Positions 1 through 64,000 of a stretch of 64,000 bases of DNA are shown one piece after another; the first letter of the stretch is position 1, and each line of letters starts with the position of its first letter. The notes under the pieces are model-generated. The model did not search any database, was not told the DNA's origin, and saw nothing but the letters and a program-made list of their open reading frames with translations. The DNA comes from Candidatus Cloacimonadota bacterium (GTDB taxonomy: Bacteria; Cloacimonadota; Cloacimonadia; Cloacimonadales; Cloacimonadaceae). Where the stretch lies: contig JASKKR010000004.1 in the NCBI GenBank assembly GCA_030154085.1, positions 1-64,000 on the forward strand, in the 5' to 3' direction. Both the position numbers and the translations under genes were made by a program.

Positions 1-430
1 AACTTGTCTACAATCACATCTTTGGTAATCACGATGTCATGCTTGCTCAATTGACGTTGGTATTTATGAATCCAAAGTCATGATCAGTACAGGCTATTAA
101 GACCAAAATTCCAGCCTGGCTAAATGCTTGCAAAAGTAGGGCACTTGCTGCCTTCCCCGTTTCTCTCCCCTTTGAGAAGTGAGCAAGAAACGGGAAAATA
201 AGGAGTTACAACTTTGTGAAGTGCGTTCATGAACGAGCCTAAGGTCTGGCAATTTTGTACAACTTGATTATTTTTAATGTTACAAAGTGTATAACTAATG
301 GCGAGTAAGTAAATTAAGCTATCATCCTGCTATGTCGTTTTCTGGGTACATGGTTGGGGTTAATTTTCCTATTATCCAAACCATGGTTTATCAATATCGT
401 GGAGATAACGATCCCTGTTTGAGAAAAACA
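1..430. other. Non-coding region upstream of the solute-binding lipoprotein
   Basis: No convincing gene is seen on either strand. The stretch holds one copy of the dispersed repeat (121-228). The remainder is AT-rich and has no strong ribosome binding site with an open frame. The gene that may precede the repeat lies outside the window. Confidence 0.6.
121..228 (+). repeat. Dispersed intergenic repeat, copy 1
   Basis: One of five related blocks in this window. It starts with TAAATGCTTGCAAAAG, carries CCCCGTTTCT and later AGAAACGGG as a stem around a GAG-rich centre, then the constant box AAATAAGGAGTTAC, and ends near TGTGAAGTGC. GCACTT near the left side can pair with AAGTGC at the right end, giving an outer stem around the inner hairpin. 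It lies in non-coding DNA. It is nearly identical to the copy at 39361. Confidence 0.85.
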
Positions 431-458
431 TTGACTGATTTTACTTTCTTAGTATGAT
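431..458 (+). promoter_or_regulatory. Sigma-70-like promoter for the solute-binding lipoprotein
   Basis: TTGACT (431-436) and TATGAT (453-458) are separated by 16 bases, a close match to the housekeeping consensus. Transcription would start near 465, about 55 bases before the chosen start codon at 521. Not tested; inferred from sequence only. Confidence 0.6.
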
Positions 459-520
459 TGGTTTTACGCTGTAAAATGTTGGAACATATGAATCAGATGT
501 ATGATAAATCAGGAGTATAT

Positions 521-1798
521 ATGCGACGTATTATGATCGCTTTGGTCTTGCTCAGCCTACTTTTGGGAGCTTGTGGAAAAACGATAACATCGACCAAAAC
601 CAAGATTACGTTTTGGCACGGGCTCAGCGGACCTTTGGGCGATACACTCACAAACATGATCATTGAATTTAACCGGAGCCAAGATGAAATAGAAGTAGTG
701 GCAAATCCTATTAGCAGTTACACTGCCTTGTCACAGAAGCTTATGGCATCAATTCAAGCAAAGAAACAGCCTGATGTCGCTCAAGTATTTGAGAGTTGGG
801 CAGCTCAGTACATTGAGGCTGGAGTTATATGCCCTTTGGAACCTTTTATTGAAGAGGATCCAAATTTTGGCGAAGAAGACCTTTTGGATATCTATCCAGT
901 GTTTAGGAATTCTAACACTTTCAATGATACTTTATATTCCATGCCTTTTAACAAAAGTGTGAGAGCATATTTTTACAATAAAGATGAATTCTATCGCAAT
1001 GGTCTAGACCCAAATTACTTTCCTCGCACATGGGATGAGTTTCGTGAATATGCTTTAATGATGACTAGAGACACTGACAATGATGGGAAAATAGACCATT
1101 GGGGTACAAATTTTAACGTCAATGAATGGCAGTTTATCAATCTATTACATCAAGCCGGCGGAAGAATCCTGGATGATAAGGGTCAGCCAGCCTTTAATAG
1201 TGAAGCCGGAGTAGAAGCTCTTACTTATATCACAGACCTTATGTTCAAAGATAAAAGTGCCTATTTGGTTAGTGGATATGATGGACAAAACGATTTCTTG
1301 GCTGGAGTGGTGCCTATGTATGAAGGATCCAGTGTGTCAATCACACATATGCGCCAACAACCCATCAATTTCAATATAGGCTATGCACCTCTGCCTACCT
1401 ACAAAACAGATAAGAGCGCTATATCGGGCACCAATATTGTAATTTTTAAATCTGGCGACCCTAAACGTGAGTGGGCATCGTGGGAATTTATCAAATGGTT
1501 TACCAGTACAGAACAGACTGCACGGTGGAGTGTAGAGACGAACTACATGCCGGTTCGGCGCAGTGCTATGGAAAGCGAAACGGTAGTGAAATTTTTAGAG
1601 CGCTATCCTCAGTTCCAAGGTATTTATGATCAGTTGGAACATGCAGTCTATGAACCTCAGATACCAGCGTGGTTCAAGGCTCGTCCCGAATTGAAATATC
1701 ATTTGGAGAGAGCAATGAGAGATGAAGTAAGTCCCCGCGAGGCCTTGAATGATGCAGCCAAAAAATTGTCAGAATTGATAGCGGCTGAGGCTAATTAG
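521..1798 (+). CDS. Extracellular solute-binding lipoprotein, family 1 (sugar-type ABC transporter)
   Basis: A 425-residue periplasmic-binding protein of the MalE/UgpB type that would catch a sugar or glycerol-phosphate-like solute and hand it to an ABC permease. The ATG at 521 is chosen because AGGAG lies ten bases upstream and the protein then opens with a lipoprotein signal ending in the lipobox LLGAC (Cys18). The mature part starts with the typical ITFWHG strand and continues with SYTALSQKLM and PDVAQV. An Asp-rich DTDNDGKID loop near the middle is common in this family. No permease or ATPase gene follows; a tRNA gene comes next, so partners must be upstream or elsewhere. The longer in-frame reading from 458 has no signal peptide at its start. 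Confidence 0.88.
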   Translation: MRRIMIALVLLSLLLGACGKTITSTKTKITFWHGLSGPLGDTLTNMIIEFNRSQDEIEVVANPISSYTALSQKLMASIQAKKQPDVAQVFESWAAQYIEAGVICPLEPFIEEDPNFGEEDLLDIYPVFRNSNTFNDTLYSMPFNKSVRAYFYNKDEFYRNGLDPNYFPRTWDEFREYALMMTRDTDNDGKIDHWGTNFNVNEWQFINLLHQAGGRILDDKGQPAFNSEAGVEALTYITDLMFKDKSAYLVSGYDGQNDFLAGVVPMYEGSSVSITHMRQQPINFNIGYAPLPTYKTDKSAISGTNIVIFKSGDPKREWASWEFIKWFTSTEQTARWSVETNYMPVRRSAMESETVVKFLERYPQFQGIYDQLEHAVYEPQIPAWFKARPELKYHLERAMRDEVSPREALNDAAKKLSELIAAEAN

Positions 1799-1850
1799 TT
1801 AGTTTTTACTTGACAAAGAAAGGGATTTCTAAGTTTTGAAACATACGCGT

Positions 1851-1938
1851 GCCGAAGTGGTGAAATTGGTAGACGCAGTGGACTCAAAATCCACCGGGCT
1901 TTTTGCTCGTGCCGGTTCGATTCCGGCCTTCGGCACCA
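1851..1938 (+). tRNA. tRNA-Leu (anticodon CAA)
   Basis: The acceptor arms GCCGAAG (1851-1857) and CTTCGGC (1928-1934) pair fully, followed by discriminator A and an encoded CCA. The anticodon stem GTGGA/TCCAC encloses the loop CTCAAAA, giving anticodon CAA, which reads UUG leucine codons. A long variable arm (about CGGGCTTTTTGCTCG) and the T-loop GGTTCGATTCC mark it as a class II tRNA. TTGACA at 1810 is a plausible -35 box. Confidence 0.97.
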
Positions 1939-2122
1939 TACACTTGAAGGAGATCATTAAAAAGATTGCTATTTGGCGCTATTCTAAGATGATTTGGCGA
2001 TTAGGGTTTTACAATTATTTTCACACAGCACATGTAAAGCATCGAATCTTATCCTTTTTACACAGGGATTTTTGCAAAGCCCTGCTGACATCACTAACCA
2101 ACTCAAACCTGTGGAGGTATAA

Positions 2123-3148
2123 ATGTCCCTCAAACATCTAACCCTGATAATAGTTCTTGCGCTTGTCAGTATTGCCCCTTTGGCTGCAATATCTCAAAGC
2201 GCATTTATGTTTCTCACATTTGAACCAGGAGGTCGCGCCAATGGCATGGGCAGAGCATATTCTGCTATAGCAGATGATGGTTATGCAATGTGGTGGAATC
2301 CTGGAGCCACTGCTTTCAACCGAAAGGGTCAATTGGGGTTCAACCACGTTAATTGGCTACAAGGCAGCGGTCTCAATGATATGTATTTTGAATACTTAGG
2401 ATGGAATCAGTATTTTGAAGGTATTGGCAATCTCAATGCTCATATTGTACTATTGGATCTTGGAAGTCAAGAACAGACGGATGCCAGCAATAATCCCTTA
2501 GGTACCTTCCATTCTTATGATATAGCTGGCGCAGTTGGTTATTCCTATGAAGTTATTCCAGAACGCTTGGGTATGGGAGCAAACTTCAAATTGATCTATA
2601 GCAATCTTGCCCCCTCTACAGGTTTTACTGATACCGAAGGTAAAGCCTTTAGTTTTGTCTTTGATATTGGAACTCTTTACAGAGACGTAGCGAATTTATC
2701 AGGATTGAATCTTGCTTTAGTAATACAAAATATCGGACCTGATGTTACCTTTGTAGACCAAGAACAGAAAGATCCAGTTCCGATGACTGTGCGTCTGGGT
2801 ACGGCTTATACAGTGCTTGACTCACAGATAAATGGGCTGATTCTTTCAGCAGAAGCCAGCAAAATTCTTGCTAATGAAGATCCTTTATTAACCCGCTTTA
2901 TCACTGGCTGGGAACCTTTCGAGGAGACTATATATAGTGCGGGTGCAGAGTATACCTACCTAAATTTAATATCGCTTCGCGGCGGATATTATTATGATAA
3001 AGTAGGGAAAGTAAGCGGTCCCAGTTATGGAATCGGTGTTAATTATGCATTTAGTGAACGCTATAAACTTTCAGCAGATTTCTCAATGGTCCCTGGCGGA
3101 GAGATGACGGATTACAACAAAGTGTTTTCAATCGGTTTTGAATACTAA
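2123..3148 (+). CDS. porV: PorV-like outer membrane protein of the type IX secretion system
   Basis: A 341-residue beta-barrel protein with an N-terminal signal peptide (about residues 1-25) and a C-terminal aromatic residue typical of barrels. Its N-terminus has the PorV/PorQ signature: FLTFEPGGRANGMGRAY, then WWNPG. In T9SS, PorV escorts cargo from the SprA translocon to the surface attachment complex. GTGGAGG lies just upstream of the ATG. The next gene, 63 bases on, encodes a metalloprotease with a T9SS sorting domain, which fits a carrier-cargo pair. The related PorQ or a general PorV/PorQ-family member cannot be excluded; SprA in the same window supports a T9SS role. Confidence 0.8.
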   Translation: MSLKHLTLIIVLALVSIAPLAAISQSAFMFLTFEPGGRANGMGRAYSAIADDGYAMWWNPGATAFNRKGQLGFNHVNWLQGSGLNDMYFEYLGWNQYFEGIGNLNAHIVLLDLGSQEQTDASNNPLGTFHSYDIAGAVGYSYEVIPERLGMGANFKLIYSNLAPSTGFTDTEGKAFSFVFDIGTLYRDVANLSGLNLALVIQNIGPDVTFVDQEQKDPVPMTVRLGTAYTVLDSQINGLILSAEASKILANEDPLLTRFITGWEPFEETIYSAGAEYTYLNLISLRGGYYYDKVGKVSGPSYGIGVNYAFSERYKLSADFSMVPGGEMTDYNKVFSIGFEY

Positions 3149-3168
3149 TAGCTGTTTATTTAATTAGA

Positions 3169-3198
3169 GGGGGGCAAATCAATCAGATATGCCTCCCC
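3169..3198 (+). promoter_or_regulatory. GC-rich hairpin between porV and the M6 protease gene
   Basis: GGGGGGCA (3169-3176) pairs with TGCCTCCCC (3190-3198), with one bulged T and a 13-base loop. No T-run follows, and the ribosome binding site AAGGA of the next gene begins at 3201. This looks more like an mRNA-stabilising or translation-tuning structure than a terminator. Role inferred. Confidence 0.4.
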
Positions 3199-3210
3199 AA
3201 AAGGAATCAT

Positions 3211-6200
3211 ATGAATAGGATCATATCAAAGCCAATAGGCATGCGACAAGAAGTAATCCGCTTTATTCTGTTGATGGTTATGGTACTATTTTCTTGCCAA
3301 GGTTTTGGGCAAAAAAAGCTTCTGAGCCCCTCGGATGAGTATATCCAACTACCAAGACATCCTTATACAGATCTTTTGCACCAAACTAAAGGTACTTCAC
3401 AAAGAAGCAGAAATAAAGCGAATTATGAGAAATTGCTGGTGATATTGGTGGATTTTCAGGAAGAAATTGATGATGATCCACTAACAACAGGAAATGGAAA
3501 GTTTCAGCTTGAACCAGACCAAAACTATATATATTCCATAGGCTCACCTCCGCATGATCGGGTATATTTTGAAGCAAATCTCGAAGCTATGCGCTATTAC
3601 TATCTCGCAGTATCAGCTGGATCCTATAACCTTGAGTATGATGTCTGGCCAAAACAAGAAGCTGCGTATACTTTACCACATACAATGTCCTATTACAATC
3701 CACCAAATGCTTCCTCTGATGCTTTTGTTCAGAAAATGGAAGAGTATTTTCAAGACGCTTTTGAGATTGCCGATCAGGCCGATCCCGATATTGATTTTTC
3801 TTCCTATGAACACTATATGATAATCCATGCGGGATCGGATTGGCAACATGATGTTTTTGGGGACACTCCCTCTGATATTCCGTCGTTCTTCATCAATGTG
3901 GGAGATGGGAAGCAAGCTATAGTAGACGGAGGACAGACTGAAGTTTTTCATGCATGCAACGTTCCTGCCACAATCGCTCAGGATTTTGAGATCCTAAATG
4001 AAGATGGTATGACCATCCATTCGGGATATGGAGCCTTAAATTCAGTATTATATCACGAGTTTGGTCATTCTTTGGGCTTAGTAGACCTTTATAATATTCA
4101 GAATTCATATCCTATGGTCGGCGCATTTGATATCATGGATAGTGGCGGCTCAGGGGTATTGGTAGACCAGTTGGATAATGGTGATTTAGTTTATGTGGAG
4201 GGTATCCTTCCCTCCCTGCCTGGTGCTTTTTCCAGAGCTCTGCTTTTTGAAAATAGTTTTCGAGGTCGCGGGCTGATGAAAGATATCACGGAATTTGAAC
4301 CATACACATCTATCGAGATAGCTGCCAGTAGTTTGAAACAGAACTCAACGCTCAAACCGAACATTATAAAATTCCCAATTAATGATAGCGAATACTTCTT
4401 GATCGAGAATCGTAGTGTGGATCCAGATGGTGATGGTCTTACAGCTGTATACGGGACACTGGACGGCAGAGTGGTGCTGTATCCCACTCCAAACGACGAT
4501 CCTACTAATACACCCAGCTTTGAATATGACTATCTATTGCCTTCCTTTATGAGTGCCAATGGTTCCGTGAAAGGAGGAGGGCTCTTGGTTTGGCACGTTG
4601 ATGAGAGAGTACTCTTTCAAGAAGGGACCTTCCTCTCAGATGGGAGCTTTGTTACGAATTTTGAGAACAATTCTGTAAACACAAACTTTGATAGACTCGG
4701 TGTGAGTGTCTTGGAAGCTGATGGGCTTAGGGATCTGGGAGAGCCATACTCGATGTATTGGACAGGCACTCCGTATGAGTATTTCCATCGTTATAAACCC
4801 ATTTTGAACGGAGAAGGACTATTTGTAGATTGGTCTTTTCAGCCTTGGCGACCTACTCTCAGTTCGCATACAAAACCTGCTATGCAAGCGCGAAATGGTC
4901 TTGGGAGCTTATATTATTTAGATGAAATATCTTCTCCAGAAGCGGTGATGAGCTTTACTCTCAAAGCGGGATTTTTTGAGGAAATCTATTCCGCACGACA
5001 CGCTTCCTTCCTTTGCCCAGCACCACCAATTAATACGAGTTATAGCGATATTTCTCTGCCATTCTATGGCCCATCAGGGATGACGCTTTATAGCTATCTG
5101 TATGATGGATGGAGTGATATCTTAGGTCCTTCTCAAATGGCCGAGACATCCTTTGATTACCCTTTGGTAGCGCTTGATAATAATGATGATGAATACATGG
5201 AGCTTTCTGGAATAAAGGGGAAGAACCTATACTTCATGGATTTTGCCAATGTTTTTATTAATACACATACTCTTAGTTTTCAGGATAGTATATCCTACCC
5301 TATGACCTTGGGTGGGGATTTGTATACCCACAGCCGCACAGAACTATATGATATTCGGAATTTTCAGGTAGCTGATACAAAGCAGTTTTCTTCAATCAAG
5401 ACTATAGCGGGAGATGATGAAGTCATCCTCGTGCTTGAAGACACAGACTTGCATATTTTGGAGAAGGAAACATTGCAGGTTTTAGCCAGTGTTACTGTGC
5501 CGGAAGCTATTGGTGATTATGAACCGATTATAGTCACTTTACCAGCACAGACAAAGAGTATATACTTCTTTGCAAATTCAGGGAATCTATATAACTATCT
5601 GGATGGAGAACTAAAGAAGATCTTTACAAACGACAGCGCTTTTCTTCCAACTCAAATGGGCGGCTATATCTATGATGACACAGGAGTCACGATCCTCTTT
5701 GCTTTGGGGAATAGGGCATATCTTTTGGGAGCTAATGGCTACATTAAGAGTGGATTTCCACGTTATTTAAACGAACTGGAAGCTGTGCCATATATGCATC
5801 CCAAAGCGATCAGCATCAGCTCCACACGCAGAGTGATCTTGTTCCCAATACAGTCCCAGGGCTACATAGCTTTATGGGAATCAGGAGAGCCGGCACCAGA
5901 ATATTCGCTTCTTTACAATGCCGAAAACAGCAACGATGGGAAGAGTTTCAATGAATATATATATTTTGATGAGGAGAATTCGCAGCTGCTGTGGTACAAT
6001 TCTCAAAAAAATGCTTTAGGTAGCAGCATCTATATCCACTCACTTGCCTTTGATGAGAATCCTATCCTGTGGTCTGGAGCAAGAAACGGAGCTGGAGGAG
6101 CTGTGATAATACCTGAAAACCTTGGTGAAAGTATGCCATCACCCGGAGCGATAAGTGCCTATGTCTATCCCAATCCTGTAAAAACCGGGATTTTCAGGCT

Positions 6201-6402
6201 GCGCATCGAAGGTATTTTTAGCCTCACGGATGTTTATATATATGATATATCCGGCAAGAAAGTCTTTGAAAGGAGACAAATTCATAATGGACTCATAGAA
6301 GATATTGAGCTGGATTCTGCAGATCTTAGAACGGGTGTCTATATTGCTTATATTAAAAACTCACATGGCAGCAAGACAATTAAATTTGCCATTGAAAAAT
6401 AA
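3211..6402 (+). CDS. Secreted M6-family metalloprotease with T9SS sorting domain
   Basis: A 1063-residue secreted protease. After a signal sequence (about residues 1-34, rich N-terminus then hydrophobic MVMVLFSCQGFGQ), the catalytic domain carries the zinc motif HEFGHSLGLVD (His282, Glu283, His286), as in immune-inhibitor-A/M6 peptidases. The middle contains long beta-rich regions without a fold I recognise. The last 80 residues form a Por-type sorting domain (YPNPVKTG, DISGKKV, LRTGVYIAYI, ending KFAIEK), which predicts T9SS export. It sits directly behind porV and 13 bases before the next gene, so it is probably co-transcribed with both. Confidence 0.88.
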   Translation: MNRIISKPIGMRQEVIRFILLMVMVLFSCQGFGQKKLLSPSDEYIQLPRHPYTDLLHQTKGTSQRSRNKANYEKLLVILVDFQEEIDDDPLTTGNGKFQLEPDQNYIYSIGSPPHDRVYFEANLEAMRYYYLAVSAGSYNLEYDVWPKQEAAYTLPHTMSYYNPPNASSDAFVQKMEEYFQDAFEIADQADPDIDFSSYEHYMIIHAGSDWQHDVFGDTPSDIPSFFINVGDGKQAIVDGGQTEVFHACNVPATIAQDFEILNEDGMTIHSGYGALNSVLYHEFGHSLGLVDLYNIQNSYPMVGAFDIMDSGGSGVLVDQLDNGDLVYVEGILPSLPGAFSRALLFENSFRGRGLMKDITEFEPYTSIEIAASSLKQNSTLKPNIIKFPINDSEYFLIENRSVDPDGDGLTAVYGTLDGRVVLYPTPNDDPTNTPSFEYDYLLPSFMSANGSVKGGGLLVWHVDERVLFQEGTFLSDGSFVTNFENNSVNTNFDRLGVSVLEADGLRDLGEPYSMYWTGTPYEYFHRYKPILNGEGLFVDWSFQPWRPTLSSHTKPAMQARNGLGSLYYLDEISSPEAVMSFTLKAGFFEEIYSARHASFLCPAPPINTSYSDISLPFYGPSGMTLYSYLYDGWSDILGPSQMAETSFDYPLVALDNNDDEYMELSGIKGKNLYFMDFANVFINTHTLSFQDSISYPMTLGGDLYTHSRTELYDIRNFQVADTKQFSSIKTIAGDDEVILVLEDTDLHILEKETLQVLASVTVPEAIGDYEPIIVTLPAQTKSIYFFANSGNLYNYLDGELKKIFTNDSAFLPTQMGGYIYDDTGVTILFALGNRAYLLGANGYIKSGFPRYLNELEAVPYMHPKAISISSTRRVILFPIQSQGYIALWESGEPAPEYSLLYNAENSNDGKSFNEYIYFDEENSQLLWYNSQKNALGSSIYIHSLAFDENPILWSGARNGAGGAVIIPENLGESMPSPGAISAYVYPNPVKTGIFRLRIEGIFSLTDVYIYDISGKKVFERRQIHNGLIEDIELDSADLRTGVYIAYIKNSHGSKTIKFAIEK

Positions 6403-6415
6403 GGTTGGTTTTATT

Positions 6416-7387
6416 ATGAGAAAGAGTGTGTTATGTTTTATGCTGCTGCTGATTGCAGGCAGCCTCATGGCGCAAGGAATTGATGATTGGATTTGGGAAG
6501 ATGAAGCTAGTCCTCAAGAACAAGAAGAATATATTGATCCTGACTTTATCAAAGTAAACTATGCGAAAAAAGATGCTCGATTGGCTATGGTGATGTCCGC
6601 TCTTGTCCCAGGAGCGGGACAGTTTTACGCAAAGAAATCCACAATTACAGCCTACATCTTTCCTTTAATTGAGATTGGTATGATTACCGGGATTGTGATC
6701 CATCAAAACAAAGGTGATGACAAAACAAATGACTATGAACGCTATGCAAATCAAGAAATAATTTCCTATACTTTGGGAGATGGCTCTCAGATCGAGACTG
6801 TCAGATATGATAGAGAACGGCAGTTTAGGGTGCAAAACATCCTCAAGAATCTTAATCCCGTGGATATCTACGAAGACAGCTATTTTCGCCTGGATGAAGC
6901 AAATTCACAGCACTTCTATGAGGATATTGGCAAGTATCCGCACTATGTGTTTGGTTGGGCAGATTGGTATTATCACTTTGCCGCAGATGAACACGGGGAT
7001 GCTCAAGACCCCATTTGGTATCCAGGCGGCTACGATTTAGAACCTGCAGATCCAGGATGGGTCTGGTATGGTAATTACCCGCTCTGGGATGATCCAAACT
7101 TAGGCTATAGCATTAACATCCCTGTGGAGAATAATACTCATGCCTCTACTTCCATGCGGGAAAGATATGTGGATATGAGAAATGCAGCTAAAGATGAATA
7201 TAGCACAGCGCAACTTTATACTATGGGACTGGCTGCAAATCACCTAGCTTCAGCTCTGGATGCAATCAGAGTTACAACCAGAGTCAATCGAGGTGCTATC
7301 ACCGACTCCGGGATAAGGATGCAATATTATACAGCTGTTCGAGACAACTATGTGACGCCTAGCTTAGCAATTAACTGGAGATTTTGA
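6416..7387 (+). CDS. DUF5683-like envelope protein, first of three tandem paralogs
   Basis: A 323-residue protein. The ATG at 6416 is preferred because it gives a clear signal peptide (MRKSVLCFMLLLIAGSLMAQ); the longer frame starting at 6305 would overlap the protease gene. It has an acidic stretch, then SALVPGAGQFYAKKS followed by a hydrophobic segment, a pattern of DUF5683-type proteins. A C-terminal LAANHLASALDAIRV motif recurs in the next two proteins. The central part (about residues 130-250) is an insert rich in Tyr and Trp that the two shorter paralogs lack in part. Function unknown. Its neighbours suggest a role in the envelope or in T9SS. Confidence 0.7.
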   Translation: MRKSVLCFMLLLIAGSLMAQGIDDWIWEDEASPQEQEEYIDPDFIKVNYAKKDARLAMVMSALVPGAGQFYAKKSTITAYIFPLIEIGMITGIVIHQNKGDDKTNDYERYANQEIISYTLGDGSQIETVRYDRERQFRVQNILKNLNPVDIYEDSYFRLDEANSQHFYEDIGKYPHYVFGWADWYYHFAADEHGDAQDPIWYPGGYDLEPADPGWVWYGNYPLWDDPNLGYSINIPVENNTHASTSMRERYVDMRNAAKDEYSTAQLYTMGLAANHLASALDAIRVTTRVNRGAITDSGIRMQYYTAVRDNYVTPSLAINWRF

Positions 7388-8040
7388 TGTTTACTCGTCA
7401 TCTTCGATTCCTGTTACTAGTCATGCTGATGATGTTTACTATCTTGAGCTTAAATGCCAAATCAAAATTGGCTTATATGGGCTTGAGCGTTCTTGTCCCT
7501 GGCAGTGGGGAATTAGCTATAGGCAGGACAAACCGTGGGTTGGCATTATTAAGCGTGGAAATCCTTGCTGAATATGGGTTTTTCAAAACCGATAGTGACA
7601 TGGATCTCCAGGAAGACTCTTATAAAAGATATGCTAACATTTATGCCGGAGTACCAATAGGGATGCCTAATAATCATTATCAAGTCGTGCAGAATTATAT
7701 CAGTAGCGAGGAATATAATGAGTTCCAAGACATGCAGGCTCGGAATTACTTCTATATATACCAAAATGATGAGCAGGCCTACCTTGACTATCTGGCAGCA
7801 AATACATATACAGGCAACGAAAGTTGGGAGTGGCAATCTGAAATGCACTTTCGCGAGTACCGTGAAATGCGCAGGAAGTATCAGAAGATCAAGATAAACC
7901 ACAATTTATCTTTAGGAATCATGCTCTTGAATCGAGCTATTAGTTTGGTAGATATGGCTCTTATTACACGTGATATGAAAGTCTATGCAGCGCCTATGGG
8001 TTTGGACGGAATGACAATAAACTACCAAGTGAGGTTTTAA
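7387..8040 (+). CDS. DUF5683-like envelope protein, second tandem paralog
   Basis: A 217-residue protein with a signal peptide ending near LNAKS. Its ATG overlaps the stop of the previous gene (TGATG), which implies coupled translation; a TTG three bases earlier is an alternative start. It shares with its neighbours the LSVLVPGSGELA motif right after the signal, a Glu-Asp-Ser-Tyr-rich helix, and a C-terminal MLLNRAISLVDMA segment with the Asn-x3-Ser-x2-Asp spacing. No enzyme motif is visible. Function unknown. Confidence 0.7.
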   Translation: MFTRHLRFLLLVMLMMFTILSLNAKSKLAYMGLSVLVPGSGELAIGRTNRGLALLSVEILAEYGFFKTDSDMDLQEDSYKRYANIYAGVPIGMPNNHYQVVQNYISSEEYNEFQDMQARNYFYIYQNDEQAYLDYLAANTYTGNESWEWQSEMHFREYREMRRKYQKIKINHNLSLGIMLLNRAISLVDMALITRDMKVYAAPMGLDGMTINYQVRF

Positions 8041-8688
8041 ATGCATAGGAAGGTCCTATTGATGATTAGCATTGCCTTGATTGCGACCAGTACAATGTGG
8101 GCACAGGGTAAAGAGTTTCTCTTTTCATTGGCAGTACCAGGATACTCACAGATCACTAGCGGAAAAAACTATGGCTATGCAATGCTCTCTGCTGAAGCAG
8201 CGCTTATCGGCACATCTTTGTATCTTTCCAGCGAGAGCGATAATCTTTTGGAGGAGTCATATATCTACGCTTTGAAACATGCAAATTTGTATCCTGCAGA
8301 TTATGATAGCCATTTCTTAAAAAATCTGGGAAGATATCAAAGCAGTGGCTTTGATGCAAATGGCTACAATGCGACTGTTCGCCGTGATGCACAACAGCTT
8401 TTCCCGGATGATCCTGAAGCTCAACAGAACTATATCGAAGAGCATGCATATGGGGAAGAGCTATATTGGTCATGGGATAGCACGGATAGTCAAGCGGAGT
8501 ATAATCGACTTCGAAACGATTCACAGGATTTACAATCTTATGGCAAACTTGTTGCCGGAGTAATCATCCTGAATCACCTAGTAAGCGGTATAGATGTTTT
8601 GCGCTATCATTCATCTCAGCATCGCAGTGAACTGTCAGTAGACATTATTGATCGCAATCCTATCCTAAAGCTATCGGTGAAGTTCTAA
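8041..8688 (+). CDS. DUF5683-like envelope protein, third tandem paralog
   Basis: A 215-residue protein starting at the very next base after the previous stop codon. It has a signal peptide (cut near TMWAQG), the LAVPGYSQIT motif in place of VPGAGQF, a LLEESYIYA stretch matching LQEDSYKRYA of the second paralog, and a C-terminal IILNHLVSGIDVLR. It therefore belongs to the same family as the two genes before it. Function unknown; probably periplasmic or outer-membrane associated. Confidence 0.7.
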   Translation: MHRKVLLMISIALIATSTMWAQGKEFLFSLAVPGYSQITSGKNYGYAMLSAEAALIGTSLYLSSESDNLLEESYIYALKHANLYPADYDSHFLKNLGRYQSSGFDANGYNATVRRDAQQLFPDDPEAQQNYIEEHAYGEELYWSWDSTDSQAEYNRLRNDSQDLQSYGKLVAGVIILNHLVSGIDVLRYHSSQHRSELSVDIIDRNPILKLSVKF

Positions 8689-9854
8689 TGCTGAAACAAA
8701 GAATTCTGCTTTGTGTCACTGGCGGAATTGCTGCTTACAAGGCTATCGACTTAGCGAGCCGGCTCCATAAAGCTGGATATCAGATTCGCACGATTCTTTC
8801 GGAAGATGCTTTACATTTTGTTAGTAAGATCAACTTTGAGGCGATTACTCATTCTTCGGTGCACACATCACTTTGGGAGGACGAAGATCCCATTCCGCAT
8901 ATAAGTCTTGCTGATTGGGCTGATCTGATAGTAGTTGCTCCTGCGACCGCTAATACAATTGCCAAAGCAGCTCATGGACTCGCTGACAATTTACTTACCG
9001 CTACTCTCTTGGCTCATACAAAGCCTATATTATGGATCCCCGCTATGAATGTAAATATGTATCATAACTCTATAACTCAGACCAATATGGATCTATTAAA
9101 GGAACGTGGACACTATCTATTGGATCCATCTGTGGGCATGCTTGCTTGTGCCTATGAAGGGAAGGGGAAATACCCTCCTAATGCTGAGATACTATATGCT
9201 ATTCGCACCTATCTTACACATTCAAGAGATCTCATCGGCAAGAAAGTGATGGTCACGGCTGGAGCAACTATAGAGCACATAGATCCCATGCGAATGATCA
9301 CAAATCGATCTTCAGGGAAAATGGGCATATCTTTGGCTAGGGCTCTGGCATTACGTGGAGCAGAAGTGACTTTAGTTTATGGATCGGTTTCAGAAGAGAT
9401 TCCTTATTATCTTGCAGAAACGATCTATACTCCTAGTGTTGATGAGATGCATGACGCGGTGATTAGAGAAGCGAAAACGAAAGATTGGATCATTATGTGT
9501 GCTGCTGTGTCAGACTTCAAACCAGCGCTGCCGCAGACCAAAAAAATCAAAAAGAGTGAAGAATTGGATTTAAATCTTGTTTCCACTCCAGATATATTAT
9601 TTGAGTTGGGCGCAAACAAAAAGGCATCTCAACTGTTGATTGGCTTTGCCGCCGAGACTCAAGATATTGTTGAATATGCTAAGCAGAAGCTCAAGAAGAA
9701 GAATCTCGATCTTATAGTAGCCAATAGCCTAGAAAATGCCGGGAAAGAAACAAACTCCATCATCCTCATAGATAGTTCTGGAGAACTCGCTAAGCTCGAA
9801 GGAAATAAGTTCGATTTGGCTCACCAAATCATTGACACGGTAATAAACATATGA
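8688..9854 (+). CDS. coaBC: Bifunctional phosphopantothenoylcysteine decarboxylase / phosphopantothenate-cysteine ligase
   Basis: A 388-residue cytoplasmic enzyme for two steps of coenzyme A synthesis: joining cysteine to 4'-phosphopantothenate, then FMN-dependent decarboxylation. The N-terminal CoaC half has VTGGIAAYK, the PAMNVNMY substrate loop and GMLACAYEGKG with the active-site Cys. The C-terminal CoaB half has VTAGATIEHIDPMRMITN, SSGKMG and AAVSDFKP. Its length is close to that of other fused CoaBC proteins. It overlaps the gene before it by one base and the one after by four. coaX, for an earlier CoA step, lies about 18 kb away. Confidence 0.95.
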   Translation: MLKQRILLCVTGGIAAYKAIDLASRLHKAGYQIRTILSEDALHFVSKINFEAITHSSVHTSLWEDEDPIPHISLADWADLIVVAPATANTIAKAAHGLADNLLTATLLAHTKPILWIPAMNVNMYHNSITQTNMDLLKERGHYLLDPSVGMLACAYEGKGKYPPNAEILYAIRTYLTHSRDLIGKKVMVTAGATIEHIDPMRMITNRSSGKMGISLARALALRGAEVTLVYGSVSEEIPYYLAETIYTPSVDEMHDAVIREAKTKDWIIMCAAVSDFKPALPQTKKIKKSEELDLNLVSTPDILFELGANKKASQLLIGFAAETQDIVEYAKQKLKKKNLDLIVANSLENAGKETNSIILIDSSGELAKLEGNKFDLAHQIIDTVINI

Positions 9855-10570
9855 AGAAGATTATCATTTCAGGAGCCAATTCGCAGATTGGCAGTTTTTT
9901 GGCCAGCCAATATGAAAAAGAAGGTCATACACTAGTCTTATTGTATCATAAAAATACTCAGCGCATTAAAAACTTGGCTTCTGAAAAATACAGGGTAGAT
10001 CTCAGAGATTTTGAACAGGTAAAGCAACTTATAAATGGCATTGAAGGGCAGATATCCTCGTTAATACATTGTGCAGCTATACGAAGTGTAGATGCCCAAG
10101 CTTTAGCAGATACAGATCCTCAGATCTTTAAAAAAGTAGTTGACGAGAATCTCTATCCTTGCTATAATCTCATGAGAGTTTTGCTTCCTATAATGCGAGA
10201 ACAGTGTTTTGGCAGGATAGTACTCTTTAGCTCGGATGTCACCCGCAGTGGGCTGGCTAATGGCTCAGCATATGCAGCAGCAAAAGCTGCTATAGCAAAT
10301 CTGGCAAAGAGCGCAGCATTGGAAAATGCCAAGTATAATGTCCTGATCAATTGCATTGCCCCAGGTCCAGTGGATACGGTTCTGGAAGAAGATTTCAGCG
10401 GCTCATATCTTGAGTTCCGAAAAGCTTATTTTGCAAAACACAAAGCCAATTCGGCTGCGGAAAATCTGGTATCCAGAGCTGAGATCAAACAAGTGGCTGA
10501 TTTCCTCATCTCGGCAGATATAAGAACTATCTGTGGTGAGGAGATCTTCCTGACTGGAGGAAAATTATGA
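9851..10570 (+). CDS. Short-chain dehydrogenase/reductase (SDR family)
   Basis: A 239-residue NAD(P)-binding oxidoreductase. The N-terminus has a Rossmann-type SGANSQIGSFLA loop in the TGxxxGIG position, with a changed pattern. It also has IHCAAIRS in place of NNAG, and the catalytic SAYAAAK (Tyr-x3-Lys), followed by INCIAPGPVDT. It resembles FabG-like reductases, but the substrate cannot be told from sequence. Overlaps coaBC and the next gene by four bases each (ATGA), so it is translated within the same operon. Confidence 0.85.
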   Translation: MKKIIISGANSQIGSFLASQYEKEGHTLVLLYHKNTQRIKNLASEKYRVDLRDFEQVKQLINGIEGQISSLIHCAAIRSVDAQALADTDPQIFKKVVDENLYPCYNLMRVLLPIMREQCFGRIVLFSSDVTRSGLANGSAYAAAKAAIANLAKSAALENAKYNVLINCIAPGPVDTVLEEDFSGSYLEFRKAYFAKHKANSAAENLVSRAEIKQVADFLISADIRTICGEEIFLTGGKL

Positions 10571-11319
10571 AACGAACTACTTTAATATTGCTACTGTTTT
10601 TGGCAGCATCTCTTCAAGCCCAAGTTTTTATGGATGGAGAAAAGCTGACTTTCAATGTTAAATATGGCATCATTAGTGCTGCTGAAGCTACTCTCGAGGC
10701 GCGAACCTCTGTCTATCAAGGAGCGCCGGTATGGTATCTGAGCACAAATGCAAGCACTCATGCCTTTTTTGATAGATTCTTTCGCGTTCGCGATAGAGTA
10801 GAATCTTGGTGGGACAAAGAATCGCTATTACCTTACAAATTCGCCAAAAATCTTCAAGAGGGGCGTTATCGTCAGCATCGTGTCCATATATACGACCATG
10901 CTCGGGGCAAAACAACATACCAGAGATGGTCATTTGATGAAAGCCGCTTTAAAAATACTGAGATGGATATGCCAATTGATTCACAAGATATTCTCAGTGC
11001 TTTCTATTGGGTACGCCAGCAAGATCTAGTGGTTGGTGAAAGTGTATTAGTGAATATTACTGCCGATGGCAGAAATATGCCCACTGAGGTAGTCGTACAT
11101 CGTGCTGAAAGATTAAGCACTATCTTTGGCGATGTGGATTGCTTGGTCATTGAACCCAAATTGCAGGGTGAAGCGATATTCAAGCAGACCGGGAATATTT
11201 ATATTTGGATTACAAACGATGATTATAAGATACCGGTTAAATTGGAAAGTAAGATCAGTTTTGGCAGCTTCACTGCTACCTTAGTAAGTGCGGAAAAGAT
11301 ACCTCTAAAGCTCAGATAA
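10567..11319 (+). CDS. DUF3108 domain-containing secreted protein
   Basis: A 250-residue protein with a signal peptide (MKRTTLILLLFLAASLQAQ). The mature part opens with the DUF3108 pattern GEKLTFNVKYGIISAAEATLE and continues with beta strands through SWWDKESLLPYKF and YIWITNDDYKIPVKLE. DUF3108 proteins are predicted periplasmic or outer-membrane beta proteins of unknown function. It ends with TAA sharing a base with the queA start. Confidence 0.8.
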   Translation: MKRTTLILLLFLAASLQAQVFMDGEKLTFNVKYGIISAAEATLEARTSVYQGAPVWYLSTNASTHAFFDRFFRVRDRVESWWDKESLLPYKFAKNLQEGRYRQHRVHIYDHARGKTTYQRWSFDESRFKNTEMDMPIDSQDILSAFYWVRQQDLVVGESVLVNITADGRNMPTEVVVHRAERLSTIFGDVDCLVIEPKLQGEAIFKQTGNIYIWITNDDYKIPVKLESKISFGSFTATLVSAEKIPLKLR

Positions 11320-12359
11320 TGACCAAAGATCTTCTTGATAAAAAGGCATATTATTATGATTTGCCTACGGAGCTGATTGCCCAATATCCGCTACCAAATA
11401 GAGACGAATCCCGCTTGATGCATCTTTGCCGAGAGACTCGAGAGATTCATCATCGTCATTTTGGAGACATAGCTGATATCCTTAGACCTGGTGACCTTTT
11501 AGTGATAAATAATAGTCGTGTATTTCCTGCCAGGCTTTATGGTTATAAAGAAAACGGCACCAAGATAGAAGTGCTTTTACTTAATCCTACGGGGGAACAG
11601 AATCTCTGGAAATGCTTATTACAGCCGGCAAAGCGTATAAAGAGCCCACAGTGGCTTCGGTTCTCTGATAACCTCAAAGGATTTGTATATCCGGATGATG
11701 ACGATGGTAGGCGCACAATCAAACTAGAATGGGATGGAGATTTTTGGCAAGAGATAGAAAGAATTGGTCACATACCTTTGCCACCTTATATTGACAGACC
11801 AGATGAACAGAGTGATCGTGAGCGATATCAGACAGTCTATGCTTCCCAAAATGGTTCAGTAGCAGCTCCAACAGCTGGTCTACACTTTAGTTCAAATCTG
11901 ATTGAAAAGCTTAAAGACAAAGGGATTCTTTTTACGGAAATAACCTTACATGTAGGGATTGGTACTTTCAGACCGGTTAAGGTAGAGCGAATATCTGATC
12001 ATGTCATGCACAGTGAATGTGTTGAAATATCCACAAGTTCAGCTGAGGCTGTAAACAAGGCCAAACGTGAGGGGAGAAGAGTAATCGCCGTAGGGACTAC
12101 TTCTGTTAGAGCTTTGGAAAGCTTTTGGGATGGTGATAAATTACTTGACGGAAATTGCTGGACGGACATCTTTATTTATCCGGGTTATAGGTTTGGTGTT
12201 CCGGACGCCTTGATTACAAATTTTCATTTGCCAGAATCTACTCTTTTGATGATGATCGCGGCATTTGCAGACTATGAATTTATTATGGAGGCATATGCTA
12301 AAGCTGTTTCTGAGCGATATCGCTTCTTCAGTTATGGCGACGCTATGTTTATAGAGTAG
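11319..12359 (+). CDS. queA: S-adenosylmethionine:tRNA ribosyltransferase-isomerase
   Basis: A 346-residue enzyme that moves the ribosyl part of SAM onto preQ1 in tRNA, making epoxyqueuosine. Recognised by YYYDLPTELIAQYPL at the start, RDESRLM, VINNSRVFPARL, the AAPTAGLHFS motif and HVGIGTFRPV. Full family length. The start overlaps the DUF3108 stop (TAATG) and the stop overlaps the start of birA. Confidence 0.96.
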   Translation: MTKDLLDKKAYYYDLPTELIAQYPLPNRDESRLMHLCRETREIHHRHFGDIADILRPGDLLVINNSRVFPARLYGYKENGTKIEVLLLNPTGEQNLWKCLLQPAKRIKSPQWLRFSDNLKGFVYPDDDDGRRTIKLEWDGDFWQEIERIGHIPLPPYIDRPDEQSDRERYQTVYASQNGSVAAPTAGLHFSSNLIEKLKDKGILFTEITLHVGIGTFRPVKVERISDHVMHSECVEISTSSAEAVNKAKREGRRVIAVGTTSVRALESFWDGDKLLDGNCWTDIFIYPGYRFGVPDALITNFHLPESTLLMMIAAFADYEFIMEAYAKAVSERYRFFSYGDAMFIE

Positions 12360-13078
12360 TGGGAGAAAGATCTTATTTCTTTTATGACGAAATTGACAGC
12401 ACTATGGCAGAATACAAACGGTTACAGGAATTTACCGAAGGCTTGCTTTGCGTATGTGCTGACACTCAAAAGGATGGGATTGGGCGGATAGGCAAGAAAT
12501 GGCTCTCTCCCAAAGGGGGATTATGGTTTACTTTTGATCTTATTCACCATGATGTAATTCCGTCATTTGCACTTTTTGTAGGTTACTGTATTCATAAGGA
12601 GCTTACCAATCTCTTTGCCCCCTTGGAAGATAAGCTCGAGATTAAATGGACAAATGACATTATGTTCGATGGCAATAAGCTGGGAGGTATTCTTTGTAAA
12701 CACTATCCCGGTAGATACATTATAGGAATTGGCATTAATACAAACAATGATATTGACAGTGAAGTGGGCAAGTTTGGGTCAATATGCCTGAAAAATATCT
12801 TGGAGACTAATATCTCAAATCAGCATCTCTGTCGCAATCTTATTGCTGCGATAGAAAGTAGGCAGAAACAGCTTTTGCACAGTATTTCATATATCACTTA
12901 TTGCAACGAACATCTTTTTGGCAGAAATCAGCTCGCAACTATCGATGTAGGCACTGAACCCTTCAAAGCGGAGATCCTGGGAATAGATCTGCAAGGAGCA
13001 TTAATTATCAGAAAGCCCATGGGCGAGATAATCAATATCCACAGTGGATCTGTTATCGATGTCAAACCTCTAAAATAA
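12359..13078 (+). CDS. birA: Biotin-[acetyl-CoA-carboxylase] ligase
   Basis: A 239-residue ligase that activates biotin with ATP and attaches it to a lysine of carboxylase or decarboxylase carrier proteins. Motifs: IDSTMAEYKRL, GIGRIGKKWLSPKGG (a variant of the usual GRGRxGRxWxSPxGG biotin-AMP loop), IKWTNDIMFDGNKLGGI and GIGINTN. There is no N-terminal DNA-binding domain, so it is a class I ligase and probably not a repressor. Translation starts at a GTG whose first base is the last base of the queA stop codon; no later ATG precedes the conserved IDST motif. Confidence 0.92.
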   Translation: MGERSYFFYDEIDSTMAEYKRLQEFTEGLLCVCADTQKDGIGRIGKKWLSPKGGLWFTFDLIHHDVIPSFALFVGYCIHKELTNLFAPLEDKLEIKWTNDIMFDGNKLGGILCKHYPGRYIIGIGINTNNDIDSEVGKFGSICLKNILETNISNQHLCRNLIAAIESRQKQLLHSISYITYCNEHLFGRNQLATIDVGTEPFKAEILGIDLQGALIIRKPMGEIINIHSGSVIDVKPLK

Positions 13079-13314
13079 TGACATTTGCTATACTTATGAC
13101 TTCGGATAGTATCGGTTCACATTATCCTATCTTTTTACCTACCTTGACTGCGGAAAAATTTTGCATACCATGTGCTTAGTATTTGAGAACACTCTTTTTT
13201 TGTCATGTATATAAAATTGTTGCATGTTGATAGCTCAGCTTTTTCTTGACAGATAGAGCAAATCAAAAACCTTGTAAAGAAACATAAAATGATATTCAGA
13301 CCCTGGAGGATCTA

Positions 13315-14973
13315 ATGAAAAGATTGTTGCTGATGGCAATGATAGCTATGCTGTTGATAGCAGCATGCTCAGTAAATAATGGCTTACCAGAACCAACAGA
13401 ACCGATTGAAGATTTCACTGGTGTTCCCACCAACGTAGCGATCTTGCCGCTCAAAACCATGGATGCACGGAGCAGAAATGTACGCAAGATTCTTGAAGTT
13501 CGTGATTTGGCCTATGCTTTTTCAAAATATCCCCAATTTAACCTTATGGATATGGATAATGTCGCGTCCGAATTTGAACTGCTTGGTATTCGCGATGTTG
13601 ATGACATGGATCTTGAAGAGCTTAAAGAAGTAGCTGATGAACTAAATGCAGATGTTGTCATCACTGGCAATATCTCTGCACTTCGGGCTGATCTTTTTGC
13701 CGTAACCATGACATTCTACAGCTCACTTACTAGTGAATTGCGGCAGGTAACTTTCAATGTGTCAAATATTAAAGAAGAACGGTGGGAAGCCCTGGATAAA
13801 TCTATGATGACCGAATTGGATAACTTTATCTCCACTGAGGTTGATAAAATCTTTAATTTTGCCACAAACTTCTATGCAGCTGGGAACTATGAAGAAGCTG
13901 AAAGACAGCTCATCACTACCATCGGTCTCGATCCTGAACGCGTAGAAGCATATTATTATCTTGGTGCAACTTATTACCGCACAAATCGCTACGATCTGGC
14001 TGAAGAAAATTTTAATAAAGTTCTCGAGCTGGATCCTTCTCACACCCAAACTTTGGTTCTCATGAATGAAATGTATGAGAAAACTGGTGAAAATCTAAAG
14101 CGAATTAGCGTTATGGAAAGGATTGCTGAGCAAAATGAAGATGCAGAATTGTGGCTCGCCATTGGAAACCTTTATGCTGAGGCAGGGCAGATGGACAAAG
14201 CCAGAGAGTCCTTTGAAAATGCTCTTGAACTTGATGAAGAGAATCCTTTGGTGAAAACTCGTCTGGCATTTTTGCTCTATGATCAGCAAATGTATGAAGA
14301 AGCCATCCCATATCTGGAAAGTGCGTACGACAGCTTCCCAGAAAATGACTTAATTTCCAGAAGACTGGCTATTTCATATCAGCGTGCTGGGCGCATGGAC
14401 CAAGCTATTGCGCGCTACGAAGGCTTGATTGCAAATAATCCAAACAACGTCCAAGCATACCTAAACGTAGTTACTCTCTATAGAAATAAAGCTATTGAGG
14501 CTACGGACCCAGCAGTCAAAAAACAGAACTTTGACAAAGCAATCGAAGCTATGAATCGCTTGATCCAAATTGATCCTAATAATCCTATGGCATACTTGAA
14601 TCTCGCCAGCATCTATCTTGCTCAAAATAATAATACTTTAGCTGAAAGAAATGCAAACGAAACCATACAGAGAGATCCCACCTTGTACCAGCCATACGTT
14701 ATCCTCGGCACGATTAGCCAATCACGTGGCACTACCGAGTATAATCGCTTTGTGGATCTCGAAAAACGCGCCTCTGAAGCTGTTGGTCGAGAAGCTACAA
14801 ACCTCTCCAGAGAGCGTGATGCCGCAAGAAAGGCAGCAAATGCACATTTCCGCAGTGCTATTCAGCAGCTCGCCACGGCTCGATCTTTGACCCAGGAACC
14901 GGAAACGATAGCAGATATCAACAATCGTATTTCAGTATTGAACAACTTGGTAGAACAGACTACAGGTTATTAA
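13315..14973 (+). CDS. Tetratricopeptide-repeat lipoprotein
   Basis: A 552-residue lipoprotein (lipobox LLIAAC, Cys18). Residues about 35-150 form an alpha/beta domain with VAILPLKTMD and the segment ADVVITGNIS, which resembles the CsgG/GNA1162-like fold of envelope lipoproteins. From about residue 180 a row of TPR helices follows, with repeats such as YYYLGATYYRTNRYDLAEENF and LWLAIGNLYAEAGQMDKARE, and a Lys/Arg/Ala-rich helix near the end. GGAGG lies just before the ATG. It stands alone, with its own terminator. It probably works as a scaffold on the periplasmic side of the outer membrane; the partner is unknown. Confidence 0.85.
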   Translation: MKRLLLMAMIAMLLIAACSVNNGLPEPTEPIEDFTGVPTNVAILPLKTMDARSRNVRKILEVRDLAYAFSKYPQFNLMDMDNVASEFELLGIRDVDDMDLEELKEVADELNADVVITGNISALRADLFAVTMTFYSSLTSELRQVTFNVSNIKEERWEALDKSMMTELDNFISTEVDKIFNFATNFYAAGNYEEAERQLITTIGLDPERVEAYYYLGATYYRTNRYDLAEENFNKVLELDPSHTQTLVLMNEMYEKTGENLKRISVMERIAEQNEDAELWLAIGNLYAEAGQMDKARESFENALELDEENPLVKTRLAFLLYDQQMYEEAIPYLESAYDSFPENDLISRRLAISYQRAGRMDQAIARYEGLIANNPNNVQAYLNVVTLYRNKAIEATDPAVKKQNFDKAIEAMNRLIQIDPNNPMAYLNLASIYLAQNNNTLAERNANETIQRDPTLYQPYVILGTISQSRGTTEYNRFVDLEKRASEAVGREATNLSRERDAARKAANAHFRSAIQQLATARSLTQEPETIADINNRISVLNNLVEQTTGY

Positions 14974-14997
14974 TTTGATCCCCCCAGTTTAGATTAC

Positions 14998-15024
14998 AAA
15001 GGGCTGCTTGTTGCAGCCCTTTTT
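14998..15024 (+). terminator. Rho-independent terminator of the TPR lipoprotein gene
   Basis: GGGCTGC (15001-15007) and GCAGCCC (15013-15019) form a perfect stem around TTGTT, followed by TTTTT. Confidence 0.92.
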
Positions 15025-15197
15025 GTTTATGCAGAAATTGGTACTCGATGTAATTATTCCAGTTCTCTTATAATGAATACTGATCTTTAGTTATGGCTGA
15101 CTGCTGATAAATGTCAATTGACCAAAAGATAATGAATGGCATACAAACCAGAGGGCATAATCCTCTTTTAGCTCATGTCTCAGGCTCCTAACTGATT

Positions 15198-15296
15198 GAA
15201 AAAGTAGAGCACTTCATGCCTCCCTCGTTTGACACCCATTTGCGGAGTGAGCAAGAAACGGGAAATCAATGACTTACAACGATGTGAAGTGCATTG
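15198..15296 (+). repeat. Dispersed intergenic repeat, copy 2 (diverged)
   Basis: The most divergent of the five copies. It keeps AAAAGTAGAGCACTTCATGCC, GTGAGCAAGAAACGGG and GATGTGAAGTGCATT, but the left arm of the inner stem reads CCTCGTTTGAC and the constant box reads AAATCAATGACTTAC. The outer stem is strong: GCACTTCA pairs exactly with TGAAGTGC. Confidence 0.75.
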
Positions 15297-15410
15297 TAGC
15301 ATGTATATCTTTGGGTGGCTATATTATGGATTTTACAAAGTCAAGATGTGAGACTATCGGTGTGGATAATAGAATCGCAAGAGGAAGTCGAGCAGAACCG
15401 TGTTACGATA

Positions 15411-15439
15411 GAAAAGGAGCCCTCTCTGGAGGGCTCCTT
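15411..15439 (-). terminator. Terminator of the first C25 protease gene
   Basis: On the minus strand AAGGAGCCCTC pairs with GAGGGCTCCTT over 11 bases with a four-base loop, followed by TTTTC. It lies 25 bases past the stop codon. The stem is symmetrical and may also act on the + strand. Confidence 0.85.
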
Positions 15440-15464
15440 GTTTATTGTGTGATATAGCAGAGGG

Positions 15465-18400
15465 TTATTTCATCATAATCATTTTCTTTGTGCTGGAATA
15501 TGTCCCTGATTGCATCTTGTAAAAATAGACACCGCTTGCGACCTTACGACCATTTGCATCTACTCCATCCCAAGTGTAGCTATGGTGCCCGGCATCAAGG
15601 ACACCGGATACCAAGGTTTTAACTTTTTGTCCCAGAATGTTGTAGATAGTGATCGACACGGGAGTGCTCTCTTTGAGGGAGAAGCGTATTGTCGTTGTGG
15701 GATTAAAGGGATTAGGATAATTGCCTATCAGCTCAGTATTCACTGGATTGATTGCGTCTTCGTTGCTAACTGGAGAGGAAGATCCCGTCAAAGGCACAAT
15801 AATGATTTGGTTTTCGGGATCATCTGAGTTGATGATCAAAGATCCATCGTAGACACCTTCTTCATCAGGGCGGAATCCTATATTAAAGTCTAAACTATAT
15901 CCTGGTTCCAGTGCAAAGTTCATAGTGGTAGTAAATCCTTCTACCGCAGCATCCAGGGTGTATGGTACTGGAATCTGGATACTTCCCAGCAGAGGGGCAT
16001 TGCCCTGGTTTGAGATGCTAAAGGGCTTAATGAGCTCTTCACCCACTGGGACATTCCCGAAGTTCAAGGTGGTCTGATCGACTATGATCGCAGGAGAGCC
16101 AGTTTCGATCACTTCGGCAGGGAAGATGACTTCATCTATCCAGACAGCGTCTTGACCAGAGGAGATGGAAGTGTCTTTTGTATATTCCCAGCGATATGTA
16201 TTGGTTCCTGCAGTGACCATATAGCTAACTTGGCTCCAATCAATTTCGCCACTCCATTGGTTTTTAAGCTGACCATTAATGTAGAATTTTAACATGTCAT
16301 GGTTTTCTTCGCTTGATACCTTTTTCCAGAAAGAGATGATACCATCAGCAGGATTGCTCATCGTGACGCTCATCACTGTGGTTTCATTGTTGTTGATATC
16401 TGCAGAACGAGCGGCGTAGTTATCTCTATAGCTTTCAGAGTCAAGTGTCCAATCTCCACCTGTGAAGTTCCATGGGAAGTCTTGGAATCCATTTTCAAAT
16501 CCATCCGCCATGATACCAACGGTTATGTTATAGATATTGTTATCTGTATATCCTCCATAGCTGGCAAAAGTCATGATCTGAATCATGGAGCCAGGAGTAA
16601 CTTGAGAGCTGAGCGTGACGGCATACATGGAAATTCCTTCAGCACCGATTGGGAGATTGTCCACAGTGTCCAAGATTGGGCTGATGATGGTTGCTCCGCC
16701 ATTGATGATTAGAGATGTCTGAATTGCGGGACTCTCGGCATGACCTACATTACTGAAAGGAATGCCGAGGACGAAGGACTCACCCGGATCGATTCGATTA
16801 TTATTATTGCCATCTGGATCGTCCACTATAAGGTATCCCCATTCAATTTTAGGAGCATTGATGGTGAGACTATAATCATTTGTATAAACATCGCCATTGC
16901 TAAGAGTGACTAAGACAGTAAAATCAGCAGTATATTGATCCGGCACAAAGTCGGTCACATGAATGTCGATTCCGGTTGTAGTCGAGCCTGTCGCATTAGC
17001 AGCGATATCTGGAATCGTCTCAGCTTCACCAATTACAGTAATATACGGATCTACCGTGCTGAGAGTGATGGTCACATCTTCCGCGGGATCATTACCAACA
17101 TTTTCTACTTCGACTTGGATAGTGATGGTCTCATCAAATTCTGCTACAAGCTCATCATGACCTGAAACTTGAATATCTGTAATAATGATGTATGGTCCAT
17201 CCGCAGGTAATACTTGCACCTGCCCAAGATGAGTCACACGGTTTGGTGCAGCAATAGTGAGGGTAAGATCCATGGGCTGAGAAGGAAGGGGATCAAGGTT
17301 GATGACAGCATTTCCACTTGCATCAGTGGTTGATGACCCGTAGATTATACCATCGTTACTCAAAGAGAGCTTAGCATTTGGTTCTGTCTGAACACTCAGG
17401 CTATTCATGCCGATTAGCAGGACAGGATCGTAAGTGGCAACCATTTCGGAAGGATCTTGAGTACGAGCCATGAGCGAGGCATCCCCAAAAATATGCCAGT
17501 TTTTAAATTCATCAGCTCCGTCACTTCCATAAACTTCTATCATTCGTGAAGCGCCGTGGAAAAAGAGACCACCAATAGTATATTTAGCATCAGCTACCAA
17601 AAGATCATTAATCTCATCCTGAGCTCGCATAGGTGGATCCCAAGACTGGTTTACAGAAGAGGCATACATCGCGATAGCGCCAGTAGGATTGCCGTTGTTT
17701 GTAGCTCTAAGCCATGCTTCCGCAAAGCAGGTAGTGCTCACAAAGTTCCCGTTCACGCACGCAACTGATATGATGAAGGGCAATTCATATTCATTGACTA
17801 AGTTGTTTACAGCAGTATTGTTGAAGCCGGTTGTAGACCATGAAGTATTTGACCCATGACCGATGTAGTTTATCTGACCCCGACCACTATTGACGCTGTT
17901 GCTTACTTGGGCAGAAGTAGCATTGAAATTCTGATATAATTGATCGACCTGAGTATATCCATAATTTAATAGATCATTACGGATGTTTTCCATGTGCTGT
18001 TGATCACTTTCGCCTTGATCACCTTGATAGCCTCCACCTTCGCTAGATGCAATTCCGATAGCTTTTTGAAGCCACTCTGAATCGCTTTGTATATCACGTT
18101 CATAATAGACACTTCTTTCGATCTGAGTTTCCATTTCAGCAACAGTCTGCGCAGAGAAACGACCAACATAGATATCAGGATAACTGTCGTTTCCAGCAAG
18201 GAGAGAATATGAAGGGTCGCTGCCGCCCCCTGCATAGGTGAGGGATGGGACTTGGGGTGCATCGCCCATGATCTGTACAAACATCAGTCCATCGTTTTGA
18301 TCATATTGGGCTTGGATGTAACTTTTGATACTGGTAGCGCTGGGACCTACTTCGGAAACATCGACTATATTGACGTTATACCCCAATTGACGTTTCCATT

Positions 18401-19154
18401 CTACCCAATCTTGAATTGCAGCATCAAACATAGAATGCTTGATTACCAATATGCGTCCTTCTTCTGTAAGCACCGGATATTTAGCTTCATTGAAATTCAA
18501 GAAAAGACTCTGATATATATTTGCAAATTCATGGGCATAGCTGTTTTTGGCAGCGGAGAGAGCATTGGTCATGTCCGTGCCATTTTCCTTTACTTGCACC
18601 GAGATTTTTGTGTATACACGGGTAATCCCGGTTTCTGGATAGTATACGAAAGGTTTGAATCTGACGGTGATGCCGCGATAGTCACGGATGATAAATGGTT
18701 CGCTCAATTCTACCGGGTTTGCAGGATAAAAATCTGAGGAAGTATAGAAATCTGAAAAGCTGAAGGGAACATCTTCAGGATTGATATCCCTGGTTAAGTT
18801 TCCCTTGGAAGGAGCGATGGGCATTTGCAGCTCAATATATTCGCTATCAAGGATTTCAACTTCCATCTTGGCAGTGGGTGGAATGATGATGCTGCCAGCC
18901 ATAATTGGCACTTCTGGCAATCCAACCTCAAGAGTGAGTCCGCCATGTTTGAGAGTCGGCAAATACCAGGTTTCAGAATCTATTTCAACAGCTTTGCGCT
19001 GAAAGCTACCCAAGGTGAATTCCAACTTGGAAACACCTGGCTGGCTTCCGACAAGCCGCACTTCATTTGCATAATTACTCACATTTACCTGCTCAGCATT
19101 GAGGGTTATTCCCAATGCTAAAATCAGGGTTAATAATATAATGATTCGCTTCAT
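15465..19154 (-). CDS. Gingipain-like C25 cysteine protease with T9SS sorting domain (downstream paralog)
   Basis: A 1229-residue secreted protease. GGAGG lies five bases before the ATG at 19154, so this start is preferred over an in-frame ATG four codons earlier. Domains in order: signal peptide (about 1-22), a propeptide-like beta region, a peptidase C25 domain with catalytic His433 (GHGSN) and Cys466 (VACVNG), Ig-like and CARDB-like segments, a MAM-like domain (about 890-1030) with FWKKVSSEENHD and DAVWIDEV, an ASPM/HYDIN-like segment (LNFGNVPVGEE), and a C-terminal sorting domain (YPNPFNPTTTIRFSL ... GVYFYKM). The His-Cys spacing of 33 equals that of arginine gingipain. It follows its paralog by 117 bases. 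Confidence 0.9.
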   Translation of the reverse strand: MKRIIILLTLILALGITLNAEQVNVSNYANEVRLVGSQPGVSKLEFTLGSFQRKAVEIDSETWYLPTLKHGGLTLEVGLPEVPIMAGSIIIPPTAKMEVEILDSEYIELQMPIAPSKGNLTRDINPEDVPFSFSDFYTSSDFYPANPVELSEPFIIRDYRGITVRFKPFVYYPETGITRVYTKISVQVKENGTDMTNALSAAKNSYAHEFANIYQSLFLNFNEAKYPVLTEEGRILVIKHSMFDAAIQDWVEWKRQLGYNVNIVDVSEVGPSATSIKSYIQAQYDQNDGLMFVQIMGDAPQVPSLTYAGGGSDPSYSLLAGNDSYPDIYVGRFSAQTVAEMETQIERSVYYERDIQSDSEWLQKAIGIASSEGGGYQGDQGESDQQHMENIRNDLLNYGYTQVDQLYQNFNATSAQVSNSVNSGRGQINYIGHGSNTSWSTTGFNNTAVNNLVNEYELPFIISVACVNGNFVSTTCFAEAWLRATNNGNPTGAIAMYASSVNQSWDPPMRAQDEINDLLVADAKYTIGGLFFHGASRMIEVYGSDGADEFKNWHIFGDASLMARTQDPSEMVATYDPVLLIGMNSLSVQTEPNAKLSLSNDGIIYGSSTTDASGNAVINLDPLPSQPMDLTLTIAAPNRVTHLGQVQVLPADGPYIIITDIQVSGHDELVAEFDETITIQVEVENVGNDPAEDVTITLSTVDPYITVIGEAETIPDIAANATGSTTTGIDIHVTDFVPDQYTADFTVLVTLSNGDVYTNDYSLTINAPKIEWGYLIVDDPDGNNNNRIDPGESFVLGIPFSNVGHAESPAIQTSLIINGGATIISPILDTVDNLPIGAEGISMYAVTLSSQVTPGSMIQIMTFASYGGYTDNNIYNITVGIMADGFENGFQDFPWNFTGGDWTLDSESYRDNYAARSADINNNETTVMSVTMSNPADGIISFWKKVSSEENHDMLKFYINGQLKNQWSGEIDWSQVSYMVTAGTNTYRWEYTKDTSISSGQDAVWIDEVIFPAEVIETGSPAIIVDQTTLNFGNVPVGEELIKPFSISNQGNAPLLGSIQIPVPYTLDAAVEGFTTTMNFALEPGYSLDFNIGFRPDEEGVYDGSLIINSDDPENQIIIVPLTGSSSPVSNEDAINPVNTELIGNYPNPFNPTTTIRFSLKESTPVSITIYNILGQKVKTLVSGVLDAGHHSYTWDGVDANGRKVASGVYFYKMQSGTYSSTKKMIMMK

Positions 19155-19271
19155 TATATCCTCCATTTTATCTTCTTATAATTATCTTTTTAATTCTAGC
19201 ATGATGTGCTACTATTAATATATACAGAAAACTATGAGGCGCCCCTCATAAAAAAGAAGCGCCAGACGAGA

Positions 19272-22200
19272 TTATTTCATAAGCATCATTTTGTTCGTTG
19301 CTTGATAGTTTTGAGCTTGCATTCGATAGAAATATATACCGCTAGCTACAGAATTGCCACGATCATCCTTCCCATCCCATACTACCTGATGGTCTCCGGC
19401 TGAAACTTCAGTATCGAGTAACTGCTTTACTAATTGACCTTTCAGGTTATAGATGTTTAGTTTTACTCTACCGGCTTCCTTCAACGAATAGCGAATATTG
19501 GTAACGGGATTAAAAGGATTTGGGAAGTTCCCGTTTAAGCGCGTAATCGCTGGATTTACCAAATCACTGTTCGATACAGACTTCAAGGTGATCGGGATGG
19601 TGATGCTTGGCAGATCCTCGTCATTCGTGGTGATAATCAATTCTGTATTAATATCCGAGACATAATCTGATGCTTCATATCCAAGAGTGAATGTCATGCT
19701 GGCCCCAGGAGAGATTACATAGGAGTAATCATTGGGCAGGATCTGACTCATCTGTGAAAGAGTAAATTCAGCAGGTACTGAAATGAGTCCTTCCAAATCG
19801 CCAGTGCCCAGGTTGCGTAGGCTAAAGGGCTGGGTATAGCTACCATTGGGAACCACTTCCGAGAAGATTATCTCGTCAGTAGTTGTATATGCCATGGGTA
19901 TTTCATCACTTCCACTCATGGGGAATTTGATGTCATCAATCCAGCCTGCATCACTGCCGGTCGAATAACTTCCGTCTTTTATGTATGTCCACTTGAAAGT
20001 TCTGCTTCCGGCAGAAACGGGATAGCTCACTTCTGACCATCCTTGGTTTCCGCTCCAAGATCCTAACTCTACTCCATCAATGTAGAACTTGAGGAAGTCC
20101 CATCCGGATTCGGAAGATACTTTCTTGAAAAAGCTGATCTCGCCGTCTGCACTTACATCCATAGTGAGTTCCAGACTGGTGTTGCCATTGTGTGAAATAG
20201 CTCCGCTGCGGGCGGAATATGTTCCACTGTTAGCATCATTGGAGACGATTGTCCATGGAATAGCACTGTGGTTTTGCCACGGGAATGTCTCGAAATCGCC
20301 AGATTCAAAGCCTTCCATTATGGCTCCGATCGGAATTATGATGCTGTGGTTTATCATCTGAGCGCCCATATCTAGTGCAACCCCCAAGGGAATGGTCTCG
20401 CCATCTTCAATTTCTTCTGCTAAGTTTAAGTCAAAAGTGAGAGGGATGTTCCCACCAATTGAGATGCCTGGAATCAGGAAGAATGAATTTGGTAGACTTG
20501 CCAAATCACTATTAAGAACGAGGCTCAGACTGCCACTCTCAACAGCCATATGTCCTATGTTTGTTATATTTAGAGTGATATTAATGGTTTCGCTTGCCTC
20601 AAAGATGCCATTGTTATTGGGATCAAAGTAGCTTACAGAACTAATAGTGACTTCTGGAGCATTTATGAGCAGATTACGCGTAGTAGACCACACATTCACT
20701 CCATCCGTGACAGAAATCAGAAATTCTGCCACGTGCTGGTCCTCAGCTCCTTGATCAATCATGGCGCTGAAAATCGAAGATACGTTTATCTGACTATTTG
20801 CGGCTATGTCTTCAATTGTGGCCTGAGTATTGAGCAAATACACCCAAGGACTTTCAGTTGAGATGGTGACTTCTAGATTTTCTGCATCCAAAACTCCCAC
20901 ATTACTGAAAGTGAGATCCATCTCGATGGTATCTCCAGCATTGGCGGATGTGCTGCCATCCTGTAAAGTTATCTGACTTATCGTTACATATGGCCCCTCA
21001 TTTGGAATCACGTCTATGCTTGTGATTATAGGTTTACGTTGGGAACGAGTAGCAACCAAAGTAGCAGTTCCTGGTTCTTCAAAGGGGGCTATCTCAAGCG
21101 TCAAATATCCAGAGGCATCAGTGAGACCCGTTCCATGCAATTCTCCATTCATGGATACAGCTACGGAAGTATAAGGGTCTGCGACGATTTCTATAGTATC
21201 CATACCCAAGAAGATGGTTTCAGGAGTATTGATAGTAATATCTTCTGGAATTCCAATATAGGGGATTAGGGAAGGATCACCCATGATTGAGTAAATCTCC
21301 CAATAATAATCGATGAGATCACTATTGCTTTGTAGCACAGCCATATTTCCCATGACGACCATGCTTCCAGCGGTAGATGCCCAGTCTGTATAAGCTTCAC
21401 CATGTTCATGAAAGAGGGCATCATATGCTCCCAAATCATTGGCATTATAGGCTGGAGCGCTTCCGGTAGCATTCCCTTTGGCACCGACTGCCCACCAATA
21501 GTCTTCATCCCAATAAGTGCTATTGGTTCCCCCTATGTATATAACACCGCCTTTGTTCTCTGCTCTTAACCATGCCTCGCCAAAACAGGTGCTTACGTCG
21601 AATTTGTTTGTGAGGCAGCAATTACCTACCACAAACGAGTATTCATTTTCATTTTGCAGACTATTAATATGGTTGATTGTAATATTTGGATTACTCCAAT
21701 CGGTAGTACTACCATGAGCAGTGTAATTAACATATCCTCTACCATCAGAAACATTTGCTACGATGTTGGCTACACTACTTCCGGATTGAGGATACAGGTA
21801 GGTATTGCTTGTAATTCCATGAGCTTCGTTGAAGTAATGTTGAGAAGCGTAATTAATCTGCCCATTAGCATGTGTAGGTGACCAATAGTCGTCCACTCCC
21901 GCAATCAATACACTCTTGCCCAAATAATTATCATTAGGCATTGTATATTGCTCATGCATGAGAGTTTTATTAACTTGATTAGTTACCTGAGAAGGAGTAG
22001 TAGCAGATAATCTGCCAAAATACATTTCAGGCAGATAGTCAGTTCCTTGCAGACGTACATAATGCAAATCTGTAGGATGCGTGCTAGATGTGCTCGAAGA
22101 TCCTGTAGCCACTTGAGCAACGTCGCCCACTATCAATAGATAACTGGGTGCTGGGTTTTCAGCAGTAGCAGCATTCCAAAGTCCTTGCATGTAGTTTTTG

Positions 22201-23054
22201 ATCTGAGTATTGCTGTTACCGATGCTTTCGATGGTTGTTACCTGTACATCAAAGCCTTCGATAGTTTTCCACTCGATAAAAGGCTGCAAGGCATCCAAGA
22301 ATGCTGAAGGGCTGATGATTACGTATCCCGTGGGATAGCGCATAAGGCTTGTACGTGGCTGCTCATAGTTCCATATAGTTGATGCCAAGACTCCATCAAA
22401 AGCTACTGAGCTAGTCTTAGACTTTAACTCTCTTGTTGCATAGTGATCAGAACCAACAAAGCTGATCTCCACTTTAGTGGAAAGTACTATATTTAGAGAT
22501 TTGGTAGATGGATTATAGTTTATAGGCACAAAATCCAAGGCAAAAAGTCTTTCTCCGCGCATCATTCCCAGCTCTTGTATGCGGATCGCAGGTTCTGCAG
22601 TAGAGCGATTACCATTGTAGAAATCACGGTTTACCACAAATGGTAGTTCTTCGATTTTGGTGCTCTTGGAAACGCTGGCTTGAGCCGGGATAATAGGATA
22701 TAGTATTCCATTCTCACTAAGGTCGAGTGTAGTTCTTTGGGTGTCAGAAAGCCTAAATTGGGGCTCTGCTCCCAATGGCACGCTAATTATCTTGCGCAAA
22801 AGGGGAAGCTTCGGTTCCCCAATGCGATTCGTACTGGCAAAATCTTTGATCGATATTTCAGTCCAAACTCCTTCTTTGCTTTGCACTTCAAAATAATCTA
22901 AAGCATCAATAGCAAAGCGCGCGCTTAAACCGTCTGAATGACTTTCTAGTATCTCAGATTGAGATACTCCGCGTTGTAAACGGATGGTTCCACTATTGGC
23001 CATCAAACTAAGAGATAGAACCAATAGCAGGAATATCAAAAGATGTTTTTTCAT
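19272..23054 (-). CDS. Gingipain-like C25 cysteine protease with T9SS sorting domain (upstream paralog)
   Basis: A 1260-residue paralog of the next gene downstream. GGAGA precedes the ATG at 23054; the longer reading by 11 codons lacks a signal at its start. The signal peptide is about residues 1-20. The C25 domain has His447 (TAHGST) and Cys480 (GNCC), again 33 residues apart. A VPLGAEPQFRL propeptide region precedes it, and the same Ig-like, MAM-like (FFKKVSSESGWD, DAGWIDDI) and sorting domains (FPNPFNPVTNIRYSL, GIYFYRMQ) follow. It is predicted to be exported by T9SS to degrade external protein. Cleavage specificity cannot be told from sequence. Confidence 0.9.
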   Translation of the reverse strand: MKKHLLIFLLLVLSLSLMANSGTIRLQRGVSQSEILESHSDGLSARFAIDALDYFEVQSKEGVWTEISIKDFASTNRIGEPKLPLLRKIISVPLGAEPQFRLSDTQRTTLDLSENGILYPIIPAQASVSKSTKIEELPFVVNRDFYNGNRSTAEPAIRIQELGMMRGERLFALDFVPINYNPSTKSLNIVLSTKVEISFVGSDHYATRELKSKTSSVAFDGVLASTIWNYEQPRTSLMRYPTGYVIISPSAFLDALQPFIEWKTIEGFDVQVTTIESIGNSNTQIKNYMQGLWNAATAENPAPSYLLIVGDVAQVATGSSSTSSTHPTDLHYVRLQGTDYLPEMYFGRLSATTPSQVTNQVNKTLMHEQYTMPNDNYLGKSVLIAGVDDYWSPTHANGQINYASQHYFNEAHGITSNTYLYPQSGSSVANIVANVSDGRGYVNYTAHGSTTDWSNPNITINHINSLQNENEYSFVVGNCCLTNKFDVSTCFGEAWLRAENKGGVIYIGGTNSTYWDEDYWWAVGAKGNATGSAPAYNANDLGAYDALFHEHGEAYTDWASTAGSMVVMGNMAVLQSNSDLIDYYWEIYSIMGDPSLIPYIGIPEDITINTPETIFLGMDTIEIVADPYTSVAVSMNGELHGTGLTDASGYLTLEIAPFEEPGTATLVATRSQRKPIITSIDVIPNEGPYVTISQITLQDGSTSANAGDTIEMDLTFSNVGVLDAENLEVTISTESPWVYLLNTQATIEDIAANSQINVSSIFSAMIDQGAEDQHVAEFLISVTDGVNVWSTTRNLLINAPEVTISSVSYFDPNNNGIFEASETINITLNITNIGHMAVESGSLSLVLNSDLASLPNSFFLIPGISIGGNIPLTFDLNLAEEIEDGETIPLGVALDMGAQMINHSIIIPIGAIMEGFESGDFETFPWQNHSAIPWTIVSNDANSGTYSARSGAISHNGNTSLELTMDVSADGEISFFKKVSSESGWDFLKFYIDGVELGSWSGNQGWSEVSYPVSAGSRTFKWTYIKDGSYSTGSDAGWIDDIKFPMSGSDEIPMAYTTTDEIIFSEVVPNGSYTQPFSLRNLGTGDLEGLISVPAEFTLSQMSQILPNDYSYVISPGASMTFTLGYEASDYVSDINTELIITTNDEDLPSITIPITLKSVSNSDLVNPAITRLNGNFPNPFNPVTNIRYSLKEAGRVKLNIYNLKGQLVKQLLDTEVSAGDHQVVWDGKDDRGNSVASGIYFYRMQAQNYQATNKMMLMK

Positions 23055-23284
23055 CTTCTCTCCTGTATTCTTTATATTAAATTTCAACTATGATAGTGTT
23101 CTCAACACGCCATGCATATAAATTCATGCAAGATTAGAACCAAGAACTCATGAATTTGATACCGTCAAGTATTTTTTCTCAAAATGCTAAACCTAATCAC
23201 TGCAAAATCTTTAGGTTCGAATACTTATAAAACAAAATGCTTTGCTTTGACCGATATCCAAATAGACATAGTACATACTATAAT

Positions 23285-24232
23285 TTAATCAGAATTGGTT
23301 AAATTGCTAATACCGGAAGCCTTGATATGAAGAGTCTCATAGCGCGAAGGCATAGATGAGAAGTATTTACTATATATGATTTTGAGACTATTGCTATCTA
23401 CTTCAAGAGGGCTATAATCCGCCATTTCATAAATTAAATCAATTTCTGATTCTGGTCCTATTTCTGCCCATGCCATGTCCACGGTGTCAAGAAGATTGTC
23501 ATCACCATCAAATAACCCCAGAAGAAAAAATCCTTGAATAGGGACATCAAGATTGTTCTTGATACTTACAAACACATCGGCAGGAGTGGGAAGATCAAAG
23601 ATATCATACAAGAATGACTCATCACCATTTATCGGTACCACTTGGATATCGCTACAAAGATTAAAAGTGTCTTCGTCTAACCAATTGCCACTATAGCTCC
23701 TGGCTGAGCGAAAGCCGCCCCAATAGCCCAATGTGCGCTGCTCATATTGGCTCATCCCTGGATCGTTCACAATATATGAGCTAGCTTTGTTTGATGGACC
23801 GTCTTGTTTTACTACCAGAACCCAATGAGATCTGCGCTTGGCAACTTTGACGATCACTTTATTGCCTTTCTCTAATTCCTGAGATAGAAAATCCCAATCA
23901 TTGGCTCGAAAACTTTCCGCAACCAGTTCCAAGCCCAGACCTTCGCCATCAATCAAACTGGGAACTTGCCACCGCATATTGTTGCCAGAGTATCCACCAT
24001 TTTTGCGTAGCCATTCATTTAGCTTTGCCGGTGTCATGTAGGGATTTGATGCTTCCTGATTTAAAAGCATGGAAAGGCACGAAACAACGCAGCCACTACG
24101 CCCGATGGATGTAGACCTCCCTAATCGGTCAGTTTCCCACCTTGAATCTGTCTGTGAAAACCAACTGAATTCGGTGCCGAAGACGATGGTGACACAAAGT
24201 AGAAGACTGAGACACAGGGCTATTTTTTTCAT
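23285..24232 (-). CDS. Secreted C39-like papain-fold peptidase
   Basis: A 315-residue protein from the ATG at 24232 (GAGAG upstream); an in-frame ATG 12 codons earlier would bury the signal peptide. After the signal (cut near VFGT), the peptidase_C39_2-like domain shows FSQTDSRW, SGCVVSCLSM with likely catalytic Cys48, RRSHWVLVV with the likely His, and YIVNDPG with the Asp. A beta-rich C-terminal part (about residues 210-315) has no recognised fold and no T9SS sorting domain. It sits 230 bases upstream of the two C25 protease genes and may belong to the same secreted-protease cluster. Substrate unknown. Confidence 0.75.
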   Translation of the reverse strand: MKKIALCLSLLLCVTIVFGTEFSWFSQTDSRWETDRLGRSTSIGRSGCVVSCLSMLLNQEASNPYMTPAKLNEWLRKNGGYSGNNMRWQVPSLIDGEGLGLELVAESFRANDWDFLSQELEKGNKVIVKVAKRRSHWVLVVKQDGPSNKASSYIVNDPGMSQYEQRTLGYWGGFRSARSYSGNWLDEDTFNLCSDIQVVPINGDESFLYDIFDLPTPADVFVSIKNNLDVPIQGFFLLGLFDGDDNLLDTVDMAWAEIGPESEIDLIYEMADYSPLEVDSNSLKIIYSKYFSSMPSRYETLHIKASGISNLTNSD

Positions 24233-24513
24233 ATGGGTAGCTCTCAAAACTGTTTGTATTACATTCAATTATACTATCTGAACCAAATATGCATGCATTA
24301 TTCATGTTGTCAATTGCTTTTTTTGGGGTTTATGGTGTTGGCTATAATAAGTACAGGTGTTGAATATAAATCAGTTTAAGCTTTTTGAGATGTGAGTCCT
24401 AAGAGTAAGCAAGATAAAGTGATAGCTCTTGGATAGCGATTTTTATCTTGACAGATAGGAGCTCAGAGAATTGTATGATTCAAATATAGTAAATTACATA
24501 TAATAAGGAACTT

Positions 24514-25011
24514 ATGAGGAAGATGCGAAAAAAACTTTCTGTCACTTTTTTGAGCCTACAGCTGCTTTTTATAGCACCTGTAATTGCTGATTCTGTGGCA
24601 GGAATGGGCAGTGATGAGTTTAAACAGGATCAAGCCGAACTGTTGATGGACTCGCAGCATAGTCAGGAACCTCCGGGAAGGACTCCTGAGAAGATGATTG
24701 CATCCTACTATGCAGACTATTTTCACGGTCAAACTACAGCAAATGGTGAAACATTCAATCAATATGCCATGACATGCGCCCACAAAACTCTTCCCTTCAA
24801 TACAAGATTGCGCGTGACAAATCCCCAAAATGGAAAAAGCGTAGAAGTTCGCGTCAATGATCGTGGACCTTATCTTCCCGATAGAGATATAGATCTCTCA
24901 TTTGGGGCAGCAAAGAAGATCGGCTTGATTCGTCCTGGTGTAGCAGAGGTAGAAGTTTATATCCTGCATCCAGAAAACAGTACTCACTTGAATGAATACG
25001 CTGTAAATTAG
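24514..25011 (+). CDS. rlpA: RlpA-like protein with double-psi beta-barrel domain
   Basis: A 165-residue exported protein. A signal peptide (about residues 1-25) is followed by a variable linker and a double-psi barrel domain: ASYYADYFHGQTTANGE, MTCAHKTLPFNTRLRVTN and VRVNDRGPY, ending with DIDLSFGAAKKIG. RlpA proteins bind or cut glycan strands of peptidoglycan at the septum. No lipobox and no SPOR domain are visible, so this is a short form. AAGGA lies seven bases before the ATG. Confidence 0.88.
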   Translation: MRKMRKKLSVTFLSLQLLFIAPVIADSVAGMGSDEFKQDQAELLMDSQHSQEPPGRTPEKMIASYYADYFHGQTTANGETFNQYAMTCAHKTLPFNTRLRVTNPQNGKSVEVRVNDRGPYLPDRDIDLSFGAAKKIGLIRPGVAEVEVYILHPENSTHLNEYAVN

Positions 25012-25048
25012 ATTAATCTACTGCGATAAATATCCCCATAATTCTACC

Positions 25049-25951
25049 ATGCTTCAGCAAAAGGTTTCACCGAAAGTTCAATCAGCTCTCTCAGAAGGTA
25101 GAGCGGTATTGGCTATGGAATCTACCGTAATCACACACGGTTTGCCTTATCCCCAAAACTTCGAGATTTTGAGTGAATTGGAAGATCTTGCTGAGGAAAA
25201 TGGCGCAATTCCAGCGACTATTTGTATTTTGGATGGTGTTATCAGGATTGGTTTGGATTCTAATGAACGGAATATCCTAAGAAACAAGATAGTTGAACAT
25301 GCTCCAATTCATAAAATTGCATTAAGAGATATACCGCTAAGTTTAGCAAAGCGCGAAAGCGGTGGAACGACAGTATCTGCAACTATGGCATTAGCTCATC
25401 GAGTGGGGATCAAGGTCTTCGCTACTGGCGGGATAGGAGGTGTGCATCGTCGCTGGCAAGAAAGTTTGGACATTTCTCTGGATATCAAGGCACTGTCCGA
25501 AATATCGATGATCGTCGTTTCTGCCGGATGCAAAGCGATCTTGGACATAGCAGCGACTTTGGAACTACTGGAAACTTCAGGTGTTAGTGTCTATGGCTGG
25601 CAATGTGATGAATTTCCTGCCTTTTATTCTCGAACTAGTGGATGCAAGATAACCAGGGTAGATGGTTTGCAGACCATAGCAGATACATTCAGGATATCTC
25701 GTGAGTTTTCGCAAGGTGCTTTGCTGATTGCAAATCCAATCCCTGGAGATTTTGAAATTCCTGCTTTTGAGATTGAGCCCTACATCCAAAGTGGGCTGCA
25801 GGCAGCAACAGCTATACACGGCAAAGATCTAACTCCTTTTTTGCTAAATTATCTTGCTGAAGCGACAGAAGGGAGAAGTGTGAAAGCGAATCTTGCACTT
25901 CTTCGAAATAACGTTATATTAGGCGCAAAACTCGCCAAGGAACTAATATGA
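25049..25951 (+). CDS. psuG: Pseudouridine-5'-phosphate glycosidase
   Basis: A 300-residue enzyme that reversibly splits pseudouridine 5'-phosphate into uracil and ribose 5-phosphate. Signature segments: AMESTVITHGLPYPQN, GAIPATICILDG, KRESGGTTVSATM, VFATGGIGGVHR and VYGWQCDEFPAFY. Full family length. No pseudouridine kinase gene (psuK) is next to it. The start has a weak ribosome binding site. Overlaps the next gene by four bases. Confidence 0.94.
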   Translation: MLQQKVSPKVQSALSEGRAVLAMESTVITHGLPYPQNFEILSELEDLAEENGAIPATICILDGVIRIGLDSNERNILRNKIVEHAPIHKIALRDIPLSLAKRESGGTTVSATMALAHRVGIKVFATGGIGGVHRRWQESLDISLDIKALSEISMIVVSAGCKAILDIAATLELLETSGVSVYGWQCDEFPAFYSRTSGCKITRVDGLQTIADTFRISREFSQGALLIANPIPGDFEIPAFEIEPYIQSGLQAATAIHGKDLTPFLLNYLAEATEGRSVKANLALLRNNVILGAKLAKELI

Positions 25952-26778
25952 AAATTTATATTTCAGTTGATATGGAAGGAATGCCCGGAACTTTCAATTG
26001 GGAACATGAAAAGAAGGATAGATCAGCAGTGTTGGCTAGCATGAATCGGCATCTAGAAACAGCAATTACAGCAATAACATCAAGTGATAAAGAGTCTGAG
26101 ATTACAGAGATTTGCATTGCTGATTCCCATGGTGATTGTGACAATTTGTCGTATGAATTGAGCAACCTTGATTCCAGGGTAACTATGATCTCGGGAGCCC
26201 CCAGACCTGAATATATGATGCCGGGATTTAGCTCCGATTTTGACCTGGTTTTTCTTTTGGGCTATCATGCCGGAACTGGTGCTCTAAAGGGCAATATGGA
26301 TCACAGCTATTCAAATAGCAGAATTCAAAAGATTCACATCAATGACATGCCCATGAATGAAGCTCTTATCAATGCAGCCTATGCCGGATATCACAATGTT
26401 CCGGTCGCGTTAGTAAGCGGAGATTTAGCGCTTGAGAAAGAGCTGAGTGGTAGAATGCCTTGGATTGAATACGTGCGTACCAAAGAAGGTATCAGCAAAT
26501 TCTCTGCAAAAAACTATTCTCAGAAGCGTATAACAAACGAGCTTGCCGAGAAAGTGAGAAATGCCCTGAGCAAAGAAAATCTCCCTTGTTTTAGGATAGA
26601 TTCACCCATTAATCTCAAAATTGAGTTGCATTCTACTGCTATGGCAGATCAAGCATGTCTGATGCCAAACGTTGTGAGATTGGATGGGAAGACCATTAGC
26701 TATACGGAAAATGATTTTGCGGTCTTGTTAAATGCCTTGATGGCGATCATTACTCTCGCAGAATCTGTGGGAATATAA
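25948..26778 (+). CDS. dppA: M55-family D-aminopeptidase
   Basis: A 276-residue zinc aminopeptidase of the DppA family, which removes D-amino acids from peptides such as D-Ala-D-Ala. Motifs: ISVDMEGMPG with metal ligands Asp8 and Glu10, ADSHGDCDNL, GYHAGTGALKGNMDHSYS, and the NEALINAAYAGYHNVPVALVSGD core. Its start overlaps psuG (ATGA). It could recycle peptidoglycan peptides or help peptide fermentation; which one is not shown. Confidence 0.9.
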   Translation: MKIYISVDMEGMPGTFNWEHEKKDRSAVLASMNRHLETAITAITSSDKESEITEICIADSHGDCDNLSYELSNLDSRVTMISGAPRPEYMMPGFSSDFDLVFLLGYHAGTGALKGNMDHSYSNSRIQKIHINDMPMNEALINAAYAGYHNVPVALVSGDLALEKELSGRMPWIEYVRTKEGISKFSAKNYSQKRITNELAEKVRNALSKENLPCFRIDSPINLKIELHSTAMADQACLMPNVVRLDGKTISYTENDFAVLLNALMAIITLAESVGI

Positions 26779-27033
26779 CGCAAAGTGACTCTGTAAAGTT
26801 GAAAGAAGTCCACATTTAGGGAAAGTACTGTCCCTTGCTGCCAAACACTATCTATGCAAGACCTGCTCTAGCTAAAGCGATTTAGCAGACGCTGGACTTT
26901 CATAAAATATCTAGTATAGAATTTCCTGACATTATCAAAACGAATCAATTACATCTTAATTTCCCTTTCAGGTATAGGGAAAGCTTAATAGTATATTGAT
27001 GCGTATTTATAGGAAATAGCTGCCTTTGGGGAA

Positions 27034-27067
27034 TCGATCCTTTCTATGGACATTTCCATGGGATCGA
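27034..27067 (+). other. Two-tier hairpin in the gap before coaX
   Basis: TCGATCC (27034-27040) pairs with GGATCGA (27061-27067), and inside it ATGGA (27046-27050) pairs with TCCAT (27055-27059). The sequence that follows is T-rich (ATAGCTTTTATTTG), so a weak terminator is possible. It lies 250 bases past the M55 gene. Confidence 0.45.
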
Positions 27068-27117
27068 ATAGCTTTTATTTGTCATTGATCTGACATGTAC
27101 CGGCATTTCCATCTTGC

Positions 27118-27225
27118 TAAATGCTTGCAAAAGTAGCACACTTCACGCCTTCCCCGTTTCTCCCTCATTTGAGAAGTGGGCAAGAAACGAGAAAATAAGG
27201 AGTTACGGCGATGTGAAGTACGTTC
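27118..27225 (+). repeat. Dispersed intergenic repeat, copy 3
   Basis: It starts with TAAATGCTTGCAAAAG and keeps GCCTTCCCCGTTTCT, TCATTTGAGAAGTGGGC, AAGAAACGAG, AAATAAGGAGTTAC and GATGTGAAGTACG. The outer arms ACTTCAC and GTGAAGT pair exactly. It lies between two + strand genes. Confidence 0.85.
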
Positions 27226-27469
27226 TTTAGACAATGCCTGGGAAACGATCTCCATGGCAGAGCGATAAAACGAAATTAAGGATGGCAGTATCTCTTGATA
27301 TGGTTGATTATCTGTTCATACAAGTGGATTGAGATATTTTATCGAAAAATCCATGAGTATATCTGTAATTGAGGATAAAAGCGTTGACATAATATGCACT
27401 CTTCAAAGACTAGTCCATGGTTGTCTTTCGTTTTGTTTTTTTACTAAAATACTGTTTTGAGCGGGGATT

Positions 27470-28273
27470 ATGCTAAATAGCGTGAATACCGATCCAACCT
27501 TGGTGTTAGATATCGGAAATACAAACATAGTGTGTGCCGTAGTTGTTCAGGACGAAGTGCTGAGGCGGTTTCGTTTTGAGAGTAATCGCAATTTGCTGGT
27601 GGAAGACTATCATAGCATATTGCGGCACAAGATGCAGAATTACCCCTTAGCTTCTTTCAAGTATGCGGTAATAGGAAGTGTTGTACCCAAACTCACGGAG
27701 ATTTTCGTTGAGCTACTCAGTAATTTTAGCTCTGCCAAAGTGTATCAGATCAATGGACTATCAGATATTGGGCTTCGATACTTAATCGAAGATCGTTCTA
27801 GTGTGGGTCCAGATTTGGTAGCAAATGCTTTTGGCGCTTGGAAGAAATATCATATTTCAACCATTATAGTAGATTTGGGCACAGCCACCACTATCCAACT
27901 AGTGGACAAGGATGGTCTGTATGCGGGAGTTATTATAGCTCCAGGAGTCAAAACCGCCGCTAGCCATCTCTTTGAAAAGGCTGCTTTGTTGAGTGATGTA
28001 GAGCTCACAGCTCCTAAACAATTGCTGGGAAATAGCACACAAGATGCTCTGCTATCCGGAATCATCACCGGTCATGCCATGATGCTCAGAGGCTTCATCG
28101 CTGAGATAAAAGTAAACTACGCTAAGTATGCGCCTTTTAAGGTTATATTGACAGGTGGGCTTGCCAATGTAATTGCCCCCATGTGCGCAGCAGATTACGT
28201 AGTAGACCAGAATCTCACAATTGATGGGCTTTATATGGCTATGCAGACGTTGGTCCAAAAAGAATCTGAATAA
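27470..28273 (+). CDS. coaX: Type III pantothenate kinase
   Basis: A 267-residue kinase for the first step of coenzyme A synthesis, making 4'-phosphopantothenate from pantothenate and ATP. Of the ASKHA fold: TLVLDIGNTNIV phosphate loop near the start, GSVVPKL, VGPDLVANAFGAWKKY, IIVDLGTATTIQLVD and GVIIAPGVKTAAS. Type III enzymes are not feedback-inhibited by CoA. The ATG follows GGGGA. Three bases separate its stop from the start of sprA. Confidence 0.95.
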   Translation: MLNSVNTDPTLVLDIGNTNIVCAVVVQDEVLRRFRFESNRNLLVEDYHSILRHKMQNYPLASFKYAVIGSVVPKLTEIFVELLSNFSSAKVYQINGLSDIGLRYLIEDRSSVGPDLVANAFGAWKKYHISTIIVDLGTATTIQLVDKDGLYAGVIIAPGVKTAASHLFEKAALLSDVELTAPKQLLGNSTQDALLSGIITGHAMMLRGFIAEIKVNYAKYAPFKVILTGGLANVIAPMCAADYVVDQNLTIDGLYMAMQTLVQKESE

Positions 28274-28276
28274 TCT

Positions 28277-31200
28277 ATGCGTTTTAGCTGGCTTTTAGTC
28301 CTAATTCTCATACCGGGAGTCTTGCTTGCAGAAACTTTTGCTCCCCGCCTGCTTATCCCGGGCTATAATCCTTTGGTAAACAATAGAGTAGACATCTACA
28401 AGCTAGATGGTGGTCTCAATATTTATCGTCAGAAGCCATATCTTATACCTGCGCTTGAGATCCCAAGGAACGAGGAGATAGACTTTGAAAATCAACGAAT
28501 TATAGTCTATACTTTAGTTGAAAACCTAAATCTTTATCCGCCAATTCCACTTAGTTTTGATCAATATTTGCAGAATATGCAGCGTCACACTTTCCGAATG
28601 TCCTTGAATGCAAAGATCAAGGAGTATACGCGCACGGCGGAAGCACCATCCACGGGGTTGATTAGAGAATTTGTGCTGGACTTGCCGACCATAGCAATGC
28701 CTCGAACTATGCAAAGAGTTTTGGGCAGTGGCACAAGCCGTTTGAATCTGGATGGCACTCAGAAGGTTACCATCTCTGTCAGCAGCACGAAACGTAAGCA
28801 GATTCCAATTTATGAGGTCGAAAACCGCAGCACTTTCGATATTAAGATGGAGCAAGAAACGAATCTCAGGTTGTCTGGAACGATTGGCGACAAGATCGAA
28901 GTAAATCTCAAATATAACTCAAATCAGGATGAGCAGATTTTTGATCCGAACAATGTAAACATTAAATACACAGGCGATGAAGATGAAGTAGTGCGATCTA
29001 TTGAAGCAGGCAATATATCACTATCATTGTCAGGAAGCCGTTACATCAGCTATTCAACCAGTTCCCAAGGCTTGTTTGGTGTCACAGGAAAATTCAAATA
29101 TAAGGATCTTGATCTCACAGTCATAGCATCCAAGGAAGAAGGGCAAAAAAACACGATGAGCTATGTGGGTCAGGCTCAAGCCGATAGCGTTGTATTCCGC
29201 AGTAAAGATTATGCTGCCCGTACCATGTACTATCTAACAGATCCGCGGGAGCTATATGAAATCTATGATGAGGATAGCATCGGGAATCTTCCCAGTGGCT
29301 GGGTGAACAACGCCATTGTCACCGATCCTGCCGGTTCATGGATTATCAAGAATCCTAACCTTCTCCCTGAGAATGGAACTGTGCGCTTATTCTTGGATGA
29401 TGCTAATGCAGCAAACAACGTTGCAGCCGCGCCCGGAGATACTATCTTCTTTAGTCCCAATGATTATTACGTTCCTTATTATGATGAGCTTATCGAAGGC
29501 ACAGATTTTGTAACTGACTATGATGCGGGTTTCATCACGGTACTTCGCAGCTTGGATCGCAGAGCCACATTAGCTGTCATGTATGATCGTCGTGATGGGG
29601 TGTCAATCAGATCTACGGATTATGCCAATGAGGGCGTGGATCCTGACAATGAGCTGATCTATCCCTATGTAATCAGACGGCGAAACCAAGAATATAACCC
29701 TTCAGATCCGAATAATGTGTGGCATTTGCAGATGCGAAATGTCTATAACATGAACAAGACAAATATCAAAAGTGATGGTTTCAAGCTGGATGTATATACA
29801 CTAAATGTTGATAATACAAGGAATTACAATCTCCCAGATGACCTCAGCTATGAATCGTTTATCACCTATATGGATTATCTGAGACTGGATAGTACGGGTG
29901 ATGGACTTATCAATGGAGATGATGCCACGGTAAATCTTTCAACTGGCTTAATCATTTTTCCTTTTATCGAACCTTTCCGCCCTTTGGGTGATGAAGTACT
30001 TTATGAGGAAGAAAATGAAAACATTAGTTATCAAGACATTAGCTTCTTCCTGTCCGTGAAAGGCAAGATCGGTAGAGAGTCAATCGACCTCGCCCAAAGT
30101 GGCATCCTGCCTGGGAGCGTGCGCGTGCGAGTCAATGGACTTGATCAGCGTGAAAACGTAGACTACATTGTGGATTATGATTTTGGCAGGATTACATTTT
30201 TGACCTCAGCAGGGAAAGATCCTGATGCTAGGATTGAGATTGACTATGAGAGTAGAACTCTTTTTGATGTTGCTCGGAAAAGCCTTACTGGGATGCGCGC
30301 AGATTGGCAGATAACAGATTATGCCAAATTGGGTGGGACAGTCATTTATAGATCGGAAACAGTATCAGACAAACGACCTCGTATTGGAAATGAAAACATC
30401 GAATTGTGGTTGGCTGACATCGATGGCAAGATTGGCTTTAAGCCAGCGTTTGTTACGCGGTGGATAGATGCAATTCCCCTAATCAATACTACAGCCGACA
30501 GTGAAATAAACTTATCAGGTGAGATAGCATATACTATCCCAATTATTTATGGTGATTCTGATACCAAGAAAAAAGTATCATACGTGGATGACATGGAGTC
30601 TATCGTAGATTCATATCCTCTGGGAGTTACATTTTCCACGTGGATGCAAGGTAGTAAATCTTGGGGTAGTACCTTAGCCAAAGGGACAGCGAATTGGTAT
30701 AATCCGAAGAACATCCGACGCGAGCAGATTGAGGATCCAACCACTTTGACAGAAAGAGAGCGTAAAGAGACTGCCACAGTACTTGCAATCAGACATTGGC
30801 CAAGTAATCTATATATGCCAGGCAGCGGAGTTCAGAGCTGGAGTGGCATCATGAAATACTTAGGAAACCAATTGGACTTCTCCCAAAAGAAATACATTGA
30901 ACTCCTGATCAAAGTTGACCGTGAAGGCAATGAAGATCTACCGGAGATCATCCTGACAGTGGATTTGGGGGATATCAATGAAGATTTTTACACCGAGTTT
31001 GGAGGCCTAAATCGCTTGGATACCGAGGATAAAAATCTGGATGGAGTACTTGTCCTGGACGAGGATGTTGGTTTGGATGGTATCCCGTATGGGGATCCTG
31101 GGCACGATCCGTTTGATCTGGCAGATCCAGGAATTGATGCCCTTGGGGACTATCCCAAAATCAATGGTACAGAAGGGAACAGAATCCTTGATACTGAAGA

Positions 31201-34200
31201 TCTCGATGGCAATGGAGTTCTCAACCAACTCGATCGATATTTTAGCTACAGCATCTCACTATCTGACACCACCGGGGCAAATCATGACGGTTGGGTCCTA
31301 TATAGAATTCCGCTTACAGATCCGGATTATTATACTATAGTAAACAATTCCACAACTGGCGTTAAACCTAGCCTCAACAAAATCTCATATGCCAGAATCA
31401 CGCTCCAGAGCGATTCTCCGAGCAGAATTTACATTGCTGATGCGTCGATAGTCGGGAATAAGTGGCAGGATTTTTATGTAAGAGATCTTAGTGGCAGAAT
31501 CCTCAGCGAATCTGAACTAAGCGCTCACAACACGAGCTATCTTACCGGGATAGTAAACAATCAAAAGAACTCAAATCATTATACCTCACCTCCTGGAACT
31601 GTATATATGGAAGAACGTAGGGAATCCTTGGAATCTGCACTTTCTCTAAAAGTCAGTAATCTGCAGAGCGACAATCAAGTTATCCTGCAACAGAGTTTGA
31701 TCGATTCCTATGACTTGCTATCTTACGAAAGCTTGCGCTATTGGGTCTACCCGGAAGTGGATGAGGACTCTGATCTCCAGGAACTTGATGTCTTCTTTAG
31801 GATTGGTGCAGATTCGCTAAACTACTATCAGATTACTCAAAGAATTCCCGTAAACCATTATCAAAACAAGATGGATCAGAATCTTTGGAGAGAATTGGAG
31901 TATGACCTCCAACAGATCACATCTCTCAAAGAAATGAGTCCTGGCGCAACTTCAGATACTCTGGTGGTGGGGGATACAACCTATTATTTCCGAGGAAGAC
32001 CTACTCTCACGACCATCCGAGAGCTCTATCTGGGCGTGATCAACCCTCGAACAGAACAGCAAAATGCTCCATTAAATGGCACTGTATATTTCAATGATAT
32101 GCAAGTAGTAAATCCATATCAAGAAATGGGTGTAGCCCAAAGAGTTAGTGTCAATACCAAATTTGCGGACATTAGTACCTTGGATGTAGAATTTGAATCT
32201 AAAACTGAAAACTTCAATCCTACAATACAGAGAGGGAGGACAAACACATACACCAGCACACAAAGTCTGAACATCATTAACAAGGTCTTTATAAATAAGC
32301 TCTTCCCCTCACAATGGGGACTGGATATTCCGGTTACACTCAGACGAAATCATACTCAGGGAACTCCTAGATATCGAGCAAATTCTGACCTCTTAATAGC
32401 AAGTATTACAGACCCTGAGCAAAAAGAAAGAGAGCGCACCGAGACCTTGACCTACTACGCTGATTTTGGCTATAATATGCGCACTCCTCCCAAAAACAAA
32501 ATCTTAGAATATACTCTGGGGAAAATCTCTTTATCAGGAAATGTTGAACAACGCTATAGTCACACATCTACTGCAGTCGATACAACTCAGTCCTGGCGAG
32601 GAACGATGAGCTATAACCTCAATTTCCCAACTAATTCGGTTAGTTTCCCAATCTGGGGAAATTATCGCATAGGGTTTATGCCGACTGCTTTTTCAAATAG
32701 CTTCACGATAAACAACAACCAGCCTCACGGCTGGAACTGGGAACTACGAGATGGAGAATACGGCTGGCAACCCCGTTCCTACAACCAGGCTACCAGAATC
32801 TTTACCAGTGATAACAACATTACTTGGCCAATGACTAGTGACGTAAACGTCTCAGCTAGGTTCAATACTAAACGTGACCTGATGCAAAAGAGATATGTCA
32901 GTGGAATCAATATTGGAAGACAGACTGAGTATGTACAAGATCTCGGTTTAAACTACAATCCAAACTACTTCCCGCGGGTAGTGAATTTCAGCGGCAGTGT
33001 TAGTGCTCGCTATACGGATATGAAACGCAAATACTATGAAACTGTCGATGGTGAACAGGTAGAAGTATTTCAAAGCGACGGCAATGTCAATCGTGGTATC
33101 CGAGCAAATGTCTCCCTGATGAATTCCAACATCTTAAGTAATCTCTCTCAAAAGCTCAAAAGCAACAGAGGTGGTCGACAAAACCTAGATGCACCCAAAG
33201 CTAATATACCTGATCCCAAAGATAAAATATTGGATGGACTTACAGAAGGTGAGGTCAAAATTTGGGAAATGCAACAGGAAGAGCTTAAAAAGGAACAAGA
33301 GCAGGGAAAACCTCAGGATCAAAAGGAGAAAGAAAAATCTCCAGAAATAAAAGAACCCGACGAAGAGGAACCTAAAAAGCTTAAGCAGGATAAACCCGAA
33401 AAAGAGATTACAAAAGATGATCTACAGGAGCCCAAGCAGGAGCAGAAAGATACAGATGAATCCCAAGCTGATGATGAAACTCCCGGTAAGACAAATAAAC
33501 CTCCCAAAGAAAAAGGTCAAGGATTCAGCCCTTTGATTATGGCAGTAGATTACCTTGCCCGAGTTAAAAATATTACTGCCTCTTTCCAAAATTCCTACAC
33601 CATGAATTACACTCGCAAAACTGATTTACCTGGTTTTGATTTTCAGATTGGCTTACCTCATTCTATGCCTAGAGATTATCTTGATGCCATTGGTGATGAC
33701 AATACCATTACCCTATCCTCAGGGTTATTCCTAAGCAGGAATTTGGATAGCACCATCAATTTTGCTCATAGCTATAATAGAAGATACGCAGCCGCTAGCC
33801 AACAGAATATCACTACTACTTTCCCAGATATCACTATCAGCTTGATGAATTGGGAATCTTGGGTAGGTCTGTCAAAATATCTGCAAGGCGCACGGTTGAA
33901 TACAGGATTTCAATATACTACTCGTGCTAGTGGAGATATCGATTGGGACAAACCCAAGCAGGAATCCAGCACTATTGCAATGTCCCCGCTCATCGGCTTT
34001 ACTGGTAATTTCATGAATAAAGTGAATACTAATGTCAGCATATCGGTTTCTCACACTGAAAACATTACTGATATGGATACTTACGATATAGTTAAGACCA
34101 GTGATACACAAGCTGTAAATGCTAATATTTCCTATAGCTTCTCTTCTGGGCGCGGCTTTACAATTCCCTTTACCGGCAAGAAGATTCATATTAGCAATCA

Positions 34201-34438
34201 ATTGACTTCATCAATGAGCATTCGCTTCGAGAACAATGAAGACGTTACCAAGGGCAGAGACACGTCTCAAGTTGACCGCTCCACCTCTAGATTTTTATTG
34301 ACTCCCAGTGCTTCATATCAGTTTAATCGCAACATCAAGGGGGGATTAACTTCTAGTTACGAAGTGAATACTGACAAGAAAAGGGATGATGGCTCCAATA
34401 TATTTAGCCTGGGTATCTGGGTGGAAGTTAATCTCTAA
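28277..34438 (+). CDS. sprA: SprA-like giant outer-membrane translocon of the type IX secretion system
   Basis: A 2053-residue outer-membrane protein. A signal peptide (cut near LLAETF) is followed by repeated SprA-type segments: YEVENRSTFDIKMEQ, GDKIEVNLKYNSNQDEQIFDPN, YTGDEDEVVRSIEAGNISL, and DLTVIASKEEGQ. An Asp-rich calcium-loop-like region (about residues 915-985: DTEDKNLDGVL, DTEDLDGNGVLNQLDRYFSY) matches a conserved SprA segment. Long amphipathic strands occupy the C-terminal half. Residues about 1643-1748 are a Lys/Glu/Pro-rich, low-complexity insert. In Bacteroidota SprA forms the 36-strand T9SS pore. PorV and three sorting-domain proteases in the window fit this. It may be co-transcribed with coaX. 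Confidence 0.92.
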   Translation: MRFSWLLVLILIPGVLLAETFAPRLLIPGYNPLVNNRVDIYKLDGGLNIYRQKPYLIPALEIPRNEEIDFENQRIIVYTLVENLNLYPPIPLSFDQYLQNMQRHTFRMSLNAKIKEYTRTAEAPSTGLIREFVLDLPTIAMPRTMQRVLGSGTSRLNLDGTQKVTISVSSTKRKQIPIYEVENRSTFDIKMEQETNLRLSGTIGDKIEVNLKYNSNQDEQIFDPNNVNIKYTGDEDEVVRSIEAGNISLSLSGSRYISYSTSSQGLFGVTGKFKYKDLDLTVIASKEEGQKNTMSYVGQAQADSVVFRSKDYAARTMYYLTDPRELYEIYDEDSIGNLPSGWVNNAIVTDPAGSWIIKNPNLLPENGTVRLFLDDANAANNVAAAPGDTIFFSPNDYYVPYYDELIEGTDFVTDYDAGFITVLRSLDRRATLAVMYDRRDGVSIRSTDYANEGVDPDNELIYPYVIRRRNQEYNPSDPNNVWHLQMRNVYNMNKTNIKSDGFKLDVYTLNVDNTRNYNLPDDLSYESFITYMDYLRLDSTGDGLINGDDATVNLSTGLIIFPFIEPFRPLGDEVLYEEENENISYQDISFFLSVKGKIGRESIDLAQSGILPGSVRVRVNGLDQRENVDYIVDYDFGRITFLTSAGKDPDARIEIDYESRTLFDVARKSLTGMRADWQITDYAKLGGTVIYRSETVSDKRPRIGNENIELWLADIDGKIGFKPAFVTRWIDAIPLINTTADSEINLSGEIAYTIPIIYGDSDTKKKVSYVDDMESIVDSYPLGVTFSTWMQGSKSWGSTLAKGTANWYNPKNIRREQIEDPTTLTERERKETATVLAIRHWPSNLYMPGSGVQSWSGIMKYLGNQLDFSQKKYIELLIKVDREGNEDLPEIILTVDLGDINEDFYTEFGGLNRLDTEDKNLDGVLVLDEDVGLDGIPYGDPGHDPFDLADPGIDALGDYPKINGTEGNRILDTEDLDGNGVLNQLDRYFSYSISLSDTTGANHDGWVLYRIPLTDPDYYTIVNNSTTGVKPSLNKISYARITLQSDSPSRIYIADASIVGNKWQDFYVRDLSGRILSESELSAHNTSYLTGIVNNQKNSNHYTSPPGTVYMEERRESLESALSLKVSNLQSDNQVILQQSLIDSYDLLSYESLRYWVYPEVDEDSDLQELDVFFRIGADSLNYYQITQRIPVNHYQNKMDQNLWRELEYDLQQITSLKEMSPGATSDTLVVGDTTYYFRGRPTLTTIRELYLGVINPRTEQQNAPLNGTVYFNDMQVVNPYQEMGVAQRVSVNTKFADISTLDVEFESKTENFNPTIQRGRTNTYTSTQSLNIINKVFINKLFPSQWGLDIPVTLRRNHTQGTPRYRANSDLLIASITDPEQKERERTETLTYYADFGYNMRTPPKNKILEYTLGKISLSGNVEQRYSHTSTAVDTTQSWRGTMSYNLNFPTNSVSFPIWGNYRIGFMPTAFSNSFTINNNQPHGWNWELRDGEYGWQPRSYNQATRIFTSDNNITWPMTSDVNVSARFNTKRDLMQKRYVSGINIGRQTEYVQDLGLNYNPNYFPRVVNFSGSVSARYTDMKRKYYETVDGEQVEVFQSDGNVNRGIRANVSLMNSNILSNLSQKLKSNRGGRQNLDAPKANIPDPKDKILDGLTEGEVKIWEMQQEELKKEQEQGKPQDQKEKEKSPEIKEPDEEEPKKLKQDKPEKEITKDDLQEPKQEQKDTDESQADDETPGKTNKPPKEKGQGFSPLIMAVDYLARVKNITASFQNSYTMNYTRKTDLPGFDFQIGLPHSMPRDYLDAIGDDNTITLSSGLFLSRNLDSTINFAHSYNRRYAAASQQNITTTFPDITISLMNWESWVGLSKYLQGARLNTGFQYTTRASGDIDWDKPKQESSTIAMSPLIGFTGNFMNKVNTNVSISVSHTENITDMDTYDIVKTSDTQAVNANISYSFSSGRGFTIPFTGKKIHISNQLTSSMSIRFENNEDVTKGRDTSQVDRSTSRFLLTPSASYQFNRNIKGGLTSSYEVNTDKKRDDGSNIFSLGIWVEVNL

Positions 34439-34468
34439 ACCTAACTTATATAAAAGTGTCAATCTTCC

Positions 34469-34486
34469 AAGATCCAACTGGATCTT
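34469..34486 (+). other. Short hairpin after sprA
   Basis: AAGATCC (34469-34475) and GGATCTT (34480-34486) form a seven-base stem with loop AACT. No T-run follows, so it is at best a weak or Rho-dependent stop signal for sprA. Confidence 0.35.
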
Positions 34487-34605
34487 GCATACTGTCCAGG
34501 AATCCCACTGGATTTACCCTTCGTATTAGGGAAAGAGATTATATATACTCACTATTACCCTCTATCGGGAGGGTTTGCAAGAAAGTATATTTACGTTGAT
34601 AGACA

Positions 34606-34630
34606 AAAAGCGCTCATGGTGAGCGCTTTT
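34606..34630. terminator. Bidirectional terminator between sprA and the barrel protein gene
   Basis: AAAAGCGCTCA (34606-34616) pairs perfectly with TGAGCGCTTTT (34620-34630) around TGG. The A-tract on one side and T-tract on the other allow it to stop transcription from both directions, serving sprA (+) and the convergent gene at 34646-35728 (minus). Confidence 0.88.
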
Positions 34631-34645
34631 CATGAGAACGGTTTT

Positions 34646-35728
34646 CTAGAATTCTACTTGCAATGAAGTGCCAAGAATGTAGTTGAAAGTATCATTATCG
34701 TGGAAGCCAGTTGCAAAGTAGGCTGCTACATGAGAAAGATCTGGAATCAATTCATATTCTAAACCAACATTAAGTTCTGTGCCGAGATCAATCAGATAAC
34801 CGGCAGCGCCAAATGCCTTTATTTTCTCATTGATAGGAGCCTTGAGCCTTCCGACAATGCTGGCAAAGAAATCCTCATTACCATCATATGGAGTATTCCA
34901 ATAGAGATTGACTCTATCATGGTACTCCCCAATACCGTAGATATACAATCCGTTTTGGTACCAAGGGCTAATAGTAGTAAGGCCATTCTCGGTAGCAACG
35001 AGGATGTCTGCACCGATCTCAAAATCATCAAGCATTAAGCCAGTTTTTACCGCAGCACCAAGACCAACATCAGTATCGTCATCCATCTGCAAATCCAAAA
35101 ATACAGTAGCATCAAAATTTAATTTGTCCATATCCATGCTCATATATGGCATTAAGGTGAGGTTCTCCAAATCGAGAAAGTTGTCTACGCCATAAAAGAT
35201 ATACGCTCCATAAGGGACATCGGTATTCATGCTAGCATGTGCTAAAATGACATTCATATCATCAGAATTATATAGAGCATTCTCCTCAACTTTCATCCAG
35301 GCTAATTCGGTTGATAGATTGTTGTTAATATCTTTGTGGAAGATCACACCTGAGAAATAATCATCCATCACCAACCCCATCTTATCTTTCCAATAGAGCT
35401 GTCCAATGCTTACATCTGCATCTAATAGTTCAATATACGGCTTCACAAACAACTCTCTAATATTGATGTTAGCACCAGTGTTGATGCCACCACCGCCATT
35501 TCCCCAGGTAATATCGCCAATTTCTGCAGCAATACGGAACTTTAGGTACTTATGGAATTGAGAATCAAAACCGATGTTGAAGCGATTGTCCACCCAACCG
35601 CCGTCATCTTCAAATTCATCATTTGCAACCACAGCGCGGAAACGAATTGCACCGCTGATGTCATACTCTAGTGCTGAAAGCCCTATCATCATGAGCATAA
35701 GGATAAGGATAAGAATTACCTTTTTCAC
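34646..35728 (-). CDS. Predicted outer-membrane beta-barrel (porin-like) protein
   Basis: A 360-residue protein with a signal peptide (MKKVILILILMLMMIGLSA) and regularly alternating strands ending in a C-terminal Phe (TSLQVEF), typical of outer-membrane barrels. Early segments such as SGAIRFRAVVAND, DNRFNIGFDSQFHKYLKFRIAAE and WGNGGGG resemble porin-like or phosphate-selective porin-type barrels. AAGGAG lies upstream of the start. Substrate unknown. Asp/Met-rich stretches (MSMDMDKLNFD, MDDDTDVG) are noticeable. Confidence 0.7.
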   Translation of the reverse strand: MKKVILILILMLMMIGLSALEYDISGAIRFRAVVANDEFEDDGGWVDNRFNIGFDSQFHKYLKFRIAAEIGDITWGNGGGGINTGANINIRELFVKPYIELLDADVSIGQLYWKDKMGLVMDDYFSGVIFHKDINNNLSTELAWMKVEENALYNSDDMNVILAHASMNTDVPYGAYIFYGVDNFLDLENLTLMPYMSMDMDKLNFDATVFLDLQMDDDTDVGLGAAVKTGLMLDDFEIGADILVATENGLTTISPWYQNGLYIYGIGEYHDRVNLYWNTPYDGNEDFFASIVGRLKAPINEKIKAFGAAGYLIDLGTELNVGLEYELIPDLSHVAAYFATGFHDNDTFNYILGTSLQVEF

Positions 35729-35788
35729 TTTTAGTTCTCCTTTTTTATTTTGGAAATTAGCCGTTTATAGCTTTTAACTAATGTATTA

Positions 35789-36877
35789 TCAGATATCTAT
35801 CAGATTTAGCTTCAACTCTTTTTGTATTACTTTAATATTCTTAGCAAGATTATCGTTGATAGGAACGCCTTCTTTTCTCACTCTTTGTTCATTTTCCCAT
35901 TCCTTTTCTCCAGCGACCCAGATGCGGTCACGTCCGGGGAGCAGGTCAGAGCTTTGCAATTGCTTGCAGATATCGGTTGTTATCTTCTTGAAATTCTCAA
36001 TTTCAGTAAAGAAATCAATATTGATCGCCATAAAGAAATGTCCAAGTCGATAAGGGGATGGCTGTCCTTGTTCATCTCTTCCCCAAAGACCATTCAGATA
36101 GCTACCATTTTGAAGCGCTGCACAAAGGATTTCTACCATAGTACCCAGACCATAGCCTTTGTGACTACCCGTGAGCTCATCTATCCCGCCTAAAGGTAAT
36201 AGACATGCAGTTTGCTCCACGAGGTCGTCCAATAATTTTTTGGTCTCTGTTTGCGGCTCACCTTTGCGATTGATTGCCCAATATGGAGGAGTATCTTTTC
36301 CTTCTCGTGCATATTGTTCTATCTTTCCTCTTTGTGAGATTGATGTAGCTGCGTCATAGATAAAGGGGAAGTCGAGATTAGTGGGTGCGCCAAAGCAAAT
36401 TGGATTTGTTCCCAAAAGAGGTGAAACTCCATTGGTTGGGCAGGTGGAGGGGCGTGCGTTAGTGAATATTAAGCCGATCATATCAGCTTTAGTTGCTAGA
36501 TCTGCATAGTAACCACAGATTCCAAAATGAGTGCTATTTCGAACTGCCACACTTCCCATACCATATATCTTTGCCTTGTCGATGGCGGTTTGCATGGCTT
36601 TGTGTGCGATCACATGTCCCATGCCATGATTACCGTCCCAAACAGCTGTAGCATAGCGATCCCGCAGGATATCGATCTTGGTTTCTGCATTTTGAATGCC
36701 CAATTTGATGCGGTCATAATACATTTTCAACCGTCCGATGCCATGAGATTCGATTCCTCTTAAATCACTTGCTAAAAGAATATTGGCGCAGATTTCAGCA
36801 TCTTCATTGGGAACACCCAGGTGAATAAATACTTCTTTCATAAAATTATGTAGGGTAGAGATAGGGAGGTAGATCAC
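35789..36877 (-). CDS. Ldh-family (malate/L-lactate dehydrogenase type) oxidoreductase
   Basis: A 362-residue NAD(P)-dependent dehydrogenase of the YlbC/Ldh family, unrelated to classic Rossmann malate dehydrogenase. Recognised by DLRGIESHGIGRL, GNHGMGHVIAHKAM, RNSTHFGICGYYADLA, the TNARPSTCPTNG region and GTNPICFGAP, and GSHKGYGL near the end. Members act on malate, lactate, ureidoglycolate or cyclic imino acids; the substrate is not clear. It starts with GTG at 36877, with AAGGAG upstream inside the previous gene, and its GTGA overlaps the stop of the decarboxylase, so the two are translationally coupled. Confidence 0.88.
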   Translation of the reverse strand: MIYLPISTLHNFMKEVFIHLGVPNEDAEICANILLASDLRGIESHGIGRLKMYYDRIKLGIQNAETKIDILRDRYATAVWDGNHGMGHVIAHKAMQTAIDKAKIYGMGSVAVRNSTHFGICGYYADLATKADMIGLIFTNARPSTCPTNGVSPLLGTNPICFGAPTNLDFPFIYDAATSISQRGKIEQYAREGKDTPPYWAINRKGEPQTETKKLLDDLVEQTACLLPLGGIDELTGSHKGYGLGTMVEILCAALQNGSYLNGLWGRDEQGQPSPYRLGHFFMAINIDFFTEIENFKKITTDICKQLQSSDLLPGRDRIWVAGEKEWENEQRVRKEGVPINDNLAKNIKVIQKELKLNLIDI

Positions 36878-38064
36878 TGCTTAAACTCCTTGTCAAAAAT
36901 TACAGCGTTGAGTGGGGGAAAACCATTGAAACAGATTGATGAATAGCTCCGGGTATATGCACCTGTGCTGAAAATATAGACTCTGTCACCAATCTGGGTA
37001 GATTCTGGCATATGGTACTTGTAGTTTTCATAGAGAATATCCATACTATCACAGGTAGGACCTGCCAAGATGATCTCATCTGCTAAGCCTTCCCGCTCGA
37101 AATAGATAGGAAACTTGATGGATTCATCGATCGTTTCGATCAAGCCTCCAAATTTTCCGATATCCAAAAATACCCATTGATAGATATTATTCTTGGATTT
37201 TCGGCTGATATTTACTACTTCGGTGATAATAATTCCAGCATCTGCGACCAAAAATCTGCCTGGCTCCAAGATTATTCGTGGGATTTTTTCACCAAAGTCT
37301 TCTTCGATAAAGCGCATGATCTCTTGGGCATATTCTCTAATTGTAAAGGTTGGATCCACATAGCTGGCTGGGAAGCCTCCGCCTAAATTGATCATCTCAA
37401 GCTCGACACCATCTTCTGCTACAGCGTCGAAGAGATATTTGCAGCGAGCGATAGCGTCGTCCCACTGTCCAATGTCGCGTTGCTGAGAACCGACATGAAA
37501 GGATAGACCATATGGCTTCAATCCCAGATCTCGAGCTTCCAGGATCAGATAGTAGATTATATCTGCATGAGCGCCAAATTTTCGGGAAAGAGGCCAATCT
37601 GCTCCCATACCTTCTGTTAAAAGCCGAAAGAAGACCTTCGCCTCCGGTGCCGCTTCAGCAATATTTATCAGATCGGTGCTGCTATCTGTGACAAAGAGAC
37701 GGACTCCTTTTTCGTAAAAATAGGCTATATCACTCTTTTTTTTGATGGTATTGCCCAAGCTTAGTTTCTTTGGATCTGCTCCCAGGCTCAGGAGGAGATC
37801 CAGCTCATATCGGGATGCAACATCAAAGTGAGATCCTTTGGATATCAAAAGCGAAAGGATTTCGGGCATAGGGTTTGCCTTGACCGCATAATAGATATCC
37901 GCTATAGGAAAGCTTGAACTTAACTCGTCAAACTTATGACGAATGAGGTCTTTATCCATTACCAAAAGTGGGGTTGGCATATCTTTGGTAAATTCTTTTA
38001 TTTGTGCAAAGCGAGCGGGATCAATATAACGCTCTAAATTAAAATGGTAGGGTTCTTTGTACAT
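36874..38064 (-). CDS. Ornithine/diamino-acid decarboxylase (fold type III, PLP)
   Basis: A 396-residue PLP enzyme of the alanine-racemase fold. YYAVKANPMP holds the PLP lysine, SFHVGSQQ and NLGGGFPASY form the phosphate-binding part, and EPGRFLVADAG and GPTCDSMDIL (with the catalytic Cys typical of ornithine decarboxylases) complete the site. The Cys-Asp pair favours ornithine over diaminopimelate, so it may make putrescine for polyamines. Lysine or a mixed specificity cannot be excluded. First gene of a short minus-strand operon with the Ldh-family gene. Confidence 0.85.
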   Translation of the reverse strand: MYKEPYHFNLERYIDPARFAQIKEFTKDMPTPLLVMDKDLIRHKFDELSSSFPIADIYYAVKANPMPEILSLLISKGSHFDVASRYELDLLLSLGADPKKLSLGNTIKKKSDIAYFYEKGVRLFVTDSSTDLINIAEAAPEAKVFFRLLTEGMGADWPLSRKFGAHADIIYYLILEARDLGLKPYGLSFHVGSQQRDIGQWDDAIARCKYLFDAVAEDGVELEMINLGGGFPASYVDPTFTIREYAQEIMRFIEEDFGEKIPRIILEPGRFLVADAGIIITEVVNISRKSKNNIYQWVFLDIGKFGGLIETIDESIKFPIYFEREGLADEIILAGPTCDSMDILYENYKYHMPESTQIGDRVYIFSTGAYTRSYSSICFNGFPPLNAVIFDKEFKQ

Positions 38065-38094
38065 GTCACATCCTCAAGTAAGTTTAGTTTAGTC

Positions 38095-38123
38095 AATATA
38101 ATCTATTCTGCTTTTTGTGTCAA
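38095..38123 (-). promoter_or_regulatory. Sigma-70-like promoter of the decarboxylase operon
   Basis: On the minus strand TTGACA (38118-38123) and TATATT (38095-38100) are separated by 17 bases, near-perfect spacing and sequence. The start codon lies about 30 bases further on, with GAGG upstream of it. Confidence 0.7.
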
Positions 38124-38225
38124 ATGAATATCTGTGCTATATACTAAGCTGATGATTTTATAACTTATGGAAGCTTTCTGTGCTTTATGCTTGACCAAAT
38201 AAGCATAGTTTGCAGTGCTTGATTC

Positions 38226-39287
38226 ATGAAGAAGATCATACATGTGGATATGGATGCTTTTTTTGCTGCGATAGAGATTCGGGAAGATCCATCTCTAAAG
38301 GGCAAGTGTGTGATTGTCGGAGGCTCCCCCAAAAGTAGAGGCGTAGTATCCACATGTTCCTATGAAGCAAGAAAATATGGCGTCCACAGTGGCATGTCCT
38401 CCTTCCAAGCGTGGAAACTTTGTCCCCAAGCCGTATTTGTCCACAGCAATTTTCAGCTCTACAAAGAAGTCTCGCAAACGATTAGGGATGTCTTTTATCA
38501 GGTCACAGACCTAGTAGAACCAGTGAGCTTGGATGAAGCTTATTTGGATGTGACAGAAAACAACTTTGATGAACCTGATGCAGTTAAAATCGCTAAGTGG
38601 ATCAAAGAGGAGATTTTCAAAAAAACTTCTCTTACTTGCTCGGCTGGTGTGTCATATAACAAATTTTTGGCAAAGATTGGCTCAGACATGGATAAACCAG
38701 ATGGGCTCACTGTGATCAATCCAGATAATGCTCAGGAAATTCTTTTTGCTTTGCCCATCGGAAAATTCCATGGAATAGGTAAAGTTACTGCTGCCCGTAT
38801 GAAAAAGATGGGTATCAATAATGGTAAAGATCTATATCAGAGAAATCTAAACGAATTGGTACGCGTTTTTGGTAAAGCTGGATTTTTTTATTACCATGTA
38901 GTTCGGGGAGTGGATAATCGCGAAATAATCACATCCTGGGATCCTAAATCAATTAGCTGCGAAAATACTTTCTCCGAGGATATTGGAGATTTTGATGAGC
39001 TGCTCGCCAGATTGCGGAAGCTCGCAGATCGACTGGCGGGCAGAATGGCAACTAAAAGATTAATAGGACAAAATCTGGTACTGAAAATTAAATACGATAA
39101 TTTTGAGCTAATCACACGGAGCATGCCTCTGCCAATCATGACAAATGAACGAGAAATACTCTACCAAAATGGCGAACAGCTATTTATCTCAAATTGGGAT
39201 CCAAATAGGAAAGTGAGGTTACTGGGACTCGGAGTGGGAAAGCTGCATTACGATGACAAGGAAGAACAAATCTTACTTGATTTGTAA
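38226..39287 (+). CDS. dinB: DNA polymerase IV (Y-family)
   Basis: A 353-residue error-prone translesion polymerase. The palm motifs HVDMDAFFAAIE and SLDEAYLDVT carry the metal-binding acids; YEARKYGVHSGM, CSAGVSYNKFLAKIGSDMDKPDGL and the helix-hairpin-helix FHGIGKVTAARM follow. The length matches E. coli DinB. No clear ribosome binding site precedes the ATG, so translation may be weak. No LexA-type operator was recognised. It stands alone. Confidence 0.95.
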   Translation: MKKIIHVDMDAFFAAIEIREDPSLKGKCVIVGGSPKSRGVVSTCSYEARKYGVHSGMSSFQAWKLCPQAVFVHSNFQLYKEVSQTIRDVFYQVTDLVEPVSLDEAYLDVTENNFDEPDAVKIAKWIKEEIFKKTSLTCSAGVSYNKFLAKIGSDMDKPDGLTVINPDNAQEILFALPIGKFHGIGKVTAARMKKMGINNGKDLYQRNLNELVRVFGKAGFFYYHVVRGVDNREIITSWDPKSISCENTFSEDIGDFDELLARLRKLADRLAGRMATKRLIGQNLVLKIKYDNFELITRSMPLPIMTNEREILYQNGEQLFISNWDPNRKVRLLGLGVGKLHYDDKEEQILLDL

Positions 39288-39360
39288 GACTCAGGAAAGT
39301 AAACAAAGATTAATATGTGAATCTTTCAATATGCTCTCAAATTTATCGATAATGCTGTTC

Positions 39361-39468
39361 TAAATGCTTGCAAAAGAAGGGTTCTTGATGCCTCCCCCGT
39401 TTCTCTCCCATTTGAGAAGTGAGCAAGAAACGAGAAAATAAGGAGTTACAGCCTTGTGAAGTACATTC
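39361..39468 (+). repeat. Dispersed intergenic repeat, copy 4
   Basis: TAAATGCTTGCAAAAG, GCCTCCCCCGTTTCTCTCCCATTTGAG, AGTGAGCAAGAAACGAG, AAATAAGGAGTTACAG and TTGTGAAGTACATT are present in the common order. The outer arms are weak (TTCTTGATG against TTGTGAAGT). It lies between convergent dinB and dusB. Confidence 0.85.
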
Positions 39469-39505
39469 TGGAAGAGAATGTCCAATAGTTTTCAAAAGCA
39501 AGTGA

Positions 39506-40456
39506 TCATGGACAGTTGAGGAAGAAATCTCTGATCATTTCTCTGATTTCATCAGCGCTCTGAGCGTGATTGATCTTTGCCCGTAAATCCTTGCTGCCGG
39601 GCATAGATTTGATATAGTTACAGAGTTGAGAACGCATCTCACGCACCACGACATATTCATCCTTTGTCATCAAGGCATAGTCCAAGTGTTTGAGTGCGAC
39701 CTCAAGAATTTGTGCTTTTGTAATCGGGGAATAGCTTCCCTTTTCAAAGAATTCCTTGATCTGCTTGAATAACCATGGTCTTCCGAGGGCTCCCCTACCG
39801 ATCATGATTGCGTCACAGTTTGTTTCTTTGAGCATTTTTTGTGCTTTTTCTGGACTGTCAACATCACCATTTCCGATGAGTGGTATTGAAATGACCTCTT
39901 TAAGGATGCGAATATGCTCCCAATTGCTATGTCCAGAAAACATCTGTTTTTGGAAACGGGGATGCAGGCAAAGGATGTCTGCCCCTGCATCTTGCATCAT
40001 TAGCCCAAAATCACGGTAGTTTTGATTTTGAGCATCCCAACCACTGCGAAATTTAACGGAAAGACGCATAGTGCCAGCTAAAGCCTTTTTTACTTCACGC
40101 ACAATATCGGCTGCTTTATGGGGGGTCTTCATAAGTGCCGAGCCCGCACCGCGTTTCACTACCTTTTTGGCGGGGCAGCCCATGTTTATATCCAGAAAAT
40201 CTGGCTGGAATGGGATGAGCGACTCAGCAGCTTTTGCCATCACATAAGGATCCGATCCAAAAATCTGCACCCCATAAGGGCGCTCGTAATCAGAAAAGAG
40301 CACGTAGCTAAGGGTCTTACTATGATTTCGGATCAAGCCATCAGCACTCACCATCTCACTAACGAGGTAGTCAGCTTGCCAATCCTTGCACAGTCTGCGA
40401 AAGGCTTGATCAGTATATCCAGCCAAGGGTGCTAAATATAGAGGAATCTTAGTCAT
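39506..40456 (-). CDS. dusB: tRNA-dihydrouridine synthase
   Basis: A 316-residue FMN enzyme that reduces uridine to dihydrouridine in the tRNA D-loop. Motifs: LAPLAGYTDQAFRRLC at the N-terminus, VSEMVSADGL, DINMGCPAKKVVKRGAGSALM with the catalytic Cys, and IGRGALGRPWLF. It overlaps the HD-GYP gene by eight bases, so the two are co-translated. The DusB subgroup is the best guess for a bacterium with this motif set. Confidence 0.93.
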   Translation of the reverse strand: MTKIPLYLAPLAGYTDQAFRRLCKDWQADYLVSEMVSADGLIRNHSKTLSYVLFSDYERPYGVQIFGSDPYVMAKAAESLIPFQPDFLDINMGCPAKKVVKRGAGSALMKTPHKAADIVREVKKALAGTMRLSVKFRSGWDAQNQNYRDFGLMMQDAGADILCLHPRFQKQMFSGHSNWEHIRILKEVISIPLIGNGDVDSPEKAQKMLKETNCDAIMIGRGALGRPWLFKQIKEFFEKGSYSPITKAQILEVALKHLDYALMTKDEYVVVREMRSQLCNYIKSMPGSKDLRAKINHAQSADEIREMIRDFFLNCP

Positions 40457-42134
40457 AGTGATAAATGCTCTTGATCTCCATGATGTCAGGATGGTCGATT
40501 TGTGCTGGTTTCATAAATTGATGAGCATAAGTCAAATATAAACCACTATCCATGAAGAAATCAACCAGATTCCCGTCAAGATGTCCAGATTTAACCATAT
40601 TTGCCATTATATGCAGAGATTCTGAGAGACTTTGCGGGCTTTTGTAGGGGCGATCGGAAGATGTGAGGGCTTCAAAAATATCCGCTATCGCAATTATTCG
40701 TGATTGCAGAGGAAGATCATGTTCATTCAATCCTCTGGGATAACCTTTCCCGTCGAGAGCTTCATGGTGAGTAGCGGCATAATATGGCACGTTCTTGTAT
40801 TTTTTGGGGAAGCTGAGTTGAGAAAGCATTTCCCAGGTGATCGAAGCATGATCTCGCATAGTCTTAATTTCTTCAGGATTTAGAGTTCCTTTGCGAATAC
40901 TGAGATTTTGGACGTCGGAATCATCTATGATATAGTAATCCATATCATTATAGTGGACATTGATCGAAGCGATTTCATGAATTCTGGCTATATCTTCATC
41001 GCTAACACATTCTGTCCCGATATTTAAAGCTTGTATGAAGGAAGCAGATTGATCCAGGTAGACGAAAGGCTGCTCTTGCATCGGGGAGGGGAAATGCTTT
41101 TGGCAAAACTCATTGAATCCATCTTTGCCCAATTTTTGTTTGATATAGAGGAGAAATGTTTTCACAGTTGTGATGCGTTGCATGATGATCTCAATTCCAT
41201 CTATAGTACGTTCTAGTTTTGTGCTTTTGTCCATGACAAATTCGGGAGTAATAATCTTGCCCACATCGTGCATCCACCCAGCCATCGAAATTTCTTTGAG
41301 TTCATCTTCAGAAAATTGCACGTCAGCAAAGACACCTTCTGATTCCTGATTGATGCGTTCTGTCATCATTTCCGTCAATCTAGCCACTCTGGTTATATGA
41401 GCTGAACTATATTTGCTTTTGCGTTCTATCGCTCCCGCAATGGAGCGCATAAATTCCAGTAAAAGTTCTTCCAGATTACTGATCAATCGTCGGTTTGAGA
41501 GAGCGATAGCTGCTTGCGAAGCAAGAGATGAAAGCATAGCTTTGTGTTCCGGGTTAAAGCTGGTGACCTGCCCGTCTTCATCGAGAGGATTGATAAATTG
41601 GATCACACCCAAGACAGTATCTTCATGATCTTTTAGGGGAATGGTGAGCATTGCCTTACAACGATAATTTGTGCTTTTGTCAAAGTTTATGGTGCCACTG
41701 ATATCATAACCTTTAGCTTGATATACATCATCAAAAAACAAACTATGTTTTGTGTGGTAAACAGCAGAAACAATATGGGACAGTTTTGGCTTGCCATCTT
41801 CTTCATAAAGAGGGATCGGCGGCCAATCAACTTTCCCGTGTGAACCGCCCTGGCGCATGTTTAGGGTGGCATTAAAGATTATTTCAAATTCCAAAGCGGT
41901 GGCATCTTCATTAACTTTGTAAATTGTGGCACCGTCGGATTTGGTAAAGGCAATTCCCTCCTCTAGGATCATATCAAAGATCTTGTCCAGATCCTTTTCG
42001 CTAGAGAGGGATTCTCCGATCTTGGTGAGCTGCTGAATATGTTTGAGCTGGTCTTCAGCCATCATAGAAATCATGTTGATCACTTCATTGAGAGTTCGAT
42101 TTACTCGGAGATTGTGGCTAAATTCATATTGCAT
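40449..42134 (-). CDS. GAF and HD-GYP domain protein
   Basis: A 561-residue cytoplasmic signalling protein. Residues about 40-215 form a GAF domain (ITKSD-type FTKSDGATIYKV, LTIPLKDHEDTVLGVIQFINP), and residues about 225-540 form an HD-GYP phosphodiesterase with WMHDVGKI (His289, Asp290) and HHEALDGKGYP (Gly-Tyr-Pro at 464-466). HD-GYP domains usually degrade cyclic di-GMP or related dinucleotides. An insertion of roughly 100 residues sits between the HD and GYP motifs. It overlaps dusB. No diguanylate cyclase gene is visible in the window, so the ligand is unknown. Confidence 0.9.
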   Translation of the reverse strand: MQYEFSHNLRVNRTLNEVINMISMMAEDQLKHIQQLTKIGESLSSEKDLDKIFDMILEEGIAFTKSDGATIYKVNEDATALEFEIIFNATLNMRQGGSHGKVDWPPIPLYEEDGKPKLSHIVSAVYHTKHSLFFDDVYQAKGYDISGTINFDKSTNYRCKAMLTIPLKDHEDTVLGVIQFINPLDEDGQVTSFNPEHKAMLSSLASQAAIALSNRRLISNLEELLLEFMRSIAGAIERKSKYSSAHITRVARLTEMMTERINQESEGVFADVQFSEDELKEISMAGWMHDVGKIITPEFVMDKSTKLERTIDGIEIIMQRITTVKTFLLYIKQKLGKDGFNEFCQKHFPSPMQEQPFVYLDQSASFIQALNIGTECVSDEDIARIHEIASINVHYNDMDYYIIDDSDVQNLSIRKGTLNPEEIKTMRDHASITWEMLSQLSFPKKYKNVPYYAATHHEALDGKGYPRGLNEHDLPLQSRIIAIADIFEALTSSDRPYKSPQSLSESLHIMANMVKSGHLDGNLVDFFMDSGLYLTYAHQFMKPAQIDHPDIMEIKSIYHYD

Positions 42135-42143
42135 ATCAGCACC

Positions 42144-42749
42144 TTAGATTCGTTCAAAGAGCATGAAATGTGGATTAAAACCCTGGCGTTTTTGGACTTC
42201 TTCAAACCATGTGACAATGTGCTCATCTAAGTTTGGATGCATCTGGATAGGATCATCCTGCAGAGAAGTAAAGTTGGAATTTTGCAAGAACTCTTCAAGA
42301 ATCCAATTTGCATATTCTTCATGATCAGTCGAGATTTGTACTTGAGCTCCGTGTTTGAGGACTTCAGCAAGTGCATCCAAAAAGTCCTGTTGGATTAAAC
42401 GTCTTCGATGATGGCGGCGTTTGGGCCAAGGGTCTGGGTGCTGGATAAACACGCCGGATATGCTCGCTTTCGTGAACCATGAAGCTATGCGCGCATCCAC
42501 AAATCTCTGAATCAAGCGCACATTTTGGTTTTTTTCAACATTTAACTTGCGCAGACAGTTACGGATCCGCTTTTCGCTCATTTCAAATCCGATAAAATTC
42601 CATTCAGGATGGCTAATGGGATAGCGGGAGATAAATTCTCCTTTGCCGGATCCAATCTCCAAATAAAGATCATGATTATTATCAAAAATATCATTTAATA
42701 GAGCATCTTCCGCAGGCTCTATAACAAAGAAATCTCTGTCATTGATCAT
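42144..42749 (-). CDS. trmB: tRNA (guanine-N7)-methyltransferase
   Basis: A 201-residue SAM enzyme that makes m7G46 in tRNA. It shows the SAM loop LEIGSGKGEFIS, a GFEMSEKRI acidic strand, and the TrmB-typical HPDPWPKRRHHRRRL. Slightly short but with all core motifs. Its start overlaps the upstream membrane-protein gene by 11 bases. Confidence 0.94.
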   Translation of the reverse strand: MINDRDFFVIEPAEDALLNDIFDNNHDLYLEIGSGKGEFISRYPISHPEWNFIGFEMSEKRIRNCLRKLNVEKNQNVRLIQRFVDARIASWFTKASISGVFIQHPDPWPKRRHHRRRLIQQDFLDALAEVLKHGAQVQISTDHEEYANWILEEFLQNSNFTSLQDDPIQMHPNLDEHIVTWFEEVQKRQGFNPHFMLFERI

Positions 42750-43323
42750 CTTCAGAACTATCTCCTTTGCGAAGTTGGTTGAGCTCTATACGCAAGACCA
42801 ATAGATCTGCCAAGGACATTGCAAAACCAATAAATATGTAGAGAATAAGACCATACATTAGGACAGGATTCCAAAAATCATCCGGTAAAGGAATAGAAAT
42901 CATCGCATAAATGGCATAAAGATATAATCCAAAACAAATGGCTCCTGCAATCCCCAAGAACAGAGTCCGCAAGCGAATGAGGGACTTGAGATAGAATAGA
43001 TAGCGGATCATGATTACACTCAATAAACCATAAATGAGGTTCAAGAGCAGGAGAGGAAAGATGCTGATCGGAGCGTTTAGAGCATTGTACAGTGGGATAG
43101 CAAAGATCAATGCTATAAAAGCGGCCACATAATAACTGTATTTACTCATAAGATATCTAATCATCAAGGTCATAATACCCATAAAGATACCTATAAAGAT
43201 ACCAATCTGCATCAAAGTTACCCCTGTGTGAGAGGGATCTTCCTTTTGCAAGATACCGCTGATTAATGCTCCCAGGATCGGGAAGGACACAATCAAGATG
43301 TGTTGAAACCTAAATCTGTTCAT
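42739..43323 (-). CDS. Predicted membrane protein with six helices
   Basis: A 194-residue protein with about six hydrophobic segments (starting near HILIVSFPILGALISGIL, LMQIGIFIGIFMGIM, YYVAAFIALIFAIPLY, FPLLLLNLIYGLLSVIM, LFLGIAGAICFGLYLY and VLMYGLILYIFIGFAM). The tail is charged and cytoplasmic. I do not recognise a family. It is the first gene of the minus-strand run trmB - HD-GYP - dusB. Confidence 0.6.
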   Translation of the reverse strand: MNRFRFQHILIVSFPILGALISGILQKEDPSHTGVTLMQIGIFIGIFMGIMTLMIRYLMSKYSYYVAAFIALIFAIPLYNALNAPISIFPLLLLNLIYGLLSVIMIRYLFYLKSLIRLRTLFLGIAGAICFGLYLYAIYAMISIPLPDDFWNPVLMYGLILYIFIGFAMSLADLLVLRIELNQLRKGDSSEDDQ

Positions 43324-43463
43324 TGTTCCTCAATAATATCAAAGTATTTATACAATCTAAAGAGCTGTCTTGGGATAATTTTCATTGACGACATCTCTTA
43401 TGTTACAAACTTATCTCACAGTTACAAGATGTCAATGAGAATCACAAGGAAACGGAGTAAGCC

Positions 43464-44411
43464 ATGTTAAGCAAACTAAAAAACCTACGTAACAAACTAA
43501 GCAAATCCAAGTCCGGATTTATAGATAAAATATCCGAAGTAATCAGGGGTCGTGGAGTTGTTGATGAAGAACTTTTTGATGAGATTGAAGAGATAATGAT
43601 CAAAAACGATACTGGTGCAGAAATGGCTGCCCATATCATGGACAAGCTCAGAGAGGAAATTCGAGCCGATAAAATCTCAGATCCCGAAGTGGTGCAGATT
43701 TACTTGATGGACATCTTGCAAAACATTCTTTTCAAAGACGTTGAGGATGAGAAAGACTTCTTTGATATCCCTGACATTAAGCCTTTTGTGATAGTATTTG
43801 TGGGTGTGAATGGCACTGGCAAAACTACCACTATAGGGAAAGTAGCAAATCGCTTTGCCCAAGCAGGCAAGAAAGTATTGATCGTGGCAGGTGATACTTT
43901 TCGAGCAGCCGCCATCGATCAAGTGGCAATCTGGGCAGAAAGGGCTGGAGTGCAGATCATGCGATCCGAACCTGATCGAGATCCTGCCGCGGTTATCTAT
44001 GATGGCGTGGCATCAGCAGTAGCTAAAGCATATGACGTTGTTCTCATCGATACAGCCGGAAGACAACACACCAAAGAACGGCTCATGAAAGAGCTCTCTA
44101 AGATAGATCGCAGCATCAAAAAAGCCTGTCCAGATGCTCCTCATGAGACAATCCTTGTGGTGGATAGCACAACTGGTCAGAATGCGATCTCACAAGCCAA
44201 ACACTTTGACGAAGCTATCAAGCTTACGGGTATTGCATTAACAAAGTTTGATGGCACTGCCAAGGGGGGAATCATCTTTAATTTGAAACAAAATCTGAAG
44301 ATACCGGTGCGGCTATTGGGCGTTGGAGAAGGAATCGATGACATAGAAAATTTCGATACGGTACGCTTTGTAAAAGCCTTTTTCGACAGAGGCGAGGATA
44401 GCGATAGATAG
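43464..44411 (+). CDS. ftsY: Signal recognition particle receptor
   Basis: A 315-residue GTPase that docks SRP-ribosome complexes at the SecYEG translocon. A short N-terminal helical part is followed by the NG domain: GVNGTGKTT (114-122, Lys120), GDTFRAAAIDQ, DTAGRQHTKERLM, TKFDGTAKGG and GVGEGIDDIENF. It lacks the long acidic A-domain seen in E. coli. The next gene starts directly after its stop codon. Confidence 0.95.
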   Translation: MLSKLKNLRNKLSKSKSGFIDKISEVIRGRGVVDEELFDEIEEIMIKNDTGAEMAAHIMDKLREEIRADKISDPEVVQIYLMDILQNILFKDVEDEKDFFDIPDIKPFVIVFVGVNGTGKTTTIGKVANRFAQAGKKVLIVAGDTFRAAAIDQVAIWAERAGVQIMRSEPDRDPAAVIYDGVASAVAKAYDVVLIDTAGRQHTKERLMKELSKIDRSIKKACPDAPHETILVVDSTTGQNAISQAKHFDEAIKLTGIALTKFDGTAKGGIIFNLKQNLKIPVRLLGVGEGIDDIENFDTVRFVKAFFDRGEDSDR

Positions 44412-47400
44412 ATGGAACTTGTCCGGGCAACCGATCTGGCAAAGAAGCTTCTGGATATTTTATCTACAGAACAAGCTGCTAGTACGATCCTGATCTTCGA
44501 ACGGCAAATCCTGGAAGATATCTATAGAGACCTTCTAATTGATGTGCCGCAAGGATTCAATGGACTCTTTGCTCGGATGCAATACTATCACGATCTAAAT
44601 CCCTGCCCGGAAAACATAGTAGATCAATTAAATAAACTTCGCATGATCGCAAACAAAGCCGCTCATTCGGATAGTGCAGATATCAGCATGACAGAAGCCC
44701 AATCCGGAGCACTATGTATTTATCATTTCTTGCAAGAAATATGTGAAGGTTTCGCCCTACCCGAGCTCGCTACCATGCTGAAAGATGCCCAACCTTTTGC
44801 TGAGAAGCCCAAGACCAAAAAACGCAGCTTTGCTTGTGTGCTCAAAAGCTGGCAGCCGTATATGATTAGCGGACGTATCAGCGGATTGGAACTGGAAGCA
44901 GTGACAGAAGAAGGAGTCGGGGTCAACATCCTGCTGCGAGACGATTTCCGTAATCTTGGAAAAGCAAAATATAGCACTCTTATGCCGAGTCTCTGGCGTT
45001 ATGCGAATTTGAATTGTCACTATCTTAGTGAAGTAGCTGGCAAAGAAAACTACTATATAGACAATCCAAGGAGCTTGGTCGTTTTAGAGCCTGACTTCTT
45101 GGTTGATGCTTCATCAGTAGCTGAATGTATGGCAGATGGTGGCTCATATCCGGAATTGTATATCCTCAGTATGATGTTTAAAGAAGTATCATCGGAAAAG
45201 ATGCTATTGGGCAAGATCGTAAATAACATATTTGATGAAGTTATTCATCAACCCAGACAAGAATTTTTGGATCTTTTTAAACAAGCAATGCGCTCTATGG
45301 CGATCCCCATGACTGCTCTTGGGTCAGCGGCGGTAGCACGGATCTATCATGAAGTAGAAAAAGTACATCAACCCGTGATCAGGGATTACTGTGCCGGAAT
45401 ACGAGACTTTGACCTTTTATTGGAACCTAGTTTTCTCTGTCCTGAATACGGTCTACAAGGCAGACTTGATCTTTTGTACTATCATAGAGGGAAGTTTAGC
45501 ATCTGCGAGCTTAAAAGCGGGAAACCCCATCCCCACGATGTTTGGCCGTCTCAACGCTATCAGGTAGTGGCATACAACATGATCATTCGCAATGCGTATG
45601 GCAATACCAAGCTTGGCACCAGTAGCATCTTGTATTCCGGTGAATCCCAAAAACCACTGCGGAATGTGGCAAATATGCCACTTCTGGAGCAGAATCTCAT
45701 GCACTGCCGAAACCGCATTGTGGGCATTATGCACCTTTTGAGTGAAAATCCTAATATCTTCTTTGATTGGCTTATTAAACAAAGCGGGGATCGCTATAGT
45801 GGCTATAGCCGTGTTACATTTGAACGGTTTAAAAAGCTTTTTAAGGGGATTGAAGGATATGAATATCAATGGTTCTGTGAAGAAATAAAACGAGCAGTGA
45901 GAGAGATTTGGCATGTCAAACTTGGTGCCGATTCATCTAATGATAGTCTGGGGCATAATGCTTTGTGGCGAAGATCGAGAGCAGAGAAAGAAGGGAAGAT
46001 AATCACGGATCTTGGGATAGTTTCTCACAATCAAAATGAGATTTTGCTCAAGCCAAATTCAGATAGCTCAAGCACAGATTTCCGACAAGGAGATGTTATA
46101 CTCTTTTATCAGCAGGATCGAAAGATAGAGCATCAGGAAGTAATGCGGGGCATGATTTTGGATATTCAACCCGATAGTATATATATCCTACTTCGAGGGG
46201 AAATACATCGGGCATTCCCCAAAAATGCACTTTGGGCTTTGGAACATGACCTCATAGAAAGCTTTATCTATGCACCTTTTAGTTCTTTGGTATCTTTCCT
46301 GGAGATGGACAAAGAGCGCAGGAAGCTCTTCTTTGGTTTGCGCGAACCCCAAAAAGATCCAGTCGATTGTGAGCCAGAAGATGAAAAAGAAAAGGTCCTG
46401 TGCCATATGCGTGCTGCTAAAGAGTTGTATCTCATACAAGGTCCTCCTGGAACCGGGAAAACATCTGGATTGATCGGAAACTATGTGGAGAACCTGTTTG
46501 TCAATTCAGATCGCAAGCTACTTATCCTTAGCTTTACAAACAGAGCTGTCGATGAGATTTGCCTCTGTTTAAGATCACGCAAAATTCCTTTTCTGCGTAC
46601 GGGTAATTCACAGATCATCAAAGATGAACTGCTCTCAGTAAAGATCCAAGATATGCGCTATCATGAGATAGAGAGCTTATTGAAGATGAACAGGATCTTT
46701 GTGGCGACTGTGCAAAGCGCTATCAGTTGGCATAAAGATCTCAAGTGCTTTTGTGAACTAGATGAGATGATAGTGGACGAAGCGTCACAGATCCTGGAAA
46801 GCTCCATATTGCCTTTGATGGACCTTGCTCCAAAGTGTATTTTCATTGGAGATCAGAATCAGCTTCCCCCAATTACAGTGCAAAGTTCGTTTGATTTTTC
46901 TTTCAATGACAGCCCGTTGGACGGTCTATGCTATGATGCTATTAATCAATCCCTCATGGAAAGATTGTTCCGTGTTTACACAAATAATGGGTGGAATTCC
47001 CACTTCTATATGCTTAAGGGACATTTCCGCATGCATAAAGAGATAGCGAAGTTAGTATCTCCTTATTACTCTAATCTGCTCAAGGAGATGCTTCCTCGTC
47101 AACAACAGCCTTTGCCAGAGTATCCCATTCCGCTTTATCTGCAAAAACGTCTCACTTGGGTGGATTGCCCTCCGACAGAAAAAGACTATTTGGATGAAAA
47201 GCAAATTATGGCAGTAAAGCAGATTGTTCGCAGGCTTTGTGAATCCGGCGCTGTGCAAGATCCGTCGACACAGATTGGGATTGTTGCTCCCTATCGCGTT
47301 ATGATCCATGCTCTTCGCTCTGAGCTTCCTGAGATTGCAATCGATACCGTTGAACGTTTCCAAGGCTCGGAAAGAGATGTGATCATCCTCTGCTTTCCCT

Positions 47401-47612
47401 TGCGGAATGTATCATCACTTAAAAGCATGCAGACTTTGGATAGCGAGGGCAAAGTGGATCGCAAACTAGTCGTAGCTCTCAGCCGAGCTCGTGAACGAGT
47501 GATCATTCTCGCAAATAGCGACATATGTAGGCAATCTTTACACTATAACAAGCTATATACCCAAATCTCCAACATGGGTGCTATAGCGAAGATACATGAA
47601 ATTCTAGACTAA
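44412..47612 (+). CDS. AbiV/DUF4145-like, PD-(D/E)XK nuclease and SF1 helicase fusion
   Basis: A 1066-residue protein starting on the base after the ftsY stop. Residues about 1-115 are helical with LNKLRMIANKAAHSD, the Arg-x-x-x-Asn-x-x-x-His pattern seen in DUF4145 and other HEPN-like domains. Residues about 340-420 form a RecB/Cas4-type nuclease site: GRLDLLYY (Asp353), CELKSGK (Glu366, Lys368) and the following QRYQVVAYN. From about residue 650 an SF1B (Upf1/Dna2-like) helicase follows: GPPGTGKTS (677-685), LSFTNRAVDEI, IVDEASQ (Asp789), GDQNQLPPI, GHFRMHKEI, VERFQGSERDVII and VALSRARERVII. Overall it is like Dna2, but I see no set of four cysteines for an iron-sulphur cluster. A role in DNA repair or defence is inferred, not shown. 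Confidence 0.8.
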   Translation: MELVRATDLAKKLLDILSTEQAASTILIFERQILEDIYRDLLIDVPQGFNGLFARMQYYHDLNPCPENIVDQLNKLRMIANKAAHSDSADISMTEAQSGALCIYHFLQEICEGFALPELATMLKDAQPFAEKPKTKKRSFACVLKSWQPYMISGRISGLELEAVTEEGVGVNILLRDDFRNLGKAKYSTLMPSLWRYANLNCHYLSEVAGKENYYIDNPRSLVVLEPDFLVDASSVAECMADGGSYPELYILSMMFKEVSSEKMLLGKIVNNIFDEVIHQPRQEFLDLFKQAMRSMAIPMTALGSAAVARIYHEVEKVHQPVIRDYCAGIRDFDLLLEPSFLCPEYGLQGRLDLLYYHRGKFSICELKSGKPHPHDVWPSQRYQVVAYNMIIRNAYGNTKLGTSSILYSGESQKPLRNVANMPLLEQNLMHCRNRIVGIMHLLSENPNIFFDWLIKQSGDRYSGYSRVTFERFKKLFKGIEGYEYQWFCEEIKRAVREIWHVKLGADSSNDSLGHNALWRRSRAEKEGKIITDLGIVSHNQNEILLKPNSDSSSTDFRQGDVILFYQQDRKIEHQEVMRGMILDIQPDSIYILLRGEIHRAFPKNALWALEHDLIESFIYAPFSSLVSFLEMDKERRKLFFGLREPQKDPVDCEPEDEKEKVLCHMRAAKELYLIQGPPGTGKTSGLIGNYVENLFVNSDRKLLILSFTNRAVDEICLCLRSRKIPFLRTGNSQIIKDELLSVKIQDMRYHEIESLLKMNRIFVATVQSAISWHKDLKCFCELDEMIVDEASQILESSILPLMDLAPKCIFIGDQNQLPPITVQSSFDFSFNDSPLDGLCYDAINQSLMERLFRVYTNNGWNSHFYMLKGHFRMHKEIAKLVSPYYSNLLKEMLPRQQQPLPEYPIPLYLQKRLTWVDCPPTEKDYLDEKQIMAVKQIVRRLCESGAVQDPSTQIGIVAPYRVMIHALRSELPEIAIDTVERFQGSERDVIILCFPLRNVSSLKSMQTLDSEGKVDRKLVVALSRARERVIILANSDICRQSLHYNKLYTQISNMGAIAKIHEILD

Positions 47613-47622
47613 GGAGTATACC

Positions 47623-47934
47623 ATGCCAAATCAAAACCCACCTCAAAAACAACTAAATATCAAACTCGACGAGAAAGTAGGCGAAGGCGTCTATGCAAAT
47701 TTCTTTATGATAACAAACTCTCCTTCAGAGTTTATCATGGACTGTGGCAGGATCTTACCAGGTCTTCCCGATGCAAGAATATATTCCAGAGTGGTCATGA
47801 CACCTAGTCATGCTAAGCAGCTCTTACAACTCTTGCAAAAAAATATGGACGCTTATGAAAAGCAATTTGGTGAAGTGAAAGTACTGGGGCAAAGCGAGAA
47901 CAAAGCAGTCGGTTTCAAGACTCATCAAAGCTAA
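47623..47934 (+). CDS. DUF3467 domain-containing protein
   Basis: A 103-residue cytoplasmic protein of the DUF3467 family: GVYANFFMITNSPSEFIMDCGRILPG, then ARIYSRVVMTPSHAKQLLQLLQKNMDAYEKQFG. Function unknown; members are widespread in bacteria. GGAG lies just before the ATG, and it is 10 bases past the helicase gene, so it is probably co-transcribed. Confidence 0.88.
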   Translation: MPNQNPPQKQLNIKLDEKVGEGVYANFFMITNSPSEFIMDCGRILPGLPDARIYSRVVMTPSHAKQLLQLLQKNMDAYEKQFGEVKVLGQSENKAVGFKTHQS

Positions 47935-48122
47935 GATCAGCAATTAAAGACAACCCTGGCAAAGTTACAATATAGATTGCGACTCGATCTTAGATGCCTA
48001 CAGAGCTACTTAGTATGAAATGCATACAGCAAAAAAGGTCTTGACGGATAGCGGCTGATCAGACTTTTGGATTAAATACAGCCATTTTAAGTTAAAATTA
48101 ATAAGAAAGGGAGCAAAAGCCA

Positions 48123-49703
48123 ATGAAGAAATTTTCCTGGCGTGGTCTTTCAATAATCATATTCATATGTGTAACTTTATTTTATCTGGCTCCTTTGGCA
48201 ATTCCGAATCTGCCTAGGTGGTGGTCATCTCATGTGCTGAAGCTTGGGCTTGATATCAAAGGTGGTATGCAGATCCTCTTGGAAGTAGATACTTCTGAGC
48301 TTTCTACTGCAGATGCCCGCGGCGCAGTTGACCAAAACATCAAGATAATACGTGAACGTATTGACCAATATGGAGTTGCCGAGCCTTCCATTCAGAAGCT
48401 CGGAGAAAATCGAATCATGGTTCAATTACCCGGAGTTAGCGACTATCAGGCAGCTGAGAACTTGATAAAGCAAACAGCTATGCTGGAATTCAAAGTTGTG
48501 GCAACTCAAGAGGAAGCTCAGCGGGTCATTGATACTATTGATGCAAATATTAAAGCCAATTTGGATAAATTCCCTGCCCTCAAAGAACTGGCTGATAAGG
48601 ATCGTGAGATCATTGGAGCAGACAGCTCAGGAGTTGATACAGAGTCAAGTGTCTTTAGCAGTCTAATTCGTCCCTCCCAAGATGGCTTTGTAGTTCAGTA
48701 TGACACGATCCGTCTAGTTCAAGATCTTCTTGCCAATCCTGAATTTATGCAGATGGTCCCTGCAGGATGGGAGCTTGCTTTGGAGCGCATCAATGCCGAG
48801 AACCCTCGCTCTGACCGCCCAATTCATGTTTTATCTTCTGCTGTAGAGCTCTCGGGCGCGGATATTGCAAGAGCTCGAGTCGAATATGGCTCAGCTACTT
48901 CGACAGATCCTCGAATTGCGAACAAACCCTATGTCTCTATCGAGATGAAGAGGGAAGGAGCTCGCAAGTTTGAACGAGTCACTGCTGATAATGTGGGGAA
49001 ACGCCTTGCTATCGTATTGGATGGAGTTGTATATTCTGCTCCAAATATCCAGGAGCGCATAGGTGGCGGAAGAGCTCAGATTACAGGAAGATTTACTACT
49101 TCAGAAGCCAACGAACTTGCTATCGTATTAAACACGGGCAGTCTTATCGCTCCCATCAAACCAGTTTCCACCTCGATAATCGGTGCGACCTTGGGTTCGG
49201 ACAGCATTCGTAGCGGGTCGACTGCTGGCTTGATTGGTTTAGCTGTAGTGATGGTGTTCATGTTAATATACTATAAACTTTCTGGCTTGATTACAGATCT
49301 GGCTTTGATTTTCAATGTCGGTTTTATTTTGGCGATGCTCACTGCTTTTGGTGGCACACTAACTCTACCCGGAATTGCTGGTATTATCCTAACCATTGGT
49401 ATGGCAGTTGATGCAAATGTGCTAGTATTTGAAAGAATCCGAGAAGAGCTTGATCACGGCAAGACACCTCGTTCTGCTGTTGATGCAGGATACAAGCGCG
49501 CCACTATCACGGTGTGGGATGCCAATATCACCACCCTGATTGCCGCAGCAGTATTGTATCAGTTTGGCACTGGTCCTATTCGCGGATTTGCCATTACTCT
49601 CACCATAGGAATTATCGGTTCTATGTTCTGTGCTTTGGTATTTGTTCGTTCGATTTTTGAGAACTATATCGTGACCGGAACCAAAAAGACTTTGAGCATA
49701 TAG
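48123..49703 (+). CDS. secD: Protein translocase subunit SecD
   Basis: A 526-residue inner-membrane protein that uses the proton gradient to pull proteins through SecYEG. N-terminal helix, LKLGLDIKGGMQILLEVD, RIDQYGVAEPSIQKLGENRIMVQLPG (P1 domain), and the C-terminal six-helix RND part with GMAVDANVLVFERIREEL. The Asp of GMAVDANV is the proton-path residue. AAAGGGAG precedes the ATG. Followed by secF nine bases on. Confidence 0.96.
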   Translation: MKKFSWRGLSIIIFICVTLFYLAPLAIPNLPRWWSSHVLKLGLDIKGGMQILLEVDTSELSTADARGAVDQNIKIIRERIDQYGVAEPSIQKLGENRIMVQLPGVSDYQAAENLIKQTAMLEFKVVATQEEAQRVIDTIDANIKANLDKFPALKELADKDREIIGADSSGVDTESSVFSSLIRPSQDGFVVQYDTIRLVQDLLANPEFMQMVPAGWELALERINAENPRSDRPIHVLSSAVELSGADIARARVEYGSATSTDPRIANKPYVSIEMKREGARKFERVTADNVGKRLAIVLDGVVYSAPNIQERIGGGRAQITGRFTTSEANELAIVLNTGSLIAPIKPVSTSIIGATLGSDSIRSGSTAGLIGLAVVMVFMLIYYKLSGLITDLALIFNVGFILAMLTAFGGTLTLPGIAGIILTIGMAVDANVLVFERIREELDHGKTPRSAVDAGYKRATITVWDANITTLIAAAVLYQFGTGPIRGFAITLTIGIIGSMFCALVFVRSIFENYIVTGTKKTLSI

Positions 49704-49712
49704 GAGAGAAAG

Positions 49713-50693
49713 ATGAGATTATTAAATAATACGAATATCCCCTTTGTAAATTATCGCAAGATTGCCTATATGATATCTCTGATTCTCATAGTTGCCGGTC
49801 TGATTGGTCTCTTTGTTCGTGGTCTGAATTGGAGCATTGATTTCACCAGTGGTGTAGCAGCCAAAGTAAATCTTTCTCCATTGGATAGTTCAGTTGAGCC
49901 TGTTCAAATCGATGAACTTCGTAATGTTCTTAAGAATAATGGCTATCCTGAGGCAGAGATTCAGCATGTAGGTCCCATACAGGATGCCAGTTTCATGATA
50001 AAGGTCAAAAGCGAAAGTTCTACTGCCGAGGTTTCCGGAGAAACCAAAAATGAGATTCTTGGAATTATTATAGAAAACTTCCCCAAGCATGTAGAAGGAA
50101 GGGATATCAATAAAGACGTCATAGAAGAGATATATGAAGTCGGTCCAAAAGTAGGTAGTGAGTTGCGCACAAATGCGATCCTTGCTGTAGTCATAGCTTT
50201 GATACTAATGATCATCTACATTTGGTTCCGTTTTGAACTGATCTTTGGTTTGATGGCGATCGTAGCTTTGGCTCATGATGTCATCATCATCGTGGGAATT
50301 TTTGCTCTCACGGGCAAGGAGATCACTATCCAAATTATTGCTGCTCTTCTCACAATCGTTGGATACAGCATCAATGATACCATCGTGATCTTTGACCGTA
50401 TCCGTGAAGACCTCAAGATCCGTCGTAAAGAACCTCTGGATGAGGTGATCAATTTCTCTGTCAATGAGACTTTATCACGCACGATTATCACTTCTGGAAC
50501 TACCTTTATTACTGCTTTATCACTCTATTTATTTGGAGGGACTGTGCTTCATGACTTCGCCTTCGCTATCTGCCTTGGTGTGATCTTCGGCACCTATTCC
50601 TCGATATACATCGCTAGCAGTTTGGTGATTGATGTCACCCATGCTACCAAGAATGAGAAAAAAGCGGCTCAAAAACTAAGTAGAAGAAAATAA
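49713..50693 (+). CDS. secF: Protein translocase subunit SecF
   Basis: A 326-residue partner of SecD. It starts with NNTNIPFVNYRKIAY, has LNWSIDFTSG, and ends with the RND core VGYSINDTIVIFDRIREDL. The Asp of INDTIV fits the SecF proton site. The periplasmic part is short. It is followed by a clear terminator. Confidence 0.96.
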   Translation: MRLLNNTNIPFVNYRKIAYMISLILIVAGLIGLFVRGLNWSIDFTSGVAAKVNLSPLDSSVEPVQIDELRNVLKNNGYPEAEIQHVGPIQDASFMIKVKSESSTAEVSGETKNEILGIIIENFPKHVEGRDINKDVIEEIYEVGPKVGSELRTNAILAVVIALILMIIYIWFRFELIFGLMAIVALAHDVIIIVGIFALTGKEITIQIIAALLTIVGYSINDTIVIFDRIREDLKIRRKEPLDEVINFSVNETLSRTIITSGTTFITALSLYLFGGTVLHDFAFAICLGVIFGTYSSIYIASSLVIDVTHATKNEKKAAQKLSRRK

Positions 50694-50716
50694 TCATAAT
50701 ACAATATTGGCAAGAG

Positions 50717-50746
50717 ACCCGGAGCTTAGCATGGTTCCGGGTTTTT
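50717..50746 (+). terminator. Rho-independent terminator after secF
   Basis: ACCCGGA (50717-50723) and TCCGGGT (50736-50742) pair, followed by TTTTC. It lies 24 bases past the secF stop. Confidence 0.85.
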
Positions 50747-50764
50747 CTTTGCAAATCTTTTTGA

Positions 50765-50793
50765 TTGACATTATAGCCTTTTGTCGGAAAATA
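50765..50793 (+). promoter_or_regulatory. Possible weak promoter between secF and lptD
   Basis: TTGACA (50765-50770) and AAAATA (50788-50793) are spaced by 17 bases. The -10 part is poor. It would serve the short open frame at 50822 and perhaps lptD. A second TTGACG lies at 50947. Confidence 0.3.
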
Positions 50794-50821
50794 GTGAAAC
50801 TTGAATTCAGGGGAGGATAGG

Positions 50822-50932
50822 ATGAGATCAGTCAAGCTGCTAAAGGATTTGGATTGTGAGATATTGGCAGTCAATCAAGGTGAAGCTTACACATATCATT
50901 TGTCCTCATTTATTTCACACAGTATCCGGTGA
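50822..50932 (+). CDS. Possible small protein of 36 residues
   Basis: An ATG-to-TGA frame of 36 residues with a strong GGGGAGG ribosome binding site five to eleven bases upstream and a -35-like TTGACA further up. The sequence begins MRSVKLLKDLDCEILAV. No domain is recognised. It could be a genuine small gene, the degraded start of a longer gene, or chance. It ends 54 bases before lptD. Confidence 0.35.
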   Translation: MRSVKLLKDLDCEILAVNQGEAYTYHLSSFISHSIR

Positions 50933-50986
50933 ATGACTGGAAATCCTTGACGGAAAATGGAGCTATAAATCTTAAGTTAACATAAG

Positions 50987-53401
50987 ATGAATAGAAAGAG
51001 AATCATAATCCTGATCCTAATACTCATGATTGCCATGCTGTCTGCTGAAGACGGCATACGGGAGTCAATCCCTGAGATTATGGAGGAACAAGCTAATCCC
51101 TTTGATCCTGCTTCATTTGCAGACAGCTTGGATGTTGCAATGGATGCAACCGGGAATCTGGATTCTCTATTTTATTCAGCAGATAGCATCCGGGCATATT
51201 ATACTGACGAGCAGATCTGGTTATTTGGCAACACAGTTATTGATTATGGCAGATCCCAGATTCAAGCAGATTCTTTATATCTGGATCTGAAGGAAGAACA
51301 AGCCACCACTTTTGGTGTTACTCTCATGCAGGATGATGGGCAACTCTTGATAGGAGAAAATGTCCGTTTTGACATACGCAGTCAGACTGGATATCTGAAT
51401 CAAGCACAAAGCTATATTGAAAATGGATACTACTCTGGAGATGAGATCCGCAAGGTAGGTTCCTCGGTTTATGATATCGATGATGGGAGCTTTACCACCT
51501 GCGATTTGGAAAATCCCAGTTATTGGTTCCTGGCAAGACAATTGCGCATCTATCAACGTGACAAGGTCGTAGGAAAGCATGTACTCGCATATGTAAATCA
51601 CATGCCGATCTTTTATTTCCCTTTTATTGCCATAAGCATCAAGCAGGGTCGACAACCGGGTTTCTTGTTGCCTGAGCCAGGCTACAACAATGTGGATGGC
51701 AAATACATCCGGGATCTTGCTATCTACTATCCTTATAAGGAATATGCTGATTTTATTGTGGGGATGGATCTCATGGAAAAAACGGGATGGAAGGCAAAGT
51801 TTTCCTCTAGCTACATAAAGCGTTACCTATATACTGGGTCTTTCGATGCAAGTTACCAAAAAAATATTAATAGTGCTGGAACTCAGTACGATTGGTCGCT
51901 TAGAGCAAATCATCACCACGATCTTCCAGAAAAGTCTGCTCTGGATGTATCCTTGGATTTTATCAGCAACAAACGCATTTGGGAAGGAAGTGACCTTGTG
52001 GACGAATCTCTTGCACAGAGGTTAAGCTCCAGTATCTCATATCGCAAACCTATATGGAATACATATTTTAATGCTGGAGCAGTTTACAACCAGGATTTGG
52101 TGAATGATATCGCCAATATAAGCCTACCTTCTATTAGTTGGAATATCTCCAGCCGACCTGTGTATGAGCTCTTTGCAGCGCCGCCCACTGTCTGGTATTC
52201 GGGCTTGAGTTACTACTATAATTTCCGTCTTGATCACACCGGTTTTTTGAACACATCAGATCCCTCTACGATGGATTACATTTGGGCAAACACACCGGAT
52301 CCAGATAATCCGGATAAATATCTGGTGGAACACCATGCTGGTCTGCGTCAATCAATGGGATTATCAAATAGTTACAACTATCATGGGTGGCTGAATATCC
52401 GACAAAGCATAGACTACAACGAGGTTTGGTTTGATAGAGATCGTGAAGACAAGAAATGGGTGAGAGGCAATGACTATTCTGCTTCTCTAAATAGCAGCTT
52501 CAACATTTACGGTTTAAAAACTTTTGCTAAAGCTCCAGTTTCTGCAATTCGCCATACTATGACTCCATCTGTCAATCTCACTTATATCCCAGATCATTCC
52601 GATAATAGCCGCTTCTATTCATTTGGCGGAGTATCTCTTCGGCAAAATCAAGAACAGGCAAATCTAAGCTTTGGACTTTCACAAAAATGGCAAGTGAAGC
52701 TCGGACGCGGTGCCAATGAACGCAAGATTAACGATCTTTTTACTTGGGATTCGCATATATCTGCGAATCTGAAGAAGGATGACAAGCCTTTTGGTAATCT
52801 CACTCATAGTTTTGCCTTCCGTCCGGGATCTTTCAAATTAGGTTCCATTGAAAATAATGGTTGGAAGCTGGATGGACTCACCATGAGCTATAATAATCGA
52901 CTCAGCTTCGTTCAAGATATTTATGCGATTAGCACCTCCAGCCTGGCTGTGCAGAACCAATATTTTTCGCAGACGATTACTTTCAGCGGCAATGCTCCAT
53001 ATTCAGATTACTTCCCTCAACCAAAGAATCGCACATTTTCTGCCTTTGGAAGTGAGCCAGACAATCCGCAGACCAAGACCTCAAGTGAATCTTGGAATCT
53101 GGGAATAACCCATGATCTTTTTGCTCCCAAAAGTCTCTTAAATAGCCGAACATCTAATCTCAGGATGAATGCAGCTTTCAAGCTAACTGACAAGTTTTCG
53201 GTCACATATTCAAACTACTACAATCTCAAGGACAACGAATTGATCTCTCAAAGCATAGCCTTGAGTAGAGATCTGCATTGTTGGAAACTGGATTTTAACT
53301 TTACAAAAAGAAACGAATATTGGGATTACCGAATTGTCTTCTTCAATGTTCAATTCCCTGATGCTTTGAGGTTTCAGACCCGTGACAGCAAGAGATACTA
53401 A
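50987..53401 (+). CDS. lptD: LptD-like LPS-assembly outer membrane protein
   Basis: An 804-residue protein that inserts lipopolysaccharide into the outer leaflet. After the signal (RIIILILILMIAMLSA), an OstA-like jellyroll region holds RAYYTDEQIWLFGNTVIDYG and IQADSLYLDLKEEQATTFG, followed by LTTCD-type FTTCDLENPSYWFLAR and the conserved FPFIAISIKQGRQPGFLLPE segment at the start of the barrel. C-terminal strands end in RFQTRDSKRY, not a usual aromatic end. Of the two conserved disulphide pairs of E. coli LptD, only a few Cys are present. Together with gmhB just downstream, it points to an LPS-bearing cell. Confidence 0.88.
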   Translation: MNRKRIIILILILMIAMLSAEDGIRESIPEIMEEQANPFDPASFADSLDVAMDATGNLDSLFYSADSIRAYYTDEQIWLFGNTVIDYGRSQIQADSLYLDLKEEQATTFGVTLMQDDGQLLIGENVRFDIRSQTGYLNQAQSYIENGYYSGDEIRKVGSSVYDIDDGSFTTCDLENPSYWFLARQLRIYQRDKVVGKHVLAYVNHMPIFYFPFIAISIKQGRQPGFLLPEPGYNNVDGKYIRDLAIYYPYKEYADFIVGMDLMEKTGWKAKFSSSYIKRYLYTGSFDASYQKNINSAGTQYDWSLRANHHHDLPEKSALDVSLDFISNKRIWEGSDLVDESLAQRLSSSISYRKPIWNTYFNAGAVYNQDLVNDIANISLPSISWNISSRPVYELFAAPPTVWYSGLSYYYNFRLDHTGFLNTSDPSTMDYIWANTPDPDNPDKYLVEHHAGLRQSMGLSNSYNYHGWLNIRQSIDYNEVWFDRDREDKKWVRGNDYSASLNSSFNIYGLKTFAKAPVSAIRHTMTPSVNLTYIPDHSDNSRFYSFGGVSLRQNQEQANLSFGLSQKWQVKLGRGANERKINDLFTWDSHISANLKKDDKPFGNLTHSFAFRPGSFKLGSIENNGWKLDGLTMSYNNRLSFVQDIYAISTSSLAVQNQYFSQTITFSGNAPYSDYFPQPKNRTFSAFGSEPDNPQTKTSSESWNLGITHDLFAPKSLLNSRTSNLRMNAAFKLTDKFSVTYSNYYNLKDNELISQSIALSRDLHCWKLDFNFTKRNEYWDYRIVFFNVQFPDALRFQTRDSKRY

Positions 53402-53975
53402 GCGAGCGGTTTTTTTGGATCGGGATGGTACCATCAGTCCCGATAAATTTGGCTATATTAAAGATCCCGAAATCTACCATCTATATCCAGAAACAGGTCA
53501 AGCTCTGCGCATTTTTCAGGAGATGGGTTTCTTGATTTTCGTTGTTACAAACCAAAGCGGTATTGCTCGCGGATATCTTACAGAAGATGATCTGGCAAAT
53601 GTACACCAAAAGATGCAGGATCTCCTCTATGCAGAAGGTGTGCGTCTTGATGGTCTCTTCTATTCACCTTATCACAAAGAAGGGATTGTAGAGCCTTTCA
53701 ATATTCATCACGAGGACCGCAAACCAGGAATCGGGATGTATAAAAAAGCTCAAAAACTGCACCACTTTGATCCAGCTCAGTCATTCATGATTGGTGATCG
53801 GGCTTCCGATATTGGCTTTGCTCACAATACTGGCATGAGGAGCATCCTCCTGCTAACTGGCAATGGAGAAAATGTATTTCGATCGTTCTTGAAAAATTGT
53901 ATCCTCTATAAACCTGATTATATCTGTGAAAACATTCTGACTGCTGCTGAAATGATAAATCGATTTGACCTATGA
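53382..53975 (+). CDS. gmhB: D-glycero-D-manno-heptose-1,7-bisphosphate 7-phosphatase (HAD family)
   Basis: A 197-residue HAD phosphatase in the LPS-core heptose pathway. It shows FLDRDGTI with the catalytic Asp13 and Asp15, VVTNQSGIARG, FYSPYHKEG in place of the usual CxHxPxxxC zinc cluster, and MIGDRASDIGFAHN. The zinc-binding cysteines of many GmhB proteins are missing, so a related sugar-phosphatase role (for example histidinol-phosphate) stays possible. It begins with GTG inside the last 20 bases of lptD. Confidence 0.82.
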   Translation: MTARDTKRAVFLDRDGTISPDKFGYIKDPEIYHLYPETGQALRIFQEMGFLIFVVTNQSGIARGYLTEDDLANVHQKMQDLLYAEGVRLDGLFYSPYHKEGIVEPFNIHHEDRKPGIGMYKKAQKLHHFDPAQSFMIGDRASDIGFAHNTGMRSILLLTGNGENVFRSFLKNCILYKPDYICENILTAAEMINRFDL

Positions 53976-54772
53976 AATACAGAGCTGAATATAGCATAGA
54001 AAAGTTTAAAAACTTCAGCTATGACTCTCAAGTCAAAGCTCTCTCAAAGCTCCTTCGCGAGCTGGAATTTTATATATCGGATGCCGACAAACGCGGGACT
54101 ATACTTACCCAGATAAAGAAGCTATATCCGCTTTGCCGAAAGCCAATTCCTTCCAAGATGGAAAAGCTTATCTTATCTTTGCCCGAAGATCCTTTCAGAT
54201 TATTAAAACTTCTTGCAGATTATCATAAAAATACTACTATCAAAGATAGTCAGATTCTGCTTCACACCGGGGATGGCGGACACCGTCCTGATCCCAGATT
54301 CCAAGCCCGTTCCTCTGAAATTAAACTGATTGCAGACAATCTGCGTAGCGTTTTCAATGTGGGTTCCCTCTTTCGCAGCTCTGAATGTTTGGGAATTGCA
54401 GAATTGATTTTGTGTGGCATAAGTCCGGATCCAGGGCATCCCAACATGGAAAAGACAGCTTTGGGAACGACAGAACGGGTAGCCTGGAAACACGTTGACA
54501 AGAGCAAGGATGCTATCCTGCAGCTAAAAAAAGAACACTATACAATTTACGCCTTGGAGACTGCTGAACCATCAAGCTCCGTCTTCGAAACCAGATTTGA
54601 CCTACCAATGGCGCTTGTAGTGGGCAATGAAGCTCTGGGCATAGATCCGGAAATCCTCAATCTCTGTGATCATATTGTCTATCTACCTGTTCTGGGCTGG
54701 AAAAATTCGCTTAATGTGAGCGTGGCTGCAGCAATAACTCTCTATCACATAGTTTTTGGGGGTTCAAAATGA
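53972..54772 (+). CDS. SpoU-type (TrmH-like) RNA 2'-O-methyltransferase
   Basis: A 266-residue RNA methyltransferase with a C-terminal SPOUT knot. Motif 1 is NLRSVFNVGSLFRSSECLG, motif 2 LVVGNEALGIDPEI, and motif 3 YLPVLGWKNSLNVSVAAAI. The first 90 residues are helical and lack the usual RNA-binding fold, so the target (rRNA or tRNA) is not clear. ATGA overlaps gmhB and the next gene. Confidence 0.85.
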   Translation: MKYRAEYSIEKFKNFSYDSQVKALSKLLRELEFYISDADKRGTILTQIKKLYPLCRKPIPSKMEKLILSLPEDPFRLLKLLADYHKNTTIKDSQILLHTGDGGHRPDPRFQARSSEIKLIADNLRSVFNVGSLFRSSECLGIAELILCGISPDPGHPNMEKTALGTTERVAWKHVDKSKDAILQLKKEHYTIYALETAEPSSSVFETRFDLPMALVVGNEALGIDPEILNLCDHIVYLPVLGWKNSLNVSVAAAITLYHIVFGGSK

Positions 54773-55566
54773 CAGATCCTAAATATTATGAAAAAATTCT
54801 TCAGATGCAATCCGTCAATTCTCCCTTGTGGCAAGCAATCATTGTGGAGACTGATGGTTCCACGCCTGCTAAGAACGGGATGAAACTTCTTATCCCTCTA
54901 GAAGGGGATTGTTATGGCAATCTCGGCGGGGGAGAGATGGAGCATCTCACAATCGATTTTATACGAGATAATCGCCCTGAGAAAAGTTTATGTGTCCACT
55001 ATGACCTTGGGAAGGGTCAGCTAAATAATCTGATCCCCACTCATATGATTTGCGGAGGCACTGCCACGGTCTTCATTGAACCCATCTTTGTGGCAAAAAA
55101 GCTCTATATTTTTGGTGCTGGACATTGTGGCAAAGAACTTGGCAGACTTGCTAAAAAATGTGGATTCTGGGTGCTATTGGTGGACAATCGCAAGGATGTC
55201 TTGGATAATGCTCCAGAAGACACATATCATGAAAAACACTTTAGTGATTTTCATGATATCTATCAAGATCTTTCCTGGGATGACAATAGTTGGTTGGTGA
55301 TTATGACACATGCTCATACTCATGATGCCAGCATCTTGGAGCAATGTCTTCGCCAAAGATTTAGCTATCTTGGCATGATCGGCAGCCATAGCAAAGTAGA
55401 GCAAACTTTTAGGAATCTGAAGGCAAAAGGTTTTACAGAAGAAATGCTTAGTTTAGTTCATGCGCCTATTGGCATGAAAATCGGCAGCCAAACTCCAATA
55501 GAGATAGCCATCAGCATCATGGCTGAGATCATCAGCGTTTACCAAGATGCAACGATAAAGTCTTGA
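54769..55566 (+). CDS. XdhC/CoxI family protein
   Basis: A 265-residue protein of the XdhC family, which prepares or protects the molybdenum cofactor for xanthine dehydrogenase or similar enzymes. The N-terminal part has ETDGSTPAKNGMKLLI and a GNLGGGEME loop; the C-terminal Rossmann part has YIFGAGHCGKELGRLAKKCGFWV followed by VDNRKDVL, and ends with GMIGSHSKVE and GMKIGSQTPIEIAISIMAEI. No molybdoenzyme gene is nearby. Start overlaps the SpoU-type gene by four bases. Confidence 0.87.
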   Translation: MTDPKYYEKILQMQSVNSPLWQAIIVETDGSTPAKNGMKLLIPLEGDCYGNLGGGEMEHLTIDFIRDNRPEKSLCVHYDLGKGQLNNLIPTHMICGGTATVFIEPIFVAKKLYIFGAGHCGKELGRLAKKCGFWVLLVDNRKDVLDNAPEDTYHEKHFSDFHDIYQDLSWDDNSWLVIMTHAHTHDASILEQCLRQRFSYLGMIGSHSKVEQTFRNLKAKGFTEEMLSLVHAPIGMKIGSQTPIEIAISIMAEIISVYQDATIKS

Positions 55567-55825
55567 TCTCATCGAGTGCTTAATGGAAAATATGCTAAAT
55601 TCAGGATCTTAGCTACTTAGATGGGAATAGGTTGTCTAATTAGCAACTGCAATAATTTCGTAACATACTACAATTTGGATTATTTCCTAGGATATGCTGC
55701 GTGAATATAAATAGAATCTTGCTTAAGATTTCTACTCAGGGGAAATCTATATGGTAACAGTTTGACTTGACAATTGATTTATTTGTGAAATGTTTGTCTT
55801 TGCTTACTGATATTGGAGAAAAGAT

Positions 55826-56554
55826 ATGAGAAAAATTAGCTCCGTGAAGCTTGAACGTTATATGCGGCATACTTTTGTAGTTCTTACAGCCCTGGCTGCT
55901 GTATATAACATTATCGATCAACAATGGGAAATATTTTTTTCAGCAATCACGACTTTGATTCTCTTTTTGTTGCCAACGATATTTACTAAACGTACCAGGA
56001 TTTCGATTCCTGCTCCTTTCCAGATTGTCATTTTGATATTTATTTTCGCCTCCATGTACCTTGGTGAGATTCACAGTTATTTCTACCGCTATCGTTGGTG
56101 GGATTTAATGCTCCACTCGCTATCTGCTGTGATCTTGGCATATGTTGGATTTCTTTTGATCTATGCACTGAATAAAGATAGGCGGATAGAAGTGAAAATA
56201 AACCCTTTTTTTATGGCGCTCTTTAGTTTTTGCTTTGCTGTGATGATAGGTACTATTTGGGAAATCTTTGAATACTTAGTAGATGCCAGTTTAGGTGTAA
56301 ACATGCAAAAAGCCAGGAATCTGGAGCAGATATATGGTTTCTTTGACACAAGATTAGGTGTTATGGATACCATGCAAGATTTTATTGTAAATACTATTGG
56401 CGCTTTATTAGTATCTACCATAGGATATAGTCATATAAAACATAGAAAAGATGAGGATTCCGCATTCTGGATATTTCATCGGCAATTTATAGAAGAAAAT
56501 CCAGAACTCTTTGGAGAAGAGCCAAAACAAAGAGCAGATTCCAGCTCAAAATAG
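55826..56554 (+). CDS. DUF2238-like integral membrane protein
   Basis: A 242-residue protein with about six membrane helices. Polar conserved spots between them, RWWDLMLHSLSA, GTIWEIFEYLVD and MDTMQDFIVNTIGA, match the pattern of the DUF2238/YjdF family. Function unknown. A GGAGAAA site precedes the ATG. It is the last gene before repeat copy 5. Confidence 0.68.
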   Translation: MRKISSVKLERYMRHTFVVLTALAAVYNIIDQQWEIFFSAITTLILFLLPTIFTKRTRISIPAPFQIVILIFIFASMYLGEIHSYFYRYRWWDLMLHSLSAVILAYVGFLLIYALNKDRRIEVKINPFFMALFSFCFAVMIGTIWEIFEYLVDASLGVNMQKARNLEQIYGFFDTRLGVMDTMQDFIVNTIGALLVSTIGYSHIKHRKDEDSAFWIFHRQFIEENPELFGEEPKQRADSSSK

Positions 56555-56559
56555 TATAG

Positions 56560-56665
56560 CTAAAGCTCTGTTTTGCAGGCTTTCTGATGCCTTCCCCGTT
56601 TCTCGCTCATTTGAGAAGTGAGCAAGAAACGAGAAAATAAGGAGTTACAGCTTTGTGAAGTATAT
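56560..56665 (+). repeat. Dispersed intergenic repeat, copy 5
   Basis: The right two thirds match well: GATGCCTTCCCCGTTTCTC, GCTCATTTGAGAAGTGAGC, AAGAAACGAG, AAATAAGGAGTTACAG and TTGTGAAGTATA. The left end (TAAAGCTCTGTTTTGCAGG) has drifted from TAAATGCTTGCAAAAG. It begins about five bases after the membrane-protein stop. Confidence 0.82.
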
Positions 56666-56784
56666 AGCATAGCCTATAAAGGGGAATGGAGGAAAATGAA
56701 GAAAATCTGGGAAATTGGTTGACAGAATACTCGATCTCAGGCTCGTATCGCTATAGAAAAAAATATATCATAAGGAGTACAACC

Positions 56785-56988
56785 ATGGCACGAACAACGG
56801 TTGACCCAAAGTTCTGCAAAGGATGTGGCTTATGCATTGAGGATTGCCCGAAAAAGATCCTACGATTTTCGGAAAATATCAATGACAAAGGCTATCACTA
56901 TGCAGAATGTTTTGCACAAGAAGAGTGCATCGCATGTAAAATTTGCTACATAACCTGCCCGGATGTGGCAATAACGGTTGAGAAGTGA
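56785..56988 (+). CDS. vorD: 2-oxoacid:ferredoxin oxidoreductase, ferredoxin-like (delta) subunit
   Basis: A 67-residue protein with two 4Fe-4S clusters: CKGCGLCIEDCP and CIACKICYITCP. It passes electrons from the TPP subunit to ferredoxin. The ATG at 56785 is preferred because AAGGAG lies 9-13 bases upstream; the longer reading overlaps the spacer after repeat copy 5. First gene of the four-subunit complex. Confidence 0.9.
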   Translation: MARTTVDPKFCKGCGLCIEDCPKKILRFSENINDKGYHYAECFAQEECIACKICYITCPDVAITVEK

Positions 56989-56995
56989 GGTAATA

Positions 56996-58081
56996 ATGGC
57001 GAAGATATTGATGAAAGGAAATGAAGCTATAGCAGAAGCTGCAATCCGCAGTGGTTGCAGATTGTATTTTGCTTATCCCATTACTCCTCAAAGTGAATTG
57101 ATTGAATATATGGCACGCATGATGCCAAAAGTAAATGGCACATTTTTGCAAGCCGAGAGTGAAGTCGCTGCCATCAATATGGTTTATGGAGCGGCTGGCA
57201 GTGGAAAAAGAGTGATGACCTCATCCTCATCTCCAGGGATCTCATTGAAGATGGAAGGCATCTCCTATATTGCCGGAGCAGAACTGCCAGCAGTGATCGT
57301 AAACGTCCAGCGCGGTGGTCCTGGTCTCGGAGACATCCAACCTGCACAAGGTGACTATTTCCAGGCCACTAAAGGTGGAGGTCATGGTGACTACCGGCTC
57401 ATCGTGTTGGCTCCTGCATCAGTGCAAGAATTTGCTGACATGGCTTCGGAAGCTTTTGAACTTGCAGATAAATATCGCAATCCGGTTATGATCCTGGCAG
57501 ACGGTATGCTGGGTCAGATGATGGAACCGGTAGAATTTAAAGAAGCACTCACTGATGCTGAGATCGAGGAACTGCCCAAGAAACATGAATCTTGGTGCAT
57601 TTGTCCCAATGAAGATGGTGATAAGAAACACCATCATGAGATCAATTCTCTTGAGATTGATCCTGTGGTTTTGGAAAAACACGTCACTAAACTCTACGAA
57701 AAGTATGCCGAGATCGAGAAAAATGAGATCAGTTATGAGCGCTATAACATTTCTGATGACAATGAAGTGCTCTGCGTAGCCTGGGGAACTGCCTCCCGCA
57801 TCGTCAAATCCGCTATCAATGAAGTGAAAAAAGATGGCAAAAGTGTAGGCATGATCCGCCCCATTAAAGTTTGGCCATATCCCTATGAAGCCATAGCTCA
57901 AGCTATTGGTCCGAAGGTCAAAAAAGTATATGTCTTTGAGCTAAATACTGGTCAGATGTTGGACGACGTCAAAATCGCAGTAGCTGGCAAAGTCCCGGTT
58001 GAATTCTGGGGCAAAGTGGGTGGAGTAGTCTTTACTCCTGCGGAAATCAAAGAAAAGCTTGAAGCTTGTTTTAAGGAGTAG
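56996..58081 (+). CDS. vorB: 2-oxoacid:ferredoxin oxidoreductase, alpha subunit
   Basis: A 361-residue subunit with the pyrimidine-binding fold: FAYPITPQSELIEYMA, AESEVAAINMVYGAAGSGKRVMT and VNVQRGGPGLGDIQPAQGDY. The ATG at 56996 has GAGG upstream; a codon six earlier is less likely. This subunit layout fits branched-chain (Vor) or 2-oxoglutarate (Kor) enzymes, and the choice is not clear from the sequence. The complex makes acyl-CoA, CO2 and reduced ferredoxin. Confidence 0.9.
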   Translation: MAKILMKGNEAIAEAAIRSGCRLYFAYPITPQSELIEYMARMMPKVNGTFLQAESEVAAINMVYGAAGSGKRVMTSSSSPGISLKMEGISYIAGAELPAVIVNVQRGGPGLGDIQPAQGDYFQATKGGGHGDYRLIVLAPASVQEFADMASEAFELADKYRNPVMILADGMLGQMMEPVEFKEALTDAEIEELPKKHESWCICPNEDGDKKHHHEINSLEIDPVVLEKHVTKLYEKYAEIEKNEISYERYNISDDNEVLCVAWGTASRIVKSAINEVKKDGKSVGMIRPIKVWPYPYEAIAQAIGPKVKKVYVFELNTGQMLDDVKIAVAGKVPVEFWGKVGGVVFTPAEIKEKLEACFKE

Positions 58082-58084
58082 AAC

Positions 58085-58828
58085 GTGGAAAAGATATCAT
58101 ATAGACCAGAGTCTCTAACTCAAACTCCCTTTACCTACTGTCCTGGATGTCTGCATGGCGTAGCACATCGCCTCATTGCAGAAGCTGTGGACGAACATGG
58201 ATTGATCAACAAAATGGCTGGAGTCGCTCCGGTTGGCTGTTCAGTCTTTGCTTATAAATTCTTCAATTTTGACATGGCTGAAGCAGCGCATGGGCGTGCT
58301 CCTGCTGTCGCTACAGGCATCAAGCGTGCCAGACCAGACATGCATGTCTTTACCTATCAAGGTGATGGAGATCTCGCCGCAATCGGAACTGCCGAGATTG
58401 TGCATGCTGCAAATCGTGGCGAAAAGATATCTGTATTCTTTGTTAACAATGCTATCTATGGGATGACAGGCGGTCAGATGGCTCCTACTACGTTGCCGGA
58501 TATGAAGACTACGACCAGTCCTTATGGTCGAGATACAGATGACATTGGCTATCCCATCCGTGTGTGTGAGTTGCTTGATACCTTGGTGTCGCCATATTAC
58601 ATTGAGCGGGTCTCCTTGCTCAGTACGGCAGATATCCTCAGAGCCAAAAAAGCTGTGTCTAAGGCTATTCAGTATAACAAAGAAGGTCGCGGGTTTACCT
58701 TTATTGAATTCGTCTCTACCTGTCCGACAAACTGGGGTCTCGATCCCCTCAAAGCTCGCACTTGGGCGAAAGAAAATATGTTGCCCTTCTTCAAATTGGG
58801 CTGCTTTAGAGATAAAGGAGCGGAATGA
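58085..58828 (+). CDS. vorA: 2-oxoacid:ferredoxin oxidoreductase, beta (TPP-binding) subunit
   Basis: A 247-residue subunit that binds thiamine diphosphate: YCPGCLHGVAHRL, the TPP motif QGDGDLAAIGTAEIVHAANRGE, and VNNAIYGMTGGQMAPTT. It starts with GTG at 58085, preceded by AAGGAG. It overlaps the gamma-subunit gene by four bases. Confidence 0.93.
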   Translation: MEKISYRPESLTQTPFTYCPGCLHGVAHRLIAEAVDEHGLINKMAGVAPVGCSVFAYKFFNFDMAEAAHGRAPAVATGIKRARPDMHVFTYQGDGDLAAIGTAEIVHAANRGEKISVFFVNNAIYGMTGGQMAPTTLPDMKTTTSPYGRDTDDIGYPIRVCELLDTLVSPYYIERVSLLSTADILRAKKAVSKAIQYNKEGRGFTFIEFVSTCPTNWGLDPLKARTWAKENMLPFFKLGCFRDKGAE

Positions 58829-59367
58829 TGACTACTGAATTAATCTGTGCAGGTTTTGGTGGACAAGGGGTACTAACGATTGGCAAATTTATCGCCAAAG
58901 CTGGAATGGCTGAAGGTAAAAACGTATCTTGGCTTCCTTCCTACGGACCTGAGATGCGCGGGGGAACAGCTAATGTCTCCACCGTGGTCTCTGACGAGCC
59001 AATTGCCTCTCCGATAGTCAGTTTCCCCGATGTCTTGGTAGCTCTCAATCAGCCTTCCATCGATAAATTCGCTGACTCTATCCGTCCTGGTGGAATCCTG
59101 ATCTACAATACAAACATGTGTCCTAATGGTTGCAAACGTGAAGATATCACCAAGATAGCATCTCCCATGAACGACATAGCTATGGAGATAGGAAATGCTA
59201 TGGTGCTAAACATGCTGGCGATCGGTATCATTATCGGTAAAACCGGCTTGATTAAATATGAAACGATGGAAGAAGATCTTTCAAACTTTATGAAAGATAG
59301 AAATCCAGAACTACTCGAACTCAACCTTAAAGCTATTAAACGGGGTATTGAGATCGGCAAAAGCTGA
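58825..59367 (+). CDS. vorC: 2-oxoacid:ferredoxin oxidoreductase, gamma subunit
   Basis: A 180-residue subunit: ICAGFGGQGVLTIGKFIA, SWLPSYGPEMRGGTAN and NVSTVVSDEPIASPIV. Completes the delta-alpha-beta-gamma operon. It ends 19 bases before a hairpin that lies between this gene and the PyrE fusion. Confidence 0.93.
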   Translation: MMTTELICAGFGGQGVLTIGKFIAKAGMAEGKNVSWLPSYGPEMRGGTANVSTVVSDEPIASPIVSFPDVLVALNQPSIDKFADSIRPGGILIYNTNMCPNGCKREDITKIASPMNDIAMEIGNAMVLNMLAIGIIIGKTGLIKYETMEEDLSNFMKDRNPELLELNLKAIKRGIEIGKS

Positions 59368-59386
59368 GATCGATATGCCAATGGTT

Positions 59387-59415
59387 AGGGGGTGGTTTCT
59401 ACCGCCCCTTTTTTT
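59387..59415 (+). terminator. Terminator or attenuator between vorC and the PyrE fusion
   Basis: GGGGTGGT pairs with ACCGCCCC (with a wobble) around TTTC, followed by seven T residues. It lies right before the AAAGGAG ribosome binding site (59418) of the next gene, so read-through is needed if the two genes share a transcript. This resembles attenuation upstream of pyrE in enterobacteria. Regulation is inferred. Confidence 0.78.
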
Positions 59416-59430
59416 GGAAAAGGAGCTAGC

Positions 59431-60219
59431 ATGGAAAAAGATATTGTCACTATAGCCAGCTATACCGATCTCTTTGAAGCCGAGATGGCAAAGGGATATC
59501 TCGAAGATAGCGGATATGAAGTTTATCTCCAAAATGAGCGGATTCTAAGCATGTATCCCTCAATGGCAGGGGATATGTATATGATAGAGTTGCAAGTATA
59601 TGCCGATGTGGAAAATGAGGCCAAGGAACTCTTGGAAGATCTGGATGATGCATATCTGACGAGACAGATCCTCACCAAGGAGCAAGCTCTCTTGGAAGGA
59701 CACTTTCTCCTCACCAGCGGTAATCACAGTAATCAGTATGTCGAGAAGATACGTATCTTGCAAAATCCTGAAGCTACCCACATCCTCTGTAAAAGGCTGG
59801 CAAGCAGACTGCAAGACTACAATTTCGACGTTGTGATTGGTCCTGCTTATGGAGCGATTGTCCTTGCTTTTGAGGTCGCCAGAGCGTTGAATAAAGACTT
59901 TGTCTTTACGCAAAGAAAAGATGGAGCGATGGTTTTCCGCAGCGGCTTTGATCTCTCACAGATCCATAAAGCCATCATCATTGAAGATGTAGTTACTACA
60001 GGTTCCAGTATTCAAGAAGTCTTGAAATGTGCCCAAGATAGAGGCATAGAAGTTGTTGCTGCCGGTCTGTTGGTGGATCGGAGCGCAGGAAAATTAGATA
60101 TTGGAGTTCCGGTAGAAAGTTTGCTAACTCTTGAATTACCTTTTTGGAGTCCCGAAGAGTGTGACCTATGCAAGCTCGGAGTTGAACTCACTAAACCAGG
60201 GAGTAGTGACAAACAATAA
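59431..60219 (+). CDS. pyrE: DUF2007 domain fused to orotate phosphoribosyltransferase
   Basis: A 262-residue protein. Residues about 1-70 match the DUF2007 pattern (VTIASYTDLFEAEMAKGYLEDSG, then LQVYADVENEAKELLED). Residues about 78-262 are orotate phosphoribosyltransferase: HFLLTSGNHSNQYVEK, VIGPAYGAIVLAFEVARAL, the PRPP loop IIIEDVVTTGSS (182-193) and CDLCKLGVELTKPGS at the C-terminus. The enzyme adds PRPP to orotate in pyrimidine synthesis. The fusion is unusual; both parts are in one frame with no internal stop. AAAGGAG precedes the ATG. No other pyr gene is nearby. Confidence 0.88.
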   Translation: MEKDIVTIASYTDLFEAEMAKGYLEDSGYEVYLQNERILSMYPSMAGDMYMIELQVYADVENEAKELLEDLDDAYLTRQILTKEQALLEGHFLLTSGNHSNQYVEKIRILQNPEATHILCKRLASRLQDYNFDVVIGPAYGAIVLAFEVARALNKDFVFTQRKDGAMVFRSGFDLSQIHKAIIIEDVVTTGSSIQEVLKCAQDRGIEVVAAGLLVDRSAGKLDIGVPVESLLTLELPFWSPEECDLCKLGVELTKPGSSDKQ

Positions 60220-61598
60220 TGAAGCTAGCTTTGTATTTAAAAGATGAACAAAGCCAGCAAGCGCTCAAATATTATTCCCTAAAATCTTTCTCTAGTGTGC
60301 AGATTTATGGAAAATACTCTCAAGCAATTTCCGACGTTTCTGAGCTGGTTGTCCTACAGAATTTTTCGATGCTGGATATTGGCTTACAAGCATCTCCTCG
60401 GCTGGAAGTATCAGAACGTTTTGGGATCTTGTGTATTTCCCCTGAGTCTAGCCCTCCGGAAGGGATTCTCGGAGAACTGTTAAAAAGTAAACAGCTTTAT
60501 GTCCTGGAAAAAGACTTGCAGGTGCTTGCCTTTCTAAAAGGGTATAAATATGAAGCAGTAGATCTTCTGACTAATTTTTATCGACAAAGCAACCCCCTTA
60601 AGTTAATCGTTACGACTCAACCGGAAATAGTTAATTGCATCATTAGCTCAAATCCAGAGGGTTTTTTTCACTTTATCCTGGCTAAGGATGACATCAAACT
60701 ATGCTTGGGTGGGGAATATTGGAATGATGATCCCACCGCTCTACGCAGTGCAGTACATCTGGCGGAAGAGCTTTGCCAAAATTGGGTAGATAAATCACAG
60801 ATACCTTATCTGGAGGCTCGCCAATGTCTCATTGATGGTGGTGGTGCATATGGCTTCTTTGCAGATCGCTATGATTCGTATATGGCACACGTAGATTATG
60901 AATTGTGGGTTGAACGGCTTAAGCTCTGGCATAGAGTATATTCTAACGGAAATCTGAAGCGGATCTTGGAGCTCGCTTGCGGGACGGCAAATGTAGCTTC
61001 GCGCTTTGTGAAAGCAGGCTATGAGGTTGATGCTTGTGATCTCTCGGCACAGATGCTGGTTAATGCAGAACGTAAGCGCTATAGACCCAATCTCTATCAA
61101 GCATCGCTCACAGACCCTATCCCAGGGAAAGATTATGATCTCATTATGTGCCTTTTTGATAGCATAAACTATCTTAACAATCGGTCTCAGATTAGCCAAT
61201 GCCTCATAGAAGTAGAGAAGGCACTAGCACCACAAGGGATATTTATCTTTGATATATCGACCCTTCTTAATAGTATGGAAAATTTCAGTGAACTAGTGAA
61301 TCATCAACTTGATAATGATGCACATTTTATACACAAGGCATACTATGAGCCTGGACATAGGCTACAAGTCTCTAAGCTCTACCTTTTTAAAGCTCAGGGA
61401 GCAGCGTATAGCCTGCATACCGAAGAACATCATCAGAGAGTTTATATGACAGAAGAATTGATTCAAATCATCGCTGATAGCCCTTTGGAATTGCTCGCAA
61501 TACACAGTACCGAGAGTAAGACAAACTTCTATCCAAAAAAGCTATCTGGGCTTGATCATCGTTATTACAGACTTTTCTTTGTCTTAGGTAAAGCCTGA
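60219..61598 (+). CDS. Class I SAM-dependent methyltransferase with extra N-terminal domain
   Basis: A 459-residue protein. The C-terminal half (about residues 200-459) is a class I methyltransferase: a FADRYDSYMAHVDYELW start, ILELACGTANVASRFVKAG for SAM binding, ACDLSAQML, LIMCLFDSINYL and FDISTLLNSMENF. The first 190 residues (with PEGILGELLKSKQLYVL and DLLTNFYRQSNPLKLIVT) form an alpha/beta region that I do not recognise. Substrate unknown. Start overlaps the PyrE stop (TAATG). Confidence 0.78.
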   Translation: MKLALYLKDEQSQQALKYYSLKSFSSVQIYGKYSQAISDVSELVVLQNFSMLDIGLQASPRLEVSERFGILCISPESSPPEGILGELLKSKQLYVLEKDLQVLAFLKGYKYEAVDLLTNFYRQSNPLKLIVTTQPEIVNCIISSNPEGFFHFILAKDDIKLCLGGEYWNDDPTALRSAVHLAEELCQNWVDKSQIPYLEARQCLIDGGGAYGFFADRYDSYMAHVDYELWVERLKLWHRVYSNGNLKRILELACGTANVASRFVKAGYEVDACDLSAQMLVNAERKRYRPNLYQASLTDPIPGKDYDLIMCLFDSINYLNNRSQISQCLIEVEKALAPQGIFIFDISTLLNSMENFSELVNHQLDNDAHFIHKAYYEPGHRLQVSKLYLFKAQGAAYSLHTEEHHQRVYMTEELIQIIADSPLELLAIHSTESKTNFYPKKLSGLDHRYYRLFFVLGKA

Positions 61599-62188
61599 TG
61601 CTCCTCTATGCCAATGATCTGGATCTGATCAAAAGCCGGGGCATAGACAAGATCATGGGGATTGATGAAGCAGGACGGGGAGCATTGGCTGGTCCAGTTG
61701 TTATAGCAGCTGTTATATTAGACTATCGAGATCCTATCTTGGGGATCAATGACTCAAAGTTAATATCCGCCAAAAAAAGGGAGTTTCTCGCTGCTGAGAT
61801 AAGAAATCGAGCAATTGCATATCAGATCGTGAGTCTCGATGCTCAGGTCATAGATGAGATAAATATCCGAGCGGCAAGCCTCAAAGGCTTTGAGCTGGTG
61901 TATGACGCCCTCAAAGATCAAGCAGAATATGCACTGATAGATGGCAGAGATATTCCTTCAAACATCAAGGGTGAGGCTGTGATCAAGGGCGATCAAAAAC
62001 ATGCTTGCATATCAGCAGCATCAATTTTAGCAAAAGTGCATCGCGATGCTTTGATGACCAAGATGGATCTTGCCTATCCTGAATATGGATTTGCCATTCA
62101 TAAAGGATACGGTACACGTCGTCACTATGAAGCGCTGGCAACTTGGGGAGCCTGTCCGACTCATCGCCAGACTTTTCGATTATACTGA
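61598..62188 (+). CDS. rnhB: Ribonuclease HII
   Basis: A 196-residue nuclease that removes RNA from RNA-DNA hybrids. Motifs: MGIDEAGRGALAGPV with catalytic Asp23 and Glu24, LGINDSKLISAKKRE, YALIDGRDIP, and a conserved KGDQKHACISAASILAKVHRD. Normal length. Start overlaps the methyltransferase stop (TGATG). Last gene of the + strand run. Confidence 0.95.
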   Translation: MLLYANDLDLIKSRGIDKIMGIDEAGRGALAGPVVIAAVILDYRDPILGINDSKLISAKKREFLAAEIRNRAIAYQIVSLDAQVIDEINIRAASLKGFELVYDALKDQAEYALIDGRDIPSNIKGEAVIKGDQKHACISAASILAKVHRDALMTKMDLAYPEYGFAIHKGYGTRRHYEALATWGACPTHRQTFRLY

Positions 62189-62195
62189 GAGATAT

Positions 62196-63482
62196 TCAGC
62201 TTTTGATGGGGCTCATGTGATTTGAAGTGCACTCTGTGCAACTATGCCAATCGCAATATCTGTGATATATATCCATCAGTCCTTGTTGATAAATAGCTTT
62301 GCTTTTGACCAGCTTGATCTGCGAGGGATTTAGATATCGGTGCATAAAGCGCGTAATATGGTTTTCCTGCAAAGGCTTCAGCTTGCCATATGCTTCATCT
62401 ATATACCGAGTGTCTTGTCCCATCTTTTGTTGCCAGACCTTCAACACAGGCAAGAAAATGTTCAGATAGATATTATCCACAACGCTTTGTCCGAGTTTGG
62501 CAGTAGCCATCTTTGTGAGGGTTTGCCGCGGAACCCATATGCTGTCAAAGCCTTTTCTGATATCACCATGTAGTTCGATCCGAGAACAAAATGTATTCAT
62601 CAAGCCAAGATCTGCATATTCCCAGATGAGCTCACTAATGTAGATGATGCGATGAATGGGATGATTTTGAGGGCGCACTCGGAAGAGCTGCCAACAGATC
62701 GGCTGCTTTTTTGCATACCATCTTTGAGCTTCGAAGTCATTCCAAATATCGGTGGAAAGTTCTTCCGAGAGCAACTTTGGCGATTTCTGCAACAAGCCAA
62801 ATGAGCAAAGATAGATGCTGCAGAGTTGGCTTTTCGTCAGCCCTTGCTTTTTGAACTCGCGAATATCATGGATAGGTAAACTTTGGGCGATTTGAAGTGT
62901 ATTGAGCTTGTTTTTGGAGTATCCCAGTGCTTCGAAAATACCTTCATAGAGAATCTGATCAAAGTTGCTAAGGCTTAAAGCTGCGTTAAATCGCTTGCAT
63001 TTGGCCTCAAATCTTCTCTTTCCAGCAAGATGCAAGATACTGATGAGTCTATCACTATCAATTGCTGAAAGAAGATCACAATACACGGCGGGGGTTTTGT
63101 ATTCTTTATGCTCCTGCCACAGCTTTTGAATGTCTTCCGAGAGTTGATTCTTGAGGCTCATAATTTCGCATGTTTCACCATTTTCCTTGATCGTCTGGGC
63201 ATATGGCACGTTGTGTTCAAGAACTACGTGTAGGATGACCTGATTGTAGTAGGAGTCTTCTTGGTGGTTGTGCGCCTGCCAATCAGTGGTCTTAAAGTGG
63301 ATCTCGATGTCTCCCCTAAACTCTTGACCATTGATAGCAATTATGGCGTTTTTAAAGTCAGGACCTCTTCCAGTATTAAATTGCCCGCGGTAGATGACCT
63401 TGATGGATAAGCCGCTAATGGCTTTCAAATCATATTGTAAGTGCCCTTCATCCCAGATGTGATATAGGAATCTTTCTTCCAT
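62196..63482 (-). CDS. DUF2851 family protein
   Basis: A 428-residue protein. The N-terminus matches DUF2851: EERFLYHIWDEGHLQYDLK, NTGRGPDFKNAIIAINGQEFRGDIEIH, then WQAHNHQEDSYYNQVILHVVLEHN. The residues Asp, Asn and His-rich GDIEIHFKTTDWQ stretch could form a nuclease-like site, but this is only a suggestion. Function unknown. A Cys/His-rich end (CDWHSCTECTSNHMS) is present. Starts inside the stop codon of mtgA. Confidence 0.83.
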   Translation of the reverse strand: MEERFLYHIWDEGHLQYDLKAISGLSIKVIYRGQFNTGRGPDFKNAIIAINGQEFRGDIEIHFKTTDWQAHNHQEDSYYNQVILHVVLEHNVPYAQTIKENGETCEIMSLKNQLSEDIQKLWQEHKEYKTPAVYCDLLSAIDSDRLISILHLAGKRRFEAKCKRFNAALSLSNFDQILYEGIFEALGYSKNKLNTLQIAQSLPIHDIREFKKQGLTKSQLCSIYLCSFGLLQKSPKLLSEELSTDIWNDFEAQRWYAKKQPICWQLFRVRPQNHPIHRIIYISELIWEYADLGLMNTFCSRIELHGDIRKGFDSIWVPRQTLTKMATAKLGQSVVDNIYLNIFLPVLKVWQQKMGQDTRYIDEAYGKLKPLQENHITRFMHRYLNPSQIKLVKSKAIYQQGLMDIYHRYCDWHSCTECTSNHMSPIKS

Positions 63483-64000
63483 CAGTAATATGTCCTCAAG
63501 AGCCGCATTCTGGCTCTGGCTGAAGAAGAAGATGCATAGTCTTCGGGACCGTATCGGATAGGATTCGAGAGAATGCAGAGCAATTTCATGGTGCGCTCTT
63601 TACTCAGATTTTCTGCGCTGCATTTGTAATAATGCCATGCAGCAGACTGGATGCCATAGATTCCCTTGCCCCATTCTGCATAGTTTAGGTAAAGTTCGAG
63701 TATCCTTTCCTTGCTCATGATCAGTTCCAGGATTACTGTTGCTTGCGCTTCCAGATATTTGCGGAGATAGTTTCTATCGGTAGTCAAAAAGAGAGTTCTG
63801 GTCAATTGATTACTGAGTGTGGATCCGCCGTGGATGATTTTACCCTTTGCTTTATTCTTGATGTAGGCTTCTTTGATCATATTCCATTCAAAGCCATGAT
63901 GCTGATAGAAGTTACCATCTTCGAGAGTTATTAGCATGGCAGAGGTGTATTTTGGGATTCTTTCTAGTGGGATATATAGCCTTTTGGAAATAGGGTAACC
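63482..64000 (-). CDS. mtgA: Monofunctional peptidoglycan transglycosylase (partial at the window edge)
   Basis: The frame stays open to the window end, so the gene is longer than seen and its start lies outside. The visible 172 residues include IPLERIPKYTSAMLITLEDGNFYQHHGFE (the catalytic EDxxFxxHxG motif), GGSTLSNQLTRTLF, KYLEAQATVILE and GKGIYGIQSAAWHYY. GT51 enzymes polymerise lipid II glycan chains. Without a transpeptidase part it matches MtgA. It is likely co-translated with the DUF2851 gene. Confidence 0.9.
   Translation of the reverse strand, partial: GYPISKRLYIPLERIPKYTSAMLITLEDGNFYQHHGFEWNMIKEAYIKNKAKGKIIHGGSTLSNQLTRTLFLTTDRNYLRKYLEAQATVILELIMSKERILELYLNYAEWGKGIYGIQSAAWHYYKCSAENLSKERTMKLLCILSNPIRYGPEDYASSSSARARMRLLRTYY

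Follow-up and report, generated by a model that had tools for sequence, protein, structure and literature searches.

A Dna2-like nuclease-helicase with a predicted HEPN-fold N-terminal domain at a conserved ftsY locus in Cloacimonadota

Gene, locus and inheritance

An open reading frame on the forward strand of the window (the whole 64,000-nucleotide stretch of DNA analysed) runs from an ATG at 44412 to a stop codon ending at 47612 and encodes a protein of 1066 aa. The original prediction had placed in this frame, from N to C terminus, a HEPN-like domain, a PD-(D/E)XK nuclease and an SF1 helicase; our scans with family profiles and our AF2 and Foldseek analyses support this three-part architecture. 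The features of the gene and its two conserved neighbours are as follows.

43464..44411, + strand: ftsY, conserved upstream neighbour; the helicase ATG comes directly after the ftsY stop codon
44412..47612, + strand: whole gene for the HEPN-fold/PD-(D/E)XK/SF1 helicase protein, 1066 aa
44412..44786, + strand: predicted N-terminal HEPN-fold (DUF4145-type) domain, residues 1-125, all helical (Pfam, AF2, Foldseek)
44502..44528, + strand: helix 2 motif R31-x3-E35-x2-Y38-[KR]39, which includes the HEPN-type Ex3[KR] element (conservation)
44640..44666, + strand: helix 4 motif R77-x3-N81-x3-H85, which differs from the canonical HEPN Rx4-6H (conservation, EcoKI HsdR spacing)
44787..45086, + strand: beta-rich region, residues 126-225, at the position of the Dna2 OB domain (AF2 strands 137-225; order as in PMC4716839)
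45087..45776, + strand: Dna2/Cas4/RecB-type PD-(D/E)XK nuclease, residues 226-455, with D353, E366, K368, Q384, Y388 and R433-N434 (Pfam Dna2 and PDDEXK_1; invariant residues)
45777..46376, + strand: stalk helices and beta-barrel, residues 456-655 (AF2 helices 464-504, strands 530-612; PMC4716839)
46377..47591, + strand: SF1 (Upf1/Dna2-type) helicase core, residues 656-1060 (AAA_11/AAA_12; invariant residues)
within 46377..47591, + strand: helicase motifs, namely Walker A 677-684, DEAS 789-792, GDQNQLP 813-819, R873, R1017 and R1025
47623..47934, + strand: DUF3467 gene, conserved downstream neighbour, followed by secD/secF in many genomes

A promoter scan returned promoter-like sites no more often than expected by chance. 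The neighbours tested in the window were mostly housekeeping genes and included no restriction partner or DNA-modification methyltransferase. The core block also holds a signalling-type protein with GAF and HD_5 (HD-GYP-type) domains (40449-42134), which lies beside the trmB and dusB genes.

Next, we looked into how the gene is distributed and inherited. In a search of the Cloacimonadota, the window's family had the motif-bearing N-terminal domain in 41 of its roughly 50 genomes and a second family had it in one genome, with one match per genome, and orthologues with open frames were present in nearly all same-family relatives searched, down to 35% identity. The gene order was conserved as well: ftsY lay within 1.5 kb upstream in 26 of the 29 loci searched and DUF3467 just downstream in 27 of the 29, several of the exceptions being on truncated contigs. 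The locus was thus as originally described, between ftsY and DUF3467 and outside any obvious defence island. We compared the distance matrices of the helicase and of FtsY and found them correlated (r=0.88, a value reached in none of 2000 permutations), and the N-terminal domain followed the same pattern (r=0.83). Because the divergences of helicase and FtsY correlate, these sequence comparisons indicate that the helicase gene has been vertically inherited within one Cloacimonadota family. Absence of the gene is also tolerated, since three genomes (G020, G025 and G064) retain ftsY and DUF3467 and lack it; it is therefore not essential across the family. In some genomes without the helicase gene, the counterparts of 43464-44411 and 47623-47934 stay linked, being directly adjacent in G064 and adjacent in L144.

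Outside the Cloacimonadota, long matches were found in about one in ten of the 148 Bacteroidota genomes sampled. No neighbour gene recurred among 68 other loci, mostly from Bacteroidota. Relatives also turned up in a few Bacteroidota plasmid records, and no annotated phage record matched the nuclease half.

Nuclease and helicase halves

Pfam models matched the whole protein at AAA_11/AAA_12 (E about 1e-22), Dna2 (PF08696, 1.6e-6) and, weakly, PDDEXK_1. Structures were predicted from 18-27 sequences, and the full-length AF2 model (pLDDT 87) had mouse Dna2 as its best Foldseek match, along the whole chain (1076 columns, E 6.9e-45), with Ighmbp2 and Upf1 next and Sen1 also among the closest motors. 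A search with the A1 profile likewise placed Dna2 at the top (E 4e-46). The protein has the Dna2/Bad-type architecture, in which a RecB-family nuclease precedes an SF1 helicase and OB and barrel elements are present; in mouse Dna2 the order is OB, nuclease, stalk/barrel, helicase (PMC4716839).

We then assessed the catalytic residues in an alignment of 27 family members, comprising the window protein and 26 orthologues with 35-59% identity to it. D353 (in GRLD), E366-L-K368 and G677-P-P-G-T-G-K-T-S were invariant in 27/27, exactly at the residues that the original prediction had named for its Cas4/RecB-type nuclease and Upf1/Dna2-type helicase; both assignments also agree with the Pfam and structural matches. 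Furthermore, D353, E366, K368, Q384, Y388, K683, D789 and E790 were invariant in 68 more distant relatives, so that across all 95 aligned sequences the only departure among the nuclease and motor catalytic residues was one K for R at R1017. Because of this invariance, both the nuclease and the helicase activities have probably been kept. The RecB-family GxxxH motif differs at its usual His, which is N271 in the window protein; every aligned family member has Asn at the site, and most other relatives have Asn, Gly or Ser there.

A second difference concerns the iron-sulphur cluster. In Dna2 and in Bad, a four-cysteine Fe-S staple holds the nuclease together (PMC7430649, PMC4716839), whereas the CxxC...C part of this pattern was absent from every Cloacimonadota and Bacteroidota member aligned. 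By its aligned sequences the Cloacimonadota family is thus of Dna2-like architecture but fails the Fe-S feature common to Bad and Dna2. The CxxC...C was present in just three relatives, all from Ktedonobacteria (L092, L096 and L101). These carry it behind the nuclease and have a second CxxC...C at the N terminus, as if the Fe-S staple had been retained, and a HEPN-fold domain was not seen in them.

The same genome as the window encodes an AddAB-like pair (G000:C35:86410-90421), consisting of a 934-aa PDDEXK protein and a 1084-aa UvrD plus PDDEXK protein. Its presence led us to rule out that the window protein is the main double-strand-break nuclease by default. It would also leave room for an enzyme that works alongside AddAB on substrates that contain RNA or at transcription-replication conflicts, with a Upf1/Ighmbp2-type motor and a HEPN-fold domain that helps to bind RNA; in keeping with this, the closest motors after Dna2 (Ighmbp2, Upf1 and Sen1) act on RNA. 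We regard such a role as improbable, given that the nuclease is of the Dna2/RecB type, and hence a DNase by homology, and that Dna2 itself has the same type of motor and scores best.

The N-terminal domain

The AF2 model of the N-terminal domain was compact and helical (pLDDT 95). Its top Foldseek matches in the PDB were almost all HEPN proteins to about rank 25, including HepT, AF0298 (2hsb), Csm6, HepS and MtlR, with probabilities up to 0.97; the individual E-values were 0.4-2 and none was significant, yet the matches were consistently to one fold. A PDB sequence search with the domain profile gave chance matches only. The Pfam DUF4145 model (PF13643), which belongs to the HEPN clan (PMC3710099), matched the window protein alone below its gathering cut-off (E=0.0016; 18.9 bits against 23.1), but it matched 17/18 family members at E<=1 (best 2.7e-5), and in whole-genome scans six orthologues scored at or above the cut-off (23.1-28.3 bits).

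The EcoKI restriction subunit HsdR also passes the DUF4145 model, and the PADLOC profile PDC-M16A matches both HsdR and 17/18 of the N-terminal domains. Moreover, LRRIGNQAVH of HsdR aligns to LRMIANKAAH of the window protein with the same RxxxNxxxH spacing. Aligning the domain to the single HsdR sequence with hhalign gave a probability of 7.6% (E 0.0046) over just the R/N/H helix, and because this match is weak the link to HsdR rests on the Pfam and PADLOC profiles. Two HsdR-like DUF4145 proteins of related genomes (L155 and L156) share the GNx3H core of EcoKI HsdR and have Gly where canonical HEPN proteins have Arg. The structural matches, the DUF4145 and PDC-M16A profiles and the HsdR spacing together lead us to assign the domain to the HEPN fold, in the form that type I restriction subunits carry, in agreement with the DUF4145/HEPN-like domain originally proposed.

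This kinship raises the question of defence, which the original prediction had hinted at alongside a housekeeping role. The window protein could act as an effector against phages or plasmids, a nuclease-helicase defence made of one protein in which the HEPN/DUF4145 domain would serve as sensor or toxin: DUF4145 is common in restriction proteins, as the PDC-M16A matches illustrate, the helicase half resembles Mokosh MkoA, and the gene of Bad in Geobacillus adjoins a methyltransferase gene (PMC7430649). The best MkoA stretches, however, fall in the helicase core, and the gene is found not in variable defence islands or mobile elements but at a fixed ftsY/DUF3467 locus, in vertical descent, among mostly housekeeping genes that include neither a restriction partner nor a modification methyltransferase, and with one N-terminal match per genome. 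We therefore hold a defence effector to be quite unlikely; the hint of defence is not supported, and the housekeeping role gains support as the likely one. Membership of a known defence system was rejected, since the PADLOC matches fell in the helicase core, in the Cas4-like nuclease or in the shared DUF4145 domain. The product looks like a DNA-maintenance enzyme and not like a phage-defence system.

Within the Cloacimonadota family the N-terminal domain averaged 36% identity, and its sole invariant residues were R31, E35, Y38, R77, N81 and H85. The Arg-Asn-His pattern of the original prediction corresponds to R77-x3-N81-x3-H85, and position 39 was K or R in 27/27 members, so that with the invariant E35 an Ex3[KR] element is present. 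This conservation is a strong sign, read from the alignment, that the six residues form a functional face, which might even be catalytic. HEPN ribonucleases have the motif Rx4-6H, with a polar residue after the R and often with Ex3[KR], and alternative HEPN sites are allowed (PMC3710099). The canonical Rx4-6H is absent in the 27-member alignment, where H85 follows R77 as R77-x7-H85 and Arg never directly precedes N81. The Bacteroidota N-terminal domain is homologous to that of the Cloacimonadota (hhalign 98.9%, E 3e-17), and in the relatives from outside the Cloacimonadota, mostly Bacteroidota, R77 is kept, E35 and H85 are mostly lost and N81 is often lost, with the DNase and motor residues still conserved.

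These observations bear on whether the domain cuts RNA. If R31/E35/Y38/R77/N81/H85 made up a variant site at which the domain cleaves RNA, a single polypeptide would cut RNA and DNA and unwind, and it could process 5' flaps primed with RNA, R-loops or transcripts at forks that are damaged. The fold, the Ex3[KR] element, the latitude in HEPN sites and the character of the six invariants, all polar or aromatic and spaced to lie on a single face of helices 2 and 4, agree with this proposal, but the arginine stands eight residues from H85, the domain persists in Bacteroidota relatives mostly without H85 and often without N81, and EcoKI HsdR shows the same pattern and to our knowledge is no RNase. 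An active ribonuclease is thus unlikely, and the original hint of RNA cleavage was not upheld, with the canonical motif absent and the pattern degenerate in most Bacteroidota relatives. Only a slim chance attaches to the fuller version, in which the six residues are a variant HEPN-type active site of a three-activity enzyme (RNase, DNase and 5'-3' helicase); in Cloacimonadota this enzyme would clear away RNA-DNA 5' flaps or the RNA of R-loops, and in Bacteroidota its RNase part would have decayed. Because Rx4-6H is absent, and because H85 is mostly and N81 often lost in Bacteroidota relatives that keep the DNase and motor residues, we favour a role in binding or recognition. In mouse Dna2 an RPA-binding helix occupies the N terminus (PMC4716839), and because the HEPN-fold domain takes that position, the analogy suggests binding of a partner or substrate.

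Proposed role and comparison with known systems

The reading we prefer, and consider reasonably probable, is that Cloacimonadota inherit on the chromosome a Dna2-like enzyme, with relatives occurring sporadically in Bacteroidota; it would process 5' ends or flaps, and its HEPN-fold domain would be a non-catalytic module for recognition or for binding a partner. It has the catalytic residues and the domain order of Dna2, and by analogy the enzyme would work in a Dna2-like way. It would load on single-stranded DNA with a 5' end (a 5' flap, a resected end or a stalled fork), the strand would be threaded through the OB-nuclease tunnel, the SF1 motor would translocate, presumably 5' to 3', and the PD-(D/E)XK site would cut the strand during DNA replication or repair. 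The N-terminal domain would recognise substrate, bind a partner or dimerise by means of R31/E35/Y38-R77/N81/H85. Several observations weigh against this preferred reading: six polar or aromatic residues as the sole invariants of so divergent a domain look like a functional site, possibly a catalytic one; with an AddAB-like pair in the same genome, end resection already has a likely enzyme; three family genomes do without the gene; and the Fe-S cysteines of the characterised Dna2 and Bad nucleases are missing.

Bacterial Dna2-like enzymes have been described as rare and sporadic (PMC7430649), whereas the one analysed here is nearly universal in one bacterial family, where it is syntenic and passed on vertically and combines a missing Fe-S staple with a domain known elsewhere from toxins and restriction proteins. 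It offers a bacterial Dna2-like enzyme whose role could be studied apart from defence, and it shows a HEPN-fold domain in use within what appears to be a housekeeping DNA enzyme. The original prediction had allowed that the same architecture might already be described in many genomes as ordinary Dna2. The basic architecture does occur in many Cloacimonadota and Bacteroidota genomes, but in the open-access literature searched we found no paper describing the exact architecture, and none relevant on Dna2-like proteins of Bacteroidetes or Cloacimonetes except that on Bad, from which the family differs.

Compared with the HEPN RNase superfamily (HepT, Csm6, MtlR; PMC3710099), the N-terminal domain shares the predicted fold, the Ex3[KR] element and a conserved His and lacks the canonical Rx4-6H. 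With the DUF4145 (PF13643)/EcoKI HsdR N-terminal domain and PADLOC PDC-M16A it shares the domain family, the RxxxNxxxH spacing and the Nx3H core. In type I restriction, however, the motor of HsdR is of the SF2 class and its partners are HsdM/HsdS, whereas the window protein has an SF1 motor and no HsdM/HsdS adjoins its gene. Mokosh MkoA/MkoC share a related Upf1-like helicase core, and other Mokosh parts were not seen. With eukaryotic Dna2 (mouse 5ean/5eaw) the protein has in common the order OB-like region, PD-(D/E)XK nuclease, stalk/barrel and SF1 helicase; it lacks the Fe-S cysteine pattern of Dna2 and adds a HEPN-fold domain of ~125 aa in place of the RPA-binding helix. Bad of Geobacillus is a bacterial Dna2-like protein with an Fe-S cluster (PMC7430649), and both it and the Cloacimonadota protein are bacterial Dna2-type nuclease-helicase fusions; compared by description, the Cloacimonadota family is without the Fe-S cysteines, carries a HEPN-fold domain and has its gene in a syntenic, vertically inherited locus.
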